Shown piece by piece: positions 1 to 64,000 of a stretch of DNA of 64,000 bases (the stretch's first letter is position 1; each line of letters starts with the position of its first letter). The stretch covers positions 1,054,001 to 1,118,000 of the forward strand of contig NZ_CP016793.1 of NCBI RefSeq assembly GCF_001701025.1, read 5' to 3'. The notes beneath the pieces are model-generated. The model was not told where the DNA came from, did no database searches, and saw only the letters and a program-made list of their open reading frames with translations. Made by a program: the position numbers and the translations under genes. This stretch comes from Lentzea guizhouensis. GTDB taxonomy: Bacteria > Actinomycetota > Actinomycetes > Mycobacteriales > Pseudonocardiaceae.

Positions 1-2
1 TC

Positions 3-395
3 CGCACCCGCCTCGGCCGCACCTCCCCCGAACCCTCAGCCGCCTGGCAAGACCTGGTGGGCGGCACCGACGACGCGGGCAACGTGTCAACCTCCTCCCG
101 CCAAGCCGCCCGCAACTGGGGCCGCTTCACCCGCAACTTCGTGGTCCAGGGCAGCGCAGCCGACTGGACCGCCGCCCTCCTGGGCGTCCTGCGCACCCGC
201 CTACCACCCGCCGCCGCCTTGGTGTTCTTCCAACACGACGAGGTCCTGGTGCACTGCCCGGCCGGCGACGTCGAGGAGGTGGTGGCGGCAATCGCGGAGG
301 CGGGCCAGGCGGCGACGCGGCTGCTGTTCGGGGAGACGCCGGTGAGGTTCCCGATGAACGCGGTGCCGGTGGAGTGCTACGCGGACGCGAAGTAG
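3..395 (+). CDS. C-terminal part of a DNA polymerase I-family protein (5' end outside window)
   Basis: The reading frame is open from base 3 to the TAG ending at 395, giving 130 residues with no start inside the window. The segment holds the C-terminal palm signatures of family A DNA polymerases: QGSAADW, and a catalytic-type HDEVLVH strand preceded by FFQ. Spacing and the short tail after HDE fit the actinobacterial bifunctional 3'-5' exonuclease/polymerase paralogue of PolA, which normally lacks the 5' nuclease domain. That distinction is inferred, because the N-terminal part is not visible. An internal GTG at 57 lies in the same frame and is not a real start. Confidence 0.8.
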   Translation, partial: RTRLGRTSPEPSAAWQDLVGGTDDAGNVSTSSRQAARNWGRFTRNFVVQGSAADWTAALLGVLRTRLPPAAALVFFQHDEVLVHCPAGDVEEVVAAIAEAGQAATRLLFGETPVRFPMNAVPVECYADAK

Positions 396-403
396 CCGGC
401 CCA

Positions 404-530
404 GGCCAAGTTCCTCGGCCGCGTTAGGTTTCTCGCCCGCGTCAGCTTTCCCGCCCGCGTCACGTTTCCGCCCGCGTCAGATTCCCCATCCGCGTCAGGT
501 TCCCCACCCGCACCAGGTTCCTCGCCCGGC
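404..530. repeat. Degenerate 17-18 bp tandem repeat
   Basis: About six consecutive copies of a unit resembling CCCGCGTCAGGTTCCC(C)A follow one another directly after the polA-like gene. Copies are imperfect: TCAGCTTTCC, TCACGTTTCC, TCAGATTCCC, TCAGGTTCCC, ACCAGGTTCC. Unit length drifts between 17 and 18 bp, so no frame is kept throughout. No known attachment or iteron family is recognised. Confidence 0.75.
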
Positions 531-1266
531 AGGGGTGTGGCTGCCGCGCTCCCACTCCACCCCGGCACGCGCGTGGCCATCGCACGCCCGCACGCATGCT
601 GCCGTCGCACGCACGTGGCCGTCGCACGCCTGTTTCGAAGCCCACCACTCTCGGCGATCCCTCTGCATGCCAAGCCATTCGCACCTTGGACACGGCTGCT
701 CCCTGCCGTCCGTGCAGCGACCGCTCACCTCCCATGCCGCATCCATCCACGCCCTCACCACAGCCATCCGCACCCGCCGAGTCACCTTCACCACGCCACG
801 CGCACCGGCAGGCCGTCCCCCACCACGCCGCGCGATCCGGCAGGCCGTCCCCACCACATCAACCGGGTCCGCCACGCCGCGCGCACCGCCCGACCGTCCC
901 CACCGCGTCCACCACGCCGGACGTGCCGCCGAGCCGCCCCTACCGCGTCCCTTTCGCCACGCGAGTGGTGCTCGTCCCCGCGTTTCCTCATCCGCAGGCG
1001 GTCGTGACCATGTGTTCGTGACATGCCTGATAGACGACCTCTGGGACACATCAGGACAACCTTCACCCGATCGAGTGGCGCCCGACCGCCTTCGCCGTCC
1101 CACACCTCGCGCATGCGCCCCGCCACTGCCTTCCCGCCACCCGGCCCTCGTCGACCCCGTCCACGCCTCGGCTCGTTCCGCCCTCTCCTCACATGTCCAA
1201 ACGAGACCTGCCCTCACCTGCGCCCTTCGTGACCGTTCGTCCGAATGGCCGCTTGCCCACATTCCG
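531..1266. other. Gene-free C-rich stretch
   Basis: No convincing gene is present over roughly 730 bp. Open frames exist on both strands, but they encode low-complexity Arg/Pro/His/Thr-rich products, have no ribosome binding sites and overlap one another, as expected from high GC. The plus strand is visibly richer in C than G. Imperfect direct repeats of the type GGCAGGCCGTCCCC-CACCAC occur near 809 and 851, with related CGTCCCCACC motifs up to about 950. The GH16 promoter must lie at its right edge. Confidence 0.6.
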
Positions 1267-1280
1267 TGAGAGCGCTCTCA
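1267..1280. promoter_or_regulatory. LacI-type operator of the GH16 glucanase gene
   Basis: TGAGAGCGCTCTCA is a perfect 14-bp palindrome whose last base is 38 nt upstream of the ATG. It resembles the CebR/CelR-class operators of actinomycetes (TGGGAGCGCTCCCA), which respond to cello-oligosaccharides. A near-identical site precedes the GH64 glucanase gene at 40130-40143. No LacI-family gene lies in the window, so the regulator is unidentified. Confidence 0.75.
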
Positions 1281-1318
1281 TAAATGGACTGCACCCGTGA
1301 CAAGGAGGTCACTCGCGC

Positions 1319-2701
1319 ATGAGGCAACGCCGTCGCATCTTCGCGGCCACGACAGCTCTTCTTGCCGCGGTACCCCTGGCGATCGTCGCCATGTCCGCCA
1401 ACGCTTCGATCCCAACCCCCGCGCCGGGATGGACGCAGGTGTGGGGTGACGACTTCAACGGGGCGAGCGGAACCCTGCCGTCCAGCTCCAACTGGATCTT
1501 CGACCTCGGCCACGGCTACCCCGGCGGACCTGCGAACTGGGGCACCGGGGAGATCCAGAACTATACGAACAGCACGAACAACATCAAGCTCGACGGTGCC
1601 GGCAACCTGCGCATCACCGCGCTCAAGGACTCCGCCGGCAACTGGACGTCGTCGCGCATCGAGACCCAGCGGTCGAACTTCAAGCCGGCGCCGGGCGGCA
1701 AGCTCGCGATCGAGGGCCGCATCCAGATGCCGAACGTCACCGGGCAGGCGGCGCTGGGCTACTGGCCGGCGTTCTGGGCGTTGGGTTCGCCGTTCCGCGG
1801 CAACTACTGGAACTGGCCGGGCATCGGTGAGTTCGACGTGATGGAGAACGTCAACGGCATCAACTCCGTCTGGGGAGTGCTGCACTGCGACGTCGCTCCC
1901 GGCGGTGCCTGCAACGAGTTCACCGGCATCGGCAACTCGCGGGTGTGCCCCGGCGCGTCCTGCCAGACGGCGTTCCACACGTACCGGTTCGAGTGGGACG
2001 ACGCCGAGAAGTCCTTCAAGTGGTTCGTGGACGGCCAGCACTACCACACCGTCACGCAGGCCCAGCTCGGTGCGGGCGTGTGGGACCGGATGACGTCGCA
2101 CGCCGGGTACTTCATCCTGCTGAACCTGGCGATGGGCGGTGCGTTCCCGAACGCGTTGAACAACAACCAGCCGACCCCTGTCGCGGCCACCCAGTCCGGG
2201 CACTCCATGGTCGTGGACTACGTGGCCGTCTACACGGCTGGCGGTTCGACGACGACTCCGCCGACGACCACGACGACGACCTCGAACCCCGGCGGTGGTG
2301 GTTCGGCGTACAACGAGCTCCAGGCGGAGAGCGCGTCCGAACGATCCGGCGGGTCGGTCTCACCGGCTGACGGCGGGTCGGCCGTGCACCAGATCGCGAA
2401 CGGTGGCTACCTGAAGTTCTCCGGCGTCAACTTCGGCTCCGGTCCGGCGCGGCAGTTCAACGCGCGTGTCGCGTCGGGTGCCGGGGGTGGCGTGAGCGGT
2501 CTGGTCGAGGTCCGGCTCGGGTCGCGCACGGCGGCGCCGGTCGGCAGCTTCGCGGTGGGCAACACCGGGGGCTGGGACGCGTGGAGAACCATCCCCGCGA
2601 ACATTTCGAACATCTCCGGGACGCACGACGTGTACGTGACGTTCACGAGCGGCCAACCGGCGGCTTACGTGAGCGTGAACTGGGTGAAGTTCGGCCTCTA
2701 G
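1319..2701 (+). CDS. Secreted GH16 endo-beta-1,3-glucanase with C-terminal CBM6
   Basis: The 460-residue protein is predicted to hydrolyse internal linkages of laminarin-type beta-1,3-glucans outside the cell. Residues 1-30 form a Sec signal peptide (MRQRRR, then an Ala/Leu-rich core and an ANA-type cleavage site). A GH16 jelly-roll follows (about 35-305) with the catalytic signature GEFDVMEN, matching ExDxxE with nucleophile and acid/base Glu. A Thr/Pro/Gly linker (TTTPPTTTTTT) then joins a CBM6-like beta-sandwich beginning near NELQAESAS and ending VNWVKFGL. The ATG has a strong AAGGAGG site at 1302-1308. Beta-1,3 rather than beta-1,4/1,3 specificity is inferred from the family and from the shared operator with the GH64 gene. 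Confidence 0.9.
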   Translation: MRQRRRIFAATTALLAAVPLAIVAMSANASIPTPAPGWTQVWGDDFNGASGTLPSSSNWIFDLGHGYPGGPANWGTGEIQNYTNSTNNIKLDGAGNLRITALKDSAGNWTSSRIETQRSNFKPAPGGKLAIEGRIQMPNVTGQAALGYWPAFWALGSPFRGNYWNWPGIGEFDVMENVNGINSVWGVLHCDVAPGGACNEFTGIGNSRVCPGASCQTAFHTYRFEWDDAEKSFKWFVDGQHYHTVTQAQLGAGVWDRMTSHAGYFILLNLAMGGAFPNALNNNQPTPVAATQSGHSMVVDYVAVYTAGGSTTTPPTTTTTTSNPGGGGSAYNELQAESASERSGGSVSPADGGSAVHQIANGGYLKFSGVNFGSGPARQFNARVASGAGGGVSGLVEVRLGSRTAAPVGSFAVGNTGGWDAWRTIPANISNISGTHDVYVTFTSGQPAAYVSVNWVKFGL

Positions 2702-2757
2702 CCCCCGTGTACGTCGGGGTGGTGCTCGTCCGCTAGAATCTCGTCCTGCAACACGAC

Positions 2758-2829
<72 letters not shown>

Positions 2830-2837
2830 CGGTCATC

Positions 2838-2870
2838 AGGCGCCGCGTTCTCCGGAACGCGGCGCCTTTT
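2838..2870 (+). terminator. Intrinsic terminator after tRNA-Val
   Basis: GGCGCCGCGTTC and GAACGCGGCGCC form a 12-bp perfect stem around TCCG, followed by TTTTGCTTT. It ends the tRNA transcript just before the AraC-type gene. Confidence 0.9.
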
Positions 2871-2884
2871 GCTTTGATTGACCC

Positions 2885-3523
2885 GTGTACGCGGAACGTC
2901 CGGCCCCTGCCGGCCTGGCCTGCCTGTGGACGCGCACGGTGTCGTCGGAGACCGTGCAGCGGGTGGTGCCCGACGGGTGCACGGATCTGATGTGGACACC
3001 CGCGACGGGCGCGCTGTTCGTCGCCGGCCCCGACACCCGCGCGCAGCTCGCTTCCGTTGCGCCCGGCACGTTGTACGGGGTGCGGCTGCCACCCGCGTTC
3101 CCCTCGGTGTTCGGGGTGCCGGCGTCGGAGGTGCGCGACCTGCGGGTGCCGCTGGCGGAGCTGGTGCCGTCGGCGCGGCTGACGTCGTTCTCGGAGATGG
3201 TGTCGTTCTGCGCCTCGCGGGTGGACGTGGACCCGTCCGTGGCCGCGACCGCCGCGCTGCTGCGGTCGTCCGACGTCCGGTCGGCCGCCTGGGACATCGG
3301 CCTGAGCGAACGGCAGCTGCGACGGCGGTGCCTGGACGCGTTCGGCTACCCGCCCAAAGTGCTGCAGCGGGTGCTGCGCTTCGACCACGCGATGCGCCTG
3401 GCGTGGGCCGGCCGGCCGTTCGCCTCGATCGCCGCCGACGCCGGCTATGCCGACCAGGCACACCTCTCCCGCGAGGTGCGCGCGTTGGCCGGCGTGCCGT
3501 TGGGTCAGCTGATCCGGCCGTAG
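2885..3523 (+). CDS. AraC-family transcriptional regulator
   Basis: The 212-residue protein has an N-terminal sensor half with the VPDGCTDLMW motif typical of DUF6597-type AraC regulators. The C-terminal half carries two helix-turn-helix motifs (about 130-210), with the conserved LSERQLRRRC and AADAGYADQAHLSREVRALAG segments. It is a predicted DNA-binding regulator; the ligand is unknown. The GTG start lies 14 nt after the tRNA-Val terminator, so its leader is short and its promoter probably lies within or very near the tRNA terminator. It converges on the prenyltransferase-like gene with a 19-bp overlap of 3' ends. Confidence 0.85.
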   Translation: MYAERPAPAGLACLWTRTVSSETVQRVVPDGCTDLMWTPATGALFVAGPDTRAQLASVAPGTLYGVRLPPAFPSVFGVPASEVRDLRVPLAELVPSARLTSFSEMVSFCASRVDVDPSVAATAALLRSSDVRSAAWDIGLSERQLRRRCLDAFGYPPKVLQRVLRFDHAMRLAWAGRPFASIAADAGYADQAHLSREVRALAGVPLGQLIRP

Positions 3524-4332
3524 TTGCGCAGCGTGAGCAACGCGTCCACCGTCGCGATCGACCGCCACTCGAACTCGACCACCGGCGTGAACGCGGGGAA
3601 GCCGAAGTTCCAGCCGCCGTCCTCCTGCTGCCCCGCCTGCAGCTCGTCGAGGTCCTGCTCGAGCTCGGTGTCGCTGAACCAGGCACGCGCCAGGCTGGCC
3701 GGCGTGGCCGCGAAGAAGTGCGGCGCCATGCCCTCGCCCACCTCGTAGCCCTCCGTGCTCGGCTTGAGCTGCCCGATCCGCGCCGCCGCCAGCTCGGCCC
3801 GCTCCCGGTCCGGCACCTCGTCCAGGAACATCACCGCGGCCCGCAGCTCGTACGGGTGCGTTTCCTCCAGCGCGTCGATCTGTTCCCAGCAGTACCCGGT
3901 GGCCTTCTCCAGCCACGGGTGGGCCACGTCCAGCGCGTGCAGAGCGGCTGCGATCTGAGCAGTCAGGAGCAGTCCGCCCTGGTCGTCGAGCGTGATCCAC
4001 GGCGCCACCGGGTGCCCCTTGGAGGTCGACATCCCGAACGGCACACTCCCGTCCGGGCAGGTCGCCGCCAGCCAGCCCAGCACCGACTCGGCCTGTTCCG
4101 GCGCGCTGACCTCGGCAAACATCTGCAACGCCCGCAACGCGTGCAACGGCTGGCTCGTCGGTCCCCGGTGGTCCGGCTCGAGCCCGTGCCCGTACCCGCC
4201 GTCGTCGTTGCGGTAGGCGAGCACAGCCCGCACCACGGCGTCACCGCTCCCGCCGTCGAAGGCGTGCTCGAACCAGCGTTGCTCCAGCGTGCGGGCGTTG
4301 TGCCAGATGAAGTTCCTCGCGCGTTCGATCAT
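3505..4332 (-). CDS. Prenyltransferase/squalene-oxidase-like alpha-alpha toroid protein
   Basis: The product (275 residues from ATG 4332; 292 if the upstream ATG at 4383 is used) contains repeats of the terpene cyclase/protein prenyltransferase toroid, including the QW-like motifs RNDDGGYGHGLEPD and QEDGGWNFGFP. It lacks the DxDD cyclase motif, so catalytic activity is doubtful; such proteins are common and uncharacterised in actinomycetes. I prefer 4332 because the extra 17 residues are basic and unlike the family start, although neither ATG has a strong ribosome binding site. The last 19 bp overlap the convergent AraC gene. Confidence 0.75.
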   Translation of the reverse strand: MIERARNFIWHNARTLEQRWFEHAFDGGSGDAVVRAVLAYRNDDGGYGHGLEPDHRGPTSQPLHALRALQMFAEVSAPEQAESVLGWLAATCPDGSVPFGMSTSKGHPVAPWITLDDQGGLLLTAQIAAALHALDVAHPWLEKATGYCWEQIDALEETHPYELRAAVMFLDEVPDRERAELAAARIGQLKPSTEGYEVGEGMAPHFFAATPASLARAWFSDTELEQDLDELQAGQQEDGGWNFGFPAFTPVVEFEWRSIATVDALLTLRNYGRIS

Positions 4333-4483
4333 GCTGTCGAACCTAGGCCGCCGGTCGTGCGCAGTCTTGGACGAAACGGCCATGTGACCAGGTCAGCTCA
4401 CTCGTTCGCCCGCCAGTGGAACCGGCGCTGTGCAAAAATCCTCCAACAGGGGTGTGTGGAAGTTCTGAGGGGAGCTGGCCGAG

Positions 4484-4897
4484 ATGCTGATGTTCGACGC
4501 GGTCACACCGTTCACCGCGATCGGAAAGGCCGTCGGCTCAGCCGCTGCGGCTGCGGGTGCTGCCGCCGGCGCGGCTGGTGCGGGCACGACGAGGTTCGCC
4601 GTCGACCCCGACCAGGCCCAGAAGATGATCGACGGTTTGGAAGCGGCCGCCAAGCAGCTGAAAGACCTCATGCGCGAGGCGGAGTTCCTCACGAGCACGG
4701 GTGCCCCCGGACCCGACCCCTTCAGCGGCTGGGCGACCATCCACATGCGCAAAGCCGCTGGTGAAGAGCCCGGTGGCTATGCGTGGGCCAACCAGAAGGC
4801 AGTGGAAGCCCTCGAAACGACGGTCGCGAACATCAAGAAGGCACTCGCGGAGTACCGCGGCACGGACGACGATGCGAAGACTGCGATGGGAAGGTAA
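4484..4897 (+). CDS. Small ESX-associated WXG100-like protein
   Basis: This 137-residue protein has an Ala/Gly-rich N-terminus (about 15-35) followed by a predicted two-helix region (DQAQKMIDGLEAAAKQLKD and AVEALETTVANIKKALAEYR), resembling the helical-hairpin substrates of type VII secretion. A clear WxG motif is not present, so the assignment rests on helical pattern and operon. GAGGGGAGC precedes the ATG. It opens a tight four-gene operon with a DUF3558 lipoprotein, a PPE-like protein and EspG; the next start lies 7 nt after its stop. Its likely role is as an exported partner or structural component acting at the cell surface. Confidence 0.65.
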   Translation: MLMFDAVTPFTAIGKAVGSAAAAAGAAAGAAGAGTTRFAVDPDQAQKMIDGLEAAAKQLKDLMREAEFLTSTGAPGPDPFSGWATIHMRKAAGEEPGGYAWANQKAVEALETTVANIKKALAEYRGTDDDAKTAMGR

Positions 4898-4904
4898 GTC
4901 CGCC

Positions 4905-5483
4905 TTGAAGCGCACCACTTTGTTGGCGACCTTGTTCGCGGCGACGGCTCTGGCCGGCTGTACGAGCATCAGCGGCGGTAACCCGACCACCGGCACCACG
5001 CAGCCGCCTGCCACAGAGACGAGCGACACGGGTTCGACCGGGTCCCCCGCCGCAGAGCTGGACCTCGGCAAGGCCAACGGCAACCCCTGCGACCTCCTGA
5101 CCGCCGCGCAGGTCACCGCTCTCGGCAACGTCAACGTCAAGACGAAGACGAGCTCCACCGGCCCGGTCTGCACCTGGGAAGGCAAGTCGCTCCTCGACGA
5201 CTCGACCTACGAGGTGCGGATCGCCGCGGACCAGACCTTCGAGAACCAGCTGGCGAACTCCCGCAGCGCCGCGGTGTTCAGTGAGAAGAACATCGACGGC
5301 ATCCGGACGTTCAGCCGGGACAGCACGGACGCTTCCCGCAGCTGCCTCACCATCATCGAGGCGGGTGCCAAGGGAACCGTCAGCGCGGCGGTCGACGTCG
5401 CAAGGAACAAACTGTCGACTCAGAAGCCGTGCACTGAGAGCGAGAAGCTCGCGGCAACAGTCATCGGAAATCTCAGGGGGTAG
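4905..5483 (+). CDS. DUF3558 lipoprotein
   Basis: Starting at TTG 4905 (ribosome binding site GGGAAGG at 4888-4894), the 192-residue product begins MKRTTLLATLF and has the lipobox LAGC, giving a lipid-anchored protein outside the membrane. After a Thr/Ser/Gly linker the DUF3558 fold follows, with the usual GNPCDLLT motif near its start, a second Cys in VCTW, and a late pair in SRSCLTI and KPCTESE. DUF3558 lipoproteins commonly neighbour ESX/PPE-type genes in Pseudonocardiales; their function is unknown. An upstream ATG at 4701 in this frame is embedded in the previous gene and would mask the lipobox, so it was rejected. Confidence 0.85.
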   Translation: MKRTTLLATLFAATALAGCTSISGGNPTTGTTQPPATETSDTGSTGSPAAELDLGKANGNPCDLLTAAQVTALGNVNVKTKTSSTGPVCTWEGKSLLDDSTYEVRIAADQTFENQLANSRSAAVFSEKNIDGIRTFSRDSTDASRSCLTIIEAGAKGTVSAAVDVARNKLSTQKPCTESEKLAATVIGNLRG

Positions 5484-5486
5484 AAC

Positions 5487-6805
5487 ATGGCTGGGGACGA
5501 GCCGAACATCGCAGGCTTCGCGATGCTCCCGTTCGCGGGTGGCGAGACCATTTACAACTGGTTCGAGAAGGGCGCCGGGCCGAGCCAGAGCACCGCTCAG
5601 GCCAGTGGCAGTTGGCGCACGCTCGCGAGCAGCCACAACGACATCGCCGAAATCATCAACAAGGCGGTGCGCGACTCGGGCGCGGCGTGGGAGGGCCAGG
5701 CCGGTGACGCTGCCCGCAGCACCACCTCGCCGCTCGCCACCTGGGCGGACATGACCGGCAAGTCGGCGCAGGACGCCGGCAAGACGGCCGACGGCGTCGG
5801 GGAGGCGTACGTCAACGCCAAGTACCAGATGCAGAAGCCGCCCGAGGTCCCCGACAAGCCGTTCCTCAACGACTGGGCCCCCTGGGACACCGACTACGAC
5901 AAGGCAGTCGAGAAGAACCAGCAGGTCAGCGAGCAGAACATCCGCGCGTTCAACCAGTACGCGGAGGCGGTGAACCAGAGCACGAACCAGATGCCGACGT
6001 TCATCTCGCCGGACGCGACCGACGCGAACATGCAGGAGCAGAACCGCAAGTCGATCGACAAGGTCGGCGAGTCCACCCAGCAGCCGCCGAGCAGCTCCAG
6101 CAACCAGCCTCCCGGCGGGGGCCTGCCGCCCATCGGCACGCCTCCCGGCATTGGTGGTCCCGGCGACGACACCGGCACCTCGGGCCTGAAGCCGCCGGGC
6201 ACCGGCGGCGACGACACCAACCCCTCGCAGCTCAACCCGAACGACCCGCGCAACCGGCCACCCGGTTTCGTGGACCCGAACGACCCCCGCAACCGGCCTC
6301 CCGGCTTCGACCCGACCATCCCGCCGGGCGGGCGGCTCGACCCCAACGACCCGCGCAACCGGCCCGGCGGGCCGAACGACCCGCGCAACCGGCCAGGTGG
6401 GCCCGGTGGACCCGGTGCCGGTCGGCCCGGCGGGGCGGTGGTGGCGGTGCCGGTGGCATGCGGCCGCCGGGTGCCGGTGGGATCGGTGGTGCTGCTGCGG
6501 CCGGGCTCGGCAAGGGGCCTGGTGGGATGGGTGGCATGGGTGCCGGTAGCGGCTTCGGTGGTGCGGCCGGTGTGGCCGGCGCCGAGCAAGGGCGTGGTGC
6601 CGGGGCCGGTGGCTTCGGGCCTGCCGGTGGTGCTGCCGGTGGGCGTGGTGCCGCTGGTGCTGCCGGTATGGGCGGCATGGGTGGTGCCGGTGGTCGCGGG
6701 CAGGGTGAGGAGGACAAGGAGCACAAGTCCGCGTCCTACCTGCAGGAGACCGAGGACATCTTCGGCGACGGAACGATGGTGGCGCCGCCCGTCATCGGCG
6801 GTTAA
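5487..6805 (+). CDS. PPE-like ESX substrate with Pro-rich repeats, apparent frameshift near 6432
   Basis: The frame from ATG 5487 gives an alpha-helical N-terminal half typical of PPE/WXG100-related proteins (SGAAWEGQAGDAARS, about 55-70). A Pro/Gly/Asn-rich tail follows with four NDPRNRP repeats (6238-6402). After the GGGG run at 6432-6435 the frame becomes unnatural Val/Arg-rich sequence. The +1 frame instead continues as Gly-rich repeats and ends SYLQETEDIFGDGTMVAPPV, a usual C-terminus for this family. Adding one G restores a 439-residue protein ending at 6805. The indel is either sequence error or slippage-prone natural variation. The gene sits 3 nt after the DUF3558 gene and 9 nt before espG. 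Confidence 0.8.
6238..6402 (+). repeat. In-gene NDPRNRP repeat array
   Basis: Four copies of a unit coding NDPRNRP(P)GF or NDPRNRPGG lie in the Pro-rich tail of the PPE-like gene. The DNA copies (AACGACCCGCGCAACCGGCC and variants) are nearly identical, so slippage here could change repeat number. Confidence 0.8.
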
Positions 6806-6814
6806 GGGGGAATT

Positions 6815-7594
6815 GTGCTGCGGAGCAGGGTCGCCATCCCTGTCGTCGCGCTCTACCAGGCGTGGCAGGTCGCGGGCCTGCCGCAGCTGCACAGGGCGTT
6901 GGTGACGCAGGTCGACTTCGACTCGGAGGCGCTCGAAGAGGGCGACCTCAGCGGGTTGGAGCGGTTGCAGCGGACGGCGTGGGCGCAGCTGGAGCAGACC
7001 GGGCTGGCGCGCGGCGGGGAGATCCACCCGGATCTCGCCGGCGCGCTGCGGCTCGTGGTCGACGCCGGCGTGGAGTACTGGGCGTTCTTCAGCCAGAAGG
7101 ACGGTCCTCAGCAGGCGGTTCTGGTCGTGTCGAACGGTCAGGACGCGCTGCGGATCGTGCTGACGCCGGACCAGTTGTTCGTGCTGGAGCCGGTGCGGGC
7201 GGACGAGGCGCCGCAGTCGCTGGTGGCCGCGCTGCCGCCGACGCCGGCCGGCAAGGGTGCTCCGATCACGGTGCCTGAGGACGCGCTGCGGCAGAAGCGG
7301 CAGCCGTCCTATGAGGACACCGGTTCGTTCATGCAGCAGAGCCGGCCGACGAGCTCGCCGAACGACCAGCTGGTCACGCAGCTCAAGACGATCATGTCGG
7401 AGCCGCGCACCGGTGGCGGGCAGCTGTACTCGGCCAAGCGCGACCACCTGGGGCGCAAGCAGCGGTGTGCCGCGCCGCTCACGTTCCTGGACACGCAGAG
7501 CGGCCGGTACGTGGCGACGAAGAGCGAGGGCTGGCTGCGGGTGCAGCCGGCCGACTTCGGCACGCTGGCCCGTCTCACCGCCACGATGCCGTAG
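6815..7594 (+). CDS. EspG-family ESX secretion-associated protein
   Basis: The 259-residue protein from GTG 6815 (purine-rich AAGGGGGAA just upstream) matches the EspG fold in length and layout: mixed alpha/beta, with an N-terminal VPVVALYQAW-like helix and a central VEYWAFFS strand, ending ADFGTLARLTATMP. EspG proteins are cytosolic chaperones that bind PE-PPE or PPE-like substrates and deliver them to the type VII secretion membrane complex. It directly follows the PPE-like gene, its presumed client. No EccB-E membrane component is in this window, so the secretion machine must be encoded elsewhere. Confidence 0.85.
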   Translation: MLRSRVAIPVVALYQAWQVAGLPQLHRALVTQVDFDSEALEEGDLSGLERLQRTAWAQLEQTGLARGGEIHPDLAGALRLVVDAGVEYWAFFSQKDGPQQAVLVVSNGQDALRIVLTPDQLFVLEPVRADEAPQSLVAALPPTPAGKGAPITVPEDALRQKRQPSYEDTGSFMQQSRPTSSPNDQLVTQLKTIMSEPRTGGGQLYSAKRDHLGRKQRCAAPLTFLDTQSGRYVATKSEGWLRVQPADFGTLARLTATMP

Positions 7595-7613
7595 CGGCGA
7601 GACGGGTCTCGGC

Positions 7614-8774
7614 TCAGGAGAACCGCAGCGCGTCCGGGCCCAGCTCGGCCGGGCTGCGGTGACCTGAGAGGCCGAGCGTGAGGTCGAAGTCCGCGAGCAG
7701 GCTGCGCAGCACGTGCTTCACGCCGACCTGCCCGCCGTGCGCGAGCCCGTAGGCGAACGGCCGCCCGACCATCACCGCCTTGGCCCCCAGCGCCAACGCC
7801 TTCACGACGTCGGCACCGGTGCGGATGCCGGAGTCGAACAGCACGTCGACCTGCTCCCCCACCGCCTCCACGATCGCGGGCAACGCGTCGAGCGACCCCA
7901 CCGCACCGTCCACCTGGCGGCCGCCGTGGTTCGACACGACGATTCCGTCCATTCCGGACTCGACCGCCTTGCGCGCGTCGTCGGGGTGCTGGATTCCTTT
8001 GAGGACGATCGGTCCGTCCCAGTGCTGCCGCAGGAACGCGAGCTGGTCCCACGACTTGTCCGTGCCGGTGAAGAGCTGCACCCACCGCAGGATCGCCATC
8101 GGCAGGTCCTCCTCCGGTGACTTCTGCAGCCCGGCCCGGAAAGCCGGGTCGCTGAACGGGATCGCGGTGCCGACGCCGCGCAGGAACGGCAGGTACGCCT
8201 GGTCCAGGTCGTGCGGCCGCCACGCGAGCGTCCACGTGTCGAGCGTGACCACCAACGCCGTGTACCCGGCCTTCTTCGCCCGCTCCAGCAGCGACGCGCA
8301 CACCTCGGGGTCGTTCGGCCAGTACAGCTGGTACCACCGCGCCCCGTCGCCGGACGCCTCGGCGACCTCCTCGATCGTGTGCGACGAGGCCGTCGACAAC
8401 ACCATCGGCACCCCGAGCTCCGCCGCGGCCCGCGCCGTCGCCAGCTCCCCGTCCGGGTGCAGGATCGACTGCACGCCAACGGGTGCGAGCATCACGGGCG
8501 CCGGCAGCTCGGTGCCCAGCACCGTCACGCCCAGGTGCCGCTCGGTCGCGTTGGTCAGCATCCGCGGCACGATCCGCACCCGGTCGAACGCCTCGCGGTT
8601 GGCGCGCACGGTGGCACCGGAGCCCGCCCCTCCCGCCACGTACCAGAACGGACCCGGTCCCAGCCGGGAACGCGCCGAGTCCTCCAGCGCGTCCGGGTCG
8701 GTGGTGAACGGCGGCACGGCGCCACCGAGCCCCTGCAGGTAGATCTCGTTCTGGTACCCGGCGAAAGAGGTCAT
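7614..8774 (-). CDS. FMN-dependent 2-hydroxyacid oxidase / lactate 2-monooxygenase-like
   Basis: The 386-residue protein is a TIM-barrel member of the FMN-dependent alpha-hydroxyacid dehydrogenase family. Visible signatures are APVGVQSILHPDGE, YQLYWPNDPEV with the active-site Tyr, the catalytic SNHGGRQVDG (His and Arg) and the FMN-phosphate motif DSGIRTGADVVKA. The length and the N-terminal QNEIYLQGLGG are like actinobacterial lactate 2-monooxygenase, which turns L-lactate into acetate and CO2 in the cytosol. An oxidase giving pyruvate and H2O2 cannot be excluded. It converges on espG (20-bp gap) and stands alone, 40 bp downstream of secDF on the same strand. Confidence 0.85.
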   Translation of the reverse strand: MTSFAGYQNEIYLQGLGGAVPPFTTDPDALEDSARSRLGPGPFWYVAGGAGSGATVRANREAFDRVRIVPRMLTNATERHLGVTVLGTELPAPVMLAPVGVQSILHPDGELATARAAAELGVPMVLSTASSHTIEEVAEASGDGARWYQLYWPNDPEVCASLLERAKKAGYTALVVTLDTWTLAWRPHDLDQAYLPFLRGVGTAIPFSDPAFRAGLQKSPEEDLPMAILRWVQLFTGTDKSWDQLAFLRQHWDGPIVLKGIQHPDDARKAVESGMDGIVVSNHGGRQVDGAVGSLDALPAIVEAVGEQVDVLFDSGIRTGADVVKALALGAKAVMVGRPFAYGLAHGGQVGVKHVLRSLLADFDLTLGLSGHRSPAELGPDALRFS

Positions 8775-8814
8775 GCCCCCTACTCTGCTACGAAGCGAGC
8801 GGTGCGAGGAAGAC

Positions 8815-10974
8815 CTACACGCGCGCTCCCGCGGGCGACTTCTTCACCACCGCTCGAACCTGCCGCGGCCAGCGCTGCTCCAGCCAGATCGCGACCGGTG
8901 CCGCCGTGACCACTGTGGACATCGTGCCGAACACCAGCCCGATCAGCAGCGCCGTCGCGAAGTCCGCCAGCGACCCGTCGCCCAGCACCAGCAAGGCGGC
9001 CAGCACGAACAGCACGCCGATACCGGTGTTCACGGTGCGCGGCACGGTCTGCACGACCGCGTCCGACACCACGTCCGGGTAGAACGCCTTCGGACGCGCG
9101 CCACGCAGCGAGCGCAGGCGGTCGAAGACGACGACGGAGTCGTTGACGGAGTAGCCGATCACGGTGAGCAGCGCGGCCAGGAACACGCCGTCCGCCGTCT
9201 TGCCCAGCCACGCGAAGATGCCGATGAGCACCAGCACGTCGCTCAGCAGGGCGGCGACCGTGGCGACGCCGAGGCGCCAGTCGAAGCGCACGGCCAGGTA
9301 GACCAGCTGGGCGGCGACCGCGATGGCCAGGCCGATCAAGGCGTTGCGGCGCAGTTCGGAGGACAGCGACGGGCCGATGAGCTCGTTGCTCGACTGGCGG
9401 GCACCGCCGTCGACGGCGGAGTTCACGACCTCGCCGATCCGCGACGAGGTCGCGTCGTCGATCGGGCCGGTGCGCAGCGAGACGTCAGCACCCGAGGAGG
9501 ACACCACCACGTCCGCGAAACCGGCTTCGGACAGAGCGGCACGGACGCGCGACGCGTCGACCGGGGCGCCGGCGGTGAAGTCGAGCATGCGGCCGCCGGT
9601 GAACTCGACGCCCAGGTTCAGGCCGCGCAGCAGCAGGCCGGAGAACGCGACGAGAACCAGGACGGCGGCGCTGGTCAGCCACAGCCACGGTCGGCGGTAC
9701 AGCACCACCGAGAGCTTGGAGCGCACCCAACCCAACGAGTGCAAGCCGCTCAACCGCGGCCGCTTGGCCACAAAACGCGTCCCCATCGCCCACAGCACCA
9801 GCACGCGCGACAGCACCAGAGCGCTGAACATCGACGCGAGCACACCGATGGTCAGCGTGACACCAAAGCCGCGCACCGGGCCCGTGGCGAGCCAGAACAG
9901 CAAGCCCGCGGCCAGCAACGTCGTCACGTTCGAGTCCGCGATGGCACTCAACGCACCGCGGAACCCCGCCTCGGACGCACGCCGCAGGTTCGCCTTCCGC
10001 GCGTACTCCTCCCGCGCTCGTTCGAAGATCAGCACGTTCGCGTCGACCGCCATGCCGATGGCCAGCACGAAGCCGGCCAGGCCCGGCAAGGTCAGCGTCG
10101 CCCCCACGGCCAGCAACCCGGCGTAGGCGACACCCGCGTAGCCGACCAGCGCGAGCACGGCCAGGAACCCGGCCAGGCGGTAGGCGAAGACCAGGAACAA
10201 CGAGGTCAGCGCGATGCCGATGATCGCGGCCTGGGCGCTGGCCTCGATCGCCTCGGCCCCCAAAGTCGCACCCACCGTGCGCTGCTCGATCACCTCGACG
10301 GGGACGGGCAGGGCGCCGGAGCGGATGACCAGGGCGAGTTCCTTCGCTTCGGCCTGGGAGAACCGGCCGGTGATGGTCGTCGCGCCGCCCGGCTGGCCGC
10401 CGCCGCACGGGGTGTCGGTGCTGACCTCGGGTGAGGAGACGACGGTGCCGTCGAGCTTGAACGCGATCTGGCGGCCGGGGCTGCCGGACGGGACGCAGGC
10501 GGCCTCGCCGGTGACCCGCTGCCACGTCTTGGGCGCGTCACCCTGGAACTGGACGTTGACCACGAAGCCCGCACCCTGCGGGTTCGGGGCGGCGGTGGCG
10601 TCGGAGATGCCCTCGCCGGTCATGACCTGCTTGCCGTCGCGTTCGACGGTGAGCTGGGCGGTGCGGCCGAGGACCTTCACCGCCTCCTCGGGGTCCTGGA
10701 CGCCGGGGAGCTCGACGACGATCCGGTTCTCGCCGGAGCGGGCGAGCACGGGTTCGGCGACGCCGAGCTCGTCGACGCGGCGGCGCAGGACCTCGAGCGC
10801 GCGGTCGGTGGCGTCGGCGTCGCCCTGGGCCTGGAGCACGATCTGGGTGCCGCCGCGCAGGTCGAGGCCGAGGCGCGGATCGGTGGTGAGCAGGAGGAAT
10901 GCGGATGCGACGAGGACGGCGAGCGACAACAGCGCGCGCACGAGCAGCCCTCGTCGCGCGGTGTCGCGCGACAT
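8815..10974 (-). CDS. secDF: Fused SecDF protein-export membrane protein
   Basis: The 719-residue protein fuses SecD (about 1-400) and SecF (about 410-719). SecD features are a TM1 near the N-terminus, LGLDLRGGTQIVLQ, the periplasmic P1 region, and a five-TM bundle with AIGMAVDANVLIFERAREE. SecF features are LGVEFTGGRMLDF and the second bundle with VIGYSVNDSVVVFDRLR. It uses the proton gradient to pull Sec substrates across the membrane. Most actinobacteria have separate secD and secF, so a fused copy is probably an additional paralogue. It is the last gene of a three-gene operon after a TPR protein and a small exported protein. The P1 region looks shorter than in housekeeping SecD. Confidence 0.9.
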   Translation of the reverse strand: MSRDTARRGLLVRALLSLAVLVASAFLLLTTDPRLGLDLRGGTQIVLQAQGDADATDRALEVLRRRVDELGVAEPVLARSGENRIVVELPGVQDPEEAVKVLGRTAQLTVERDGKQVMTGEGISDATAAPNPQGAGFVVNVQFQGDAPKTWQRVTGEAACVPSGSPGRQIAFKLDGTVVSSPEVSTDTPCGGGQPGGATTITGRFSQAEAKELALVIRSGALPVPVEVIEQRTVGATLGAEAIEASAQAAIIGIALTSLFLVFAYRLAGFLAVLALVGYAGVAYAGLLAVGATLTLPGLAGFVLAIGMAVDANVLIFERAREEYARKANLRRASEAGFRGALSAIADSNVTTLLAAGLLFWLATGPVRGFGVTLTIGVLASMFSALVLSRVLVLWAMGTRFVAKRPRLSGLHSLGWVRSKLSVVLYRRPWLWLTSAAVLVLVAFSGLLLRGLNLGVEFTGGRMLDFTAGAPVDASRVRAALSEAGFADVVVSSSGADVSLRTGPIDDATSSRIGEVVNSAVDGGARQSSNELIGPSLSSELRRNALIGLAIAVAAQLVYLAVRFDWRLGVATVAALLSDVLVLIGIFAWLGKTADGVFLAALLTVIGYSVNDSVVVFDRLRSLRGARPKAFYPDVVSDAVVQTVPRTVNTGIGVLFVLAALLVLGDGSLADFATALLIGLVFGTMSTVVTAAPVAIWLEQRWPRQVRAVVKKSPAGARV

Positions 10975-11023
10975 GGGAGAAGAAGCCTTCCGGGAGAGAA
11001 AGTCGGTGCTGAGGAACGGGAGG

Positions 11024-11350
11024 TCAGCGACCGGAAGGCGGCGAGCGGTCCCGCTGCGGGGTCCAGCGAACGCTTTCGGGCGTGCGGTGCACGCGGCGGG
11101 TGAACGCGACGAGGTAGCGCACCGGCAGTGCGGGCTTCGCGACCGGCGGCAGGTCCGCGGGCAGCTGGGCCAGCGGCACCTGGGCGGCCTGCTGGTTGTG
11201 CGGCTTGGGAGCGGCGCCCGGCAGGTTCGCGACGTGGTGGGCGTGGCCGACGACAGCGCCCTCGGTCACCGGTGGCGACGCGGGTGCGGAGACCACGAAC
11301 AGCTGTCCGAGGAACAGCATGATCGCGAGCGCGACCGCGTTGCGCCGCAT
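11024..11350 (-). CDS. Small exported protein of unknown function
   Basis: A 108-residue product begins MRRNAVALAIMLFLGQLFVV, a signal peptide or single membrane anchor ending near SAPAS. It continues with His/Pro-rich sequence (HAHHV, KPHNQQ) and a basic tail. Its ATG overlaps the TGA of the upstream TPR gene (TGATG), indicating translational coupling. No family is recognised. The context before secDF suggests an envelope role. Confidence 0.6.
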   Translation of the reverse strand: MRRNAVALAIMLFLGQLFVVSAPASPPVTEGAVVGHAHHVANLPGAAPKPHNQQAAQVPLAQLPADLPPVAKPALPVRYLVAFTRRVHRTPESVRWTPQRDRSPPSGR

Positions 11351-12301
11351 CACCGCTTCCTGCCTCCCCCGACGTACACGAGCGCGCCGCCGACGACAGC
11401 GCACAACCAGGAAAGCACAAGAGGCTGCATCGTGGTGGCGCCGAACAGCAACGCGACCGTCCACCCGGCGAGCAGCGCGGCCGACGCGCCGAGCAGCGAC
11501 ACGGTCACGGCGAGCTTGCGCAGGTGCCACAGCGCCTTGAACGGGCGCAGCCGCAGCCCGACCACCACGCAGCCCAGCACCAGCGCCGAGGTCAGGAACG
11601 CCAGGTAGGGCGTGGGCCGGGGCATGCCGGCGAGCAACGCCAGCAACCCGCCGCCGACCAGCAGCAACGACAGCGTGCGCAGCGACTGCCACACCTGCGC
11701 CTTGTTCAGCTGCGCGGGCGGCTTGGCGCCGCGGCGGCGTTGCACGGTCACCAGGTTCGCCTGGGAGTCGGCATCGGAGGGGTCGAGCTTGATCGCCTGG
11801 CGGTAGGCGTGCTCGGCGGTGCCCCAGTCGCGCATCCGCAGGGCCGCGTCACCGAGCACCTGGAACGCGCGGGCCTCGGAGGGGGCGAGCTGGGAGGCGT
11901 GCAGCGCGGCGTCGAACGCCTCCACCGCGCCGTCCTGGACGTCCGCCAGCACCTCGGCCAGCACGACGTACCCGCGCCAGTCGCCGGGTTTCTGCCGCAC
12001 GGCCTCCCGCGCCGCGACCGCGGCTTCCGGGTGCCGGCCGAGGTCGCTCAACGCCAGCGCGCCAGCCGCTGCGACCAGGCCCGTTCCCGTCGAGCACCAT
12101 CGCGCGCTTGGCCGAGTCGAGTGCCGCGTCCGGTTCGCGCAGGTCGAGGTGGGCGGCGGCGAGCCGGCACCACGCCTCGGCGTGCCGAGGGTGCGCCGCC
12201 ACCAGGGGTCGCAGCAGGTCGATCGCCTGCCGCGGCTTCCCCGAGGCGGTGAGCTCAGCGGCGCGCAACAGCACCGCGGTCGTCGGCTCGGACACGCCCA
12301 T
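11350..12301 (-). CDS. TPR membrane protein, frameshifted near 12058-12082
   Basis: From ATG 12301 the product starts MGVSEPTTAVLLRAAELTAS and enters TPR repeats. The frame breaks near 12080, then resumes in another frame as LALSDLGRHPEAAVAAREAV and two more TPR units, followed by four membrane helices (about 200-305) and a basic GGGRKR end. Adding one base at about 12080 and one at about 12060 would give GPWSQRLAALALSDLGRHPE, a canonical TPR helix pair, making about 317 residues. Two nearby single-base losses are more likely than an old pseudogene, because the flanking sequence is intact. The stop overlaps the next start, so it heads an operon with the small exported protein and secDF. Confidence 0.7.
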
Positions 12302-12376
12302 CAGTGTGACAGCGAAGCCGCCGACCTCGAACGGGTGACCGTGGTCCGACCGGAGTGTGTGCCACGGATTCAGCCT

Positions 12377-12399
12377 AGTTGAGTACGTCTGACTCAACT
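12377..12399. promoter_or_regulatory. Inverted repeat before the transporter remnant
   Basis: AGTTGAGT-N7-ACTCAACT is a perfect 8-bp inverted repeat ending just before the ATG of the truncated transporter at 12402. The form fits a TetR- or MarR-type repressor site. No cognate regulator gene adjoins it. Confidence 0.6.
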
Positions 12400-12401
12400 T
12401 G

Positions 12402-12659
12402 ATGGCAGAGTTTTCGGCCAGCGACACCCTGGCGACGCGGCGCAGGGCGCCGAGTCGGTGCTCGCCGGGCTCACCCGTCGGGCTCGCGGCGGGCTTGGGC
12501 CTGATGGCGGTCACCGGCTTCCGGGTGATCTACGTGCTGATCGCCGTGCTGATCGCCGTGCTGTGCGCCGTCGCCGCGGTGTGGACGCGCGGGGGCCGGG
12601 TGCGCCGCTTCACTGCGCACGAGGCCCCCGCGCGACCGGCGGCCGGCCAGATGGAGTGA
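12402..12659 (+). pseudogene. Remnant of a multi-TM transporter
   Basis: The frame gives MAEFSASD, a short Arg/Pro-rich stretch and then two hydrophobic segments, GLAAGLGLMAVTGF and VIYVLIAVLIAVLCAVAAVW, with a hydrophilic tail. That resembles the last helices of an MFS drug transporter joined almost directly to its start codon. In the +1 frame the segment before the helices reads like a transporter loop (AESVLAGLTRRA), suggesting a large internal deletion plus a frame change. The operator-like repeat just upstream supports a former regulated transporter gene. The family is uncertain. Confidence 0.45.
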
Positions 12660-12661
12660 CG

Positions 12662-12705
12662 GGCCGCGATCCCTGCTACAACCCCTGCAACGACGGATCG
12701 CGGCC
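12662..12705. terminator. Inverted repeat between convergent genes
   Basis: GGCCGCGATCC and GGATCGCGGCC form a perfect 11-bp stem with a 22-nt loop. There is no T-tract. Its position between the transporter remnant and the convergent NUDIX gene suggests a bidirectional terminator. Confidence 0.55.
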
Positions 12706-12761
12706 GATGAGTCCCGCCTGTGACGAAAGTTGCGCAGCTCACCCGGCGAGCGCGCACCGGT

Positions 12762-13154
12762 TCACGCGAGCAGCCCGGCCTCGTGCAGGTGGGCGAAGAT
12801 GACGCGGGTGACCGGCGAGACCCGGTCCGCGTCGGTCGTGGTGAGCCACGCCAGTTCTGCGATCTCGCTCGCCGGCGCCGGCTCTCCGGCGAAAGCCGCC
12901 GTGTAACAGGTCATCCGCACGGTCTCCCCCTCGGCGCGACCGTGCGCCTGAGCCTCGAACACGCCGACGAACAGCGCGGTGGAGGCGTCGATCTCGACCG
13001 ACAGCTCCTCGCGGATCTCGCGCACGAGCGTGTCGACGTCCGTCTCGCCCGGCTCACGCTTGCCGCCGGGCACGTAGTAGGTGTCCTTGCCTTGCGAACG
13101 CGCGCAGAGCACACGTCCGTCCTGCACATGCAGCCACGCCACCTTGTCGATCAC
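12762..13154 (-). CDS. NUDIX hydrolase
   Basis: This compact 130-residue protein is a single NUDIX domain. The NUDIX box (about 31-53) reads GKREPGETDVDTLVREIREE and holds the metal-binding REIREEL core; the usual final Gly is Ser. It should cleave a nucleoside-diphosphate-linked substrate with Mg2+ in the cytosol. The short size and the PGGKREPGE start are like MutT/8-oxo-dGTPase-type enzymes, but the substrate cannot be assigned. It lies 10 bp upstream of the end of azoR on the same strand and may be cotranscribed with it. Confidence 0.85.
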   Translation of the reverse strand: MIDKVAWLHVQDGRVLCARSQGKDTYYVPGGKREPGETDVDTLVREIREELSVEIDASTALFVGVFEAQAHGRAEGETVRMTCYTAAFAGEPAPASEIAELAWLTTTDADRVSPVTRVIFAHLHEAGLLA

Positions 13155-13164
13155 ATGGCCGACC

Positions 13165-13746
13165 CTAAGCGGACGCCAGCTCCTTCACCACGCGGTGCGC
13201 GTCGGCCAGCGACTCCACGGCCAGCTCGCGGAACTGGTGCATCTGCGGCACCACGTCCGCCAGCGTCAGCTCGGCGTGCACGAAATCCAGGTCGCGGTCC
13301 AGTCCGATCATCGACAGCACCGCCCGCAGGTACGGCTCCTGGAAGTCGAAGCCCTCCCGCGGCGTGCCCGGCTTGTACGAGCCGCCGCGCGCGGTCACCA
13401 CGACCACCCGCTTCTCCCCCAACGGCCACGTGCCGTCCTCGCGGGCGAAGAACTCGGACGTCGCGACCTGGTCGATCCACGCCTTCAACGTCGACGGGAT
13501 CGAGAAGTTGTACATCGGCGCGCCGACCAGCAGCACGTCGGCGGCCTTGAGCTCGGCGGTCAGCTCGGCGGCGATGGCCTGTTCGGTGCCGTCCTTGTGC
13601 GGCACGGGCGTGGCGTGCAGGTCGCGGTAGACGTAGCCGCCCTCCGGGTTGACCTCGCGCCAGTTGTCGGCGAAGGCCCTGGTGATCTCGCGGGTCACGG
13701 ACCCGTCGTAGCGGATGCTCGAGTCGAGGTGCAGCAGAGTGGTCAT
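13165..13746 (-). CDS. azoR: FMN-dependent NADH:quinone oxidoreductase / azoreductase
   Basis: The 193-residue flavodoxin-fold protein begins MTTLLHLDSSIR, the FMN-phosphate loop of AzoR. It contains APMYNFSIPSTLKAWID, the conserved flavin/dimer segment, and VVVTARGGSY, the second flavin loop. These enzymes reduce quinones and azo compounds by two electrons using NAD(P)H in the cytosol, protecting against electrophiles. Within the same open frame there is upstream sequence antisense to marR, but the ATG at 13746 matches the family start. It diverges from a MarR-family regulator across a 73-bp spacer holding an inverted repeat, the usual layout of a quinone-sensing MarR pair. Confidence 0.88.
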   Translation of the reverse strand: MTTLLHLDSSIRYDGSVTREITRAFADNWREVNPEGGYVYRDLHATPVPHKDGTEQAIAAELTAELKAADVLLVGAPMYNFSIPSTLKAWIDQVATSEFFAREDGTWPLGEKRVVVVTARGGSYKPGTPREGFDFQEPYLRAVLSMIGLDRDLDFVHAELTLADVVPQMHQFRELAVESLADAHRVVKELASA

Positions 13747-13780
13747 GCCAAGAACATACGAGTGAAGAACTTCCGCGTCA

Positions 13781-13804
13781 AGATGTTCCGAGCCGAGAAC
13801 ATCT
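13781..13804. promoter_or_regulatory. Probable MarR operator between azoR and marR
   Basis: AGATGTTC-N8-GAACATCT is a perfect inverted repeat 16 bp before the MarR start. A related GAAG-AA-CTTC element at 13764-13773 and AGAACAT at 13751 suggest a second site near azoR. Both genes could be repressed together. Confidence 0.7.
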
Positions 13805-13819
13805 CTTCCGGGAGGTAGG

Positions 13820-14302
13820 ATGGGACACATGCAGGAGCAGCCGGAGCTCATCGCCGCGTGTGCGGAGAAGTGGGATTTCAACTGGTTGCTGCACCGTGCC
13901 GCCCAACGCGTCGGCGCCGCGTTCGCCGAGGAGATCCAGAACTTCGGCATCTCCCTGCGCGGCCAGCTGATCCTGCAGGCGCTCGCGACCGAGGAGGCCC
14001 AGCGCACGCAGCTGGCGCTCGGCGCCATGCTCGGCCTGGACAAGACGACGCTGACCAGCGAGCTCGACAAGCTGGAGCGGGCGGAGCTGCTCGTGCGCGT
14101 GCCCGACCCGAACGACCGCAGGGTGCGCAAGCCGGTGATCACCGACAAGGGCCGGGCGCTGCAGAAGGAGGCCGGGGACGCGCTGGCCGAGGTCGAGCGC
14201 AGGTTCCAGGCCCGGTTCTCCGCACGCGAGATGGAGACCATCCGCAAGGCCCTGCAGGACCTCTCGCGCGGCGAGGGTCCCGTGCACGGCTCGTGCATCT
14301 AG
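13820..14302 (+). CDS. MarR-family transcriptional regulator
   Basis: The 160-residue protein has a winged helix-turn-helix (about 50-120) with AMLGLDKTTLTSELDKLERA as helices 3-4 and the wing VPDPNDRRVRKPVITDKG, both standard for MarR. It likely represses the divergent azoR and itself through the repeat at 13781-13804. Two ATGs are possible (13820 and 13829); GGAGG at 13811-13815 is close to the first. Only one Cys, the penultimate residue in GSCI, lies near the C-terminus, and another (AACAEKW) lies near the N-terminus where HypR/YodB-like redox sensing would use it. A role in quinone or oxidant sensing is inference. Confidence 0.88.
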   Translation: MGHMQEQPELIAACAEKWDFNWLLHRAAQRVGAAFAEEIQNFGISLRGQLILQALATEEAQRTQLALGAMLGLDKTTLTSELDKLERAELLVRVPDPNDRRVRKPVITDKGRALQKEAGDALAEVERRFQARFSAREMETIRKALQDLSRGEGPVHGSCI

Positions 14303-14585
14303 CCGAGTTGGCGGTAGTTGTCCGCCGCTCGGCGGCGGGTTGGTGGTACTTGCAGATGCCGGTGGGTCAGGCCAGAACCGACGATCACAATGCGTTGCGG
14401 TTCCGCCATTTTCACCCCATCAGGTGACCGACTCTCTTCTCCCGTGCGACGCTGTCCGCAGCTCGGCGCGGTCGCTCGGCGGAGAACCGGGAATCTCCGT
14501 CATGACCGACGGTCACGCACGTCTCATTGACGCGAGTGCCGGAGACCATCCGGGCCGGCGTCGGATGAGCTGGAGGAAGAAACCC

Positions 14586-14786
14586 GTGGGAGCCAAAGAG
14601 GAGTGGCAGGTGAGCTGCCGCGACATCGCTTCGCGCCGACGGGACATGACGGTGTTCGTCAGCCAGGGGCACATCGTGATCAACGTGCCGCCGGGCGAAG
14701 CCGCCGTGTTGACACCACTGGAGGTCGGCCGGCTGCGGGCCGCCCTGCGCGAGGCGGTCGTGGCCGCGTCCAACGTCGAGCTGTGA
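14586..14786 (+). CDS. Small conserved-looking protein of unknown function
   Basis: From GTG 14586 (GGAGG at 14572-14576, ideal spacing) a 66-residue protein reads MGAKEEWQVSCRDIASRRRD, then a beta-like segment MTVFVSQGHIVINVPPG and an amphipathic helix PLEVGRLRAALREAVVAA. The product looks like a small alpha/beta protein, and an upstream ATG at 14565 has no ribosome binding site. No family is recognised. It ends 54 bp before the acyl-CoA synthetase start, with an operator-like palindrome between. Confidence 0.6.
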   Translation: MGAKEEWQVSCRDIASRRRDMTVFVSQGHIVINVPPGEAAVLTPLEVGRLRAALREAVVAASNVEL

Positions 14787-14800
14787 TCGCGGCCACACCG

Positions 14801-14822
14801 TTACCTACTCGCAAGTAGGTAA
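14801..14822. promoter_or_regulatory. TetR-type palindrome before the acyl-CoA synthetase gene
   Basis: TTACCTACT and AGTAGGTAA form a perfect 9-bp inverted repeat around CGCA, ending 17 nt upstream of the ATG at 14840. Its form and position fit a TetR-family repressor of lipid-metabolism genes. No adjacent TetR gene is present. Confidence 0.7.
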
Positions 14823-14839
14823 CTGGCAGAGTGGGGTGC

Positions 14840-16339
14840 ATGCTGACCCGCGTGCTGCTGACCCTGGTCAAGGCAGGAGTGATCCGGCCGCTGGGCCCGC
14901 GCGGGCTCGCCGCGACCGCGTCCGGGTACCTGCACTGGAACATCACGCTCGCGTGGGGGTACCAGACCGGAGCGGGCCGCCACCCCGAGCGGGCGGCGAT
15001 CATCGACGACGACGGGGTGCTCACCTACGCCGAGGTGGACGAGCGCACCAGCCGGCTCGCGCACGCCTTCCGCGCCGGGGAACGCATCGGGCTGCTCTGC
15101 CGCAACCACCGCGGGTTCATCGAGACGCTCACCGCGTGCACGAAGATCGGCGCCGACGCCGTCCTGCTCAACACCGGACTCAGCCAGGGCCAGCTCGCCC
15201 AGGTCGCGCAGGACCAGGAGATCGACAGGTTCGTCGCCGACCGCGAGTTCGCCGACCTGCTGCCGGACCGGCCCGTGATCTTCACCGACGGGCTCGAGTC
15301 GCTGGTGCTCAACGGGCCGGACAAGCCGCTCCCCCGCCGTCCCCCGCGCGGCCGGCTGATCATCCTCACCTCCGGCACCACCGGCACTCCCAAGGGCGCC
15401 AGGCGACCGGAACCCGCGAGCCTCGCCCCCGCCGCCGCGCTGCTGTCGCGGATCCCGCTCAAGCACGGCGACGTCATCTCGATCACCTCACCGCTGTTCC
15501 ACGCCTGGGGCCTCGCCGCGTTCCAGCTCGGGCTGGTCCTCGGCGCCACCCTCGTGCTGCGCCGCCGGTTCGACCCCGAGCAGGCACTGCGCGACGCCGA
15601 GCAGTGCACCGCGATGTTCGTCGTTCCCGTGATGCTGCAACGGATGCTGGAGACCCCGCTGCGGCCGAAGCTGCGGATCATCGCCTCCAGCGGCTCCTCG
15701 CTGCCGCCGAAGGTCGCCACCCGCACGCTGGAGGAGTTCGGTCCCGTGCTCTACAACCTCTACGGCTCAACGGAAGTGAGCTGGGCGAGCATCGCGACGC
15801 CGGAGGAGATGATCCAGGACCCCGGCACCGCGGGCACACCACCGCTCGGCACCCGGCTGGCCATTGTGGACGACGCCGGCAAGCCGGTGGCACCCGGCGA
15901 GACCGGCCGGATCTTCGTGGGCAACGAGATGCTGTTCGACGGCTACACCAACGGCACCAGCAAGGAGTCGTTGGACGGCCTGATGGCGACCGGCGACCTC
16001 GGCTACCTCCGCAACGGCCTGCTGTTCGTGGCCGGCCGCGACGACGAGATGATCGTCTCCGGCGGCGAGAACGTCTACCCGCGCGAGGTCGAGGACCTGC
16101 TCTCCCAACTGGACGGCGTCACCGAGGTCGCGGTGCTCGGCGTCGAGGACGAGCAGTTCGGCCAGCGCCTCGTCGCGTACATGGTGGGCGACGAATCCCT
16201 GACCGCCGACCAGGTGCGCGACCACGTGAAGGCGAACCTGGCCCGGTTCTCCGTTCCGCGCGATGTTTTCTTCGTCAACGAGCTGCCCCGCAACGCGGCC
16301 GGAAAAGTGCTCAAACGGCAACTGCGCGAAAACGGTTAG
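14840..16339 (+). CDS. AMP-dependent acyl-CoA synthetase / fatty-acid-CoA ligase
   Basis: The 499-residue enzyme belongs to the ANL superfamily and should activate a carboxylic acid with ATP and load it onto CoA. Visible motifs are the P-loop-like LTSGTTGTPKGA, the substrate-region SPLFHAWGLAAFQLG, LYGSTEVSW (A5), the hinge ATGDLGYLRNGLLFVAGRDD (A7-A8) and the catalytic Lys in NAAGKVLKRQL (A10). All are intact. The N-terminus begins with a hydrophobic TRVLLTLVKAGVIRPLGP stretch, found in mycobacterial-type FadD paralogues. Start ATG 14840 is preferred over 14831, which offers no better ribosome binding site. The operator-like palindrome upstream suggests repression by a TetR protein. Confidence 0.88.
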   Translation: MLTRVLLTLVKAGVIRPLGPRGLAATASGYLHWNITLAWGYQTGAGRHPERAAIIDDDGVLTYAEVDERTSRLAHAFRAGERIGLLCRNHRGFIETLTACTKIGADAVLLNTGLSQGQLAQVAQDQEIDRFVADREFADLLPDRPVIFTDGLESLVLNGPDKPLPRRPPRGRLIILTSGTTGTPKGARRPEPASLAPAAALLSRIPLKHGDVISITSPLFHAWGLAAFQLGLVLGATLVLRRRFDPEQALRDAEQCTAMFVVPVMLQRMLETPLRPKLRIIASSGSSLPPKVATRTLEEFGPVLYNLYGSTEVSWASIATPEEMIQDPGTAGTPPLGTRLAIVDDAGKPVAPGETGRIFVGNEMLFDGYTNGTSKESLDGLMATGDLGYLRNGLLFVAGRDDEMIVSGGENVYPREVEDLLSQLDGVTEVAVLGVEDEQFGQRLVAYMVGDESLTADQVRDHVKANLARFSVPRDVFFVNELPRNAAGKVLKRQLRENG

Positions 16340-16371
16340 GCTCGGCCCCCGGAAGAGGGGGCTAGAGATCA

Positions 16372-17682
16372 ATGACGGTTCCCGGCCGGACCGCCGACCC
16401 GCGGTCCAACGCTGTGCACAACCTGCGCGAGGCCCGCATCGCGCTCGACGAGGGCAGGCCGGGCGAGGCACTGGAGTTCGCGGAGAAGGCCGTCGCCGCG
16501 TTCGCCTGGCTGGACGACGTCGAAGGGGTCGCGGAGGGCGTGCTCGCCCAGTCCGTGGCGCTGGGCAAGCGCGGTCTGTGGCCCAGCGCGCTCGACACCA
16601 TCGACCGGGTGCAGGAGATCGCGGCGGCGAACCGCCACATCGGACTGCAGGCGCGGTGCAGCTTCTCCCGTGCCGTGGTGGAGCTGCGACTCGACTCGCG
16701 GGAACGCAGCTTCAACTCGTTCGCCCGCGCGCTGGGCCTGGCCGAGCTCACCGGCGACAACGAGCTGATCGGCTCGGTGCTGTTCGAGCAGGCGCGGGTG
16801 ATGCGCGTGCAGTACCACGAGCACTGCATGATCCGCACCGAGGAGAGCCGCTGCAGCCTCGACGGCGAACCGTGCGTGCGCAAGCTCCGGCGCGCGGAAG
16901 CCTTGTGCGCCCAGGTGCGCGACCGCTGGAAGCAGGTCGGCGACCCGGTGCGGATGGCGATGGTCAACGTCCTGCTGACACACGTGCGCATCGATCTGGG
17001 CGAACTTGACCGCGCGCACCGCAGCTGGCAGCGCGCTGACCAGTTGCTTGCCGGAAGGAACCGCCCGGTGGCGCGGGCGGAGGCGTTGATGGCGCGGGCC
17101 AGGCTGAGCGGGGCACGGGGCCGCCACCCGGAGCAGATCACCCAGTTGACGCAGGCCGCCGAACTGGCCATGAGCTGTCTCGCCCGCGAGGTCGCGGTGC
17201 ACGCGCACCAGCAGCTGAGCGAGGCGTGGGAGCGGACGGGCGACTTCGAACGGGCGCTGCGGCACGCGCGGCTGCAGCTGGAGCAGTACCGGCTGTGGGA
17301 GCTGCAGGAAGGCCGCGACCTGTTGCGGATGCGCGAGCACGACCTGTCGTCACGGCTCGTGGAACAGTTGGCGCACAGGCGTTTCGAGCCCAAGCGCGAG
17401 GACGCGGTGGTGCGCGTGCCGCACACCGGGGAGCTGCGGGAGACCGGTACCGCCGAGCACACGAACACCCGGATCGCCAGGGCGTTGCGGGCCGGGCTGA
17501 CCAAGCGCGGCATCGAGGTGCTGCGGCTCGTGGCGGCGGGAGCGAGCACCGCGATGATCGCCGAGTCGCTCGGGCTGTCACCGAAAACCGTGCAGAACCA
17601 CCTGCAGCGGATCTACTCGACACTTGACGTCAACGGCCGCTCCGGCGCGGTCGTGTGGTGGATGAGCTTGACCGACTCGTAG
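16372..17682 (+). CDS. TPR-containing LuxR-type transcriptional regulator
   Basis: The 436-residue protein has five to six TPR-like helical hairpins (about 15-330) and a C-terminal LuxR/GerE helix-turn-helix (about 365-430). The latter reads LTKRGIEVLRLVAAGAST, AESLGLSPKTVQNHLQRIYS and the ending RSGAVVWWMS. It lacks the NTPase domain of LAL regulators. The TPR part may sense a peptide or protein partner; the LuxR part should bind DNA. A Cys-rich loop in the middle (HEHCMIRTEESRCSLDGEPC) could bind metal. GGAAGAGGGGG precedes the ATG, 32 bp after the acyl-CoA synthetase stop, so the two genes are likely cotranscribed. Confidence 0.85.
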   Translation: MTVPGRTADPRSNAVHNLREARIALDEGRPGEALEFAEKAVAAFAWLDDVEGVAEGVLAQSVALGKRGLWPSALDTIDRVQEIAAANRHIGLQARCSFSRAVVELRLDSRERSFNSFARALGLAELTGDNELIGSVLFEQARVMRVQYHEHCMIRTEESRCSLDGEPCVRKLRRAEALCAQVRDRWKQVGDPVRMAMVNVLLTHVRIDLGELDRAHRSWQRADQLLAGRNRPVARAEALMARARLSGARGRHPEQITQLTQAAELAMSCLAREVAVHAHQQLSEAWERTGDFERALRHARLQLEQYRLWELQEGRDLLRMREHDLSSRLVEQLAHRRFEPKREDAVVRVPHTGELRETGTAEHTNTRIARALRAGLTKRGIEVLRLVAAGASTAMIAESLGLSPKTVQNHLQRIYSTLDVNGRSGAVVWWMSLTDS

Positions 17683-17690
17683 GCATCCAT

Positions 17691-17706
17691 TGTCAATCAA
17701 TTGACA
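17691..17706. promoter_or_regulatory. Palindrome after the TPR-LuxR gene
   Basis: TGTCAAT-CA-ATTGACA is a perfect 7-bp inverted repeat just after the stop at 17682. It lies in a 225-bp region between converging genes (TPR-LuxR and XRE), so a regulator site or weak terminator are both possible. The remainder of this intergenic stretch shows nothing recognisable. Confidence 0.4.
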
Positions 17707-17907
17707 GATGATCCGTCCGGCGTGTGCCTCGATCGCCCGTTCGGCCGCTTGTCGTTGACGGGGTGGTTGTGGATTTCGGGTGATTTACCCACGTCGCCGT
17801 GTCTGAATTAGGTGATGTGACGGGTAACTGGTCTGTGTCATGCTCCGTTAACAAGGTGTCCAGAACGCGGGTGAGGGGCGGTCATGACCGGGCAATGCGG
17901 CCCGCGC

Positions 17908-19155
17908 TCAGTGCTTGCGGAGCGCGATGCGGGCCACGTCGCGCCACAGGAGCGGGTCGACGCCCTCGGGGTTGATGTGCTCCAGCAGCGCGGCCAGCGC
18001 CGTGCGCGCGCCCGTGCCGCCCTCCTGGTCGACCTCGTCGGCGGCGCGCACGAGCAGGAGGTGGCACCGCAGCTGCTGTTCGGCGTCGAGCCGGCCGGTC
18101 GCGAGCGCCTCCTCGGCGAGCACGCGCGCCCTGTCCACCTCGCCGTCGCGCAACGCGAGCTCGGCACGCAACGCCCTGGCGTGCGCGAGCAGCCCGTCCG
18201 GCCGGCGCATCGCGGCGACCGCCGTCTCCACGGCGTCCAGCAGGGCGACGACGTCGTCGAGGTTCGCACCGGGCGTGCGCAACCCGATGGACGCGCCGGC
18301 GAGCCGCACCCGGCACCGGTACTCGGGATCCCCGTCGAAGTCGTCGAGCAGCGCGACGGCCTCGCGGATGCAGTGCGCGGCCTCGGTCCGGTCGCCCAGC
18401 CGGTCGGCCACCTTGGCGCGCACCCACCACGTCGAGATGGCGAGCCGGTCGCGGCCGAGTTCGGGCAGCCGCGCGGAGAGCTGGTCCACGACCTGTTCGG
18501 CGTCGGCGAGACGGCCGGCGGCGGACAGCTCGGCGCACAACGCGATCAGCGCGCGGGTGTTGACCCGGCGCACCCGGTCGCCGTCACCACCGGCCAGCTC
18601 GACGGCCTCGGTCGCCGCCCGCACGGATTCGGCCGTCCGGCCGAGGCGCCGCAACGCCGCGGCGCGCAGGATCTCCACCAACGCGTCCACCGCCGGACCT
18701 GGAGACCACGACTTGCGCAGCTTCGCCGCCGCCAGCAGCAGACCCTCGCGGTCGCGCTGCCTGGCCAGCATCACGAGCCTGGTCCAGCGCACGCACCAGC
18801 CGAACATCTCCTCGTCCGACCGCTTTCCCAGCGCCTCCAGCAGGTCGACGGCCGTCACCAGGTCCCCGTCGTGGTAGGCGAGCAGCGCCTCGCACCACGC
18901 CAGCGCCTCGTCCTGCATCGCGGTGCGGTCCTCGTCGACCATCAGCTCGGTGGGGTCGACGCCGAGCACCTCGGCGAGCCTGCGCACGACAGCGGGCGAG
19001 GGCACCCGTTCGCCGGACTCCAGTCTCGACACGTAGCTCATGGAGACGCCGGGGCACGCGAGGTCCTTTTGGGACAAACCGCGCTGCAGCCGGACCGCCC
19101 GCAGGCGCGCGCCGAACCTCGTCAACGACTTCCTGCCCTCATCCACGGCCGCCAC
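17908..19155 (-). CDS. XRE-family regulator with TPR sensor domain (RRNPP-like)
   Basis: The 415-residue protein has an N-terminal XRE/Cro helix-turn-helix (about 14-70): LRAVRLQRGLSQKDLA, GVSMSYVSRLESGERVPS and VRRLAEVLGVDP. A long all-helical region follows (about 80-410) with TPR-like pairs such as AAALRRLGRTAESVRAATEA and AKVADRLGDRTEAAHCIREA. XRE-plus-TPR is the architecture of peptide-sensing RRNPP regulators. The divergent gene 21 bp away encodes a tiny exported peptide. GTG 19155 is used; GTG 19146 (MDEGRKS) is equally plausible. The spacer is too short for two separate promoters, so each promoter must overlap the other gene and the two are probably co-regulated. Confidence 0.85.
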   Translation of the reverse strand: MAAVDEGRKSLTRFGARLRAVRLQRGLSQKDLACPGVSMSYVSRLESGERVPSPAVVRRLAEVLGVDPTELMVDEDRTAMQDEALAWCEALLAYHDGDLVTAVDLLEALGKRSDEEMFGWCVRWTRLVMLARQRDREGLLLAAAKLRKSWSPGPAVDALVEILRAAALRRLGRTAESVRAATEAVELAGGDGDRVRRVNTRALIALCAELSAAGRLADAEQVVDQLSARLPELGRDRLAISTWWVRAKVADRLGDRTEAAHCIREAVALLDDFDGDPEYRCRVRLAGASIGLRTPGANLDDVVALLDAVETAVAAMRRPDGLLAHARALRAELALRDGEVDRARVLAEEALATGRLDAEQQLRCHLLLVRAADEVDQEGGTGARTALAALLEHINPEGVDPLLWRDVARIALRKH

Positions 19156-19176
19156 CTATCGGAACGGAGCACCTCA

Positions 19177-19308
19177 ATGAAGTTGAACACTATCGCTCGA
19201 ACCATCGCCGCCGTGATGCTCAGTTTGGGCGCCATCGCGGCGGTGAGCGCGACGGCGGCGGCCGACCCGGCCGAGCAGTTCACGCCGCCGTACAGCGTCA
19301 CGCGCTGA
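19177..19308 (+). CDS. 43-residue exported peptide, candidate signal for the XRE-TPR regulator
   Basis: From ATG 19177 (GGAG about 10 nt upstream) the product begins MKLNTIARTIAAVMLSLG. It has a positively charged start, a hydrophobic core and an Ala-rich SATAAA cleavage site, leaving a mature peptide of about 14 residues, DPAEQFTPPYSVTR. The gene is divergent from the XRE-TPR gene and is followed by a strong hairpin at 19327-19365, so it appears to be a stand-alone transcript. The layout resembles peptide pheromone precursors of RRNPP systems. An alternative is a short cell-wall-associated peptide of other function. Confidence 0.7.
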   Translation: MKLNTIARTIAAVMLSLGAIAAVSATAAADPAEQFTPPYSVTR

Positions 19309-19326
19309 CGCTCGCACCGGTCCGTT

Positions 19327-19365
19327 CCGGCCGGTCCTGCCTCCCTCGCACGCAGGACCGGCCGG
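19327..19365 (+). terminator. Hairpin terminator after the exported-peptide gene
   Basis: CCGGCCGGTCCTGC and GCAGGACCGGCCGG form a perfect 14-bp stem with an 11-nt loop, 18 bp after the peptide stop. There is no T-run, as is common in high-GC actinomycetes. Confidence 0.7.
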
Positions 19366-19429
19366 CCCCGGACACACCAATTGACACACCTGGCCACACC
19401 ACCGGGTGGCGGTGGTGCACAGTTGTGGG

Positions 19430-19918
19430 GTGACTCTGCAACTGCGCGCGCCACGTCACCAGGTCAGCCCGAAGTCCGTCCTGCTGTGGACGATGCAGGC
19501 CGCCGTGTTCTGGCTGGTGCTGTTCATCCCGCAGCTCGTCGTGTTCCTGCTGGTGGACTCCCCGCCCACGTGGGAGCTGGCACTGCTGGTCGCGACCGGC
19601 GTCGTCGGCGTCGTGCACACCGCGGTCGAACCGAGCTGGCGCTACCGCGTGCACCGCTGGGAGACGACCTCGGACGCGGTCTACACGCTGTCGGGCTGGC
19701 TGAACCAGGAGTGGCGGGTCGCCCCGGTCTCGCGCATCCAGACCGTCGACACCAAGCGCGGACCGTTCCAGCAGCTGCTCGGCCTGGCCACGGTGACCGT
19801 CACGACGGCGTCCGCGGCGGGTCCGGTGGAGATCGAGGGCCTGGACCACGAGACCGCGCGCCGGCTCGTGGAGGAGCTCACCACGACCACGCAGGCCACC
19901 CCGGGTGATGCCACGTGA
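19430..19918 (+). CDS. Bacterial PH-domain membrane protein (YdbS-like)
   Basis: This product of about 162 residues has two adjacent membrane helices (AAVFWLVLFIPQLVVFLLV and ELALLVATGVVGVVHT) followed by a bPH2/DUF304 beta-domain with YRVHRWETTSDAVYTLSGWL and VSRIQTVDTKRGPFQQLLGL. The last contains the family-typical IQTVDxxRGPxQ pattern. It overlaps the next gene, a larger three-domain bPH2 protein, by 4 nt, as in ydbS-ydbT pairs. The role is membrane-associated and poorly known; in Bacillus the pair affects resistance to antimicrobial peptides. GTG 19430 is chosen; an in-frame GTG at 19406 would add 8 residues, and neither has a clear ribosome binding site. Confidence 0.8.
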   Translation: MTLQLRAPRHQVSPKSVLLWTMQAAVFWLVLFIPQLVVFLLVDSPPTWELALLVATGVVGVVHTAVEPSWRYRVHRWETTSDAVYTLSGWLNQEWRVAPVSRIQTVDTKRGPFQQLLGLATVTVTTASAAGPVEIEGLDHETARRLVEELTTTTQATPGDAT

Positions 19919-21435
19919 CCACGCCGGCGAACCTGCCCGCCGACCTGCCCCCGGCACCGGAGCTCACCGAGCCGCTCGCGCAGTGGCACCGGCTGCACGT
20001 GCGGATGCTCATCGTGCGGCCGCTCAACGAGAGCATCGCGATGCTGGTGCCGATCTTCGTGCTGCTCTTCACCGGTGACGGCGAGAAGTGGCGGCTCATC
20101 GCGAGCGGCGCGACGGTCGGCGCGATCCTCGTGTTCAGCTTCCTGCTCTGGCGCACCACGAAGTACCGCATCACCGACGACCAGGTGGAGCTGCACACCG
20201 GTCTGCTGACCCGCAAACAGCTCTCCGTGCCCCGCGATCGCATCAGGACGGTCGACCTCACCTCCAAGCCCGGCCACCGGGTGTTCGGGCTGTCGGCGGT
20301 GCGGATCGGCACCGGGCAGCAGGACGTGCCCGGCACCGACGGGCTGACGCTCGACGCGGTGACGTCGGAGGAGGCCGAACGGCTGCGCGTGCTGTTGCTG
20401 CAGAAGACCGTCCAGCCGCAGTGGACCGGCGGCGAGGCGGTGGAAGCGGCACCGCCCGCGCCGTCCGAGATGATCTCGCAGCTCGACCTGAAGTGGCTGA
20501 AGTTCGCGCCGCTGTCGTTGTCGGGGCTGGTCGCGATCGGCGCGGTGTTCGGCGTGCTGTCGAACTACGCCGACGACCTCGGTCTCGACGTCGTGCACGA
20601 CCTGTGGGGCTGGCTGTTCGACCACCCGAGCTTCTCGCTCATCGGCGGGTTCGTGGTGGCGCTGGTGGTGCTGGGGCTCGTGCTCTCGGTGCCGCTGTAC
20701 GTCCTGCAGTTCTGGAACTACCGGCTGACTCGTGAGCCGGACGGGACCCTGCGCGTGCAACGGGGTCTGCTCACCACCCGGTCGGTGTCGGTCGAGGAAC
20801 AACGGCTGCGCGGCGTCGACATCCAGGAACCGCTGCTGGTGCGCGCGGGCAAGGGCGCGAAAGCCGTTGCGGTGACGACGGGTCTGGGTTCGAAGGGCGA
20901 GAGCAACCTGCTGCTGCCGCCCGCACCGCTCGCGGTCGCGCACCAGGTGTCGCGCGACGTGCTGCGGGTCGAGGACGACCCGACGACGCGGAAGCTGCGC
21001 AGGCACCCGTTCGCCGCGTTGCGCCGCAGCCTGTTCCGCCACATCGTGCCGTGGGTCGTGATCGCGGTCGCGCTGGCGATCTGGGCGCCGTCGTGGGCGT
21101 GGCCGATCCCCGCCTTGATCCTGCCGTTCTCCGCCTTGGTCGGCTGGGACAACTACCGCTCGCTCGGCAACGCGCTCGACCCGCGCTATCTGGTGACCCG
21201 CAACGGTTCCCTGGTGCGCAGCACGGTCGCCCTGCAGCGCACCGGCATCATCGGCTGGCGCATCCAGCGGTCGTTCTTCCAGCGCCGCAGCGGTCTGCTG
21301 ACCGTCGGCGCGACGACGGCCGCCGGTGCGGGCATCTACCGCGTGACCGACGTCGGCGAGTCCGAGGGGCTGGCGCTGGCCGACGAGGCCGTGCCGGACC
21401 TGCTGCGGCCGTTCCTGGTCACCGACGGCGGATGA
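19915..21435 (+). CDS. Bacterial PH-domain membrane protein (YdbT-like)
   Basis: The 506-residue protein contains three bPH2/DUF304 units separated by pairs of membrane helices. These helices are near 40-75, near 195-265 (LSGLVAIGAVFGVL; GGFVVALVVLGLVL) and near 375-410 (IVPWVVIAVALAIWAP; IPALILPFSALVGW). Each unit shows the YRITDDQVELHTGLLTRKQ-like start and the RIRTVDLTSKPGHRVFGL-like core. The GTG start sits in the GTGA overlap with the preceding gene, so translation is coupled. The two probably form a membrane complex, by comparison with ydbS-ydbT. Ligand and function are unknown. Confidence 0.85.
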   Translation: MTTPANLPADLPPAPELTEPLAQWHRLHVRMLIVRPLNESIAMLVPIFVLLFTGDGEKWRLIASGATVGAILVFSFLLWRTTKYRITDDQVELHTGLLTRKQLSVPRDRIRTVDLTSKPGHRVFGLSAVRIGTGQQDVPGTDGLTLDAVTSEEAERLRVLLLQKTVQPQWTGGEAVEAAPPAPSEMISQLDLKWLKFAPLSLSGLVAIGAVFGVLSNYADDLGLDVVHDLWGWLFDHPSFSLIGGFVVALVVLGLVLSVPLYVLQFWNYRLTREPDGTLRVQRGLLTTRSVSVEEQRLRGVDIQEPLLVRAGKGAKAVAVTTGLGSKGESNLLLPPAPLAVAHQVSRDVLRVEDDPTTRKLRRHPFAALRRSLFRHIVPWVVIAVALAIWAPSWAWPIPALILPFSALVGWDNYRSLGNALDPRYLVTRNGSLVRSTVALQRTGIIGWRIQRSFFQRRSGLLTVGATTAAGAGIYRVTDVGESEGLALADEAVPDLLRPFLVTDGG

Positions 21436-21445
21436 CCGCCGAGTC

Positions 21446-21560
21446 CCCGGCACCCTCGAGGTCGTGGTGCGGGGCTGGCCGGTGCAGCTGCCGACCGGGC
21501 ACAGCAGGGTCGTGCTGACCGGGTTGTTGTTGCGCGCCAAGGAGATCGTGCCCGCACTTC
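21446..21560 (+). pseudogene. Fragment of a SARP/BTAD-type regulator N-terminus
   Basis: One plus-strand frame reads GTLEVVVRGWPVQLPTGHSR followed by VVLTGLLLRAKEIVPALR. This is the strand-helix pattern of the N-terminal winged helix of SARP regulators (LEV..DGRPV.LP.G..R.VLA.LLLRAN.VV). The rest of such a regulator is absent, and the sequence runs into the 3' end of the convergent GlxA-type gene. It is likely a decayed end of a lost antibiotic-type regulator gene. Confidence 0.45.
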
Positions 21561-21610
21561 GTCGGCGGGGCGGCCGAGATCACGACCGTCGTGGCTGTGC
21601 GCGACCGGCT

Positions 21611-22546
21611 TCAGGCCGTGCGGAACGTCTGGCGGTAGGCGCTCGGCGACACCCCGATCGACGCCGCGAGCTGTTGCCGCAGCGCCGCCCCGGTGCCGAA
21701 CCCGGCGTGCGCGGCGACCTGGTCGACCGGCAGGTCGGTGGACTCCAGCAGGTGCCTGGCCCGGTCGACGCGCTGCTGGGTCAGCCACTGGCCGGGTGAC
21801 ATGCCGGTCTCCGCGCGGAACCGGCGGGTGAACGTGCGCACGCTCATCCGCGCCTGCCCGGCCATCGCGGCGAGGTCGAGCGGTTCTTGGAGCCGTTCCA
21901 AGGCCCACTCGCGGGCCAGTGCGGTGGAGGTGTCCGGGTAGCTCGGCACCGGGCGGTCGACGAACTGGGACTGGCCGCCCTGCCGCCACGCCGGGACGAC
22001 GCAGTAGCGGGCGACCCAGTTCGCCACCTCGCTGCCGTGGTCGGACCTGATGACGTGCAGGCACAGGTCGATGCCCGCGGCGACCCCCGCCGAGGTCAGC
22101 ACGTCGCCGTCGTCGACGAACAGCACGTCCGGGTTGAGCCGCACCTCCGGGTAGAGCGCGCGGAACTGGTCGGTGGTGCGCCAGTGCGTGGTCGCGGGCC
22201 TGCCGTCGAGCAGGCCCGCGGCGGCGAGCACGAACGCGCCGGTGCAGATCGACATGATCCTCCGCGCCCCGGTCGTGGTCAGCGCCTCCTGGACGGCGGG
22301 TTCGAGCCAGCCCTCCCGTGCGGGCTGGTAGTGCGTGCCGGGAACGAGCACGGTGTCCGCGTCACGCAGCACCTCCAGGCCGTGCTCGGGCGCGATGGTG
22401 AAGCCGCCGCTGGTGGGGATCGGGCGGCGGTCCGGCGAGCAGACGACCACCTCGTAGCGGTCCGCGAGCCGGGCGAACATGTGCGTCGAGGTGCCGATGT
22501 CGAACGCCACCGACTGCTCCAGCGCGAGGACGGCGATCCGGTGCAT
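21611..22546 (-). CDS. GlxA-family transcriptional regulator (DJ-1/PfpI + AraC HTH)
   Basis: The 311-residue protein pairs an N-terminal class I glutamine amidotransferase-like domain (about 1-170), with the nucleophile-elbow Cys in MSICTGAFVLAAAGLLDGRP, to a C-terminal AraC DNA-binding domain (about 215-311). The AraC part holds GQARMSVRTFTRRFRAETG and AAHAGFGTGAALRQQLAASI. Enzymatic activity is usually absent in this class; the first domain senses a ligand. It diverges from an MFS transporter gene across a short spacer holding an inverted repeat that overlaps its start codon, so it probably controls that transporter. Confidence 0.88.
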   Translation of the reverse strand: MHRIAVLALEQSVAFDIGTSTHMFARLADRYEVVVCSPDRRPIPTSGGFTIAPEHGLEVLRDADTVLVPGTHYQPAREGWLEPAVQEALTTTGARRIMSICTGAFVLAAAGLLDGRPATTHWRTTDQFRALYPEVRLNPDVLFVDDGDVLTSAGVAAGIDLCLHVIRSDHGSEVANWVARYCVVPAWRQGGQSQFVDRPVPSYPDTSTALAREWALERLQEPLDLAAMAGQARMSVRTFTRRFRAETGMSPGQWLTQQRVDRARHLLESTDLPVDQVAAHAGFGTGAALRQQLAASIGVSPSAYRQTFRTA

Positions 22547-22580
22547 GGCCCGATTCTTTCACATGTTGGCCATCGGGCCA
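22546..22580. promoter_or_regulatory. Inverted repeat between the GlxA-type regulator and MFS gene
   Basis: TGGCCCGAT-N17-ATCGGGCCA has perfect 9-bp arms and overlaps the regulator start codon. AraC-type proteins more often use direct repeats, so the binder could also be another regulator. Confidence 0.6.
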
Positions 22581-22617
22581 CTGGTCGGCTGCTCGGTGAT
22601 CACCGAACCTTGTCCGC

Positions 22618-23883
22618 GTGAGACTGCATTGGGCTTGGGTTGTCGCAGGTGTGTCGTTCGTCGCGCTGGTCGGCGCCGCGTCGTTCCGCGCGGCTCCTGG
22701 TGCGTTGATCGAGCCGTTGCGGAGCGAGTTCGGCTGGTCGACCGGCACGATCTCGCTCGCGATCTCGATCAACCTGTTGCTGTACGGGCTGACCGCGCCG
22801 TTCGCGGCCGCGTTGATGGACAAGTTCGGCGTGCGGGTCGTGGTCACCTACGCGTTGACGATGGTCGCCATCGGCAGCGGCCTCACGGTGTTCATGACGG
22901 CGTCGTGGCAGCTCGTGCTGCTGTGGGGTGTCGTCGTCGGGCTCGGCACGGGGTCGATGGCGCTGGCGTTCGTCGCGACGATCACCGGACGCTGGTTCGT
23001 GCGGCACCGCGGCCTGGTCACGGGCGTGCTGACGGCGGGTGGCGCGGCGGGACAGCTGGTGTTCCTGCCGACGGTGGCGTGGCTGGCCGAGGAGTACGGC
23101 TGGCGGCCGGCGTCGCTGGTGATCTGCATCGCGGCGCTGGCGGTCGTGCCGTTCGCGGCGTTCTTCCTGCGCGAGTACCCGCGCGACGTGGGCCTGCTGC
23201 CGCTCGGCGCGACCGAGGACACTCCCCCGCCGCCCGGTGGCGGTGCGGCCAAGCGTGCGCTGAGCGCGTTGACCTCGGCCGCCAGGACGCGGCCGTTCTG
23301 GTTGCTGGCCGGTGGTTTCGCGATCTGCGGGGCGTCCACGAACGGTCTGGTGGGCACGCACTTCATCCCCGCCGCGCACGACCACGGCATGCCGACGACG
23401 ACCGCGGCCGGGCTGCTGGCGCTGGTCGGCGTGTTCGACATCGTGGGCACGATCGTGTCCGGGTGGCTGACCGACAAGGTCGACTCGCGGATGCTGCTGG
23501 CGGCGTACTACGCGTTGCGCGGCCTGTCGCTGATGCTGCTGCCGCAGCTGTTCGGCGAGTCGGCGCACCCGTCGATGCTGGTGTTCATCATCTTCTACGG
23601 CCTGGACTGGGTCGCGACCGTGCCGCCGACCGTGGCGCTGTGCCGCCAGTACTTCGGCGTCTCCGGGCCGGTCGTGTTCGGCTGGGTGTTCGCCTCGCAC
23701 CAGGTCGGCGCGGCCCTCGCGGCGTCGGCGGCCGGGCTCACCCGCGACCACCTGGGCAGCTACGACCTGGCCTGGTACGTCGCGGGCGCGCTCTGCATCG
23801 GTGCCGCGGTGCTCTCAGCGTCGCTTGCGCGAGGTCCCGAAGATGCCGCGCGTGATCTCACGCGCCAGGGCGCTGCCCGCTGA
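22618..23883 (+). CDS. MFS transporter (OFA/monocarboxylate-type)
   Basis: The 421-residue protein has twelve predicted membrane helices and a central cytoplasmic loop rich in Pro/Gly (EDTPPPPGGGAAKRAL). The motif between TM2 and TM3 is LMDKFGVRVV, an MFS motif A variant, and TM4-5 contains GRWFVRHRGLVTGVLTAGGAAG, typical of oxalate/formate antiporter-like and monocarboxylate carriers. Import or export of a small organic acid is the likely role; the substrate is unknown. GTG 22618 starts directly after the divergent spacer. Its 3' end overlaps the convergent HerA-like gene by 69 bp. Confidence 0.85.
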   Translation: MRLHWAWVVAGVSFVALVGAASFRAAPGALIEPLRSEFGWSTGTISLAISINLLLYGLTAPFAAALMDKFGVRVVVTYALTMVAIGSGLTVFMTASWQLVLLWGVVVGLGTGSMALAFVATITGRWFVRHRGLVTGVLTAGGAAGQLVFLPTVAWLAEEYGWRPASLVICIAALAVVPFAAFFLREYPRDVGLLPLGATEDTPPPPGGGAAKRALSALTSAARTRPFWLLAGGFAICGASTNGLVGTHFIPAAHDHGMPTTTAAGLLALVGVFDIVGTIVSGWLTDKVDSRMLLAAYYALRGLSLMLLPQLFGESAHPSMLVFIIFYGLDWVATVPPTVALCRQYFGVSGPVVFGWVFASHQVGAALAASAAGLTRDHLGSYDLAWYVAGALCIGAAVLSASLARGPEDAARDLTRQGAAR

Positions 23884-25326
23884 CCGCAGGAAGGACTTCA
23901 CGGCGCTGTTGCCGAGGACCTTCTCGACGAGCCCCGGTTCCTCCTTCTCCTGATGTCGGGGTTCCGGGGCTTGTTCCTGGTGCGGTGGCGCGACCTTCCG
24001 CATCAGCTGCTCGTAGGCCGACTCGCGGTCGACGGTCTCGGTGTACTTGCCGTGCAGCTCGCTTTGCGCGGCCGCTTGCTTGATCGCGTCGGTGCCGATG
24101 GTGTCCATCAACGAACGCGGCGCCCGCAGCCGGGTCCACGCGACCGGGGTCGGGGCGCCCTTCTCGCTGAGGACCGTGATGATCGCCTCACCGGTGCCGA
24201 GCGACGTGAGCGCCTTCTCCAGGTCGTAGTGCGGTGTGGTCGGGTACGTCTTCACCGTGCGTGCCAACGCTTTTTGGTCATCCGGTGTGAAAGCGCGCAA
24301 AGCGTGCTGAACGCGCGCGCCGAGTTGCGACAGCACGTCGTTGGGGATGTCGGTCGGCAGCTGCGTGCAGAAGAAGACGCCGATCCCCTTGGACCGGATG
24401 AGCTTCACGGTCTGGGTGATCTGGTCGAGGAAGGCCTTCGAGGCGTTCGCGAACAGCAGGTGCGCCTCGTCGAAGAAGAAGACGAGCTTGGGCTTCTCGA
24501 CGTCACCCTCCTCCGGCAGCGTCTCGAAGAGCTCGGCCAGCAACCACATCAGGAACGTGGAGAACAACGCCGGGTTGCCCTGCAGCTCGGCCAGTTCGAG
24601 CAGGCTGATGACACCCCTGCCGTCGCGCTCGCGCATCAGGTCGGCCGGGTCGAGCTCCGGCTCACCGAAGAACCGGTCACCGCCCTGCGCCTCCAGGTTC
24701 ACCAGCGCCCGCAGGATCACGCCCGCGGTCGCGCCGGAGACCCCGCCGATGCCCTTGAGGTCGGCCTTGCCCTCGTCGCTGGTGAGGTGCTGGATGACGC
24801 TGCGCAGGTCCTTCGTGTCGAGCAGCGGCAGGCCCTTCGAGTCGGCCCAGTGGAAGATCAGGCCGAGCGTCGACTCCTGGGTGTCGTTCAGGCCGAGGAC
24901 CTTCGACAGCAGGATCGGGCCGAAGCTCGTGACGGTTGCCCGCAGGGGCACGCCGATGCCGCCGGTGCCGATCGAGAGGAACTGGGTCGGGTACGCCCGC
25001 GGCTGCCAGTCGTCGCCGGTGTCGGCGGCTCGGGTCTTCGTCCGCTCGCTGGCCTCGCCCTGCTGCGACAGACCGGACAGATCGCCCTTCACGTCCGCCA
25101 TCAGCACCGGCACGCCGTTGTCGGAGAGCTGCTCGGCCAGCAGCTGGAGCGTCTTGGTCTTGCCGGTTCCCGTTGCGCCCGCGACAAGTCCGTGCCGGTT
25201 GACCATGGCCAGCGGGATGCGGACGCGGGCGGTCGGCTCCACCTGACCGCCGACCAGCACGGCGCCCAGTTCAACGGCCGCGCTCGCGGAGGCATACCCA
25301 GCAGCGATGTCAGACTGAGCCGTCAT
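23815..25326 (-). CDS. HerA-like DUF853 ATPase
   Basis: The 503-residue protein is a member of the helicase HerA-like/DUF853 P-loop ATPases. It has Walker A GATGTGKTKT near 50-60, LMADVKGDLSGLSQ downstream and the Walker B strand VFFFDEAHLLF near 300. The arginine-finger/sensor-like SKGIGVFFCTQLPTDIPNDV lies nearby, with a basic tail ending GTSRKRR. Family members are soluble hexameric motor-like ATPases of uncertain cellular role; a DNA-linked task is inferred. The ATG at 25326 is well placed, and upstream in-frame sequence is antisense to orn. The gene overlaps the convergent MFS gene by 69 bp and diverges from orn. Confidence 0.88.
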   Translation of the reverse strand: MTAQSDIAAGYASASAAVELGAVLVGGQVEPTARVRIPLAMVNRHGLVAGATGTGKTKTLQLLAEQLSDNGVPVLMADVKGDLSGLSQQGEASERTKTRAADTGDDWQPRAYPTQFLSIGTGGIGVPLRATVTSFGPILLSKVLGLNDTQESTLGLIFHWADSKGLPLLDTKDLRSVIQHLTSDEGKADLKGIGGVSGATAGVILRALVNLEAQGGDRFFGEPELDPADLMRERDGRGVISLLELAELQGNPALFSTFLMWLLAELFETLPEEGDVEKPKLVFFFDEAHLLFANASKAFLDQITQTVKLIRSKGIGVFFCTQLPTDIPNDVLSQLGARVQHALRAFTPDDQKALARTVKTYPTTPHYDLEKALTSLGTGEAIITVLSEKGAPTPVAWTRLRAPRSLMDTIGTDAIKQAAAQSELHGKYTETVDRESAYEQLMRKVAPPHQEQAPEPRHQEKEEPGLVEKVLGNSAVKSFLRSAGSALAREITRGIFGTSRKRR

Positions 25327-25398
25327 GCACGAGGAGCGTAACCAGGTTGCTGCACGCCGCCACTCGAAGTTGACGCTCCGCGCAGTAATGTTCGGGGC

Positions 25399-26004
25399 GT
25401 GATGGATCGTCTGGTGTGGATCGACTGTGAGATGACCGGACTCGACCTGGGCAAGGACGCTCTGATCGAGATCGCGGCACTGGTCACGGACGCCGAGCTG
25501 AACGTGCTCGGCGACGGTGTGGACATCGTGATCCACGCTTCCGACGAAGTGCTCGCCTCGATGCCGGAAGTCGTCATGGAGATGCACGCCAAGTCGGGGC
25601 TGACCGAGGAGGTCCGCGCGTCCGCGGTGTCCCTGGAGGAGGCCGAGGCCGCCGTGCTGGCCTACATCAAGGAGTGGGTGCCCGACCCGCGCACCGCACC
25701 GCTGGCCGGCAACTCGATCGCCACCGACCGCGGCTTCATCGCCCGCGACATGCCGGCGCTGGACGCGCACCTGCACTACCGGATGGTCGACGTGTCGTCG
25801 ATCAAGGAGCTGTGCCGGCGCTGGTACCCGCGCATCTACTACGCGCAGCCGGGCAAGGGGCTCGCGCACCGTGCGTTGGCGGACATCGTCGAGTCGATCC
25901 GGGAGCTCGCGTACTACCGGCGCACGGCGTTCGTGCCGCAGCCGGGGCCGACGTCCGAACAGGCCCAGGCCGTGGCCGCTGAGCTGCTCAAGGACGTCAA
26001 GTGA
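25399..26004 (+). CDS. orn: Oligoribonuclease
   Basis: The 201-residue protein (200 if ATG 25402 is used) is a DEDDh 3'-5' exonuclease that degrades two- to five-nucleotide RNAs, finishing mRNA decay and clearing pGpG from c-di-GMP turnover. Exo I is [13 protein letters not shown] (Asp and Glu), Exo II is [19 protein letters not shown], and Exo III is [20 protein letters not shown] with the catalytic His and Asp. Length matches family members. It diverges from the HerA-like gene, with tRNA-His 66 bp downstream on the same strand. Confidence 0.95.
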
Positions 26005-26050
26005 CCCCCTGATTTCAATATCGGTGGCTACCGTTGCTATGCTTTCCAGG

Positions 26051-26065
26051 CCGGTCAACGACCGG
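26051..26065 (+). other. Small hairpin between orn and tRNA-His
   Basis: CCGGTC-AAC-GACCGG forms a 6-bp perfect stem 5 nt before the tRNA. TTTCAA at 26013-26018 and TATGCT at 26038-26043, 19 bp apart, are a weak candidate promoter upstream. The hairpin may affect 5' processing of the tRNA precursor. Confidence 0.4.
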
Positions 26066-26070
26066 TGATG

Positions 26071-26143
26071 GTGGGTGTAGCTCAGCCGGTAGAGCACTGG
26101 GTTGTGATCCCAGGTGTCGCGGGTTCAAGTCCCGTCACTCACC
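26071..26143 (+). tRNA. tRNA-His (anticodon GTG)
   Basis: The cloverleaf is complete: acceptor GTGGGTG/CACTCAC, anticodon stem CTGGG/CCCAG with loop TTGTGAT, and T-loop TTCAAGT. The preceding G at 26070 can pair with the C at 26143, as in the extra G-1:C73 pair of histidine tRNAs. CCA is not encoded. Confidence 0.95.
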
Positions 26144-26151
26144 CTTTGTCG

Positions 26152-26180
26152 AAAGGCCTCCGCACTCGCGGGGGCCTTTC
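26152..26180 (+). terminator. Intrinsic terminator after tRNA-His
   Basis: AAAGGCC-t-CCGC-actc-GCGG-g-GGCCTTT folds into a bulged stem ending in TTTC, 8 nt after the tRNA. It insulates the tRNA from the ABC-F gene. Confidence 0.85.
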
Positions 26181-26201
26181 TGCACGTTCTGGGAGAAGTT
26201 C

Positions 26202-27827
<1,626 letters not shown>

Positions 27828-27835
27828 GGACAACG

Positions 27836-27872
27836 AAAAAGGGCCGCACCCTGAGCGGGTGCGGCCCTTTTT
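27836..27872. terminator. Bidirectional intrinsic terminator
   Basis: AAAAAGGGCCGCACCC and GGGTGCGGCCCTTTTT form a perfect 16-bp stem around TGAGC, between the convergent ABC-F and L,D-transpeptidase genes. A- and T-runs on both sides allow termination in both directions. Confidence 0.92.
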
Positions 27873-27881
27873 GGTTGCTTG

Positions 27882-29066
27882 CTAACGGTTGCCCTTGACC
27901 CAGGTCTCCCACGGCACCTGCCAGTCGCCGAAGCCGTCCCACGGCTCGAGCGCCGGGCCGCCGGAGTTGCGGACGATCACGACGTCACCCTGCTTGCTGT
28001 TGTCGAACACCCACTTGGCGTTCTCCGGCGAGAGGTTGAGGCAGCCGTGGCTCACGTTGCGGCGGCCCTGGTCACCGATGGACCACGGGGCGCCGTGGAA
28101 GAAGATGCCGCTGTTGGACATCCGGTAGGCCCAGTCGACCGGGGTGCGGTAGCCGCCGTTCTCCAGCGCCAGCCCGTACGTGGTCGAGTCCATGATCATG
28201 TGCGAGTGCTTCTCCATCAGCACGTACGTGCCGACGGGCGTGGCGTCGGCCGGCTTGCCCATGGAGGTCGGCATGGTGCGCACGACCTGGCCGTTGACCT
28301 TCGTCACGACCTGGTGCGTCTGCCCGTCGGCCTCGTGGATCACCGCGTCGCCGACGGTGGTCTTGATGATGCGGTCTTCCTGGCCGTAGATGCCGTCACC
28401 GACGTGCTTGCCGTAGACCTTGACGTGCATCGTGATCTTCGTTCCGGCCGCCCAGAACTCCTTGGGCCGCCAGTGCACTTCCTTCTTGTTGAACCAGTAG
28501 AAAGCGCCTTCCACCTTGGGCTCGGTGGTGATCTCCAGCATCGACTCGGCCGCGACCTTGTCGGCCACCGGCTCGTCGAAGTAGAACGCGAGCGGCTGCC
28601 CGACGCCGATCGTGGTGCCGTCCATGGGATTCGTCGACACATAGGTCAGCGTGCGCGGCTTGACCGTGGTGAACGACGACGTCTTGGTCTGCGTCTTGCC
28701 GTCCTCACCCGTCGCCGTGGCGGTGAGCTTGTAGGCCTTCGAGTACCCGAGCGGCTCGATGTTGTTCCACTGCGTGCCCTCGGCGTTGAGCTTCCCCTCG
28801 ACCACCTTGCCGTCGGCGTTCGTCAGCTTCACCTCGGTGAGCTTCCCGTCCGCCGCCGTCGCGATCACCGGCAACCCCGGCGACACGTCCGCCGCACCGT
28901 CGTTCAACGCCAGCGTCAGCGTGACGGGCTTGGGCGGAGGAGGAGCCGTCGACGAGGGCGTACCAGCACCCGATCCCCCCGCGTCGCCCCCAGAACAACC
29001 TGCGATCAGCATCACAGCGATCCCCGCTGCGACCACCCCACGACCGCGCCTGCCCCACATCCCCAT
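27882..29066 (-). CDS. Lipoprotein L,D-transpeptidase (Ldt)
   Basis: The 394-residue protein starts MGMWGRRGRG and has the lipobox IAGC, so it is lipid-anchored outside the membrane. Two immunoglobulin-like domains follow (about 45-150 and 150-250), then the YkuD catalytic domain (about 255-385) with HGAPW and the active-site motif SHGCLNLSPENA containing the nucleophile Cys. It ends WETWVKGNR. This is the layout of LdtMt2/LdtMt5-like enzymes, which form 3->3 cross-links in peptidoglycan. ATG 29066 is used, with ATG 29060 also possible. Confidence 0.92.
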   Translation of the reverse strand: MGMWGRRGRGVVAAGIAVMLIAGCSGGDAGGSGAGTPSSTAPPPPKPVTLTLALNDGAADVSPGLPVIATAADGKLTEVKLTNADGKVVEGKLNAEGTQWNNIEPLGYSKAYKLTATATGEDGKTQTKTSSFTTVKPRTLTYVSTNPMDGTTIGVGQPLAFYFDEPVADKVAAESMLEITTEPKVEGAFYWFNKKEVHWRPKEFWAAGTKITMHVKVYGKHVGDGIYGQEDRIIKTTVGDAVIHEADGQTHQVVTKVNGQVVRTMPTSMGKPADATPVGTYVLMEKHSHMIMDSTTYGLALENGGYRTPVDWAYRMSNSGIFFHGAPWSIGDQGRRNVSHGCLNLSPENAKWVFDNSKQGDVVIVRNSGGPALEPWDGFGDWQVPWETWVKGNR

Positions 29067-29253
29067 CGACGCACTTCCGATCTGCTTGTCGCCACTCCCG
29101 AGACTGCCTGCGCGCATGGCGTTCGGCGTCCCCCGAACAGGTGACGCCATCACGCGCGGTGAAGTTGCCCGAGTGGCCGGATCGTTACGTGTCCGATGAA
29201 CCCCCGAACAGCCGCTTGACCAGCCGATTGGGAGCGCGGCGAACCGCTGTGCT

Positions 29254-29259
29254 AACGTT
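29254..29259 (+). promoter_or_regulatory. -10 element of the first tRNA-Lys gene
   Basis: TAACGT lies in GTGCTAACGTTCT. The same block precedes the second tRNA-Lys at 38261-38266. A TTGACC at 29216-29221 is too far upstream to be a standard -35. Confidence 0.5.
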
Positions 29260-29298
29260 CTGCACGTCGGAACGAGCAAGCCTCCGGCACACAAACAA

Positions 29299-29372
29299 GC
29301 GCCGCTAGCTCAGTTGGTTAGAGCAGCTGACTCTTAATCAGCGGGTCCGGGGTTCGAGTCCCTGGCGGCGTA
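29299..29372 (+). tRNA. tRNA-Lys (anticodon CTT), copy 1
   Basis: Acceptor GCGCCGC pairs with GCGGCGT. Anticodon stem GCTGA/TCAGC encloses loop CTCTTAA, giving anticodon CTT. The T-loop is TTCGAGT and CCA is not encoded. The 74-nt gene is identical to copy 2 at 38307-38380. Confidence 0.95.
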
Positions 29373-29376
29373 CTTC

Positions 29377-29420
29377 AGAGAAGCGGGTGGAGATTAGTCT
29401 CCACCCGCTTCTCTGCTTTT
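29377..29420 (+). terminator. Intrinsic terminator after tRNA-Lys copy 1
   Basis: AGAGAAGCGGGTGGAGA and its complement form a perfect 17-bp stem around TTAG, followed by GCTTTT. Copy 2 has a closely related hairpin. Confidence 0.9.
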
Positions 29421-29599
29421 CGCCAATAGTCTGTCGCCGGGCCGAAATGAACGCCGGACCCGCTTTCCGGCGGATCCTGCGTGGCTCACTTCCGGCTCGT
29501 CACGTGTTGCCGGCGAAGTGGTAGCACGTCGCGGTGTCGCCGAGCACCACCCCGAACCGGACGTCGCATGCGATCTGGTGCCCGTCGAGCCGACGGCCG

Positions 29600-29972
29600 C
29601 TACAGCTCCGGCAGCGTTTCACCCGGCTCCGGCGCACGGCGGTGATCGAGCCAGAACCCGTACCCGCGCAAGTAGTCGTGCAAGCCGTCATCGAGATGGC
29701 CGGCGTACTCCAGCAGCCCCCGCGCGTTCTCCTGCTCATCCTCGCGTTCGCCGGAACACGATCTCAGAGCCGTAGTCGTCGTAGACGATGTGATGCGGCG
29801 CGATCTGGCGTCCCATCCAGCAGGTGTCGGTGTCCGCGCCGTAGAACGGGCCCGGCACGTTGCGCCAGTCCCGCTGTTCCCACTTGCCGAGCAGGTACAC
29901 CGGCTCGCCCAGCAGCCTGTCACCGTCGTGGTCGGCGACGGGCAGGTCCGCGGAGGCGGCCACGGTCGGCAT
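29600..29972 (-). pseudogene. Uncharacterised protein gene with a frameshift near 29752
   Basis: From ATG 29972 the frame reads WEQRDWRNVPGPFYGADTDT, then MGRQIAPHHIVYDDYGSEIV, and stops at 29736. The natural continuation (GEREDEQENARGLLEYAGHL, DDGLHDYLRGYGFWLDHRRA) is in another frame ending at 29600, so an indel lies around 29750-29757. Restored length is about 124 residues. A further frame after the stop (SGRRLDGHQIACDVRFG, ending at 29500) may be part of the original protein, but this is doubtful. No family is recognised. It is divergent from the M14 peptidase gene. Confidence 0.55.
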
Positions 29973-30012
29973 CGGGTCCCAATACACGCTGCCACGCTGA
30001 CAAGCCAGGTCT

Positions 30013-30044
30013 GATAATCTGACTACGGAAATAATCTGATTATC
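30013..30044. promoter_or_regulatory. AT-rich inverted repeat before the M14 peptidase gene
   Basis: GATAATC (30013-30019) and GATTATC (30038-30044) are perfect complementary arms in an AT-rich 45-bp patch, also read as a repeated GATAATCTGA/ATAATCTGAT. The second arm lies 9 nt before the ATG and may include a -10 element. It could be an operator for the downstream TetR protein, or a promoter. Confidence 0.55.
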
Positions 30045-30053
30045 TGGAGCGCC

Positions 30054-31424
30054 ATGACACCCGACGACATCAGCTGCCACCTGCGACGAGTGCCCGAGAT
30101 CGACCGCATCTGCACCGTCGACGAGGTGAACGCGGCGGTGGACGAGCTGGTCGCGGAGCTGCCGGAGGTTTGCCGGGTGCGCCGGGTCGGGGCGTCGCGG
30201 CGGGGCGAGGCACTGCGGCTGTTGTCGGTCGGGCACGGGGCACGCACCGCGCTGGTGATCGGGTGTCCGCATCCGAACGAGCCGATCGGGCTGCTCACGG
30301 TCACGCACCTGGCGCGGTTGGTCGCCGAGACGCCGGAGCTGCGGGACGGGATCGGGTTCTCCTGGCACTTCATCCCCTGCATCGACCCGGACGGCACGCG
30401 GCTCAACGAGGGGTGGTTCGCCGGGCCGCACACGATCCGGCGCTATCACAGCGAGTTCTACCGGCCCGCGTTGCGCGACCAGCCGGAGTGGACCTTCCCG
30501 GTGCTGGACGAGCGGGCGCACTTCGACCGCACGCTGCCGGAGACGGAGGCGTTGGCCAGGGTCATCGACGAGCTGCGGCCGGCGTTGCAGTACTCGTTGC
30601 ACAACGCGGACTTCGGTGGCGTCTTCTTCATCCTCGGCCGGGAGGTGCCGGGGGTGGCGGACGACCTCGCACGGGTGGCCACCCAGGTCGGGGTGCCGTT
30701 GTCGCTGGGGCCGGTCGACACGCTGGGGTGGCCGGTGCTCGGGCCCGCTGTCTACCTGATGCCGCCGGCCGAGGTGCTCATCGCCGCCAACTCCCAGGGG
30801 GCGCAGGCGCGGCACGGCGGGTCCAGCGCACACTACGCCGACCGGTACGGCACCACGTCGTTGATCACCGAAGTGCCGTTCTGGCACGACGAACGCGCGT
30901 CGGACGCCGGTGACTCCGGCCGGTCCTACGCCGAGGTGCTGCGCACGACCGCGCGGCAGCTGCGGGCGGACGCGGGCGCCCTCGACGAGGTGCGGCAGCG
31001 GATCCGGACGCGGGTTCCGTCACCGATGCCGGCCGCGGCGGCCGACTTCATCGAGCAGGCCGGGGCGTTCGCGGCGGCGCACGAGGCCATCGCGGCCACG
31101 GTCGGCGCGCGGACGGCGACCGTGGCCGAGGTGTTCGGCGCGGAGAGCGTGGTGCACATGATGCGGCTGCGCACGGCGGGTGTGCTGCGCAGGCAGCTGG
31201 CCCTCGATGGCGAGGCCCACGCGGTGATCGACGTGGTGGACGCGCTGTTCGACCAGTGGTGTGCGCAGGCCGGAGAAGCGTTGTCCGAGCGAGCTTTCCC
31301 GTTGCGGCAGCTGGTCTCGATGCAGATCGCAGCGGCACTGGCCGTAGCTGCCCGGCTCGTCGAGTCCACGGAGGACGGTCAAGTCACCAGCGAGGCGAGC
31401 GCCACGGCCGCGCGCACGCAGTAG
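30054..31424 (+). CDS. M14-family zinc carboxypeptidase-like protein
   Basis: The 456-residue protein has the M14 fold in its first 280 residues. Zinc ligands are seen in GCPHPNEPIG (HxxE) and in YSLHNADFGGV (third His), and CIDPDGTRLNEGWF is a typical substrate-pocket segment. TSLITEVPFW contains a candidate catalytic Glu. The C-terminal 170 residues are helical and of unknown role. No signal peptide is present, so it probably acts in the cytosol on a small amidated substrate, as for non-digestive M14 members. The 3' end overlaps the convergent TetR gene by 46 bp. Confidence 0.8.
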   Translation: MTPDDISCHLRRVPEIDRICTVDEVNAAVDELVAELPEVCRVRRVGASRRGEALRLLSVGHGARTALVIGCPHPNEPIGLLTVTHLARLVAETPELRDGIGFSWHFIPCIDPDGTRLNEGWFAGPHTIRRYHSEFYRPALRDQPEWTFPVLDERAHFDRTLPETEALARVIDELRPALQYSLHNADFGGVFFILGREVPGVADDLARVATQVGVPLSLGPVDTLGWPVLGPAVYLMPPAEVLIAANSQGAQARHGGSSAHYADRYGTTSLITEVPFWHDERASDAGDSGRSYAEVLRTTARQLRADAGALDEVRQRIRTRVPSPMPAAAADFIEQAGAFAAAHEAIAATVGARTATVAEVFGAESVVHMMRLRTAGVLRRQLALDGEAHAVIDVVDALFDQWCAQAGEALSERAFPLRQLVSMQIAAALAVAARLVESTEDGQVTSEASATAARTQ

Positions 31425-31987
31425 TCCTCGGTCACCGAGCCCGGTTCGACGGTGGCGCGTTGCACCAGGCCGCCGAGCAGCGACGCGACCGCCGGTGCGA
31501 GTTGCCGGGCCTGGGCCGCGGTCGTCTCGGCGCCGGTCGTGGTGCGGCGGCCGGTGAGCAGCCCGGCGAGCAGGTTCTCGGTCCGCCACAGCGCCGCGCC
31601 CAGCACCTCACGGCCGGCCGCAGGATCGCGCAGCACCAGGCTGAGCAGCTCCAGTTCGAACGCCAGCCGCTGGCGTGCCGCCGGTCCGGCCGCCGCCCGG
31701 TGGTACGCCGACGCAATGGCACCCAGCGCGTCGACGAGCGTGAGCTCGTTGCCCACCACCGAGGTCAGCTCGGCGCCGACGTCGTCGGCGAGCCGCCCGA
31801 CCGCGGCGACCAGCAGGTCCTGCTTGCTGCCGAAGATCGAGTAGATGGCGCCGGTGGTGAGCTCGGCCCGCTCGGCGATGTCCTCGAGGCGCGCCGCCGC
31901 GTACCCCTTGTCCGCCATCTCCGTCACCGCCGCGGCGACGAGCGCGTCGTGGTTGCGCTGGCGGGCCTGCGCGCGAGTGAGCCGCAT
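31379..31987 (-). CDS. TetR-family transcriptional regulator
   Basis: The 202-residue protein has a TetR DNA-binding domain (about 10-55) reading ALVAAAVTEMADKGYAAARL, EDIAERAELTTGAIYSIF and GSKQDLLVAAV. A helical ligand domain follows and ends ALASLVT. Its ligand is unknown. It may regulate the divergent ankyrin gene or the convergent M14 gene. Its own start region has no obvious palindrome. Confidence 0.88.
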   Translation of the reverse strand: MRLTRAQARQRNHDALVAAAVTEMADKGYAAARLEDIAERAELTTGAIYSIFGSKQDLLVAAVGRLADDVGAELTSVVGNELTLVDALGAIASAYHRAAAGPAARQRLAFELELLSLVLRDPAAGREVLGAALWRTENLLAGLLTGRRTTTGAETTAAQARQLAPAVASLLGGLVQRATVEPGSVTEDYCVRAAVALASLVT

Positions 31988-32078
31988 GATCCTCCTGCGC
32001 CGTACGTGACTCGGTCAGCACTGTAGTGCAGATACGCTCGCCGGGTGGTCCGGCACGTCGGACGTGAGGAGGACGGCG

Positions 32079-32789
32079 GTGCGCGGCGATGAGCCCCTGG
32101 CCTCGGCCGTGACGGCGGCGATCCGCGGCGGTGACCTCGCCGGGTTGCGGCGGTTGCTGGCCGGCGACGCGGAGCTGGCGCGGGCCAGGATCGTCGACGA
32201 CAGCGGCGGGTCGCGGACCTTGATGCACGTGCTGACGGACTGGCCGGCCAAGTGCCCGAACGGTGCGCAGACCGTGGCGGTGTTGGTTGCGGCAGGCGCC
32301 GATGTCAACGCACGGTTCGAGGGAATGCACAGCGAGACGCCGTTGCAGTGGGCGGCCAGTGCCGATGACGTCGAGGTGCTCGACGCGTTGCTCGACGCGG
32401 GAGCGGACATCGACGCCGATGGCGCGGTGATCGGAGGTGGCACCGCGTTGGCGGACGCGCGCGCGTTCGCTCAGTGGCGGGCCGCGCACCGGCTGGTCGA
32501 ACGAGGTGCACGGGTCACGTTGACCGATGCCGCCACCCTCGGCCTGCGAGACGATCTCGAACGGCTGCTGCCCGGCGCGACGGCGGACGAGGTCGACGCG
32601 GCGTTCTGGGGTGCGTGTCACGGCGGGCAACGGGAGTGCGCGGAACGCTTGCTGGGCCTGGGTGCCGAGGTGAACTGGCTGCCGCCGTGGGAGCCGCTCA
32701 CCCCGTTCGACGCCGCGCTGCGCAACGGTTTCGACGCGCTGGCCGGGTGGTTGCGCCGGCACGGCGGCAAGCACGCGACGAAGCTCTGA
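32079..32789 (+). CDS. Ankyrin-repeat protein
   Basis: GTG 32079 is preferred because AGGAGG (32067-32072) lies 6 nt upstream; the product has 236 residues. Ankyrin repeats are visible as VAVLVAAGADVNARFEGMHS, TPLQWAASADDVEVLDALL and DAGADIDADGAVIGGGTALA, with a degenerate last repeat (AERLLGLGAEVNWLPPWEPL). No catalytic domain or signal peptide is present, so it is a cytosolic protein-interaction module. Partner unknown; it diverges from the TetR gene. Confidence 0.85.
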   Translation: MRGDEPLASAVTAAIRGGDLAGLRRLLAGDAELARARIVDDSGGSRTLMHVLTDWPAKCPNGAQTVAVLVAAGADVNARFEGMHSETPLQWAASADDVEVLDALLDAGADIDADGAVIGGGTALADARAFAQWRAAHRLVERGARVTLTDAATLGLRDDLERLLPGATADEVDAAFWGACHGGQRECAERLLGLGAEVNWLPPWEPLTPFDAALRNGFDALAGWLRRHGGKHATKL

Positions 32790-32814
32790 CCGGCCTTTGT
32801 GGACGGTGACCGCG

Positions 32815-33516
32815 TCAGTCGGCCAGCCGGTCGAGCGGGATGCGTCTGGCCAGCACGTCCTTCGCCACCGAACGCACCGAACGGCCGGTGGCGAACGCGT
32901 GCGCGCGCAGCCTCAGCAACGCGTCGTCGAGGCCGACCTGCAGCTGCACCGCCAGCATGCCCGTGGCCATGTTCACCTCCTGGTACGACACGTCCATCCG
33001 CAGCCGGTCGTCGTCGTCCATCTCCTCGTTCTGCGCGAGCAGCACGTGTGCGACGAGGTCGGCCAGCACCACGGCGTCGGCGGTGGCCTGCGCCGGCAGG
33101 TTCCCCGGTCGCCTGCCGTACAACGCCAGCGTGCCCACCACCATCCCGCCGATCCGCAACGGGAAGACGAACACCGACGACAGCCCGCCCGTCGTCGCGG
33201 CCTCGACGAACGCGGGCCAGCGCGCCGACTCCGCGGCCAGGTCGCCGACCAGCACCGGTTCCCCCGCGCCGGCCACGTCCGGATCGGGCCCCTCGCCGAG
33301 CGTGTACTGCGCCTCCGCGAGGCCGGCCGCCCACGTGCCGCTCGCCCCCACGAGCTCCTCGGCCTGACCGCTGCCGTGCAGCACCACCGCCACGCCGTCG
33401 ACGCCCGGCAGCTCCCGCAGCACCACCGCGCACAACGACCTGGCCAGCGTGGGGCGGTCCCCCGCGCCGCACTCGGTGACCAGGCGGGTGAGCCTGTCGT
33501 GCCGTCGCTCGTCCAC
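32815..33516 (-). CDS. GAF-ANTAR regulator 1
   Basis: The 233-residue protein has a GAF domain (about 25-155) with SVFVFPLRIGGMVVGTLALY, then an ANTAR RNA-binding domain (about 170-225) with YQEVNMATGMLAVQLQVGLD and ALLRLRAHAFATGRSV. ANTAR proteins act as antiterminators on paired hairpins in target mRNAs. It is the first of three neighbouring GAF-ANTAR genes. Signal and RNA target are unknown. The stop lies 26 bp from the convergent ankyrin gene. Confidence 0.87.
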   Translation of the reverse strand: MDERRHDRLTRLVTECGAGDRPTLARSLCAVVLRELPGVDGVAVVLHGSGQAEELVGASGTWAAGLAEAQYTLGEGPDPDVAGAGEPVLVGDLAAESARWPAFVEAATTGGLSSVFVFPLRIGGMVVGTLALYGRRPGNLPAQATADAVVLADLVAHVLLAQNEEMDDDDRLRMDVSYQEVNMATGMLAVQLQVGLDDALLRLRAHAFATGRSVRSVAKDVLARRIPLDRLAD

Positions 33517-33546
33517 CTGCGCTCTCCCGGGTTCCGGCCGGGGCGG

Positions 33547-34404
33547 TCAGCGTCGCCGCGGGTCGGGCACGTCGGGCAGGTCGCCGGCGCGCCCGGACGC
33601 GACCGCCTCGGCGATCTCGACGAGTTTGACGTTGAGCTGCTGTGAGGCGTGCCGCAGCTGGTCGAACGCCTTGTCCGCGGTGAGCCCGCGCCTGGCCATC
33701 AGGATGCCTTTGGCCTGCCCGATGACGTCGCGCGAGTCGATCGCCCGCCGCAGCTGCTCGACCTTCAGGTCGGCGGCGGTGACGGCGTGGGTGTGCGCCA
33801 GTGCCAGTGAGGCGTGGGTGGCCAGCAGCAGCGAGGCCGCCTGGGCTGTCTCGTCCAGGCCGTCGCGCCGGCGCGAGTAGACGTTGAGCGCACCGGACAA
33901 CCGCGGCGGCTTGACGTGGGGCAGCAACGCGGTGGCCAGCACGGCACCCATCCCCCGTGCGGCGGCGGCCGGGCCGAACCGGGGCCAGGCCCGTGCGACG
34001 GTGAGGTCGGCCGCGAGCACGACGGCGGGCCCTGCCGGTTCGGCGACGTCGAGGCAGGGGCCTTCATGCAGGTCGTACTGCAGCTGGTCGAGCTCGATCG
34101 CGACCCGGTCGGTCTGGACGGGCGTGTGGAAGTGGCCGTCGGCCGAGCGCAGCGTGATGCTGACCAGCTCCGCGCCCGGCACGACCAGCACGGCCGCCCG
34201 CACCACCTGCTGCAGCACCTCCTGCGCGGTGGCGGCGTCGAGCAGGGAGCAGGTCAGGGTGGCGAACTGCTGGGCGAGCGGGCCCAGCGGAGCTCCGTGG
34301 TCGCGCATCGGTGCGTGCCCGTTGCGCTTCGCCTGCTCGGCGTCCGCGGTGAACCGGCCCTTGTCAAGACTCCAGTCCTCGGCGCTCGGTGACGCGTGCG
34401 ACAC
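33547..34404 (-). CDS. GAF-ANTAR regulator 2
   Basis: From GTG 34404 (AAGGAGG about 9 nt upstream) the product has 285 residues. A GAF domain (about 45-185) with GPCLDVAEPAGPAVVLAADL precedes an ANTAR domain (about 205-265) with VEQLRRAIDSRDVIGQAKGI and ADKAFDQLRHASQQLNVKL, keeping the canonical IGQAKGILM core. It lies 30 bp upstream of regulator 1 on the same strand, so the two are likely cotranscribed. The first 40 residues are polar and family-unlike. Confidence 0.87.
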   Translation of the reverse strand: MSHASPSAEDWSLDKGRFTADAEQAKRNGHAPMRDHGAPLGPLAQQFATLTCSLLDAATAQEVLQQVVRAAVLVVPGAELVSITLRSADGHFHTPVQTDRVAIELDQLQYDLHEGPCLDVAEPAGPAVVLAADLTVARAWPRFGPAAAARGMGAVLATALLPHVKPPRLSGALNVYSRRRDGLDETAQAASLLLATHASLALAHTHAVTAADLKVEQLRRAIDSRDVIGQAKGILMARRGLTADKAFDQLRHASQQLNVKLVEIAEAVASGRAGDLPDVPDPRRR

Positions 34405-34574
34405 CTCGGTCGCCTCCTTCCCGCGTGCTCCGCGGGTCTCACTCTGCCGTGCCGGTGGCCCTCGCGCACGCCACGCCGGGGGTGACCGCGCGTTTGGCGG
34501 CGAGCCGTACCATTCGCTGCGAGCGTTGAGCATCCAGCGCCGCACAGTCGCTTCCCACGGAAGGCACCGCGGTC

Positions 34575-35369
34575 ATGGATGACAAGACGACGCTGCCGGA
34601 ACGCCCCCTCACGGCGTCGGACGCCGGCAGCCGGCCCGACCCGGTCGAGCGACTGGACGAGGCGACCGCCGCACTGTCGGCGTTGCAGGACAACCTGTCC
34701 GGGGAGGAACCCCTCGACCAGGTCCTGCAGCGGCTCGCGGAGACCGCGCGCGCGGCGGTGGCGGACGCCGACGCGGTGACCGTGTCCGTGAGCCCGGAGG
34801 ACCCGAGGACGGCGGCCGCCACCGACAGGTCGCTCGTGGAGATCGACGAACGGCAGTACGACGCGGACCGCGGCCCCTGCCTGGAGGCGGCGCGCACGCT
34901 CAAGATCGTCCGCGCGGTCGTCGGCGAGAACGACGACCGGTGGCCGGAGTTCGAGGCCTCGGCGAGCAAGCACGGGGTCCACGCGTACCTGTCGGTGCCG
35001 GTGGTGTTCCCGGCGTCGGACGACGACGACCGCGACGACGACGAGCACGTGGCGTCGCTCAACATCTACAGCTACACGGCCGCCGCGTTCGACCCGTTCG
35101 ACGAGAGCCTGATGCGGCTGTTCACCACCGCGGCGAGCGCGGCGGTCAGCAACGCGCTGCGGTGGCAGCGTTCCCGCGAGCACGTCGGCCACCTGGAGAC
35201 GGCGCTCGTCTCGCGGGCGGTCATCGACCAGGCCAAGGGCGTGCTGATGGCGGTGCACTCCTGCGGCGCCGACGAGGCGTTCGCGATGCTCGTCCGCCGG
35301 TCGCAGCACGAGAACAGGAAGCTGCGCGACGTCGCGCAGGCACTGCTCGACAGCCTCACCGGGCGTTGA
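34575..35369 (+). CDS. GAF-ANTAR regulator 3
   Basis: The 264-residue protein repeats the GAF-ANTAR design: RQYDADRGPCLEAARTLKIV and YLSVPVVFPASDDDDRDDDE in the GAF part, then VSRAVIDQAKGVLMAVHSCG and FAMLVRRSQHENRKLRDVAQ in ANTAR. The Asp-rich loop DDDDRDDDE in the GAF domain is unusual. It is divergent from regulator 2 (170-bp spacer). Three ANTAR genes in 2.6 kb suggest local duplication. Confidence 0.87.
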   Translation: MDDKTTLPERPLTASDAGSRPDPVERLDEATAALSALQDNLSGEEPLDQVLQRLAETARAAVADADAVTVSVSPEDPRTAAATDRSLVEIDERQYDADRGPCLEAARTLKIVRAVVGENDDRWPEFEASASKHGVHAYLSVPVVFPASDDDDRDDDEHVASLNIYSYTAAAFDPFDESLMRLFTTAASAAVSNALRWQRSREHVGHLETALVSRAVIDQAKGVLMAVHSCGADEAFAMLVRRSQHENRKLRDVAQALLDSLTGR

Positions 35370-35406
35370 TCGAGCAGTGCCGCGACATCGTTGCCGGACC
35401 TGGTGA

Positions 35407-36060
35407 TCAGGCGGGCATCAGCACCGAGTCGATGAGGTAGACGGTCGCGTTCGCGGTCTTCACGCCACCGCAGACCACGTTGGCGTCGTTGACCTTCAGC
35501 GCGTTGCCCGAACCGGTCACCTTCACGGTGCCGGTCTGCACGGTCTTCTGGTCGCCGGCGATCTTGTCAGGCGTGATCTGGCCGGGAACCACGTGGTAGG
35601 TCAGGATCTTGGTCAGCAGCGCGTCGTCGGTCTTGAGCTTCTCGATCGTCGCGGCGTCGATCTTGGCGAACGCGGAGTCGACCGGCGCGAACACCGTGAA
35701 CTCGGCACCGTTGAGCGTCGAGACCAGGTTCACCTTCGGGTTGAGCTTGCCCGACACGGCGCTGACCAGCGTCGTGAGCAGCGGGTTGTTGCTCGCCGCG
35801 ACGGCCACCGGGTCAGCGGCCATGCCCGAGACGGAACCGGCGCCGGACGGGACCTGCTTGGCGTAGTCGGCACAGCCGGGACCCACCAGGTTCGCGGCCG
35901 GGTCGGCCATCGCCTGCGACGACGGCGCCATCGAGGTCGCCGAGGTGGGAGCGGTCGAGGAGCTGCTGCTCGCCATGTCGCCCGAGCCGCACGCCGCGCC
36001 GAACAGTGCGAGCGAAACGGCGCCGGCGGCGAGGACGGTGTTGCGGACGGTCTTGTTCAT
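35407..36060 (-). CDS. Fasciclin-domain lipoprotein (MPT70/MPT83-like)
   Basis: The 217-residue protein has a signal peptide with lipobox GAAC, a Ser/Thr/Ala-rich linker and one fasciclin domain (about 85-215). The domain shows the H1 motif [14 protein letters not shown] and H2-like [14 protein letters not shown]. It is an extracytoplasmic, lipid-anchored protein resembling mycobacterial MPT83, a cell-wall antigen controlled by SigK. It diverges from sigK-rskA and has a SigK-like promoter upstream. Confidence 0.9.
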
Positions 36061-36103
36061 GACAGGACATCTCCAAACAGTGGTCGAGCGGTTGCTACTC
36101 GTG

Positions 36104-36130
36104 ATTCGCCACGCCCTGGAGAGCGGATGG
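36104..36130 (-). promoter_or_regulatory. SigK-like promoter of the fasciclin gene
   Basis: On the minus strand CCATCC (36130-36125) is followed after 15 nt by GCGAAT (36109-36104), about 43 nt before the ATG. The mycobacterial SigK consensus is CCATCC with a CCGAAT-type -10. The match is one base off, with a slightly short spacer. Confidence 0.6.
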
Positions 36131-36282
36131 GTGTGGTTATCGATCCGTTACCAACCGCAGCGTCCACAGTGGATTTTCCAGCCCGTCCCGACGATCTTCG
36201 GCCGATCGTGGCGCATCCGGAACCGAACCATTCCGGCCGCTGCAGCGAACACCTGTAGACAACGCCGAGGAGAGGACGCACG

Positions 36283-36885
36283 ATGCCGAAGCTCGAGCGG
36301 TCGCTGCACAGCCTGCCGCCGGAGCCCGGCGGACCGGCCGAGCCGTCCGCCGACGACCTGCTGCCCCTGGTCGCGCGCGGCGACGAAGCCGCGTTCGAAA
36401 AGCTCTACGACGTGGTGTCCGGCTCGGTGTTCGGCCTGATCAGGCGGGTTGTGCGGGACCAGGCGCAGTCGGAGGAGGTGTTCCAGGAGGTGATGCTCGA
36501 GGTGTGGCGGACCGCGACCAGGTTCGACCCGGCCAGAGGCAGCGCGATGACCTGGATGATGACGCTGACCCACCGCCGCGCCGTCGACCGCGTCCGTTCC
36601 GCCCAGGCGGCGAGCAACCGCGAGGAGCACGTGGCCCGCCTCGACCCGGCCAGGCCGTTCGACGAGGTGAGCGAACAGGTCTCCGGCCGGCTCGAACAAC
36701 GCCAGGTGCGCCGCTGCCTGAGCTTCCTGACCGGGCTGCAGCGCGAGTCCGTGCTGCTCGCCTACTACCAGGGCTACTCCTACCCGGAGGTCGCGAGCCT
36801 GCTGGGCCTCCCGCTCGGCACGGTCAAGACGAGGATGCGCGACGGCCTGATCCGGCTCCGCGACTGCATGGGGGTGACCGGATGA
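36283..36885 (+). CDS. sigK: ECF sigma factor SigK
   Basis: The 200-residue protein has sigma region 2 (DEAAFEKLYDVVSGSVFGLI and EEVFQEVMLEVWRTATRFDP, about 35-95) and region 4 (LTGLQRESVLLAYYQGYSYP and ASLLGLPLGTVKTRMRDGLI, about 145-195). No extra C-terminal domain is present. The call to SigK rests on the adjacent RskA-type anti-sigma gene and the divergent MPT83-like gene, which match mycobacterial SigK loci. It directs transcription of extracytoplasmic-function genes when released from RskA. Its TGA overlaps the start of rskA (ATGA). Confidence 0.88.
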   Translation: MPKLERSLHSLPPEPGGPAEPSADDLLPLVARGDEAAFEKLYDVVSGSVFGLIRRVVRDQAQSEEVFQEVMLEVWRTATRFDPARGSAMTWMMTLTHRRAVDRVRSAQAASNREEHVARLDPARPFDEVSEQVSGRLEQRQVRRCLSFLTGLQRESVLLAYYQGYSYPEVASLLGLPLGTVKTRMRDGLIRLRDCMGVTG

Positions 36886-37593
36886 GAACCACGTCCGTCG
36901 ATCTGCACACGCTCACCGGCGCCTACGCCGTGAATGCGGTGTCCGACACCGAACGCGCGGCCTTCGAGATCCACCTCGCCCGCTGCACGAGCTGCGCGGT
37001 CGAGGTCGCCGAGCTCGCGGCCACCGCCACCCGCCTCGGCGTCGCCGCCGAGCACGCGCCACCACCCCAGCTCCGCGCCGCGTGCTGGCAGCGGCGAGCG
37101 AAACCCGCCAACTCGCCCGCGGACCCCCGTCCCGCTCCCCCGCTGGCGCTCCGCGGGCGGTCTGCTCGCCGCGGCCTGCCTCGTCGCCGGCATCGTGCTC
37201 ACCGTGCAGGTCGCCACCCCCGGCGACCAGTCCCGGCAACTCGAACAGCTCGCCGCCGAGTACGGCCGGTTCTCCGACCTGCTGTCCACACCGGACGCCC
37301 GGCTGCTCAACGCGAACGGCCCCGACGGCTCCACCGGCACCGCCGTCATCTCCCCCAGCCGCAACGAGGTGCTGTTCCTCAGCCGTTCAATGCCCGCCCC
37401 ACCACCGGACCACGTCTACCAGCTGTGGCTCGTCAACTCGACGGGCGAACACTCGGCCGGCGTCCTCACCGACTCGGCCCCGGTGCTCGCCGGCGGAGTC
37501 CCCGAACCGCAGAAGGTGGCGGTCACCGTTGAGCCGCAAGGAGGTTCGGAGAAGCCCACCACCACCCCGGTGATGGTCATCACGCTCGCCTGA
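36882..37593 (+). CDS. rskA: Anti-sigma-K factor RskA, two apparent frameshifts
   Basis: Starting at ATG 36882 the product reads HTLTGAYAVNAVSDTERAAF and HLARCTSCAVEVAEL, an HxxxCxxC zinc anti-sigma domain. After position 37082 the frame changes to LAAASETRQLARGP, and after the CCCCC run at 37124-37128 to PLPRWRSAGG. A membrane helix (LLAAACLVAGIVLTVQV) and the extracytoplasmic RskA domain (SRNEVLFLSRSMPAPPPDHV; YQLWLVNSTGEHSAGVL) follow. Adding one G near 37082 and one C in the run restores a continuous 237-residue RskA. Two adjacent homopolymer losses suggest sequence error. If real, SigK would be unrestrained. Confidence 0.8.
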
Positions 37594-37613
37594 CCTGCTT
37601 TACGCTGCCCGCC

Positions 37614-38240
37614 ATGAAGAAGCAGGCCTACGCGCTGGCCGCGGTCGTGGACTCGATCGCGGCCCTGCGCCGCCCCAACCGCGTGCGCAGGGTCACCAAA
37701 ACAGCGCTGATGCCCGCCCTCGCGGTCGCCACCCCACCCCGTGACCCGGCCATGGCACTCGGCCTGGCCGGTTCGTGGGCAGGCGACGTGGCCCTGCTCG
37801 GCGACTCCGACCAGGCCTTCCGCACCGGCCTCGTCAGCTTCCTGGCCGCCCACGTGGGCTACACCACAGCCCTGGCCCGCCGCTCCCAGCCAGGCTCGCG
37901 CGGCGCCGTCCTCCCGATCGTGGCCGCCTCCTCCGCCGGAGCTTGGCTGTTCGGTCGCGCTGCCGGTCCGCTGGGACGTCCGGTGGCCCTGTACGCGCTG
38001 ACCCTGGGGACGATGGTGGCCGCCGCCTCAACCGCCCGCGGCACCGGTGCCCGGCGAGTTGTCTGTGGCGCAACGCTCTTCCTGCTCTCGGACGCCCTGC
38101 TGGGGTCGAGCCGGTTCGTCCTTTCCGGACGAACGGCCCGAGTCGCGTCGGCCGGGGTGATGCCGACGTACACGGCCGCGCAGTGGCTGCTGCACACCGG
38201 GTTCGCGCGAGGGGGTTCGGCGGACGGGGAGCCCGCGTAA
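37614..38240 (+). CDS. YhhN-family lysoplasmalogenase-like membrane protein
   Basis: The 208-residue protein has about seven hydrophobic segments and the YhhN/TMEM86 signature LGLAGSWAGDVALLGDS with the conserved Asp of SxxGD, later GATLFLLSDALLGSSRF. Characterised relatives cleave the vinyl-ether bond of lysoplasmalogens in the membrane. The substrate in an actinomycete is not known. It begins 20 bp after rskA on the same strand and may share its transcript. Confidence 0.8.
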   Translation: MKKQAYALAAVVDSIAALRRPNRVRRVTKTALMPALAVATPPRDPAMALGLAGSWAGDVALLGDSDQAFRTGLVSFLAAHVGYTTALARRSQPGSRGAVLPIVAASSAGAWLFGRAAGPLGRPVALYALTLGTMVAAASTARGTGARRVVCGATLFLLSDALLGSSRFVLSGRTARVASAGVMPTYTAAQWLLHTGFARGGSADGEPA

Positions 38241-38260
38241 GGGGACCCTCAGGCATGTGC

Positions 38261-38266
38261 TAACGT
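38261..38266 (+). promoter_or_regulatory. -10 element of the second tRNA-Lys gene
   Basis: TAACGT within GTGCTAACGTTCT is followed by a leader very like that of copy 1 (CGTCGGAACG.GCA, CCGGCACACAAACAAGC). The spacing to the tRNA is similar in both copies. Confidence 0.5.
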
Positions 38267-38306
38267 TCTTCTCGTCGGAACGTGCAGGACACCGGCACAC
38301 AAACAA

Positions 38307-38380
38307 GCGCCGCTAGCTCAGTTGGTTAGAGCAGCTGACTCTTAATCAGCGGGTCCGGGGTTCGAGTCCCTGGCGGCGTA
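38307..38380 (+). tRNA. tRNA-Lys (anticodon CTT), copy 2
   Basis: It is identical over all 74 nt to copy 1 at 29299-29372. Acceptor GCGCCGC/GCGGCGT and loop CTCTTAA are intact and CCA is not encoded. Confidence 0.95.
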
Positions 38381-38384
38381 CACC

Positions 38385-38427
38385 GGAGAAGCGGGTCGAG
38401 ATTCCTCTCGACCCGCTTCTCCGCGTT
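38385..38427 (+). terminator. Intrinsic terminator after tRNA-Lys copy 2
   Basis: GGAGAAGCGGGTCGAGA and its complement form a perfect 17-bp stem around TTCC, followed by GCGTTT. Differences from copy 1 are compensatory, so the stem is conserved. Confidence 0.88.
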
Positions 38428-38445
38428 TCGGTACCGGACCGGATG

Positions 38446-40035
38446 TCAGCCGCGGCGCCACTTCTGGTTGGCGCCACCCACGCAGTCCCACATGTGCAGG
38501 ACCGCGTCGTTGTTCGGGTTCCACTCCGCGATGTCCACGCACTTGTTCGCCTGCGGGTTCACCAGGTCACCGGCGCCGTTCAGCACGAACTGCTGGGCCG
38601 GGTTGCCCGAGCAGGTGGCGAGCTGGACGGCGGCGCCGTTGGCGGTGGAGCCCCAGGCCACGTCCACGCACTTGTTGTTCTCGGTGCGCAGGGTGCCGTT
38701 GACGAACTCGAACTTCTGGTTCGTGCCACCGGTGCAGTCCCACACGATCAGGCGCTGGCCGTCGGCGAAGTTCCAGTTCGGCACGTCGATGCACTTGTTG
38801 TGCCAGTTGCTGACGATGCTGCCGAGCGTGGGCTGGGGGTTGGAGCTGCCGCTGAACGGGGTGAGGATGATGCCGGCCGAGCGCGGGTCGCCGTCGTGCA
38901 CCAGGGACTCCTGGGCCTGCACGTCGTCGAAGGCGAAGCCGTAGGCCTTGCCGTCCACCATGTTCTGGTGCACCAGGCGCGAGTAGTGGTTGGTGATGGT
39001 GCCCTGGTAGAAGTCCGCGGGGCCGCCGCCGGGCTGGGTGTCGATGCGGCCGAGCGTGGTGCGGTGCAGGGCGGCGCAGAGGGTGCGGGCGATCGGGCCG
39101 ATCACCTGGTCGTTGGGGGCGTGCAGGGCGCCGTCGCAGCCCCAGACGTTCGAGGTGGAGGGCTTGGCGAACGAGGCGACCTGCTGGCCGGCGGTGTTCG
39201 TGAAGTTCATGGTGTTGCCGGAGGTGCGGCCGAAGTACTTCACGTCGGGGCGGTCGCCGAACGGTTGCACGGTCAGCGTCTTGCCCGTGTACGCGTTCCA
39301 GGCCTGGGTGATGTACGGGTCCAGGTAGTTGCGGTCGAAGTTGCCGACGTCGGCCGCCTTGCCGGGGGCGAGGACGCGCAGCACCGTGCCGTCCGGGCGG
39401 GACATGATCGAGCCGGCCCAGCCCGCCTGGTTGCGGATGCCGTTGATGACGGCGTCGCGGCCGCCGGACTTCAGCTCGCCCGTCTTCTTCGTGGCGCCGC
39501 TCGCGCCCGTCACCGTGACGGCGTGCGGCACGGCGAACATGTCCACCTGGGAGCTGTTCAGCCACAGGCCCGCGTCGTTGTAGGTGAACTCGCTCCAGTC
39601 GAACAGGATGCCGCTGTTCGGGTCGCCGGACGCCCACGGCGCGGGCTGCACCAGGCCGTCGGGCGTCAGGAAGAACTTCAGCTTCTCGCCGAACGACATG
39701 TAGACGCGGCCGGAGATGAACCTGGGCACGCGCAACGTGGCGGTGCCGCCGAGGCCGGGGCCGGCGATCGACACGTCCGGTGCGGGCGTGGGCGGGTTGC
39801 CGCCGGGCGACCACGGCGTGAAGGTGCCCGCCTGGTTGACGTACCCGAGGCGTCCGTTGCGGATGTCGGTGCCCAGGACGTACAGGTGCACGGCCTCGGA
39901 CCGGCCGCTGTTGTTGGTGACGTTGAGGGGCAGCAGGTCGGGGCCGATCGCCTGGGCGGGCGCGATCGCGACAGCCGCCGACGTGGCCGCCACCAGTGCG
40001 GCGAGCGCGCTCAACCACTTCGTTCGAGTACGCAT
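38446..40035 (-). CDS. Secreted GH64 beta-1,3-glucanase with ricin-type module
   Basis: From ATG 40035 (AAGGAGT 5 nt upstream) the product has 529 residues with a Sec signal peptide ending APAQA. The GH64 thaumatin-like catalytic domain (about 30-395) shows FISGRVYMSFGEKLKFFL, ILFDWSEFTYN, WGCDGALHAPNDQVIGPI and AYGFAFDDVQAQESLVHDGD. A ricin-B/CBM13 trefoil follows (about 405-529) with repeated QxW-type ends: CTGGTNQKFEF, CSGNPAQQFVL, CVGGANQKWRR. GH64 enzymes release laminaripentaose-type oligosaccharides from beta-1,3-glucan, for instance fungal walls. An in-frame ATG at 40104 lacks a signal peptide. A LacI-type operator lies 95 bp upstream. Confidence 0.92.
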   Translation of the reverse strand: MRTRTKWLSALAALVAATSAAVAIAPAQAIGPDLLPLNVTNNSGRSEAVHLYVLGTDIRNGRLGYVNQAGTFTPWSPGGNPPTPAPDVSIAGPGLGGTATLRVPRFISGRVYMSFGEKLKFFLTPDGLVQPAPWASGDPNSGILFDWSEFTYNDAGLWLNSSQVDMFAVPHAVTVTGASGATKKTGELKSGGRDAVINGIRNQAGWAGSIMSRPDGTVLRVLAPGKAADVGNFDRNYLDPYITQAWNAYTGKTLTVQPFGDRPDVKYFGRTSGNTMNFTNTAGQQVASFAKPSTSNVWGCDGALHAPNDQVIGPIARTLCAALHRTTLGRIDTQPGGGPADFYQGTITNHYSRLVHQNMVDGKAYGFAFDDVQAQESLVHDGDPRSAGIILTPFSGSSNPQPTLGSIVSNWHNKCIDVPNWNFADGQRLIVWDCTGGTNQKFEFVNGTLRTENNKCVDVAWGSTANGAAVQLATCSGNPAQQFVLNGAGDLVNPQANKCVDIAEWNPNNDAVLHMWDCVGGANQKWRRG

Positions 40036-40129
40036 GTGACTCCTTGTGCAGGGGTGCTCCGTCAGCAGGACACCGACCGGTTCAGGGCGGTCGGTGGCCT
40101 TCACTCCGAGAACTGGTCCAGACCGGTTA

Positions 40130-40143
40130 TGAGAGCGCTTCCA
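40130..40143. promoter_or_regulatory. LacI-type operator of the GH64 glucanase gene
   Basis: TGAGAGCGCTTCCA matches the perfect palindrome of the GH16 gene (1267-1280) at 12 of 14 positions. It lies upstream of the minus-strand start at 40035. Confidence 0.7.
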
Positions 40144-40267
40144 TGGTTGTTCGCAGGTACGAGCCTTGTCAATACCGACGGGAAAGCCGGGACAGCCCGA
40201 TTGGAGTCCATTTCACAGCGATCTCACGGAGCACCGGCCGGCCAGATCGCACGGCCGACGACGCGAT

Positions 40268-40300
40268 CGGCGGTGGAGCAGGTCACCTGCTCCACCGCCG
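40268..40300 (-). terminator. Perfect palindrome after the S8 protease gene
   Basis: CGGCGGTGGAGCAGGT and ACCTGCTCCACCGCCG flank a single C, just after the protease stop. This long stem without a T-run probably terminates the protease transcript. Confidence 0.65.
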
Positions 40301-40306
40301 ACGTGC

Positions 40307-43300
40307 TCACGCCCTCAGGCGGTACGCGCGCAGCACCGTCTGGTCGACGGTGTTGCCCTCGCTGTCACGGGCGGTCACGCGCAACGACACGAAGCCGCCC
40401 GGCGTTCCCCCCGCCTGCACGAGACCGGCCACCGGCACCCAGGTGGCACCGTCGTCGAACGACGCGTACGCGCGCAGGTCGACGATGTCGGCCTTGCCCG
40501 CGCCCGCCTGGCGTGCGGCGGTGAACTTCGCGGGCATCGGCACGCCTGCCTTCCAGCTGTTGCGCTGGTCGAGCGGCAGGGCGTAGTCGATCTCCAGCAG
40601 CGGCAGCTTGCCGTCGGCCGGTGAGGAGAACTCCCACGTGGTGCGCACATCGGTGGAGAGCGCCACCCGGTCACGCGTCGCGTGCAGGTCCAGGGTGTAG
40701 CGGCCGTCGCGTGCGGGTGCGTAGAAACGGCTGTTGTAGAGGAAATCCGTGCCCAGCGAGACGCCGTCGCACTTGAGTTCCATGTGGACACTGCTGTTCA
40801 GCACCCTGCTCTCCACCGCGGTGCTCGTGCCGAACGGGGAGATGTCCGCGTGCAGGTGCGGGTGCAGGCGGTACACGCCACCGCCCTTGGGCCACGGGGC
40901 CTCCGCCTTGCCGAGGCGTGGTGCGGCGACCCCGCGCTGGGTCGAGCGTTCGTAGTGGCGGCCCGGTTCGTACTGGGCCGCCTTCAAGTTGGCCCACGAG
41001 TGCGTCAAGGCGTCGTCCCCGTCGCTGAACCGGCCGACCGCTCCCTCGTTGTACCAGCGGCCCGGCGAGAAGTACTCGGTGCGGGTGGCGGGTGAGCCGA
41101 GCGGTTCCTCGATGAAGAGGTCGGGGTTCAGCACGCCGCCGACGACCGGGTAGTTGCGGGTCGTCACGGTGCTGTCGGCGCCGGAGGTGTAGTAGCGCGC
41201 CCTGACCTCGGCGAGCCCGGAACGCTGGACGCGGTAGGTCTTCCCGGCCGGCAGCGCGCCCTTCTCGCCCTGGTGCAGGGTGTACGAGACCGATGACGTC
41301 GTCAGCGCGCGCAACGTCAGCCTCGCGGGGATCTGGGACGCGAGGTGCTCGGCCACCGTGATCACCGGCAGTTCGGCGCGGTCGAAGAACTCCATCCCCG
41401 GCGGGCCCGCCCACAGCACCGCGGTCGCACCGGCCTGCTTGAGCTGCCTGGCCACGATGAACGGGAACTCGTCGCCGGACCGCACCACCACCATCTTGCC
41501 GCGCACGTCGGCACTTCCGCGTTCGACGACGTCGTAGGTGTGGTCGCCCTGCGGCAGGTAGGGGCTGTCGGTGAAGTAGTTCACCGGCAGACCGCTGGTG
41601 GTCGTGATCTTCGGCTGTGCCGCGACGAGCAGGGTGTCGTAGGCGAGGCCGGGCACCGGTTCGCCGAACGACAGGCCGTAGACCGGGACCCGGCCGTCGA
41701 CCTTGGACCAGATCGAGTCGCGGAAGGCCGGGTTGACCGGCACCTTCATCGTCGTCAGCCGGTACAGCGGCGTCACCCGCGAGTCGTCCAGCTCGAACGA
41801 GATCGGGCGCGCTTGCCGCAGGTCGAGGTGCACGGAGACGTCCGCGGCGGTCGACACCTTGCCGGACACGTCGGTCACCGACGCGGGTGCGTACCAGGTG
41901 CGGCCCTGCGTGCCTTCGGCGAAACGGGCGAGCACGGCGTAGTCGCCGACCGGAAGGCGGGCGGAGAGCGTGCCGTCCTGGCCGAGCTCCAGCACCGACG
42001 AGTCCTTCGTGGCCAGGTCGACGAGGACGACCCAGCCGTTGCCGACGGGCTTGCCGTCGCGGCCGGTCACCTTCAGCGAGAGCCCGTGTCGTTCCGGTTC
42101 GACGGTGCCGCCGGCCGACGTGGTCAGCTCGACACCCGCCGCGGTCGCCCGCACCCGTCCGGAGAACGCGCCGAGGCCCTTGCCGGGGTCCAGCACGACG
42201 TCGACCGACGCCGACCCGTTCGCGGGCACGACGACGGACGGCGCGACGGTGAAGCGGGCACCCAGGTCGTGTTGCAGTGCAAGGGACACCGGCTGGTCAC
42301 CGGAGTTGCGGTAGGTGATGGTCTTCGTGACCGGCTCGGTGTGCGGCCAGGTCACCAGGCCGAACGACAGGCTGCCCGCGTCCGCCGTGACCTGCTGGGA
42401 GACCGCGCGGCCGACGTCCACCAGGCCGGTGCCGCCGTCGTCGGGCGAGAACGCGAGCGGCTTCGCCGTGGTCATCAGCCGCGCCTTGAGCTCGGCCGCG
42501 CCGATCGAGGGGTTGCGCTGCAGCAGGATCGCCGCCGCACCCGCCACGTGCGGTGCCGCCATCGAGGTGCCGGACAGCTGCGAGTGCAGGTCGTCGACGG
42601 CCTGGTCCGGGCGCGTGCCGGCCGCGCGGGCGGCCACGATGTTCTCGCCGGGTGCCGCGATGTCCGGCTTCATCACCAGGTCGCCCGCCCGTGGCCCGCG
42701 TGACGACGACTCGTGGACCTCACCGGACTTGGTCAGGTTCGCCACGGCCAGCGCGGCGTCGGCGGCCGCGGGCGTGCTGACCTTCTGCCAGCCGCCGTAG
42801 TTGCCCGCCGCGATCACGAACAACGCGCCCGTCTCCGCCGTGAGCTGGTTGACCCTCTGCGACAACGGATCCGTGCCGTCGCTCTCGTACCCGCCAAGAC
42901 TCATGTTGACGACCTTGGCGCTGACCTCGCGGGTGGCCCACTCCATGCCCGCGATGATCGCGCTCTCCGGGCACCCGTCGAGCTCGCACACCCGCCCGAC
43001 CGCGAGCTTCGCGCCCTTGGCCACGCCGCGGAACTTCTCCCCGCGCCCGGCGATCGTGGAGGCGACGTGCGTGCCGTGCCCGTCGTTGTCCTGGACGCCC
43101 TGCGTCGTGAAGTCCCTGGCGACCGCCACGACGTCCTTCAACTCGGGGTGCTGCTGGTCGTAGCCGGTGTCGAGCACCGCGACCGTGACGCCGGTGCCGT
43201 CGAACCCGGCCTCCCACGCGGCGGGCGCGCCCACCATCGGGACGCTGACGTCCAACGTGGTCCGCGCCTTGCCGTCGAGCCACAGCTTCCCGCCGCCCAG

Positions 43301-43732
43301 CGCGGTCACGCCACGTTGCGTCCAGCGCTGTGCCGCTTCCTCCTTCTTCACCACGCCCGCGGCCCGGAACCCGTTGTCCAGCAGCGGGATCCGGTCGGTC
43401 TTGGCGTCGGTGTAGCCGTATGCGTGCAAGGCGGTGACGTCGAAGAACCGCTTGTCGATCCGGTTCTGCGCGACCTCGGCGACGGCGTCGGCGGGCACCA
43501 CGTACTGGTGGCCGTTCTGCACGTACTGGGCGAACGTCATGCCGGGCCTGCCCTCGACCCTGACGAGCTCGCCCTTCTCGCTCACGACGACCTCGTCACC
43601 GCTGATCAGCGTGATGACGTCGGCCGGTGGTGCCCCGGACCCCGCGGGTTCCGGTGCCGCCTGCGCGGTCGCCGGTGGGCTCAGCAGCCCGACGGCGAGC
43701 AGTGCGACCGTGATGCAACGCGCTAAGCGCAC
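40307..43732 (-). CDS. Large secreted subtilisin-like (S8) serine protease
   Basis: From GTG 43732 (GGGGAGG upstream) the 1141-residue protein has a signal peptide ending ATAQA, an I9-like propeptide (about 35-150) and a peptidase S8 domain (about 155-450). The full catalytic triad is visible: VAVLDTGYD (Asp), DNDGHGTHVAST (His) and LSGTSMAAPHVAG (Ser). C-terminal beta-rich domains follow; one contains a protease-associated-like segment (GKMVVVRSGDEFPFIVARQL). It should degrade proteins outside the cell. Length and layout match large actinomycete S8 peptidases. Confidence 0.92.
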   Translation of the reverse strand: MRLARCITVALLAVGLLSPPATAQAAPEPAGSGAPPADVITLISGDEVVVSEKGELVRVEGRPGMTFAQYVQNGHQYVVPADAVAEVAQNRIDKRFFDVTALHAYGYTDAKTDRIPLLDNGFRAAGVVKKEEAAQRWTQRGVTALGGGKLWLDGKARTTLDVSVPMVGAPAAWEAGFDGTGVTVAVLDTGYDQQHPELKDVVAVARDFTTQGVQDNDGHGTHVASTIAGRGEKFRGVAKGAKLAVGRVCELDGCPESAIIAGMEWATREVSAKVVNMSLGGYESDGTDPLSQRVNQLTAETGALFVIAAGNYGGWQKVSTPAAADAALAVANLTKSGEVHESSSRGPRAGDLVMKPDIAAPGENIVAARAAGTRPDQAVDDLHSQLSGTSMAAPHVAGAAAILLQRNPSIGAAELKARLMTTAKPLAFSPDDGGTGLVDVGRAVSQQVTADAGSLSFGLVTWPHTEPVTKTITYRNSGDQPVSLALQHDLGARFTVAPSVVVPANGSASVDVVLDPGKGLGAFSGRVRATAAGVELTTSAGGTVEPERHGLSLKVTGRDGKPVGNGWVVLVDLATKDSSVLELGQDGTLSARLPVGDYAVLARFAEGTQGRTWYAPASVTDVSGKVSTAADVSVHLDLRQARPISFELDDSRVTPLYRLTTMKVPVNPAFRDSIWSKVDGRVPVYGLSFGEPVPGLAYDTLLVAAQPKITTTSGLPVNYFTDSPYLPQGDHTYDVVERGSADVRGKMVVVRSGDEFPFIVARQLKQAGATAVLWAGPPGMEFFDRAELPVITVAEHLASQIPARLTLRALTTSSVSYTLHQGEKGALPAGKTYRVQRSGLAEVRARYYTSGADSTVTTRNYPVVGGVLNPDLFIEEPLGSPATRTEYFSPGRWYNEGAVGRFSDGDDALTHSWANLKAAQYEPGRHYERSTQRGVAAPRLGKAEAPWPKGGGVYRLHPHLHADISPFGTSTAVESRVLNSSVHMELKCDGVSLGTDFLYNSRFYAPARDGRYTLDLHATRDRVALSTDVRTTWEFSSPADGKLPLLEIDYALPLDQRNSWKAGVPMPAKFTAARQAGAGKADIVDLRAYASFDDGATWVPVAGLVQAGGTPGGFVSLRVTARDSEGNTVDQTVLRAYRLRA

Positions 43733-43883
43733 GTGTCCTCCCCAGAGGTGATCGAACGGTGTCAACCGCTCACTTGCACACAACTGGGTCGGGGCCGCGG
43801 CAGGTTGCATTCGATCAGTTGCCGCAGGACGACCAGGACAATCAGGACAGGCGTTGTCCGCGTGCGGTGCCACACTGCGCGCC

Positions 43884-44234
43884 ATGATCGGACGTTGGCA
43901 CGGCCTGGTGATCGACTGCCCTGATCCGCAGGGCCTCGCGGAGTTCTACGAGAAGGTGCTCGGCATGGTCCGGGTGCAGGACGACGGCGGGTTCGTCGTC
44001 ATCGGCGACGCCCCCGACCGGCCAGGGCTGGCGTTCGCGCGGGTCGAGGGGTGGCAGCCGCCGAAGTGGCCGGACGAGTCGGCGACCATGCACCTGGACG
44101 TCCGGGTCGACGACCTGGACGCCGCCGGTGCGCAGGCGCTCGCCCTCGGCGCGCGGCGGTTGCCGGGCGGTGGCGAGCGCTTCCACGTCTACGCGGACCC
44201 CGCCGGCCACCCGTTCTGCCTCGTCTCCTGGTGA
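43884..44234 (+). CDS. VOC-superfamily (glyoxalase-like) protein
   Basis: The 116-residue protein consists of two beta-alpha-beta-beta-beta units starting IGRWHGLVIDCPDPQGLAEF, with HLDVRVDDLDAA and HVYADPAGHPFCLVSW. It is the VOC fold used in metal-dependent enzymes and binding proteins, and such single-domain members often act in resistance or isomerisation. Function is not predictable. ATG 43884 is preferred over GTG 43854. It is 49 bp from the convergent end of dnaE, with a terminator between. Confidence 0.8.
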   Translation: MIGRWHGLVIDCPDPQGLAEFYEKVLGMVRVQDDGGFVVIGDAPDRPGLAFARVEGWQPPKWPDESATMHLDVRVDDLDAAGAQALALGARRLPGGGERFHVYADPAGHPFCLVSW

Positions 44235-44240
44235 CGGCGA

Positions 44241-44271
44241 AGGGGACGGCCGCGAACAGCGGCCGTCCCCT
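44241..44271. terminator. Bidirectional hairpin between VOC gene and dnaE
   Basis: AGGGGACGGCCGC and GCGGCCGTCCCCT form a perfect 13-bp stem around GAACA, between converging genes. No T-run is seen. Confidence 0.75.
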
Positions 44272-44283
44272 CGACACGGACTG

Positions 44284-47200
44284 TCACCTTTGGACGGTCA
44301 CACCGCGGATCGTCTTGAGGTCGCCGAAGAACGACGGCGTCGGCTGGACGCGGTAGTTGTCCACGACCAGCAGCTCCTTCGTCTTGTCGCGGCGCTGGAC
44401 CTCCAGGTGCACGGCCACGTGGCCCTCGTGCGACTTCAGCGTCAGCTTCAGCTCCTCGACGATCTCCGGCGTCAGGTTCTTCACCTGCAGGCCCAGCACG
44501 ATCGGCGGGTCGGCGTCGGGGTTCAGCTCGGCGTCGCTGATGTCGAGCGGGATGACGCCGTCGCCGAAGATCGCCATCTTGTCCTCGCGCCAGTTGACGC
44601 GGCCCTTGACGCAGACGGCGGAGTCGAGCTCCAGGTCGTCCTTCAGCACCTCGTAGGACTTCGGGAAGAACAGCACCTCGATCGAGGCGTCGAGGTCCTC
44701 GATGACGGTGATCGCCCAGGGCTGGCCGTTCTTGTTCACCCGGCGCTCGATCGACGAGATCATGCCGGAGACGATCAGCTCGCCTTCCTTGGGCGGGTCG
44801 TCGAGGATCACGGCGATGGGGCGCGGGGCGTGCTTGCGCAGGATGCGTTCGGCGCCGTCGAGGGGGTGCGAGGAGACGTAGAGGCCCAGCATCTCCTTCT
44901 CGTAGCTGAGCATCTGCTTGCGGGGGTACTCGTCGGCGCCGATCTTGAGGTGCGCGAGTGGTGAGGTGCTGTCGTCCGGTTCGTCGCCGCTGTCGGCGCC
45001 GAAGAGGTCGAACTGGCCCTCGGCCTCCTTGCGCTTGATCGGCACCACGCCGTCGACCGCGTCCTCGTGCACCTGGAAGATGCCCAGGCGCGGGTGGCCG
45101 AACGAGTCGAACGCGCCCGCCTTCGTCAGCGACTCGATCACACGCTTGTTGCACACCACGAGCTCGGACTTGTCCATGAAGTCCGTGAAGGACGTGTAGG
45201 CGCCCTTCTCCTGGCGGGTCTTGATGATGGACTCGACGACGTTCGCGCCGACGTTGCGGATCGCGCCGAGGCCGAAGCGGATGTCGGTGCCGACCGCGCT
45301 GAACCGCAGGGCCGACTCGTTGACGTCCGGCGGGAGGACCTTGATGCCGAGGCGGCGGCACTCGGCGAGGTAGACCGCCGACTTGTCCTTGTTGTCGCCG
45401 ACGGAGGTGAGCAGGGCGGCCATGTACTCGGCCTGGAAGTTCGCCTTGAGGTAGGCGGTCCAGTAGGAGATCAGGCCGTACGCGGCGGCGTGCGACTTGT
45501 TGAACGCGTAGCCGGCGAACGGGAGGATCGTGTCCCAGAGCGCCTGGATGGCCTCGTCGGAGAACCCGCGCGGGTCGTTGCGCATGCCCTCGCGGAAACC
45601 CTCGAACTCCTTCGCGAGGACTTCCGCCTTCTTCTTGCCCATCGCCTTGCGGAGCACGTCCGCGCGGCCCATGGAGTACCCGGCGACCTCCTGGGCGATG
45701 AACATGATCTGCTCTTGGTAGACGATCAGGCCGTGCGTCTCGCCGAGGATCTCCTTGAGCGGTTCCTCGAGCTGCGGGTGGATCGGCTTGACCTCTTGGC
45801 GGCCGTTCTTGCGGTCGGCGTAGTCGTTGTGCGCGTTCACACCCATCGGACCGGGGCGGTACAGCGCGCCGACCGCGACGATGTCCTCGAACGTCGTCGG
45901 CTGCATGCGGCGCAGCAGGTCACGCATGGGGCCACCGTCCAGCTGGAACACGCCGAGCGTGTCACCGCGGCCGAGCAGCGCGTAGGTCTCCGGGTCGTCC
46001 AGCGAGAGGTTGTCGAAGTCCGGGACCGCCGCCTCACCGCGGTTGGCCTGGATGTTGTCGATCGCGTCACCCATCACCGTGAGGTTGCGCAGACCGAGGA
46101 AGTCCATCTTGAGCAGGCCGATGTTCTCGCACGACGGGTAGTCCCAGCCGGTGATGAACGAGCCGTCGGGGCGGTACCAGAGCGGGATCGACTCGGTGAG
46201 CGGGTCCTTCGACATGATGACCGCGCACGCGTGCACACCGGCGTTGCGGATCAGGCCCTCGAGGCCGAGCGCGGTGTCGAAGATCTCCTTCACCTGCACG
46301 TCGGTCTCGAGCAGCGACCGCACCTCGGCCGCCTCGCCGTAGCGCGGGTGGCTCTTGTCGACGATGCCCTTGAGCGGGATGTCCTTCGCCATGATCGGCG
46401 GCGGCAGCGCCTTGGAGATCTTGTCGGCGATCGCGAAGCCCGGCTGGCCGTGGTGCACGCGCGCCGAGTCCTTCAACGCGGCCTTCGTCTTAATCGTGCC
46501 GAACGTGATGACCTGCGCCACCTTGTCCGCGCCGTACTTCTCGCTCGCGTAGCGGATCATCTCGCCACGCCGGCGGTCGTCGAAGTCGATGTCGATGTCG
46601 GGCATGGCGGTGCGCTCGGGGTTCAGGAACCGCTCGAACAGCAGACCGTGCGGGATCGGGTCGATGTTCGTGATGCCCATCGCCCACGACACGGCGGCGC
46701 CTGCCGCGGAGCCACGGCCGGGACCGACCCGGATGCCGACGCTGCGGGCGTAGTTGATCAGGTCGGCGACGATGAGGAAGTACGCCGGGAAGCCCTTGTC
46801 GATGATGACCTGGGCCTCGTAGTCGCAGCGCTTGATGTAGTCCTCGGGGACCGGCTGCCCCTTGAACCGCCACTCCAGGCCGCGCCGGATCTCCTTGCGG
46901 AACCAGGACGCCTGGTCCTCGCCCTCGGGGACCTCGAAGTTCGGGATGCGGTCGCGCGGGGTCCACACGTCGTCGTACGACTCGATCATCTCGGCGACCA
47001 GCAGCGTGTTGTCGCACGCCTCCGGCAGCTCCTTGAAGACCTCGCGCATCTCGGCTGCCGACTTCAGGTAGTAACCGTCACCGTCGAACTTGAACCGGTT
47101 CGGGTCGGTCAGCATCTTGCCGGACTGCACGCAGAGCAACGCGGAGTGCGTGTCCGCCTGCTCCTTGGTGACGTAGTGGCTGTCGTTCGTCGCGAGCGGC

Positions 47201-47844
47201 GGGATGCCGAGCTTCTTGCTGATCGCGAGCAGGTCCTCGCGGACCCGCGTCTCGATGCTGAGACCGTGGTCCATCAGCTCGAGGAAGAAGTTCTCCTTGC
47301 CGAAGATGTCCTGGTAGTCGCCGGCGGCCTGGTAAGCCTCCTCGATCTGACCGAGCCGCAACCGGGTCTGCACCTCACCGGACGGGCAGCCGGTCGTCGC
47401 GATGATGCCCTCGGAGTGCTCGGCGACGAGCCCCCGGTCCATGCGCGGCTTGTAGTAGTAGCCGGTCTTGCTGGCCTCGGTGTGCAGCCGGAACAGGTTG
47501 CGCAGGCCCTCGGCGTTCTTGGCCCACATGGTCATGTGGGTGTAGGCGCCGGCACCGGAGATGTCGTCGCCGCGCTGGGACGGGTCGCCCCAGAACACGG
47601 GCTTGTTGTGCAGCCGGTTGTGCGGCGCGAGGTAGGCCTCGATGCCGATGATCGGCTTGATCCCGGTCTTCGTCGCCGTCTGGTAGAACTCGTCGGCCCC
47701 GTACATGTTGCCGTGGTCGCTCATGCCCACCGCGGTCATGCCCAGCCGCCCGGCTTCCTCGAACAGCGGGGCCACCTTGGCCGCACCGTCGAGCATCGAG
47801 TACTCGGTGTGGACGTGCAGGTGGACGAACGACTGCCCAGACAA
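44284..47844 (-). CDS. dnaE: DNA polymerase III alpha subunit
   Basis: From TTG 47844 (GGGAGG 8 nt upstream) the product has 1186 residues. The N-terminal PHP domain begins [16 protein letters not shown], with SDHGNMYG further on. The catalytic core holds [14 protein letters not shown] and the Asp-rich [16 protein letters not shown]. The helix-hairpin-helix and OB-fold regions complete the replicative polymerase. It is the main DnaE1 of actinobacteria, and the usual PHP metal ligands (HLHVHTEY) appear intact, implying proofreading by PHP. The unusual TTG start is chosen because an upstream start would need a long unlike extension. Confidence 0.95.
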
Positions 47845-47976
47845 GGCGGAGACCTCCCGACATCGTGGCCATCGACTGTGCCGGACCCAGCACGGACCAG
47901 ACGCACAGCCTAGCCCGAGCCGGGCGGAGACCTCCGGGCACGCGCCGGATCGTTTCAAGATCAACATTTGCGGTGG

Positions 47977-48639
47977 TCAGAGAATGATCCACGCCCTTTT
48001 CTCAGAATTCACCGCGGACCAGCCGAACAACACAATGGCCACAATTCCTCCGTGCACGACGGTGGCGAGATCCGCTTCTTTCAGCACTCCCATGAACACC
48101 CACCCGAACGACAGCAACAACAGGCACCGCACGACTCCGAGCGCCTTCGCCCGCCAGCCGGCGACCGCCAGCACCACCGCTCCGGCAATTGACCCGACCG
48201 AAGCCGTCACCGGAACGCGCCACAGGCCGTAGGAAAGGTCGACATAGGCGTTCATGACGAATTCGGTCGCCTTTTCCAGACCCGTCCGGTCGACGAGCTC
48301 GAACGCGGCGAGGTCGATGCCGGAGAAGTACAGCCTGGCGAACAGTGACGCGACGAACAGCGCCGCTCCGGCGAGCGCGAGCCGGCCGCCGATCTCGCGG
48401 GCGAAGACGACCACCGTGGCGCACAACAGGATCGCGGCCAGCGCGAACAGGGCGTACCCGGCGGTGACCAGCTCCGGGTTGCGGGCGTAGGCGGCCAGCT
48501 GCTCGGGAGCGGCGAACGGCTCGGCGTCGAACCGCGCGCGTTCGGCGACGGTGAACCCGGCCGTCTCCACCCCGAGGTGCCGCACGAGCAACGCGGCGAA
48601 CCAGACCACCGGACCGAGCACGAGCGCGACAACTCTCAT
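47977..48639 (-). CDS. Six-helix membrane protein of unknown function
   Basis: From ATG 48639 the 220-residue product begins MRVVALVLGPVVWFAALLVR and has about six hydrophobic helices, with the conserved-looking loop AYARNPELVTAGYALF and the end VLFGWSAVNSEKRAWIIL. No motif is recognised. It follows dnaE on the same strand upstream but has its own start. An in-frame GTG at 48684 is possible. Confidence 0.7.
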   Translation of the reverse strand: MRVVALVLGPVVWFAALLVRHLGVETAGFTVAERARFDAEPFAAPEQLAAYARNPELVTAGYALFALAAILLCATVVVFAREIGGRLALAGAALFVASLFARLYFSGIDLAAFELVDRTGLEKATEFVMNAYVDLSYGLWRVPVTASVGSIAGAVVLAVAGWRAKALGVVRCLLLLSFGWVFMGVLKEADLATVVHGGIVAIVLFGWSAVNSEKRAWIIL

Positions 48640-48713
48640 GTGCCGCAACGCTATGAACGACGAAGAGTCCGGACATCGGCCCACGATCCGATGTCCGGGC
48701 TCAGCCCGTGGTC

Positions 48714-48880
48714 CTAGGGCGTGTCCCGTGAGTCCGTTCGATGAGAGTCACGGTCGAGAGTCCCGGAGGCGGTGCCGCCGCAGCGCCCTCATACCGGGCG
48801 TATTCGGGTGGTGCGGCGGTACCGCCTCCGGGGCCCTCGGCCGCGACTATCGCGGACGAGACTCACGGGACACGCCCTAG
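48714..48880. mobile_element. 167-bp MITE-like element with 21-bp terminal inverted repeats
   Basis: The ends are perfect 21-bp inverted repeats beginning CTAGGGCGTGTCCC (48714-48734 and 48860-48880). The CTAG at each extremity is itself palindromic and could be a duplicated target. Inside, CCCGGAGGCGGTGCCGCCGC (48762-48781) pairs with 48813-48832 with one mismatch, so the whole element folds as a hairpin. There is no coding capacity. End sequence and CTAG preference recall IS5-type elements of actinomycetes; the mobilising transposase is not in the window. Confidence 0.8.
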
Positions 48881-48903
48881 TTCGCCCGCCGTGCGCGCAT
48901 CAC

Positions 48904-50101
48904 TTACGCGTCCAACGGCAGCGCGCACGTCTCCACCAGCTCGAACCCCGCCTCCGCCAGCAACGCCCGGTAGTCCGGCTCGGTGCGTTCACGCCCACCC
49001 GTGTTGCACAGCATGTGGACGTCCCACGGGATAGCGAGCGAGTCGTCCGGCCCGTCGGGCAGCAACCGTTCGATGACCAGTAGCTCGGCGTGTGCGGGCA
49101 TGTCGCGTGCGCACGTTGTCAGGATCGTGCGGCACTGGTCGTCGTCCCAGTCGTGCAGCACCCGTGACAGCAGGTAGACGTCGCCGGAGTCCGGCACCGC
49201 CCGCGTGAAGTCACCGGGGACCAGCGACACCCTCGAGTCCAGACCCGCCAGCCGCACCGATGCCGCGTCCAGGGCGTTCGGGAGGTCCAGCAGGACGCCG
49301 TGCAGCCATGGGGCCGTGTGCAGGACACGGGCCAGCAGTTCGCCGTTGCCGCCGGCGATGTCGACGACGGTGCGGGCGGTGGTGAAGTCGGCGACCTTGG
49401 TGACGCCGGTGAACAGGCGCAGCAGCGAGGTGCCGGCGCACGACTCGCGCCGGTGGGTGGCGAGCAGCTGCGGGAACCGGCCGGTGGAGGTCAGCTCCAG
49501 GCGGCGGAACGCCGGGTCGGCGCGGTGGGCGTCGCGGAAGTACAGGACGGTGTTGTCCTCGTAGCCGTTGTAACCGCCGCCGTCCGGGCCGATGACCGAG
49601 GTCAGCAACGTGCGCAGGCCGCGCACCAGGACGGGGTCGGGGCGGCGCACGGCCAGTGCGACGTGGTTCTCGCGTTCGTGCCGGCGTTCGTCCTCGGCGA
49701 TGGGGGCCAGCTCCGGCGGCGTCACCAGCACGAAGATCTCCAGCTCGCACGGCCGGCCGGTGCGGTCGGCCACGGGCGCGAGCAGGATGCCGACCTCCAG
49801 ATCGGCGAGCGGAACGCCGTAGCGGCTGCTCAGGCGTTCACGGACGACCACGCTGGGCGTCATCGCGCCGACGTCGAGGCCGTGCCGGGCCAGCTCGTCG
49901 GCCAGGCCGCTCAGGGTTTCCGGGAAGATCAGCAACGCGGCGTGGTCCAGGGCGGCGTGCCTGGTCACGGCCGCGCGCTGGTCGGCGTCCAGTGAAGGCG
50001 GCGAGGGCCGAGTGCGTGTCGTGCGCGCCGATGAGGGCCGTCGCCGCGGTGAGGCGGTCGAGGTCGACCGCGGCGAGGACGGATGTCCTGGTTGAGATCA
50101 T
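48904..50101 (-). CDS. SAM-dependent O-methyltransferase with unusual N-terminal domain, frameshift near 50000
   Basis: The C-terminal half is a class I methyltransferase of the plant/polyketide O-MT type, with VVDIAGGNGELL (motif I), SRVLHDWDDDQC and ELLVIERLLPDGPDD. The roughly 200-residue N-terminal part (SSRYGVPLADLEVGILLAPV; RRHERENHVALAVRRPDPVL) is not the usual winged dimerisation domain and I do not recognise it. From ATG 50101 the frame gives MISTRTSVLAAVDLDRLTAA, then breaks near 49998, and the rest lies in another frame (LDADQRAAVTRHAALDHAAL). Restored length is about 399 residues. A role in tailoring a small molecule is inferred from neighbours. Confidence 0.75.
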
Positions 50102-50119
50102 GTGACGTTTCCCGGTAGC

Positions 50120-51007
50120 TCAGATGCCGACGTAGTGCTCGGCGAAGTAGTTCTGGTGGGCACGCGAGTCGCGCAGGCTGCCGAGCCGAGCCGTGCGCAG
50201 CGCGCGCTGGAACCCGGCGTCCGGCCCGGTGGGGCCGTGCAGCAGGTCGATCATCCAGTGGGAGAACTTCTGGGCCCGCCAGATGCGCGGGAGACAGGTG
50301 CGGGTGTAGCCGGCGAGCGCCTGCTCGTCGTCACGGGTGACGGCGGCGGCGAGGGCGCGGGCCAGCACCTCCGCCTCCATGATCGCCAGGTTGGCGCCCT
50401 TGGCTGCGGACGGGCTGATCAGGCTGGCGGCGTCACCCGCGAGGAACAGCCTGCCGTGCTGGATCGGGTCGGTGACCTCGGACCGCAACCGGACCAGGCG
50501 CCGTTCGGTGATGGCGCCCCACCGCAGCGGCCCGAACCGGTCGGTCCGCATCCGGGTGGCCAGTGCCGCCCAGATCCGGTCGTCGTCCCAGGCAGCGGGG
50601 TCGTTGCCCGGCTGGTGGAGGGGTCGACGCCGGTGATGGTGACGCCGAACCGGATGTCGCCACCGCGGTCGAGGTACTCGCCGACCAGGTCGGTGACGAG
50701 ATCCTGCTGCGGGTACACGGTGTGCACCTCGCCCCGTCCGAGGGTGGAGCAGTCCAGCTCGAACTCGCCGTTCCCGGTGCGGAACGCGCAGACGCCGTGC
50801 GAGCGTCCCTTGTGGAGCAGACCGGCGGCCAGACCGTGCCGCGCCAGGGTTCGGACGCTGTCCGGGCCGAGGAACCCGGCCCGCGCCCTGGTCCGCACCT
50901 GCTCCCTGGTCGCGCGCTCGACGACGAGCGTCTCGATCCCCTCGGCGCGCAGCAGGTTCGCCAGGACCGGGCGCGTGCGGCTCGCCGGACCCGATGATGA
51001 TCATCAC
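50120..51007 (-). pseudogene. PobA-like FAD monooxygenase, frameshifted and internally shortened
   Basis: The N-terminal FAD-binding region reads VLANLLRAEGIETLVVERAT and RARAGFLGPDSVRTLARHGL. The C-terminal part has PIQHGRLFLAGDAASLISPS and KFSHWMIDLLHGPTGPDAGF, and ends FAEHYVGI, all like 4-hydroxybenzoate 3-hydroxylase. The frame changes near 50985, and again at the GGGG run 50620-50623, where one added base gives GVDPLHQPGNDPAAW. Compared with about 390 residues in PobA, the restored 295-residue protein lacks roughly 95 residues in the middle, including the GCDG-type FAD motif. Activity as written is unlikely. Confidence 0.65.
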
Positions 51008-51069
51008 TCCATCGTGTTGCCACCCACGTCACAGGCGCGTGCGCACGGGTTTCAGGGATCCTTCACCGG

Positions 51070-51110
51070 TTGTGCATTGACTTGCCGCAGAAGAACGTCA
51101 AACTGCACAA
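51070..51110. promoter_or_regulatory. Inverted repeat before the desaturase gene
   Basis: TTGTGCA and TGCACAA are perfect 7-bp arms 27 nt apart, the second abutting the desaturase ATG. GAC/GTC triplets inside extend the symmetry. It may control both the desaturase and the divergent monooxygenase gene. Confidence 0.5.
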
Positions 51111-52097
51111 ATGGTGCTTCGGCAGGCGAGCGACTTCGCCCAGCTGTCCGTCCTGATCAAGCAGGCCGGCCTGCTGCGGCGACGGCGCGGCTATTACTAC
51201 GTCCGCATCGGCGTCAACCTGCTGGTCTACGCAGCGGCCTGGGTGGCGTTCGCGTTGCTCGGCGACTCCTGGTGGCAGCTGGCGGTGGCGGTCGTGCTGG
51301 CGATCATGACCACCCAGCTGGCGTTCATCGGCCACGACGCCGGCCACAAGCAGATCTTCGCGTCCCGGCGCTGGAACGAGATCGCCGGGTACTTCCACAG
51401 TGGACTGGTCGGGGTCAGCTACGACTGGTGGGTGGGCAAGCACAACCGTCACCACGCCAACCCCAACCACGAGGACGAGGACCCGGACGTCGACATCTCG
51501 GTGCTGGCGTTCACCCAGAAGCAGAGCGCGGCCAAGCGCGGCCCGCTGCGCTGGATCGCCGCCCGCCAGGCCTACCTGTTCTTCCCGCTGCTGCTGCTCG
51601 AAGGCTATGCACTGCATTGGCACTCGATCAAGTACTCCGGCCGGGAGCGGTACGTGATGATCGCGAACATCGTCGTGTACCTCGGCGTCGTGTTCTGGGT
51701 GCTCTCCCCCGTGTACGCCATCGCGTTCGTGCTGGTGCACCAGGGCTTGTGGGGCCTCTACATGGGATGTTCGTTCGCCCCCAACCACAAGGGCATGCCG
51801 GTGCTCTCGGCGGGGCACTCGCTCGACTTCCTCCGCAAGCAGGTGCTGACCTCCCGCAACATCACCGGCGGCCGGTTCGTGGACTTCCTGCTGGGCGGGC
51901 TGAACTACCAGATCGAGCACCACCTGTTCCCGAGCATGCCGCGGCCCGCGCTGCGGCACGCCCAGGTGATCGTGCAGAAGTTCTGCGAGCAGCACGACAT
52001 CTCCTACGCCCAATGCGGACTGTTCCGCTCGTACGGGTACGTCCTGGAACACCTGCACGAGGCCGCGGCGCCGTTGCGCGCCAAACCCGCCGTCTGA
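51111..52097 (+). CDS. Membrane fatty-acid desaturase
   Basis: The 328-residue protein is a di-iron membrane desaturase. The three histidine boxes are intact: GHDAGH, HNRHH and QIEHH. The last, with Gln first, is typical of front-end/acyl-lipid desaturases. Four hydrophobic segments flank them. It inserts a double bond into a fatty-acyl chain using reduced ferredoxin and O2. The start abuts the inverted-repeat operator, giving a very short leader. Its place beside SDR, P450 and export genes could mean a lipid-derived metabolite or a membrane adaptation function. Confidence 0.9.
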   Translation: MVLRQASDFAQLSVLIKQAGLLRRRRGYYYVRIGVNLLVYAAAWVAFALLGDSWWQLAVAVVLAIMTTQLAFIGHDAGHKQIFASRRWNEIAGYFHSGLVGVSYDWWVGKHNRHHANPNHEDEDPDVDISVLAFTQKQSAAKRGPLRWIAARQAYLFFPLLLLEGYALHWHSIKYSGRERYVMIANIVVYLGVVFWVLSPVYAIAFVLVHQGLWGLYMGCSFAPNHKGMPVLSAGHSLDFLRKQVLTSRNITGGRFVDFLLGGLNYQIEHHLFPSMPRPALRHAQVIVQKFCEQHDISYAQCGLFRSYGYVLEHLHEAAAPLRAKPAV

Positions 52098-52140
52098 TTC
52101 CCGCCAGACCCGCGGCTGTCCTTCGACCAGGCTTTGCCCC

Positions 52141-52842
52141 ATGGGATCACTTGAAGGCAAAGCAGCACTGGTCACCGGTGGCAGCCGCGGGATCGGGGCC
52201 GCCGTGGCCGCCAAGCTCGCCGCGCTGGGTGCGCGGGTGGCGGTCACCTACCAGAACACCAAGCCGGTAAACGGGATCGCGTTCCAGGCCGACAGCGCGG
52301 ACCCGGACGCGGTGGTCGCGGCGGTCGACTCGGCCGCCGCGGAGTTCGGCCGGCTCGACGTGCTGGTGAACAACGCGGGCGTGTTCCAGGTCGGGCCGTT
52401 GGACGAGATCGGCCGTGCCGAGTTCGACCACACCATGGCGGTCAACGTCCGTGCGCCTTACCTCGCTTCACGTGCGGCGGCACGGCACATGCACGACGGT
52501 GGGCGGATCATCAGCATCGGCAGCAACGTCGCGGTGTACGCGCCGTTCCCCGGTTTCGCGTTGTACTCGGCGAGCAAGACCGCGCTCATCGGCATGACCA
52601 AGGGCCTGGCCCGGGAGCTGGGACCGCGGGGCATCACCGCGAACATCGTGAACCCCGGTCCGACCGACACGGACATGAACCCGGCGGACGGGCCGATGGC
52701 GGACACGATCCGCGGGCTGACCGCGCTGGGGCGGTACGGGGAGGCGGCGGAGATCGCCGAGGTGGTGGTGGCGCTGGCGGGGGACGCCGGTGCGTACGTC
52801 ACCGGTGCCTCCATCAACGCCGACGGTGGGTTCACCGTCTGA
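52141..52842 (+). CDS. Short-chain dehydrogenase/reductase
   Basis: The 233-residue protein is a classical SDR. It has TGGSRGIGAAVAAK (cofactor glycine motif), NNAGVFQ, the catalytic ISIGSNVAVY with YSASK (Tyr, Lys) and the end ADGGFTV. The short ARVAVTYQNT after the glycine motif suggests NADP(H) use. It reduces or oxidises a carbonyl/alcohol group in the cytosol; the substrate is unknown. It begins 43 bp after the desaturase and may be cotranscribed. Confidence 0.88.
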   Translation: MGSLEGKAALVTGGSRGIGAAVAAKLAALGARVAVTYQNTKPVNGIAFQADSADPDAVVAAVDSAAAEFGRLDVLVNNAGVFQVGPLDEIGRAEFDHTMAVNVRAPYLASRAAARHMHDGGRIISIGSNVAVYAPFPGFALYSASKTALIGMTKGLARELGPRGITANIVNPGPTDTDMNPADGPMADTIRGLTALGRYGEAAEIAEVVVALAGDAGAYVTGASINADGGFTV

Positions 52843-52849
52843 CCTGCTG

Positions 52850-54046
52850 TTACTCCCAGGTGACCGGCAGGGCGTGCACGCCGTAGATGTTCATGTCGGT
52901 CCTGAGCTTCACCTCACCGGGCGCCACGGCCAGCTGCAACGTCGGGAACCGACGCAGCAACCCCTCGAAACCGGCGCGCATCTCGATGCGGGCCAGCTGC
53001 TGGCCGAGGCACTGGTGGATGCCGTGCCCGAACGTCAGGTGGCCGCGTGCCTTGCGGTGCACGTCCAACGTGTCCGGGTGGTCGAACCGCTCGGGGTCGT
53101 GGTTGCCCGCCAGCAACGACAGGACGACCGTCGACCCCTGCGGGATCTTCTCGCCGAAGAACTCGATGTCCTCCGCGGCGTAGCGGAAGAACACGTCGGC
53201 GACCGTGAGGTAGCGCAGCAGTTCCTCGACGGCGTCGGGGATCAGCTGCGGTGCCGTCCGCAGCGCCGCCAGCTGGTCCGGGTGCTCCAGCAGCGCGAAC
53301 GTGCCCAGCGCCAGCATGTTCGCCGTCGTCTCGTGCCCGGCGAGCAGCAGGAGGAACGACATGCCGACCAGCTCCGGGATGCTCAGGTCCTCGTCGCGGG
53401 CCAGGTCGGACAGCAGGTCGTCGGCGGGCTCGGCGCGCTTGGCGGTGACGAGGTCGGCCAGGTAGGTGTAGATGGCCGTGTAAGCGGCCATCTTGTCCTC
53501 CAGCGAGATCTCCCGCTCCATCATCTTCGAGGAGTTCACTTGGAAGGTCTCGCGGTCCGCGTACGGCACGCCGAGCAGCTCGCAGATCACCAGTGACGGC
53601 ACCGGGAGCGCGAACTCGGCGACCAGGTCGACCGGCGGGGTGAGCTCCGCCAGCTCGTCGAGCTGCCGTTCGGTGACGGCGATGATGCCCTCTTCGAGCG
53701 CCTTCATCCGCCGGACGGTGAACGCGCCGGTGAGCTTGCGCCGCAACCGGGTGTGGTCCGGCGGGTCCATGCTCAGGAAGATGCCCGGCTCCTGCGGGGA
53801 CGGCTCGGTCTGCTCCGGCCAGCCGGGCATCGGGTAGGGGACGTGGAGGATCCCGAGGTCCTGGCGGGAGCTGAACCTGGTGTCCGCCAACGCCTGCCGG
53901 ACGGCCTCGTAGCCGGTGACCAGCCACCCCTCGTGGCCGTCGGGGAAGAGCATCGGGCTGACCGGACGCTCCGAGCGCACCGCCGTGATGGCACTCGGCG
54001 GGACGAACGGGCCTGCGTCGCGGTCGGTCGGTAAGCCTTGCAACAT
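52850..54046 (-). CDS. Cytochrome P450 (CYP105/107-like)
   Basis: The 398-residue protein has all P450 hallmarks: the I-helix LLAGHETTANML, the K-helix EELLRYL, and the heme-thiolate loop FGHGIHQCLGQQLAR with the proximal Cys. Length and motif are like actinomycete class I P450s that take electrons from ferredoxin, but no ferredoxin gene is adjacent. It begins 16 bp downstream of the ABC permease on the same strand, so it is probably the last gene of an operon. The substrate is presumably the locus metabolite. Confidence 0.92.
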   Translation of the reverse strand: MLQGLPTDRDAGPFVPPSAITAVRSERPVSPMLFPDGHEGWLVTGYEAVRQALADTRFSSRQDLGILHVPYPMPGWPEQTEPSPQEPGIFLSMDPPDHTRLRRKLTGAFTVRRMKALEEGIIAVTERQLDELAELTPPVDLVAEFALPVPSLVICELLGVPYADRETFQVNSSKMMEREISLEDKMAAYTAIYTYLADLVTAKRAEPADDLLSDLARDEDLSIPELVGMSFLLLLAGHETTANMLALGTFALLEHPDQLAALRTAPQLIPDAVEELLRYLTVADVFFRYAAEDIEFFGEKIPQGSTVVLSLLAGNHDPERFDHPDTLDVHRKARGHLTFGHGIHQCLGQQLARIEMRAGFEGLLRRFPTLQLAVAPGEVKLRTDMNIYGVHALPVTWE

Positions 54047-54062
54047 CGGTTCGTTCTCCTTC

Positions 54063-54845
54063 TCAGCGGGTGGATTCGCGGTTGAAGAGCTTCTTGGACC
54101 ACAGGTAGCCGCCGAACCCGATGACGACGCACCAGCCCAGCGCGATCCAGCCGCTGTTGCCGATCGGCGTGCCCATCAGCAGGCCGCGCAGCGCGTCGAT
54201 GAACGGGGTGAACGGCTGGTACTCGGCGAACCAGCGCAGCACGGTCGGCATCGAGTCTGTGGGCACGAACCCGTTGCCGAAGAACGGCAGCAGGATCAGC
54301 GGCAGGCCGATGTTGCTCGACGACTCGACGGACTTGCTGGCGAGCCCCAGCGCGGCGGAGAGCCAGATGAGGGCGAACGCCATGCCCACCAGCAGACCGA
54401 CGATCGCGAGCCACTCGACGGGGTTCGCCTGCGGCCGGAACCCGATGGCCACGGCGACGCCGAAGACGAACGTCATGGCGAGCACGGTCTGCACCAGGCT
54501 GCCGACGACGTGTCCGGTGAGGACGGACACCCGTGCGATCTTCATGGTGCGGAACCGGTCGACGATGCCCTCGGTCATGTCCATCGCGATCGAGATGCTG
54601 GTGCCCTGCACCGCCGCCGTGATGGCCATCAGGATGATCGTCGGGGTGACGTAGCTGAGGTACTCGGCGCGGCCGCCGGACGGTCCGCCGAGGCCGGCGC
54701 CGAGCGTGCCGCCGAAGACGTAGACGAACAGCAGCAGGAAGACGACCGGCATCAGCAGCAGCTGGAACGTCATCGACGGGTAGCGGACCATCCGCTTGAG
54801 GTTGCGGCGGACCATCGTCGCCGAGTCGGTCAGGACGTAGCTCAT
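54063..54845 (-). CDS. ABC-2-type transport permease (DrrB-like)
   Basis: The 260-residue membrane protein has six helices and the ABC-2 pattern with LLMPVVFLLLFVYVFGGTLG, then SYVTPTIILMAITAAVQGTS and MTEGIVDRFRTMKIARVSVL. This is the DrrB/NodJ family that forms the membrane half of drug exporters. It overlaps the DrrA-like gene by 4 nt (ATGA). With it, it should export a hydrophobic compound. Confidence 0.9.
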   Translation of the reverse strand: MSYVLTDSATMVRRNLKRMVRYPSMTFQLLLMPVVFLLLFVYVFGGTLGAGLGGPSGGRAEYLSYVTPTIILMAITAAVQGTSISIAMDMTEGIVDRFRTMKIARVSVLTGHVVGSLVQTVLAMTFVFGVAVAIGFRPQANPVEWLAIVGLLVGMAFALIWLSAALGLASKSVESSSNIGLPLILLPFFGNGFVPTDSMPTVLRWFAEYQPFTPFIDALRGLLMGTPIGNSGWIALGWCVVIGFGGYLWSKKLFNRESTR

Positions 54846-55775
54846 CGTCGGGTCACTTTCTCGGGGTTGCCGGTGAGGGCGAGGAAGACGTCGTCGAGGT
54901 CGGGCGTGTGCATGCTGAGCGAGTCGACCAGCACGGCGTTGTCGTCGAGCCGGTCGAGCAGTGCCTTGAGCGAGCCGACGCTGCCGTCGTTCGGCACGCG
55001 CAACGCGAGCGCGTCACCGTCGCGGGTGGCGGTGCGGACGACCCGCTGGGCGGACTCCAGGTGGCGCGGGTCGGTGAACTGCAGCAGGACGTGACCACCG
55101 GGGATGCGCCGCTTGAGCTCGTCGGCGGTGCCCTCGGCGACGATCCGGCCGTGGTCCAGCACCGCGATCCGGTCGGCGAGCGTCGGCCTCCTCCAGGTAC
55201 TGGGTCGTCAGGAAGATCGTGACGCCGGAGGCGACCAGCTCCCGCACGATCTGCCACATCGCGCGGCGGCTGCGCGGGTCGAGACCGGTGGTCGGCTCGT
55301 CGAGGAAGATCACCTGTGGTGAGCCCACCAGCGTCATCGCGAGGTCGAGCCGGCGCCGCATGCCGCCGGAGTAGGTGGCGGCGGACTTGTCGGCCGCGTC
55401 GACGAGGTCGAACTGCTCCAGCAGCTGGTCGGCCTTGCGCCTGCCCTCGGACTTGCCGAGGTGGTGCAGGTCGGCCATCAGCAACAGGTTCTCCCTGCCC
55501 GTCATCAGGTTGTCGACGGCGGAGAACTGGCCGGTGACGCCGATGGCGGCGCGCACGGCGTCCGGGTCGGCCGAGACGTCATGTCCCGCAACGGAAGCGC
55601 TGCCCCCGTCGGCGCGGATCAACGTCGACAGGATCTTGACCGTGGTGGTCTTGCCGGCACCGTTCGCGCCGAGCAACGAGAAGACGGTGCCGCGCGGCAC
55701 GGTCAGGTCGACGCCCTTGAGCACCTCGGTGTCGCCGTACGAACGGCGCAGTCCGGTGGCTTTGATCGCGTTCAT
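54842..55775 (-). CDS. ABC transporter ATPase (DrrA-like), frameshift near 55180
   Basis: From ATG 55775 the protein has Walker A LGANGAGKTTTVK, signature YSGGMRRRLDLAM, Walker B VIFLDEPTTGLD and TIFLTTQYLEEAD. There the frame changes; expected residues RLADRIAVLDHGRIV continue in another frame to the stop at 54842, ending with the DrrA-type C-terminal domain LDDVFLALTGNPEKVTRR. About two bases are missing near 55180. Restored length is about 311 residues, normal for DrrA. It energises export with the next gene. Confidence 0.85.
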
Positions 55776-55791
55776 CTGCTTGTTGTTCCCC

Positions 55792-56634
55792 TCAGGCCCG
55801 GCGAATCGTGATGTCGCCGAACGACGTGTTGGCGGTGACCTTGACGGTCTGGGTGGAGTTGCCGGGGCCGTCGCTGCCGTCGAGCGTGTTGGTGACGCGG
55901 CCGAACCCGGTCTTGACGTCGAGCCAGGCGGCGGTGCCCTGGGCGATGCCGAGCTCGATGGAACCCATGGCGGTGCTGAGCGTGGCGGCGTCGCGCACGA
56001 CCTCGCCGACGGTGATGGAGCCCATGGCGGTCTTGGCGTCCAGCAGCGCACCGACCCGCTCGGCGGAGATGTCGCCGTTGGCCGCGCGGGCCCGCAGCTC
56101 ACCCTCGACCGTGCCGATCTCGGTGTTGCCGTTGGAGTTCTTGACGGTCAGCGATCCGGTGACCGCGCCGACCCGGATGCTGCCGCTGCCGGACTTGACG
56201 TCGGCGTTGCCGTCGGCGGCGCCGACGGTGACCTGTCCCGCGCCGGTGTCGACCTTCAACGGGCCGCTGCGGTCGATGTGGACGTGGCCCGCGGACATGT
56301 CGGCCTCGGTCTCCCCCAGCACGCCGCGGGTGCGGATGCCGCCCGCCGTGACGTCGAGGTCGACCTTCGAGCCGGTCGGCAGCTCGATCACCACGTCGAC
56401 CGACCTGGTCTTCTTGGAGAAGTCGAACGTCCGCTTCTGGCCGCGGACCGTCAGCGTGCCGCCGGCGAAGTCGACGCGGGTCTTCTGCGCGGCCTCGACG
56501 TCGGAGTTGTCGCGCGGGTCGGAGGGCCGCACCTCGACCGAGGTCGTCGTGCGGTCGCTCGCCTTGACCTCGACGTAGCCCGCGTAGATGTCGAGCAGCA
56601 CCGAAATCGGTTCTGGCGTGTCGTAAGAAGGCAT
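55792..56634 (-). CDS. DUF4097 beta-helix protein
   Basis: The 280-residue protein is a right-handed beta-roll of short repeated strands with periodic Gly/Asp, such as GNADVKSGSGSIRVGAVTGS, KTAMGSITVGEV and LSTAMGSIELG. It lacks a signal peptide and ends TSFGDITIRRA. DUF4097 members are putative adhesin-like proteins of unknown function, often next to DrrAB-type genes and an RHH protein in actinomycetes. It lies 16 bp upstream of the ATPase. Confidence 0.85.
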   Translation of the reverse strand: MPSYDTPEPISVLLDIYAGYVEVKASDRTTTSVEVRPSDPRDNSDVEAAQKTRVDFAGGTLTVRGQKRTFDFSKKTRSVDVVIELPTGSKVDLDVTAGGIRTRGVLGETEADMSAGHVHIDRSGPLKVDTGAGQVTVGAADGNADVKSGSGSIRVGAVTGSLTVKNSNGNTEIGTVEGELRARAANGDISAERVGALLDAKTAMGSITVGEVVRDAATLSTAMGSIELGIAQGTAAWLDVKTGFGRVTNTLDGSDGPGNSTQTVKVTANTSFGDITIRRA

Positions 56635-56706
56635 GGCTGTCCCCTCAGAAGGTGTCGAAGAACCGTCTCCGCAGGTCAGAGACGTGAAGTGAAAGCGGCG
56701 GAGGTG

Positions 56707-57228
56707 TTAGCGGACCCAGCCGGTGAAGCGCTGCGAGGCGGCGACGCCACCGAGCCAGGACTCGGTGCCGCCGGCCTCCCGCTTCGGTGCCAGCTGGGCC
56801 GTCGCGGCGCGGACGAGCCACGCGTTGATCGAACGGCCCTCCTTCGCCGCGGCCTCGTCGATCGCGGCCTTGAGCTGCTCCGGCAGGCGGACGTTGATGC
56901 GCACGGTGGCGCCGTCCTCGTAGCCGGAGGGGTCCTCGGCGGGTGCCGGGGCGGGCTCCGGCGCGACCTCGGCCGGCGGCTCCGGTGCACGGCGGGTCAC
57001 GACGAACCTGGGGTCACGGCCCCGCAGCAGCACCTGCACCGAGTCCGGTGCCAGGTCCGCGGTGATCTCGTCGGCTGCGGCGGAAAGCGCCTCGAGCAGC
57101 GCCAGCCGGATCGCCGACTCCATCGACACGGTCAACCGCTCGACCAGCGCACTGTCCTCGCCACTGCCCATCTCGGCGGCGGTCAGCAGTTCGCGGCCGA
57201 GGGAAGCCACATACGGGGTCAGATCCAT
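56707..57228 (-). CDS. Ribbon-helix-helix (HicB/Arc-like) regulator
   Basis: The 173-residue protein has a C-terminal RHH motif reading ATVRINVRLPEQLKAAIDEA and AAKEGRSINAWLVRAAT, like HicB/Arc repressors. The N-terminal 100 residues are partly helical with a Pro/Ala-rich linker (PPAEVAPEPAPAPAEDP). A HicA toxin gene is not adjacent. ATG 57228 begins MDLTPYVASLGREL. It is the first gene of an operon (RHH, DUF4097, DrrA, DrrB, P450) and probably binds TGGCnCA half-sites directly upstream. Confidence 0.8.
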   Translation of the reverse strand: MDLTPYVASLGRELLTAAEMGSGEDSALVERLTVSMESAIRLALLEALSAAADEITADLAPDSVQVLLRGRDPRFVVTRRAPEPPAEVAPEPAPAPAEDPSGYEDGATVRINVRLPEQLKAAIDEAAAKEGRSINAWLVRAATAQLAPKREAGGTESWLGGVAASQRFTGWVR

Positions 57229-57238
57229 GGCATCACTA

Positions 57239-57298
57239 TGGCACACGGTGGCACCACCCACAAGCTTTCTTGGCTCAATTTGGCACCAAGGTGGCTCA
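57239..57298. promoter_or_regulatory. Phased TGGCnCA half-sites, likely RHH operator
   Basis: TGGCACA/TGGCACC/TGGCTCA copies begin at 57239, 57249, 57271, 57281 and 57292, on one strand. Spacings are 10, 22, 10 and 11 bp, that is, about one or two helical turns. The array begins 11 bp from the RHH start codon. Confidence 0.65.
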
Positions 57299-57347
57299 GA
57301 ATGATCGCGATTGATGACTAAGTGCAGGTCAGAGCGTCGGCCATGGG

Positions 57348-57374
57348 TGGCTCACTCTGGCTCAGCGTGGCTCA
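57348..57374. promoter_or_regulatory. Second cluster of TGGCTCA half-sites
   Basis: TGGCTCA begins at 57348, 57358 and 57368, exactly 10 bp apart; the last overlaps the TetR stop. A further copy lies inside the TetR gene near 57391. These may extend the RHH operator. Confidence 0.5.
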
Positions 57375-57986
57375 CGGCGCGAGCAGGCGGTGGCTCATCC
57401 AGGCCAGCGAGGCCGCGATCTGCGCCTGCGTGACGCCACGACGGCGCTGCTCCCGGTAGACCTCCGGCGCCAGCGGCGCCAGCAGCACCTCGACCAGACC
57501 GTCCGGCTCCGCCACCCCGGCCTCGACCAGCAACGCCCGCACGTGCATCCGCCAGAACCCGTAGGCACCCGTGCCGAACCGCGCGTCTCCGACCTCGGCG
57601 CCCAGCACGAGGTGCAGGTGCCTGTCCAGCAACGAGGTCATCGCGCCGTAGAACGCCGCGAGCCGGTCGGACGGCGTCGCGCCGGGCCCGAGCGGTGGCT
57701 CACCGCGCAGCATCTGCTCCTGCAGCTGCCGTTCGTGCTCGTCCAGCAAGGCCGCGGCGATCGAGGCCGGGTCGGGATAACGGCGGTACAGCGTCGCCCT
57801 GCCGACACCGGCGGCACGGGCGATGTCCTCCATCGTGACCTGCCGCGCGTCCTTGGCCGCGAACACCTGTTCCGCCGCCGCGAGCACACGCGCACGGTTG
57901 CGTGCGGCGTCGACGCGCTCCTTGACCTGCGGCTGCCCGGTCGTCACCGCGAGCAGGGCCTCGTCCTGTCCGCCCCTGATGGCCAT
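57372..57986 (-). CDS. TetR-family regulator of the divergent exporter
   Basis: The 204-residue protein has a TetR N-terminus RVLAAAEQVFAAKDARQV, TMEDIARAAGVGRATLYRRY and PDPASIAAALLDEHERQ. The C-terminal domain is the TetR_C class of drug-sensing repressors (QIAASLAWMSHRLLAP). It diverges from a YdcZ-type exporter gene; two palindromes in the spacer look like its operators. The ligand is unknown. Confidence 0.9.
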   Translation of the reverse strand: MAIRGGQDEALLAVTTGQPQVKERVDAARNRARVLAAAEQVFAAKDARQVTMEDIARAAGVGRATLYRRYPDPASIAAALLDEHERQLQEQMLRGEPPLGPGATPSDRLAAFYGAMTSLLDRHLHLVLGAEVGDARFGTGAYGFWRMHVRALLVEAGVAEPDGLVEVLLAPLAPEVYREQRRRGVTQAQIAASLAWMSHRLLAP

Positions 57987-58014
57987 GGCCGGATCCTACG
58001 CACACCGCAGTTAA

Positions 58015-58031
58015 GTGGACAGCTCGTCCAC
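58015..58031. promoter_or_regulatory. TetR operator O1
   Basis: GTGGACAGCTCGTCCAC is an imperfect 17-bp palindrome. Its arms GTGGAC/GTCCAC match O2 at 58057-58073. Confidence 0.75.
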
Positions 58032-58056
58032 TTACCTCCTAGGCTGGCCGCAACAT

Positions 58057-58073
58057 GTGGACAGGCTGTCCAC
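58057..58073. promoter_or_regulatory. TetR operator O2
   Basis: GTGGACAGGCTGTCCAC has perfect 8-bp arms around G. Centre-to-centre distance from O1 is 42 bp, about four helical turns, so two dimers could bind the same face. Confidence 0.8.
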
Positions 58074-58098
58074 TTGCGCAGGATTGGGGGTCGGTCCC

Positions 58099-59076
58099 GT
58101 GTACTTCGCGCTCTTGGCGGCAGCGCTGCTGGTCGGGTGTCTGCTCGCGGTGCAGGCGTCGGTGAACCTCCAGCTGAACAAAGCGGTCGGCACGCCGTAC
58201 GGCGCCTCGACGCTGCAGCTCAGCGTGGCCACCGCACTGCTCGCGGTCCTCGCCGTCGCGGCCGGCACGATCGGTGCCGCCGGTCTCGTGCCCGACGTCG
58301 AGCCGTGGCACCTGCTGGGCGGCCTGGCGAGCCCGCTCTACATCACCAGCGGCATCCTGCTGTTCCCACGCCTGGGCGCGCTGGCGGCGGTCGGGCTCTT
58401 CGTGACCGGCCAGATGTTCGCCTCGCTCGCACTCGACCTCTTCGGGCTGGTCGGTGTGCCGCAGCAACCGCTCACGCTCGGCATCACGGTCGGCGCGATT
58501 GCCGTGCTGGCAGGTATCACCGTGATCATCCGCGGTCAGCTCACCGCCCAGAAGACCGCCGTACCCGCTCCGGCCGGTGGTGGCACCGCCGTCGCGACCA
58601 AGGCGGCCGGCACGAGCGTGAAGCAGGCAGGCTGGATCGTGCTCGGCATCGTCGCCGGTGCCGTGCTGCCGGTCCAGGGCGCGGTCAACGCGAAGCTGCG
58701 CGCCGACCTCGAGGCCCCGATCACCGTCGCGGTGATCAGCTTCGTGGTGGCCACCACCGCCATCGCGGTCGTGCTGGTGGTCATGCGCGCGCTCAACCGC
58801 ACGCCCGCGCCGAAACTGGCACCGCTCACGACGATGCCGTGGTGGGGCTGGCTCGGCGGCGCGTGTGCCGCGGCCTACGTCACCGCGACGTTCATGCTCA
58901 TCCCCGAGATCGGCGCCGCCACCACGGTCGCGCTCACCGTCACCGGCCAGCAGCTGGCCTCCGCGCTGATCGACAGCCGCGGCCTGTTCCGGATGCCGCG
59001 CCGGCCGTTCACCCCGGTCCGCATCGCCGGGCTTGCGTTGCTCGTGGTCGGTTCCGCGCTCGTCCAACTCACCTGA
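58099..59076 (+). CDS. YdcZ/DMT-family membrane exporter
   Basis: From GTG 58099 the 325-residue protein has ten hydrophobic segments in two homologous halves. The first half has LLAVQASVNLQLNKAVGTPY and the second has LPVQGAVNAKLRADLEAPIT, typical of the YdcZ/DUF606 drug/metabolite family. An in-frame GTG at 58015 would place operators inside the gene and gives no signal, so 58099 is chosen. It is probably an efflux pump controlled by the divergent TetR. Substrate unknown. Confidence 0.85.
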   Translation: MYFALLAAALLVGCLLAVQASVNLQLNKAVGTPYGASTLQLSVATALLAVLAVAAGTIGAAGLVPDVEPWHLLGGLASPLYITSGILLFPRLGALAAVGLFVTGQMFASLALDLFGLVGVPQQPLTLGITVGAIAVLAGITVIIRGQLTAQKTAVPAPAGGGTAVATKAAGTSVKQAGWIVLGIVAGAVLPVQGAVNAKLRADLEAPITVAVISFVVATTAIAVVLVVMRALNRTPAPKLAPLTTMPWWGWLGGACAAAYVTATFMLIPEIGAATTVALTVTGQQLASALIDSRGLFRMPRRPFTPVRIAGLALLVVGSALVQLT

Positions 59077-59156
59077 CACGCCAAGCACTTGGGGGGACGT
59101 CCAGTGCCACCGGACCTGTGCAAGCCCTTACCGCGCAGCTCCCGAGATCTTCCCAC

Positions 59157-60376
59157 CTACCCGTTCCCGGCGTGGGTCCGCAACCGCACACCGGGGTGGA
59201 GCAGCGCGAACACGAACGCCCCGAACAACACCACCGCGCCTGCCGCGAACGGTGCCTCCGGCCTCAGCTCGTACAGCCCGGTCGCGACGAGGGGCCCGAC
59301 CATGAGCACGACGGCGTTGGCCGAGCCGATCATGCCGGCCACGCCACCCTGTTCGTCCGGTCCGAACAGCAACGACGGCGCCGAGGTGTAGCCGGGCACG
59401 GCCAGGCTGTGCCCCACGCCCGACAGCACCGAGGCCACGACCACCGTCATCAGGTTCGGCGCGAACACGATCATCGTGAACGCGATGCCGGTCAACGGCA
59501 GGCCGCTCCGCAGGAGTCTGAGGGGCGACCAGCCCAGCCGCGGCACCACGAAGCCCTGCACCAGCAGCATCGGCAGGCCACCGGCGAGCAGCACGACCCC
59601 GGTGAGCTCCGCTGTCCTCGGCCCGTCGAGCCCCAGCCGGTCCTGCAGGAGGAAACCCGTGCTCATCGACAGCAGGCTGATCGACAGGTAGATCGCCGTA
59701 CCCAGCACCAGGAACGGCCACATGCGCGGATCGCGCATCCGCACCCCGCGGGGCTGTGGCCGGTCGGCGTGCCTGGTCTCCTCCGGCAGTCCGAAGAGGA
59801 CGACCAACCCGACCACCACCAGCACCACCGGTGCCACGTAGAGCGCGGTGAGCAGCCCGAACCGGCCGAGCAGCCCGCCGACCGCCGGTCCGAGCACCAA
59901 CCCGAGCCCGAGACTCGCCCCCACCCGCGAGAGGCCCCTGACCCTTTCCTCCTGCCCGTGCGTCACGTCCGCGACGTACGACTGCGCCGCCACCGGCAAC
60001 GCCGCGAGCGCACCCCCGAACAGCACGCCCCTGGTCAACAGGAACGCGGCCAGCACCGCCGGCACGCCCAGCACCTCCAGCAGCCCGAGGTTCGCCGTCA
60101 CCGCGAACGCGAACAACGCCGCCGCGCTGCCGAACAGCGCGCCGACCAGCAACGACCTGCGGCCCCACACGTCACTGCGCCGGCCCCAGAACTGCTGGTC
60201 AACGCCATCATCGCGGCCGTCGCGCTCATCACGACACCGAGTTGGAACTCACTGAGCCGCAGCTCGCGGGCCAGCGGCGGCAGCACCGGTGTCAGCAGCT
60301 GCTGGCCGGTGTAGCCGCCGAACACCGCGAGGTAGACCAGCAGGAGTCCCCTGGTCCGCGTAGTCGTCTCCCCCAT
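59157..60376 (-). CDS. MFS transporter, frameshift near 60192
   Basis: From ATG 60376 the product begins MGETTTRTRGLLLVYLAVFG and QQLLTPVLPPLARELRLSEF, then breaks at ALTSS. The next frame continues FWGRRSDVWGRRSLLVGALF, the loop 2-3 motif, and runs to the stop at 59157 with ten more helices (LSRVGASLGLGLVLGPAVGG). One added base at about 60192 restores 406 residues. The family is a drug:H+ antiporter-like MFS. It converges on the YdcZ-type gene and is 10 bp from the GMC oxidoreductase gene. Confidence 0.82.
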
Positions 60377-60386
60377 CCACCCGAGA

Positions 60387-61766
60387 CTATCCAGTCGCGC
60401 GACCGAGTTGTTCCGCCTCCAGCTCGTGCGCCACCAGCACCGCCGCCCGCTCGGCGATCGCCAGCACCGACGCGCTCGGGTTGGCCGCCACGATCGTCGG
60501 CATCACCGAGGCGTCCGCGACCCGCACCCCGTCGACCCCGTGCACCCGCAGCGCCGGGTCCACCACCCGGCCGATCGCGCAGGTGCCGGCGAAGTGGCGG
60601 AACGAGCCCGTCACAGCCCGCACGTACGCCCGAAGCTCCTCGTCGGACGCCATGCTCGCGCCCGGCCGGAACTCGCCGACCCGCCAGCGGGACAACGCCT
60701 TGGCCTCGCCCATCTCCCGTGCCCGGCGCAGGGCGGTCACCATCAGGTCGAGGTCGCGCGGGTCGCGGTAGTGGCCGGGGTCGACCACCGGGACGTCGTG
60801 CGGGTCGGTGCCGGCCAGTCGGACGGAGCCGCGGCTGTGCGGGCGTTGCAAGGAGAACATCACCGAGTAGCCGTTCTCCGGCAGGCCGTTCGGCAGCGCG
60901 AAGTGCGTGAACACCAGCCGCAGGTCCGGGTCCTCGATCGGGTCGCTGCGCAGCAACACCTGCGGGGTGTCGGGCACGCGGCCGTCGTCGGCGGAGATGC
61001 GGCTCGTGTACGTGACGTAGGCGAAGGGGTGGTCCTGCAGGTTCCCGCCGACGCCCGGCAGGTCGTGCACGACGTCGATGCCGTTGTCCCGCAGGTGGTC
61101 CGCCGGTCCGACGCCGGACAACAGCAGCAGTTGCGCCGAGCCGATCGCACCGGCCGTGAGCAGGACCTCACACGAGGCGAACGCGATGCGCGGCCGGCCG
61201 GACACGACGTACTCGACGCCGGTGCAGCGGCGGCCGTCGAAGAGCAGCTGGCGGGCGCGGGCACCGGTGAGCACGGTGAGGTTGGGGCGGCGCAATGGTT
61301 TCAGGTAGGCGGCGTACGCGCTCTGCGGGATGAAACCGACGAGGTTCATCTCGGTGCGGGCCACACCTTCCGCGACCCGGCCGTTGCCGTCGGCGGTGAA
61401 CGGCGCGCCCGCCTCCTCGGCCGCGCGGTAGCAGGCGTCGTAGAACGAACCGGGCTCGGCCATCGGCCCGGGACCCACCGCCATCGGGCCGCCGTGGCCG
61501 CGCCAGCGCGGGTCCATGCCGGCGGCGTGCTCGGCGCGTTTGAGGTAGGGCACCAGGTTCAGGAAGTTCCAGCCGGTCGCACCGGCCTCCTCCCACGCGT
61601 CGTAGCTGGAGCGGTGCGCGCGGACGTGGGCCGTGGGCGCGGCCGGGGTGCCGAGGTGGCCGGCTTCGAGCAGCAGGACCGTGTGCGCCGGGTTCGCCGA
61701 CAGCCGGGCGGCCAGCACGCTTCCCGCCGTGCCACCGCCGACGACGATGAAGTCGTAGTCGATCAT
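60387..61766 (-). CDS. GMC-family oxidoreductase, apparently lacking the GGSS segment
   Basis: The 459-residue protein begins with the FAD motif DFIVVGGGTAGSVLAARLS and LLLEAG. It has GAIGSAQLLLLSGVGPADHL (family signature 2) and a C-terminal GSFRHFAGTCAIGRVVDPAL with the catalytic His. After EAGHLGTPAAPTA it jumps to HVRAHRSSYDAWEEAGATGW; the usual WPRGKVLGGSSxINGM segment (FAD-binding signature 1) between these is absent. An in-frame loss of about 50 residues would impair flavin binding. Substrate unknown; alcohol or choline-type oxidation is usual for the family. Confidence 0.82.
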   Translation of the reverse strand: MIDYDFIVVGGGTAGSVLAARLSANPAHTVLLLEAGHLGTPAAPTAHVRAHRSSYDAWEEAGATGWNFLNLVPYLKRAEHAAGMDPRWRGHGGPMAVGPGPMAEPGSFYDACYRAAEEAGAPFTADGNGRVAEGVARTEMNLVGFIPQSAYAAYLKPLRRPNLTVLTGARARQLLFDGRRCTGVEYVVSGRPRIAFASCEVLLTAGAIGSAQLLLLSGVGPADHLRDNGIDVVHDLPGVGGNLQDHPFAYVTYTSRISADDGRVPDTPQVLLRSDPIEDPDLRLVFTHFALPNGLPENGYSVMFSLQRPHSRGSVRLAGTDPHDVPVVDPGHYRDPRDLDLMVTALRRAREMGEAKALSRWRVGEFRPGASMASDEELRAYVRAVTGSFRHFAGTCAIGRVVDPALRVHGVDGVRVADASVMPTIVAANPSASVLAIAERAAVLVAHELEAEQLGRATG

Positions 61767-62046
61767 CGCTGGGCTCCGGTCCCGTTCTCGGGCACGGCGA
61801 ACAGAGCCAACATGGTGGCCGGCATTGGTTTCTCCCCTGAGATGTGTCCACTCGGGCCGGTGGGCCGACGAACCCGACGCCATCCACACGGATCGGATGC
61901 CGCAGCGGTTCAACGAACCTCAAAAAACTTCCGACTGTCCTTTGAGCACATCGCAGGGCAGGCTCCGGCGCGCCGAGGACGTCACTTCCACCGTTCCAGG
62001 CTGCCGGAACCGAGGTGGCGGAGACATCCGCCACCGCACGTAGGTA
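61767..62046. other. Intergenic region upstream of the GMC gene
   Basis: Nothing recognisable is present apart from an AT-richer patch near 61918-61940. It separates the GMC gene from the 3' end of the LuxR-type gene on the same strand, and the GMC promoter probably lies in it. Confidence 0.4.
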
Positions 62047-63034
62047 TCAGGCGCTGGCCGCCATCCGCACGATCTCCAGCCGCGAGCTCAGGCCGAGCCT
62101 GCCCAGGACGTTCGACACTTGGGTCTGGACCGCGCGCCGGGAGAGGAACAGCTCAGCGGCGATGTCCGGGTTCGACAGGCCCTTCCCCGCGTCGCCGACC
62201 TGTGGATCGGCCTCCGCGTCGGCACGGGCCACCTCGGTCACGGCCACCGCGACCTCCCGGTCACCGGCGGCCAGCGCGAGCCGCACCAGGTGGGGCAGCA
62301 CCTGCTGGCGGGTGCGCTGACCGGGCACGCCTGACTGGCCGAGCCATGGCGTCAGCAGGTCCAGCGCGGCCCGCAGGTCGCCGCCGACCTCCGCCCGCGA
62401 CCTGCAGGTACGTCTCCGCCGCCGCCTGGTCGCCGCGGTGCAACGCGATCAACGCGCCGATGCCCGCCGGGTTCAGGTTCGAGCCGTTGCCGACGAACTC
62501 CGTGTCGATCCCGCCGAGGTGGACCAGCGCGTCGTCCCAGTCGCCGTGCTCGTACCCGACCTCCGCGGCGGTGGCCAGCAGGCTCGCACCGCGGAACGAA
62601 CCGGCGCGTTCGGCCAGCACCAGCGCGCCCGGCAGCGCCGCCAGCGCCTCCTCCCACCGGCCGAGGCCCGCGAGGTAGGTCAGCCGGTTGTCGACCAGCA
62701 GCAGCCGCAGGTCCACCGACTCGGGGTCCTCGCCGAGCACGGCCAGCGCGTCGTCGATCCGGTCCACCGCCTCCGGCGCGGAGGCCACCAGTGTCGAGGC
62801 GTGCAGCGCGTACCCGAGCGCGAGCCGGTCACCGCTGAGGTGGGCGTCGTCCTGGGCCGCCCGCAGCACCAGGCACCCGTCGGCACGGGCGGTCATCTCG
62901 TCGGCCAGGGTGGAACCACCGGCCCCCAGCTCGCCCTGCACCCAGGCGAGACCGCCGCGGCCACCGGTGGCCGCACGTACCAGCCCACTCGGCCGCGACA
63001 GCTCGTCCGCGCGGCCGACAGGTCCGGCGTCCAT
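62047..63034 (-). pseudogene. LuxR-type (LAL-like) regulator, frameshifted and internally shortened
   Basis: From ATG 63034 the product starts with GRADELSRPSG and a degenerate P-loop GELGAGGSTLADEM (the Lys of GKST is missing). It runs directly into TPR-like helices (RLTYLAGLGRWEEALAALPG). Near the CCC run at 62394-62396 the frame changes; removing one base gives YLQVAAEVGGDLRAALDLLT. The C-terminal LuxR helix-turn-helix then follows (GLSNPDIAAELFLSRRAVQT; QVSNVLGRLGLSS). LAL regulators are normally about 900 residues, and here most of the NTPase part is missing (about 328 residues). It may be a remnant or a naturally short regulator. Confidence 0.65.
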
Positions 63035-63123
63035 GCTCCGGAGACCAGGCCGACGCCCCGGCGGAGAGGTCCGGTTCGGTGAGAACGTCACCGTCTCAAC
63101 ACGTGCACCGGATACGGAACCGT

Positions 63124-63918
63124 TCAACGGCCGCCAGCGAAGACCTCGCGGAACGCGGCCAGGACCGGCGTGCCCTTCTGCCGGTCGAACACGGCGAACA
63201 CCACGTCGTCGAAGAACCGGCACTCCTGCAAGGCCCGCTGGAACGCCCGCGCCACGGTCGCCGGGTCGTTGCCGAAGACCCCGCAGCCCCACGCGCCGAG
63301 CACGAGCCGCCGGTGCCCGTGGGCGGCGGCGACCTGCAGCACCCGGATGGCGCGTCCGCGCAGCTGCTCGGGCACGGCCTCCGCCCGTTCCGGCTGGCTG
63401 CGCCGGATCGCCCCGAGGTTCGGCGCGGCGGCGGTGAGGAACGACACCGGGTACGCACCCGGCAACAGCTCACCCCGGTCGTCGCGGAACACCGGCACCC
63501 GCGGCGAGTAGATGACCCGGTCGCTGTAGCCGAGGTCCTCGTGCGCGCGGTGGTGGGCGTAGAACTCACCGGCCGCCCGCAGGCAGGGGTGGAGCGCCGA
63601 CGCCCGCGCCACGCTCTCCTCCTGCGCCTGCGCCCCGTTGAGGAACCCGCCGCCGGGGTTGCGCGCCGAGGCGAACACCAGCGCCGCCACGTCCCCGCCG
63701 AGTCTTCGAGTCGCTTCCAACGTCGACTCGTCGGTGACGTCGATGCGCGGGATCTCCCCCCGCTGCGGCAGTTCGAGGGCGTCGCCCGGGAGGTACAACC
63801 GGGTCCCGGCCACCGCGGGCGTGACGTCGAGGGTCACCGTTCCCGTTGCGGTGCGGTAGGAACCGCGTTCCGCGATCGCCACCGTCTCGTGGGCGATCGC
63901 TCTCAGCCTTCTGCTCAT
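63124..63918 (-). CDS. TIGR02452-type PARG-like macrodomain protein
   Basis: From ATG 63918 the 264-residue protein has the microbial PARG N-terminal segment (LRAIAHETVAIAERGSY) and a macrodomain with the PARG signature NPGGGFLNGAQAQEESVARA, holding GGG and the tandem catalytic QEE. LVLGAWGCGVFGNDP follows, the typical ADP-ribose-binding loop. Bacterial PARGs remove poly- or mono-ADP-ribose from proteins. The partner ADP-ribosyltransferase is not in the window. GTG 63957 also lies in frame. Confidence 0.88.
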   Translation of the reverse strand: MSRRLRAIAHETVAIAERGSYRTATGTVTLDVTPAVAGTRLYLPGDALELPQRGEIPRIDVTDESTLEATRRLGGDVAALVFASARNPGGGFLNGAQAQEESVARASALHPCLRAAGEFYAHHRAHEDLGYSDRVIYSPRVPVFRDDRGELLPGAYPVSFLTAAAPNLGAIRRSQPERAEAVPEQLRGRAIRVLQVAAAHGHRRLVLGAWGCGVFGNDPATVARAFQRALQECRFFDDVVFAVFDRQKGTPVLAAFREVFAGGR

Positions 63919-63964
63919 GATGCAGCCGATTGTGGGTGCGGGGTCGAGCGGGACCAAGCGAGTT

Positions 63965-64000
63965 TCAGCCTGTCGGCGTCCGCCCGTAGTGCTCGGCCAC
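63965..64000 (-). CDS. C-terminal end of a gene running off the window
   Basis: An open minus-strand frame enters from the right end and stops with TGA at 63967-63965, reading VAEHYGRTPTG. Eleven residues are too few to assign a family, and chance cannot be excluded. Confidence 0.25.
   Translation of the reverse strand: MAEHYGRTPTG

Follow-up and report, generated by a model that had tools for sequence, protein, structure and literature searches.

A probable RRNPP-like peptide-signalling gene pair in Lentzea

Does an actinobacterium listen to a peptide that it exports itself? The question is raised by two divergent genes in a stretch of 64,000 nucleotides from Lentzea guizhouensis (NZ_CP016793.1, positions 1,054,001 to 1,118,000; hereafter the window, whose own numbering is used throughout). 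One encodes an XRE-TPR regulator (17908..19125, minus strand) and the other a small exported precursor (19177..19308, plus strand). According to the part of PMC4748050 drawn on here, the signals of Actinobacteria are gamma-butyrolactones and cyclic or modified peptides, and the corresponding parts of PMC10075063, PMC9765709, PMC13220807 and PMC11343458 place encoded linear pheromones with an intracellular TPR receptor in Bacillota and their phages. Among the matches listed from the open-licence literature, no account of XRE-TPR peptide signalling in Actinobacteria, or of the motifs described below, was recognised by title or the start of the abstract.

The regulator was first read as the longest open reading frame (17908-19155, minus strand, 415 aa), with a GTG start at 19155. 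Codon 11 of this frame is TTG (19125). Because the same codon is ATG in one Lentzea genome (L030), GGCAGGA stands 5' of it, and matches in the nearest other genera start at residues 12-14 (some distant matches extend to residues 6-8), this TTG is very probably the true start, giving a protein of 405 aa. The spacer from start codon to start codon is therefore 51 bp, not the 21 bp of the original prediction. The XRE helix-turn-helix (HTH) and TPR array that had been recognised from the sequence hold up well: matches to HTH_31 (58 bits) and TPR_2 (30 bits) both exceed the Pfam cut-offs, and an HTH and a TPR superhelix appear in the AlphaFold2 model. The protein is 84-95% identical to its counterparts at 19 loci of Lentzea (one filed as Nocardia sp. 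NRRL S-836), with pN/pS of 0.07 in the HTH and 0.19 in the remainder in the Lentzea comparison.

The spacer (19126..19176) is nearly invariant in Lentzea and presumably holds overlapping promoters and an operator. In annotated regulator codons 1-10, pS is 0.023 as against 0.25-0.27 in the remaining regulator; of all windows of 10 codons, only the one starting a codon later varies as little at synonymous sites. This strip is thus conserved as DNA, as expected of an operator or promoter. A consensus scan of 18950-19450 found no sigma-70-like promoters, and no significant palindrome was found in the spacer. A palindromic operator, GTCATC-N3-GATGAC, over the start codon at two related loci (L065, L066) was rejected, as 16 and 19 of 60 shuffles equalled it.

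On the other side of the spacer, and preceded by GGAG at 19166-19169, the expected divergent gene of 43 codons is confirmed as an open reading frame; its product is MKLNTIARTIAAVMLSLGAIAAVSATAAADPAEQFTPPYSVTR, with an export signal recognisable by sequence. Residues 1-29 (19177..19263, plus strand) form a Sec-type signal peptide ending AAA|D, assigned by eye, in which amino acids are kept as codons vary. Beyond a linker lies the core F-T-P-P-Y (19279..19293), the likely signal, followed by a variable C-terminal tail, SVTR (19294..19305). The core is held as F-x-P-P-[YF] across the 22 Lentzea genomes with an intact regulator (F, P and P in 22/22, Y in 21/22), and the Umezawaea precursor also has FTPPY. 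In residues 1-8 pN/pS is 0.19, in the remainder of the signal peptide 0.59 and in the core 0.26; it rises to 1.16 in the linker and 1.04 in the tail, which drift near-neutrally. Given the low values in residues 1-8 and the core, the frame is under codon-level selection on both signal peptide and core.

Which part of the product would carry a message? The original prediction had pointed to the whole mature peptide of about 14 residues. Tails that served as strain codes should show a correlation between tail distance and TPR distance beyond species distance. Across 20 Lentzea genomes the raw r was -0.09 and the partial r -0.31 (p 0.99). With linker and tail near neutral and the tail not tracking the TPR domain, the 14-residue form is rejected as the likeliest signal; we therefore assign the signal to the short core and regard the tail as either trimmed off or without relevance. 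There are 15 different tails in the 22 Lentzea genomes, Cys-containing ones being common, and the five database proteins close to the Lentzea peptide end in SITH, SITH, SISH, VIAP and CAKP. Candidate forms of the Lentzea peptide are FTPPY, FTPPYSVTR and DPAEQFTPPYSVTR.

Within the genus, the two genes travel together. Among 24 Lentzea genomes searched, the window's own included, 22 have a full-length regulator and two (G010 and G012) only fragments; the peptide frame was found beside the regulator in 22/22 intact cases and also in these two, hence in 24/24. The expectation that the frame be conserved in relatives is thus borne out, codon-level selection included. In G010 and G012 (loci L085 and L086), the peptide looks intact (cores FTPPY and FHPPY) beside the regulator fragments. 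A scan for divergent frames was positive in 20/20 cases (19 named Lentzea loci plus Umezawaea). The same arrangement, a divergent short signal-peptide frame of this type, occurs at 0/40 other XRE genes of the window's own genome. These 40 are part of 104 other HTH_31 matches there, and the scan requires a basic residue before the hydrophobic stretch and tests the Lentzea type only; judged by eye, the three divergent frames that it did pick up are ordinary or spurious. Two control genes (L124, L128) have same-strand upstream small frames, exported or membrane-type, with a hydrophobic N-terminus. The one at L128, upstream of a 464-aa XRE gene at C1:5438480, encodes an exported peptide ending TDAPNGGGNPWHD and is possibly a second pair of another type.

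The genes around the pair are partly conserved. A regulator with TPR and a LuxR-type HTH (16372..17682, plus strand) is its neighbour in Umezawaea, in L086 and at all 19 named Lentzea loci; the flanks retrieved for L085 and for other relatives did not show it. Downstream of the peptide gene are two bPH_2-type genes (19406-19918 and 19915-21435, plus strand), named on a Pfam match of the first and on synteny. They are syntenic in Lentzea, Umezawaea and three further genomes, were not seen in other flanks, and are a possible target operon of the regulator and peptide.

The pairing extends beyond the genus, also with different neighbours. In the family survey, a regulator match was present in 45 of 390 genomes at E 1e-12, with an exported small peptide nearby in 36 of the 45: 23 Lentzea, Umezawaea (G382), G224, G376, G377, G252, G104-G106 and G208-G212. 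No peptide was found in the flanks of G225 (Goodfellowiella), G040, G132, G152, G185, G226, G230, G337 and G384, nor in those of L060 from Saccharothrix coeruleofusca. Flanks of ~1.5 to 6 kb were searched, and the family and class surveys scored at most four candidates per genome, which makes the homologue counts lower bounds. The partner peptides have related cores, often repeated and often at the protein end: DITNP six times in L068, DIGHP-like five times in L069, DLTHP four times in L073 and L074, DVVYP-like six times in L077, [IV]EWP repeats in L070-L072, IDWP[PT]RA twice in L064, GIEWPD[SP] five times in L067, and CGIEWPDP once in L065 and L066. The L068-L077 precursors have a hydrophobic N-terminus which, as first read, lacks a basic n-region. 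At L065-L067, the precursor is found on the opposite strand, ~1 kb downstream of the regulator, with the bPH_2 genes in their usual place, and neither the bPH_2 nor the LuxR-TPR genes were found in the flanks of L064, L059, L060 and the tested DITNP, DIGHP and EWP loci. Linkage that persists when the partner has moved or the flanking genes are absent is therefore not mere neighbourhood.

At the level of the class, 13 of 394 genomes match at E 1e-30, the window's own included. Among the other 12, a small exported peptide accompanies the regulator in six (G720 DIEWP twice, G772 DISWP three times and G562 DIGWP twice, with ends SIEWP in G407, ALNWPKCC in G676 and GPPFCC in G416), and in six none was counted. 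Short frames ending in xIxWP-type cores, some of them by chance, occur at 18 of 37 regulator loci (178,272 bases) and at none of 47 other XRE loci (64,363 bases), a comparison that is not like for like; the loose pattern itself occurs twice within the 64-kb window. Left uncounted as weak were L075, L076, L079, L099 and L100 (ends such as DIDWPS, EIEWP and NVDWP, without a clear signal peptide), L059 (chance-like) and L176 (an LDWP end); L061, an acidobacterial match to the HTH only, stands outside the peptide counts. By eye, FxPPY is confined to one regulator clade and xIxWP forms to others.

Can the motif lead back to the regulator? Of 199 Streptomyces genomes, 8 contain a pair of DIxWP codon strings separated by 31-61 bases; with the strings reversed, the count is 0 of 199. 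Seven of the eight finds are signal-peptide precursors with 2 to 13 copies; in G815 (L105), the DNA motif occurs twice in an Arg-rich frame without a signal peptide, which was rejected and counted as a miss. In five of the seven (G927, G848, G720, G781 and G905), the regulator is also present in the 3-14 kb retrieved; in G852 and G875 it is not. G720 was the seed, first found via its regulator, and without it the counts are 6/7 and 4/6. The named database proteins closest to the precursor of G927 belong to Streptomyces. The precursor in G875 (L119, 6603-7355) has 13 IGWP copies and no XRE-TPR gene within 7 kb. The plasmid NZ_CP106799.1, whose content matches the G875 contig, has a hypothetical-protein gene (88644-89354) in the corresponding position, flanked by the same genes; ~18 kb away, at 107736-109022, it carries a regulator of this type. 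The G875 precursor is directly flanked by a class-V aminotransferase gene and a LuxR-family regulator. A gene of the class-V aminotransferase fold (cysteine-desulfurase-like) stands beside IGWP precursors at L117, L119, L167, L170 and L171, in Streptomyces and Kitasatospora.

Queried with the G927 regulator, plasmids gave 37 records at E 1e-20 (35 Streptomyces, 1 Kitasatospora and 1 Embleya). A clear precursor lies within 6 kb at 6 of the 15 loci examined, all 15 on linear records, and all six precursors are annotated as hypothetical proteins. By annotation, several loci sit among NRPS, polyketide or enediyne-type genes and SARP regulators, and a gene annotated as an ATP-grasp-modified RiPP lies near one regulator. 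On SGLP1 of S. globisporus C-1027, the exported precursor (L163 4801-4968; WP_158514079.1, 55 aa) carries DVEWP and EVEWP and lies ~1 kb from the XRE-TPR gene; a gene in between has an acyl carrier protein annotation. The lidamycin cluster is cited as located on SGLP1 in an excerpt of PMC6553541, and its regulators are given as sgcR1-R3 in one of PMC2657911.

In our judgement it is near certain that the two genes form a genuine, conserved pair with a functional link. The search of relatives for a conserved short exported peptide with a conserved mature tail gave a divided answer: the core and the motif repeats are conserved, and the mature tail is not. As for whether the regulator commonly stands alone, within the family it rarely lacks a nearby peptide (22/22 intact Lentzea, 36/45 genomes), but farther out no peptide was found at about half the loci (6/12 class genomes, 9/15 plasmid loci). 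Among distant homologues, the result leans toward what the original prediction had named as grounds for its refutation.

Past the peptide stop codon, a hairpin (19326..19366, plus strand) has a 15-bp stem and an 11-nt loop with CTCCCTCGCA. The strong hairpin that had been noted at the end of the gene is real by folding energy (-42.1 kcal/mol, z -3.5), which 1 of 200 shuffles equalled. It is a hairpin without a U-run, and a scan of 18950-19450 found no U-run terminators. Among 22 Lentzea genomes surveyed (the window, the 19 named loci, G010 and G012; G005 and G011 were left out), 20 have a hairpin with this loop, which is invariant and CU-rich. In L057 the peptide gene is followed by a different hairpin, and in L085, where the regulator is broken, by none; both were excluded from the covariation alignment for lack of the loop. 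In the 20 aligned genomes, 9 of 15 pairs have changed on both sides and 94.3% of cells are paired, values not attained by any of 500 shuffles; when the partners are displaced by 1-3 columns, 33-45% pair. A covarying stem with an invariant loop is more than a plain terminator requires, and the hairpin is possibly a regulatory RNA element. The loop may resemble the CU-rich loops through which some regulatory RNAs base-pair with ribosome-binding sites. Rfam gave only sub-threshold chance matches to microRNA precursors over 19100-19500. The exact complement of the loop occurs four times in the genome, one occurrence being the hairpin itself. Another, L179, has an ATG ~9 bases on and lies inside longer frames on both strands, one of 487 aa; we do not claim the loop as antisense to a target.

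What, then, does the pair do? We consider it probably an RRNPP-like module for signalling between cells, with the short core as the signal. The proposal builds on the gene pair, the selection on the peptide, its export signal, the conserved spacer, the predicted fold, the linkage in several contexts and the repeated motif, and from these we infer translation, processing, uptake, binding, regulation and targets. The precursor would leave by the Sec pathway, and signal peptidase and further proteases would trim it to the core (approximately FTPPY, and an xIxWP type in most relatives). The core would be re-imported and bind inside the regulator's TPR superhelix, on its concave face lined with arginines. 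Binding would alter the contact of the XRE domain with the shared 51-bp spacer and so control both genes, and probably other targets as well.

The small gene could instead encode an exported effector, bacteriocin-like or a RiPP precursor, whose production the XRE-TPR protein merely regulates while sensing something else. The product is indeed exported and short, many Lentzea tails contain Cys, and both the aminotransferase genes near several Streptomyces precursors and the RiPP annotation near one plasmid regulator fit such a role. However, the genes directly flanking the pair in Lentzea, and in Umezawaea too, are the bPH_2 and LuxR-TPR genes, a five-residue core in as many as 13 copies, set apart by free linkers, suits a processed signal better than a bacteriocin, and the core type sorts with regulator clade, as judged by eye. 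We therefore regard an effector as unlikely. Quite improbable, in our estimate, is a peptide confined in its action to the cell that makes it, inside or at the envelope, where it would be a private anti-repressor or timer and not an intercellular signal. Selection on the Lentzea Sec-type signal sequence itself and the hydrophobic N-terminus of the counted partners speak against this, despite the very tight divergent pairing, the conserved spacer and the frames at L075, L076, L099 and L100 that end in xIxWP without a clear signal peptide. Alternatively, the peptide frame could be incidental: conservation would then concern the promoter region between the divergent genes and the 3' hairpin RNA, and the linkage would reflect neighbourhood inertia. 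The strong conservation of spacer DNA and hairpin would accord with this, but codon-level selection on signal peptide and core, and the recurrence of such peptides in different gene surroundings and in further bacterial families, make it extremely improbable.

Returning to peptide signalling as the preferred reading, Lentzea and its relatives may talk by peptides, as described so far mainly in Bacillus-like bacteria. More tentatively, the pairs could belong to a widespread actinobacterial RRNPP-like language, in which XRE-TPR receptors read xIxWP or FxPPY cores from exported, often multi-copy precursors. Plasmid modules among antibiotic-type clusters, SGLP1 included, may then govern those clusters, and the Lentzea hairpin transcript could also be a regulatory RNA. 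If true, antibiotic producers would have a testable peptide code, and synthetic pentapeptides would be candidate inducers of silent gene clusters.

How does the pair compare with known systems? The regulator model (pLDDT 90.7) aligns with NprR over 303-308 residues and with Rap entries over 268-314 in a VIA-align comparison. These are among its best bacterial fold matches, a shared fold that shows no function, and Rap lacks an HTH. The profile match to PlcR (2qfc; E 2.9e-11) covers profile residues 3-138 only, mostly HTH, and matches to ComR cover the HTH only; among the best 60 of 215 matches, none was seen to reach the TPR part of an RRNPP protein. Among other TPR regulators, those of MalT/LuxR type differ in having a LuxR HTH where this regulator has an XRE, and in their ATPase domain, which it lacks; the ligand of MalT is a sugar. 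The NsdA family (NF053720) of actinomycetes also comprises TPR-like regulators. The match of the window's regulator includes the HTH and scores 20 bits against a cut-off of 75, so by that model it is not a member, and we know of no peptide partner in that family.

The closest parallel is with the RRNPP(A) systems of Bacillota (PlcR-PapR, NprR-NprX, Rap-Phr, Rgg-SHP, ComR-ComS, PrgX and AimR-AimP), which also set an XRE/HTH-TPR receptor beside a small exported propeptide. The Lentzea pair differs in phylum and in its core, xIxWP or FxPPY, and is known here from genes and a model. As far as the excerpts of the two surveys go, the RRNPP search of PMC10075063 covered Firmicutes and viruses, and PMC9765709 reports RRNPPA in Firmicutes, nearly all Bacilli. 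RRNPP propeptides with several pheromone copies, up to eight, are described in an excerpt of PMC11343458, and the multi-copy cores in the precursors of Lentzea relatives are a further likeness. We liken the pair to RRNPP systems by its probable mode of working, without classing it as a member.
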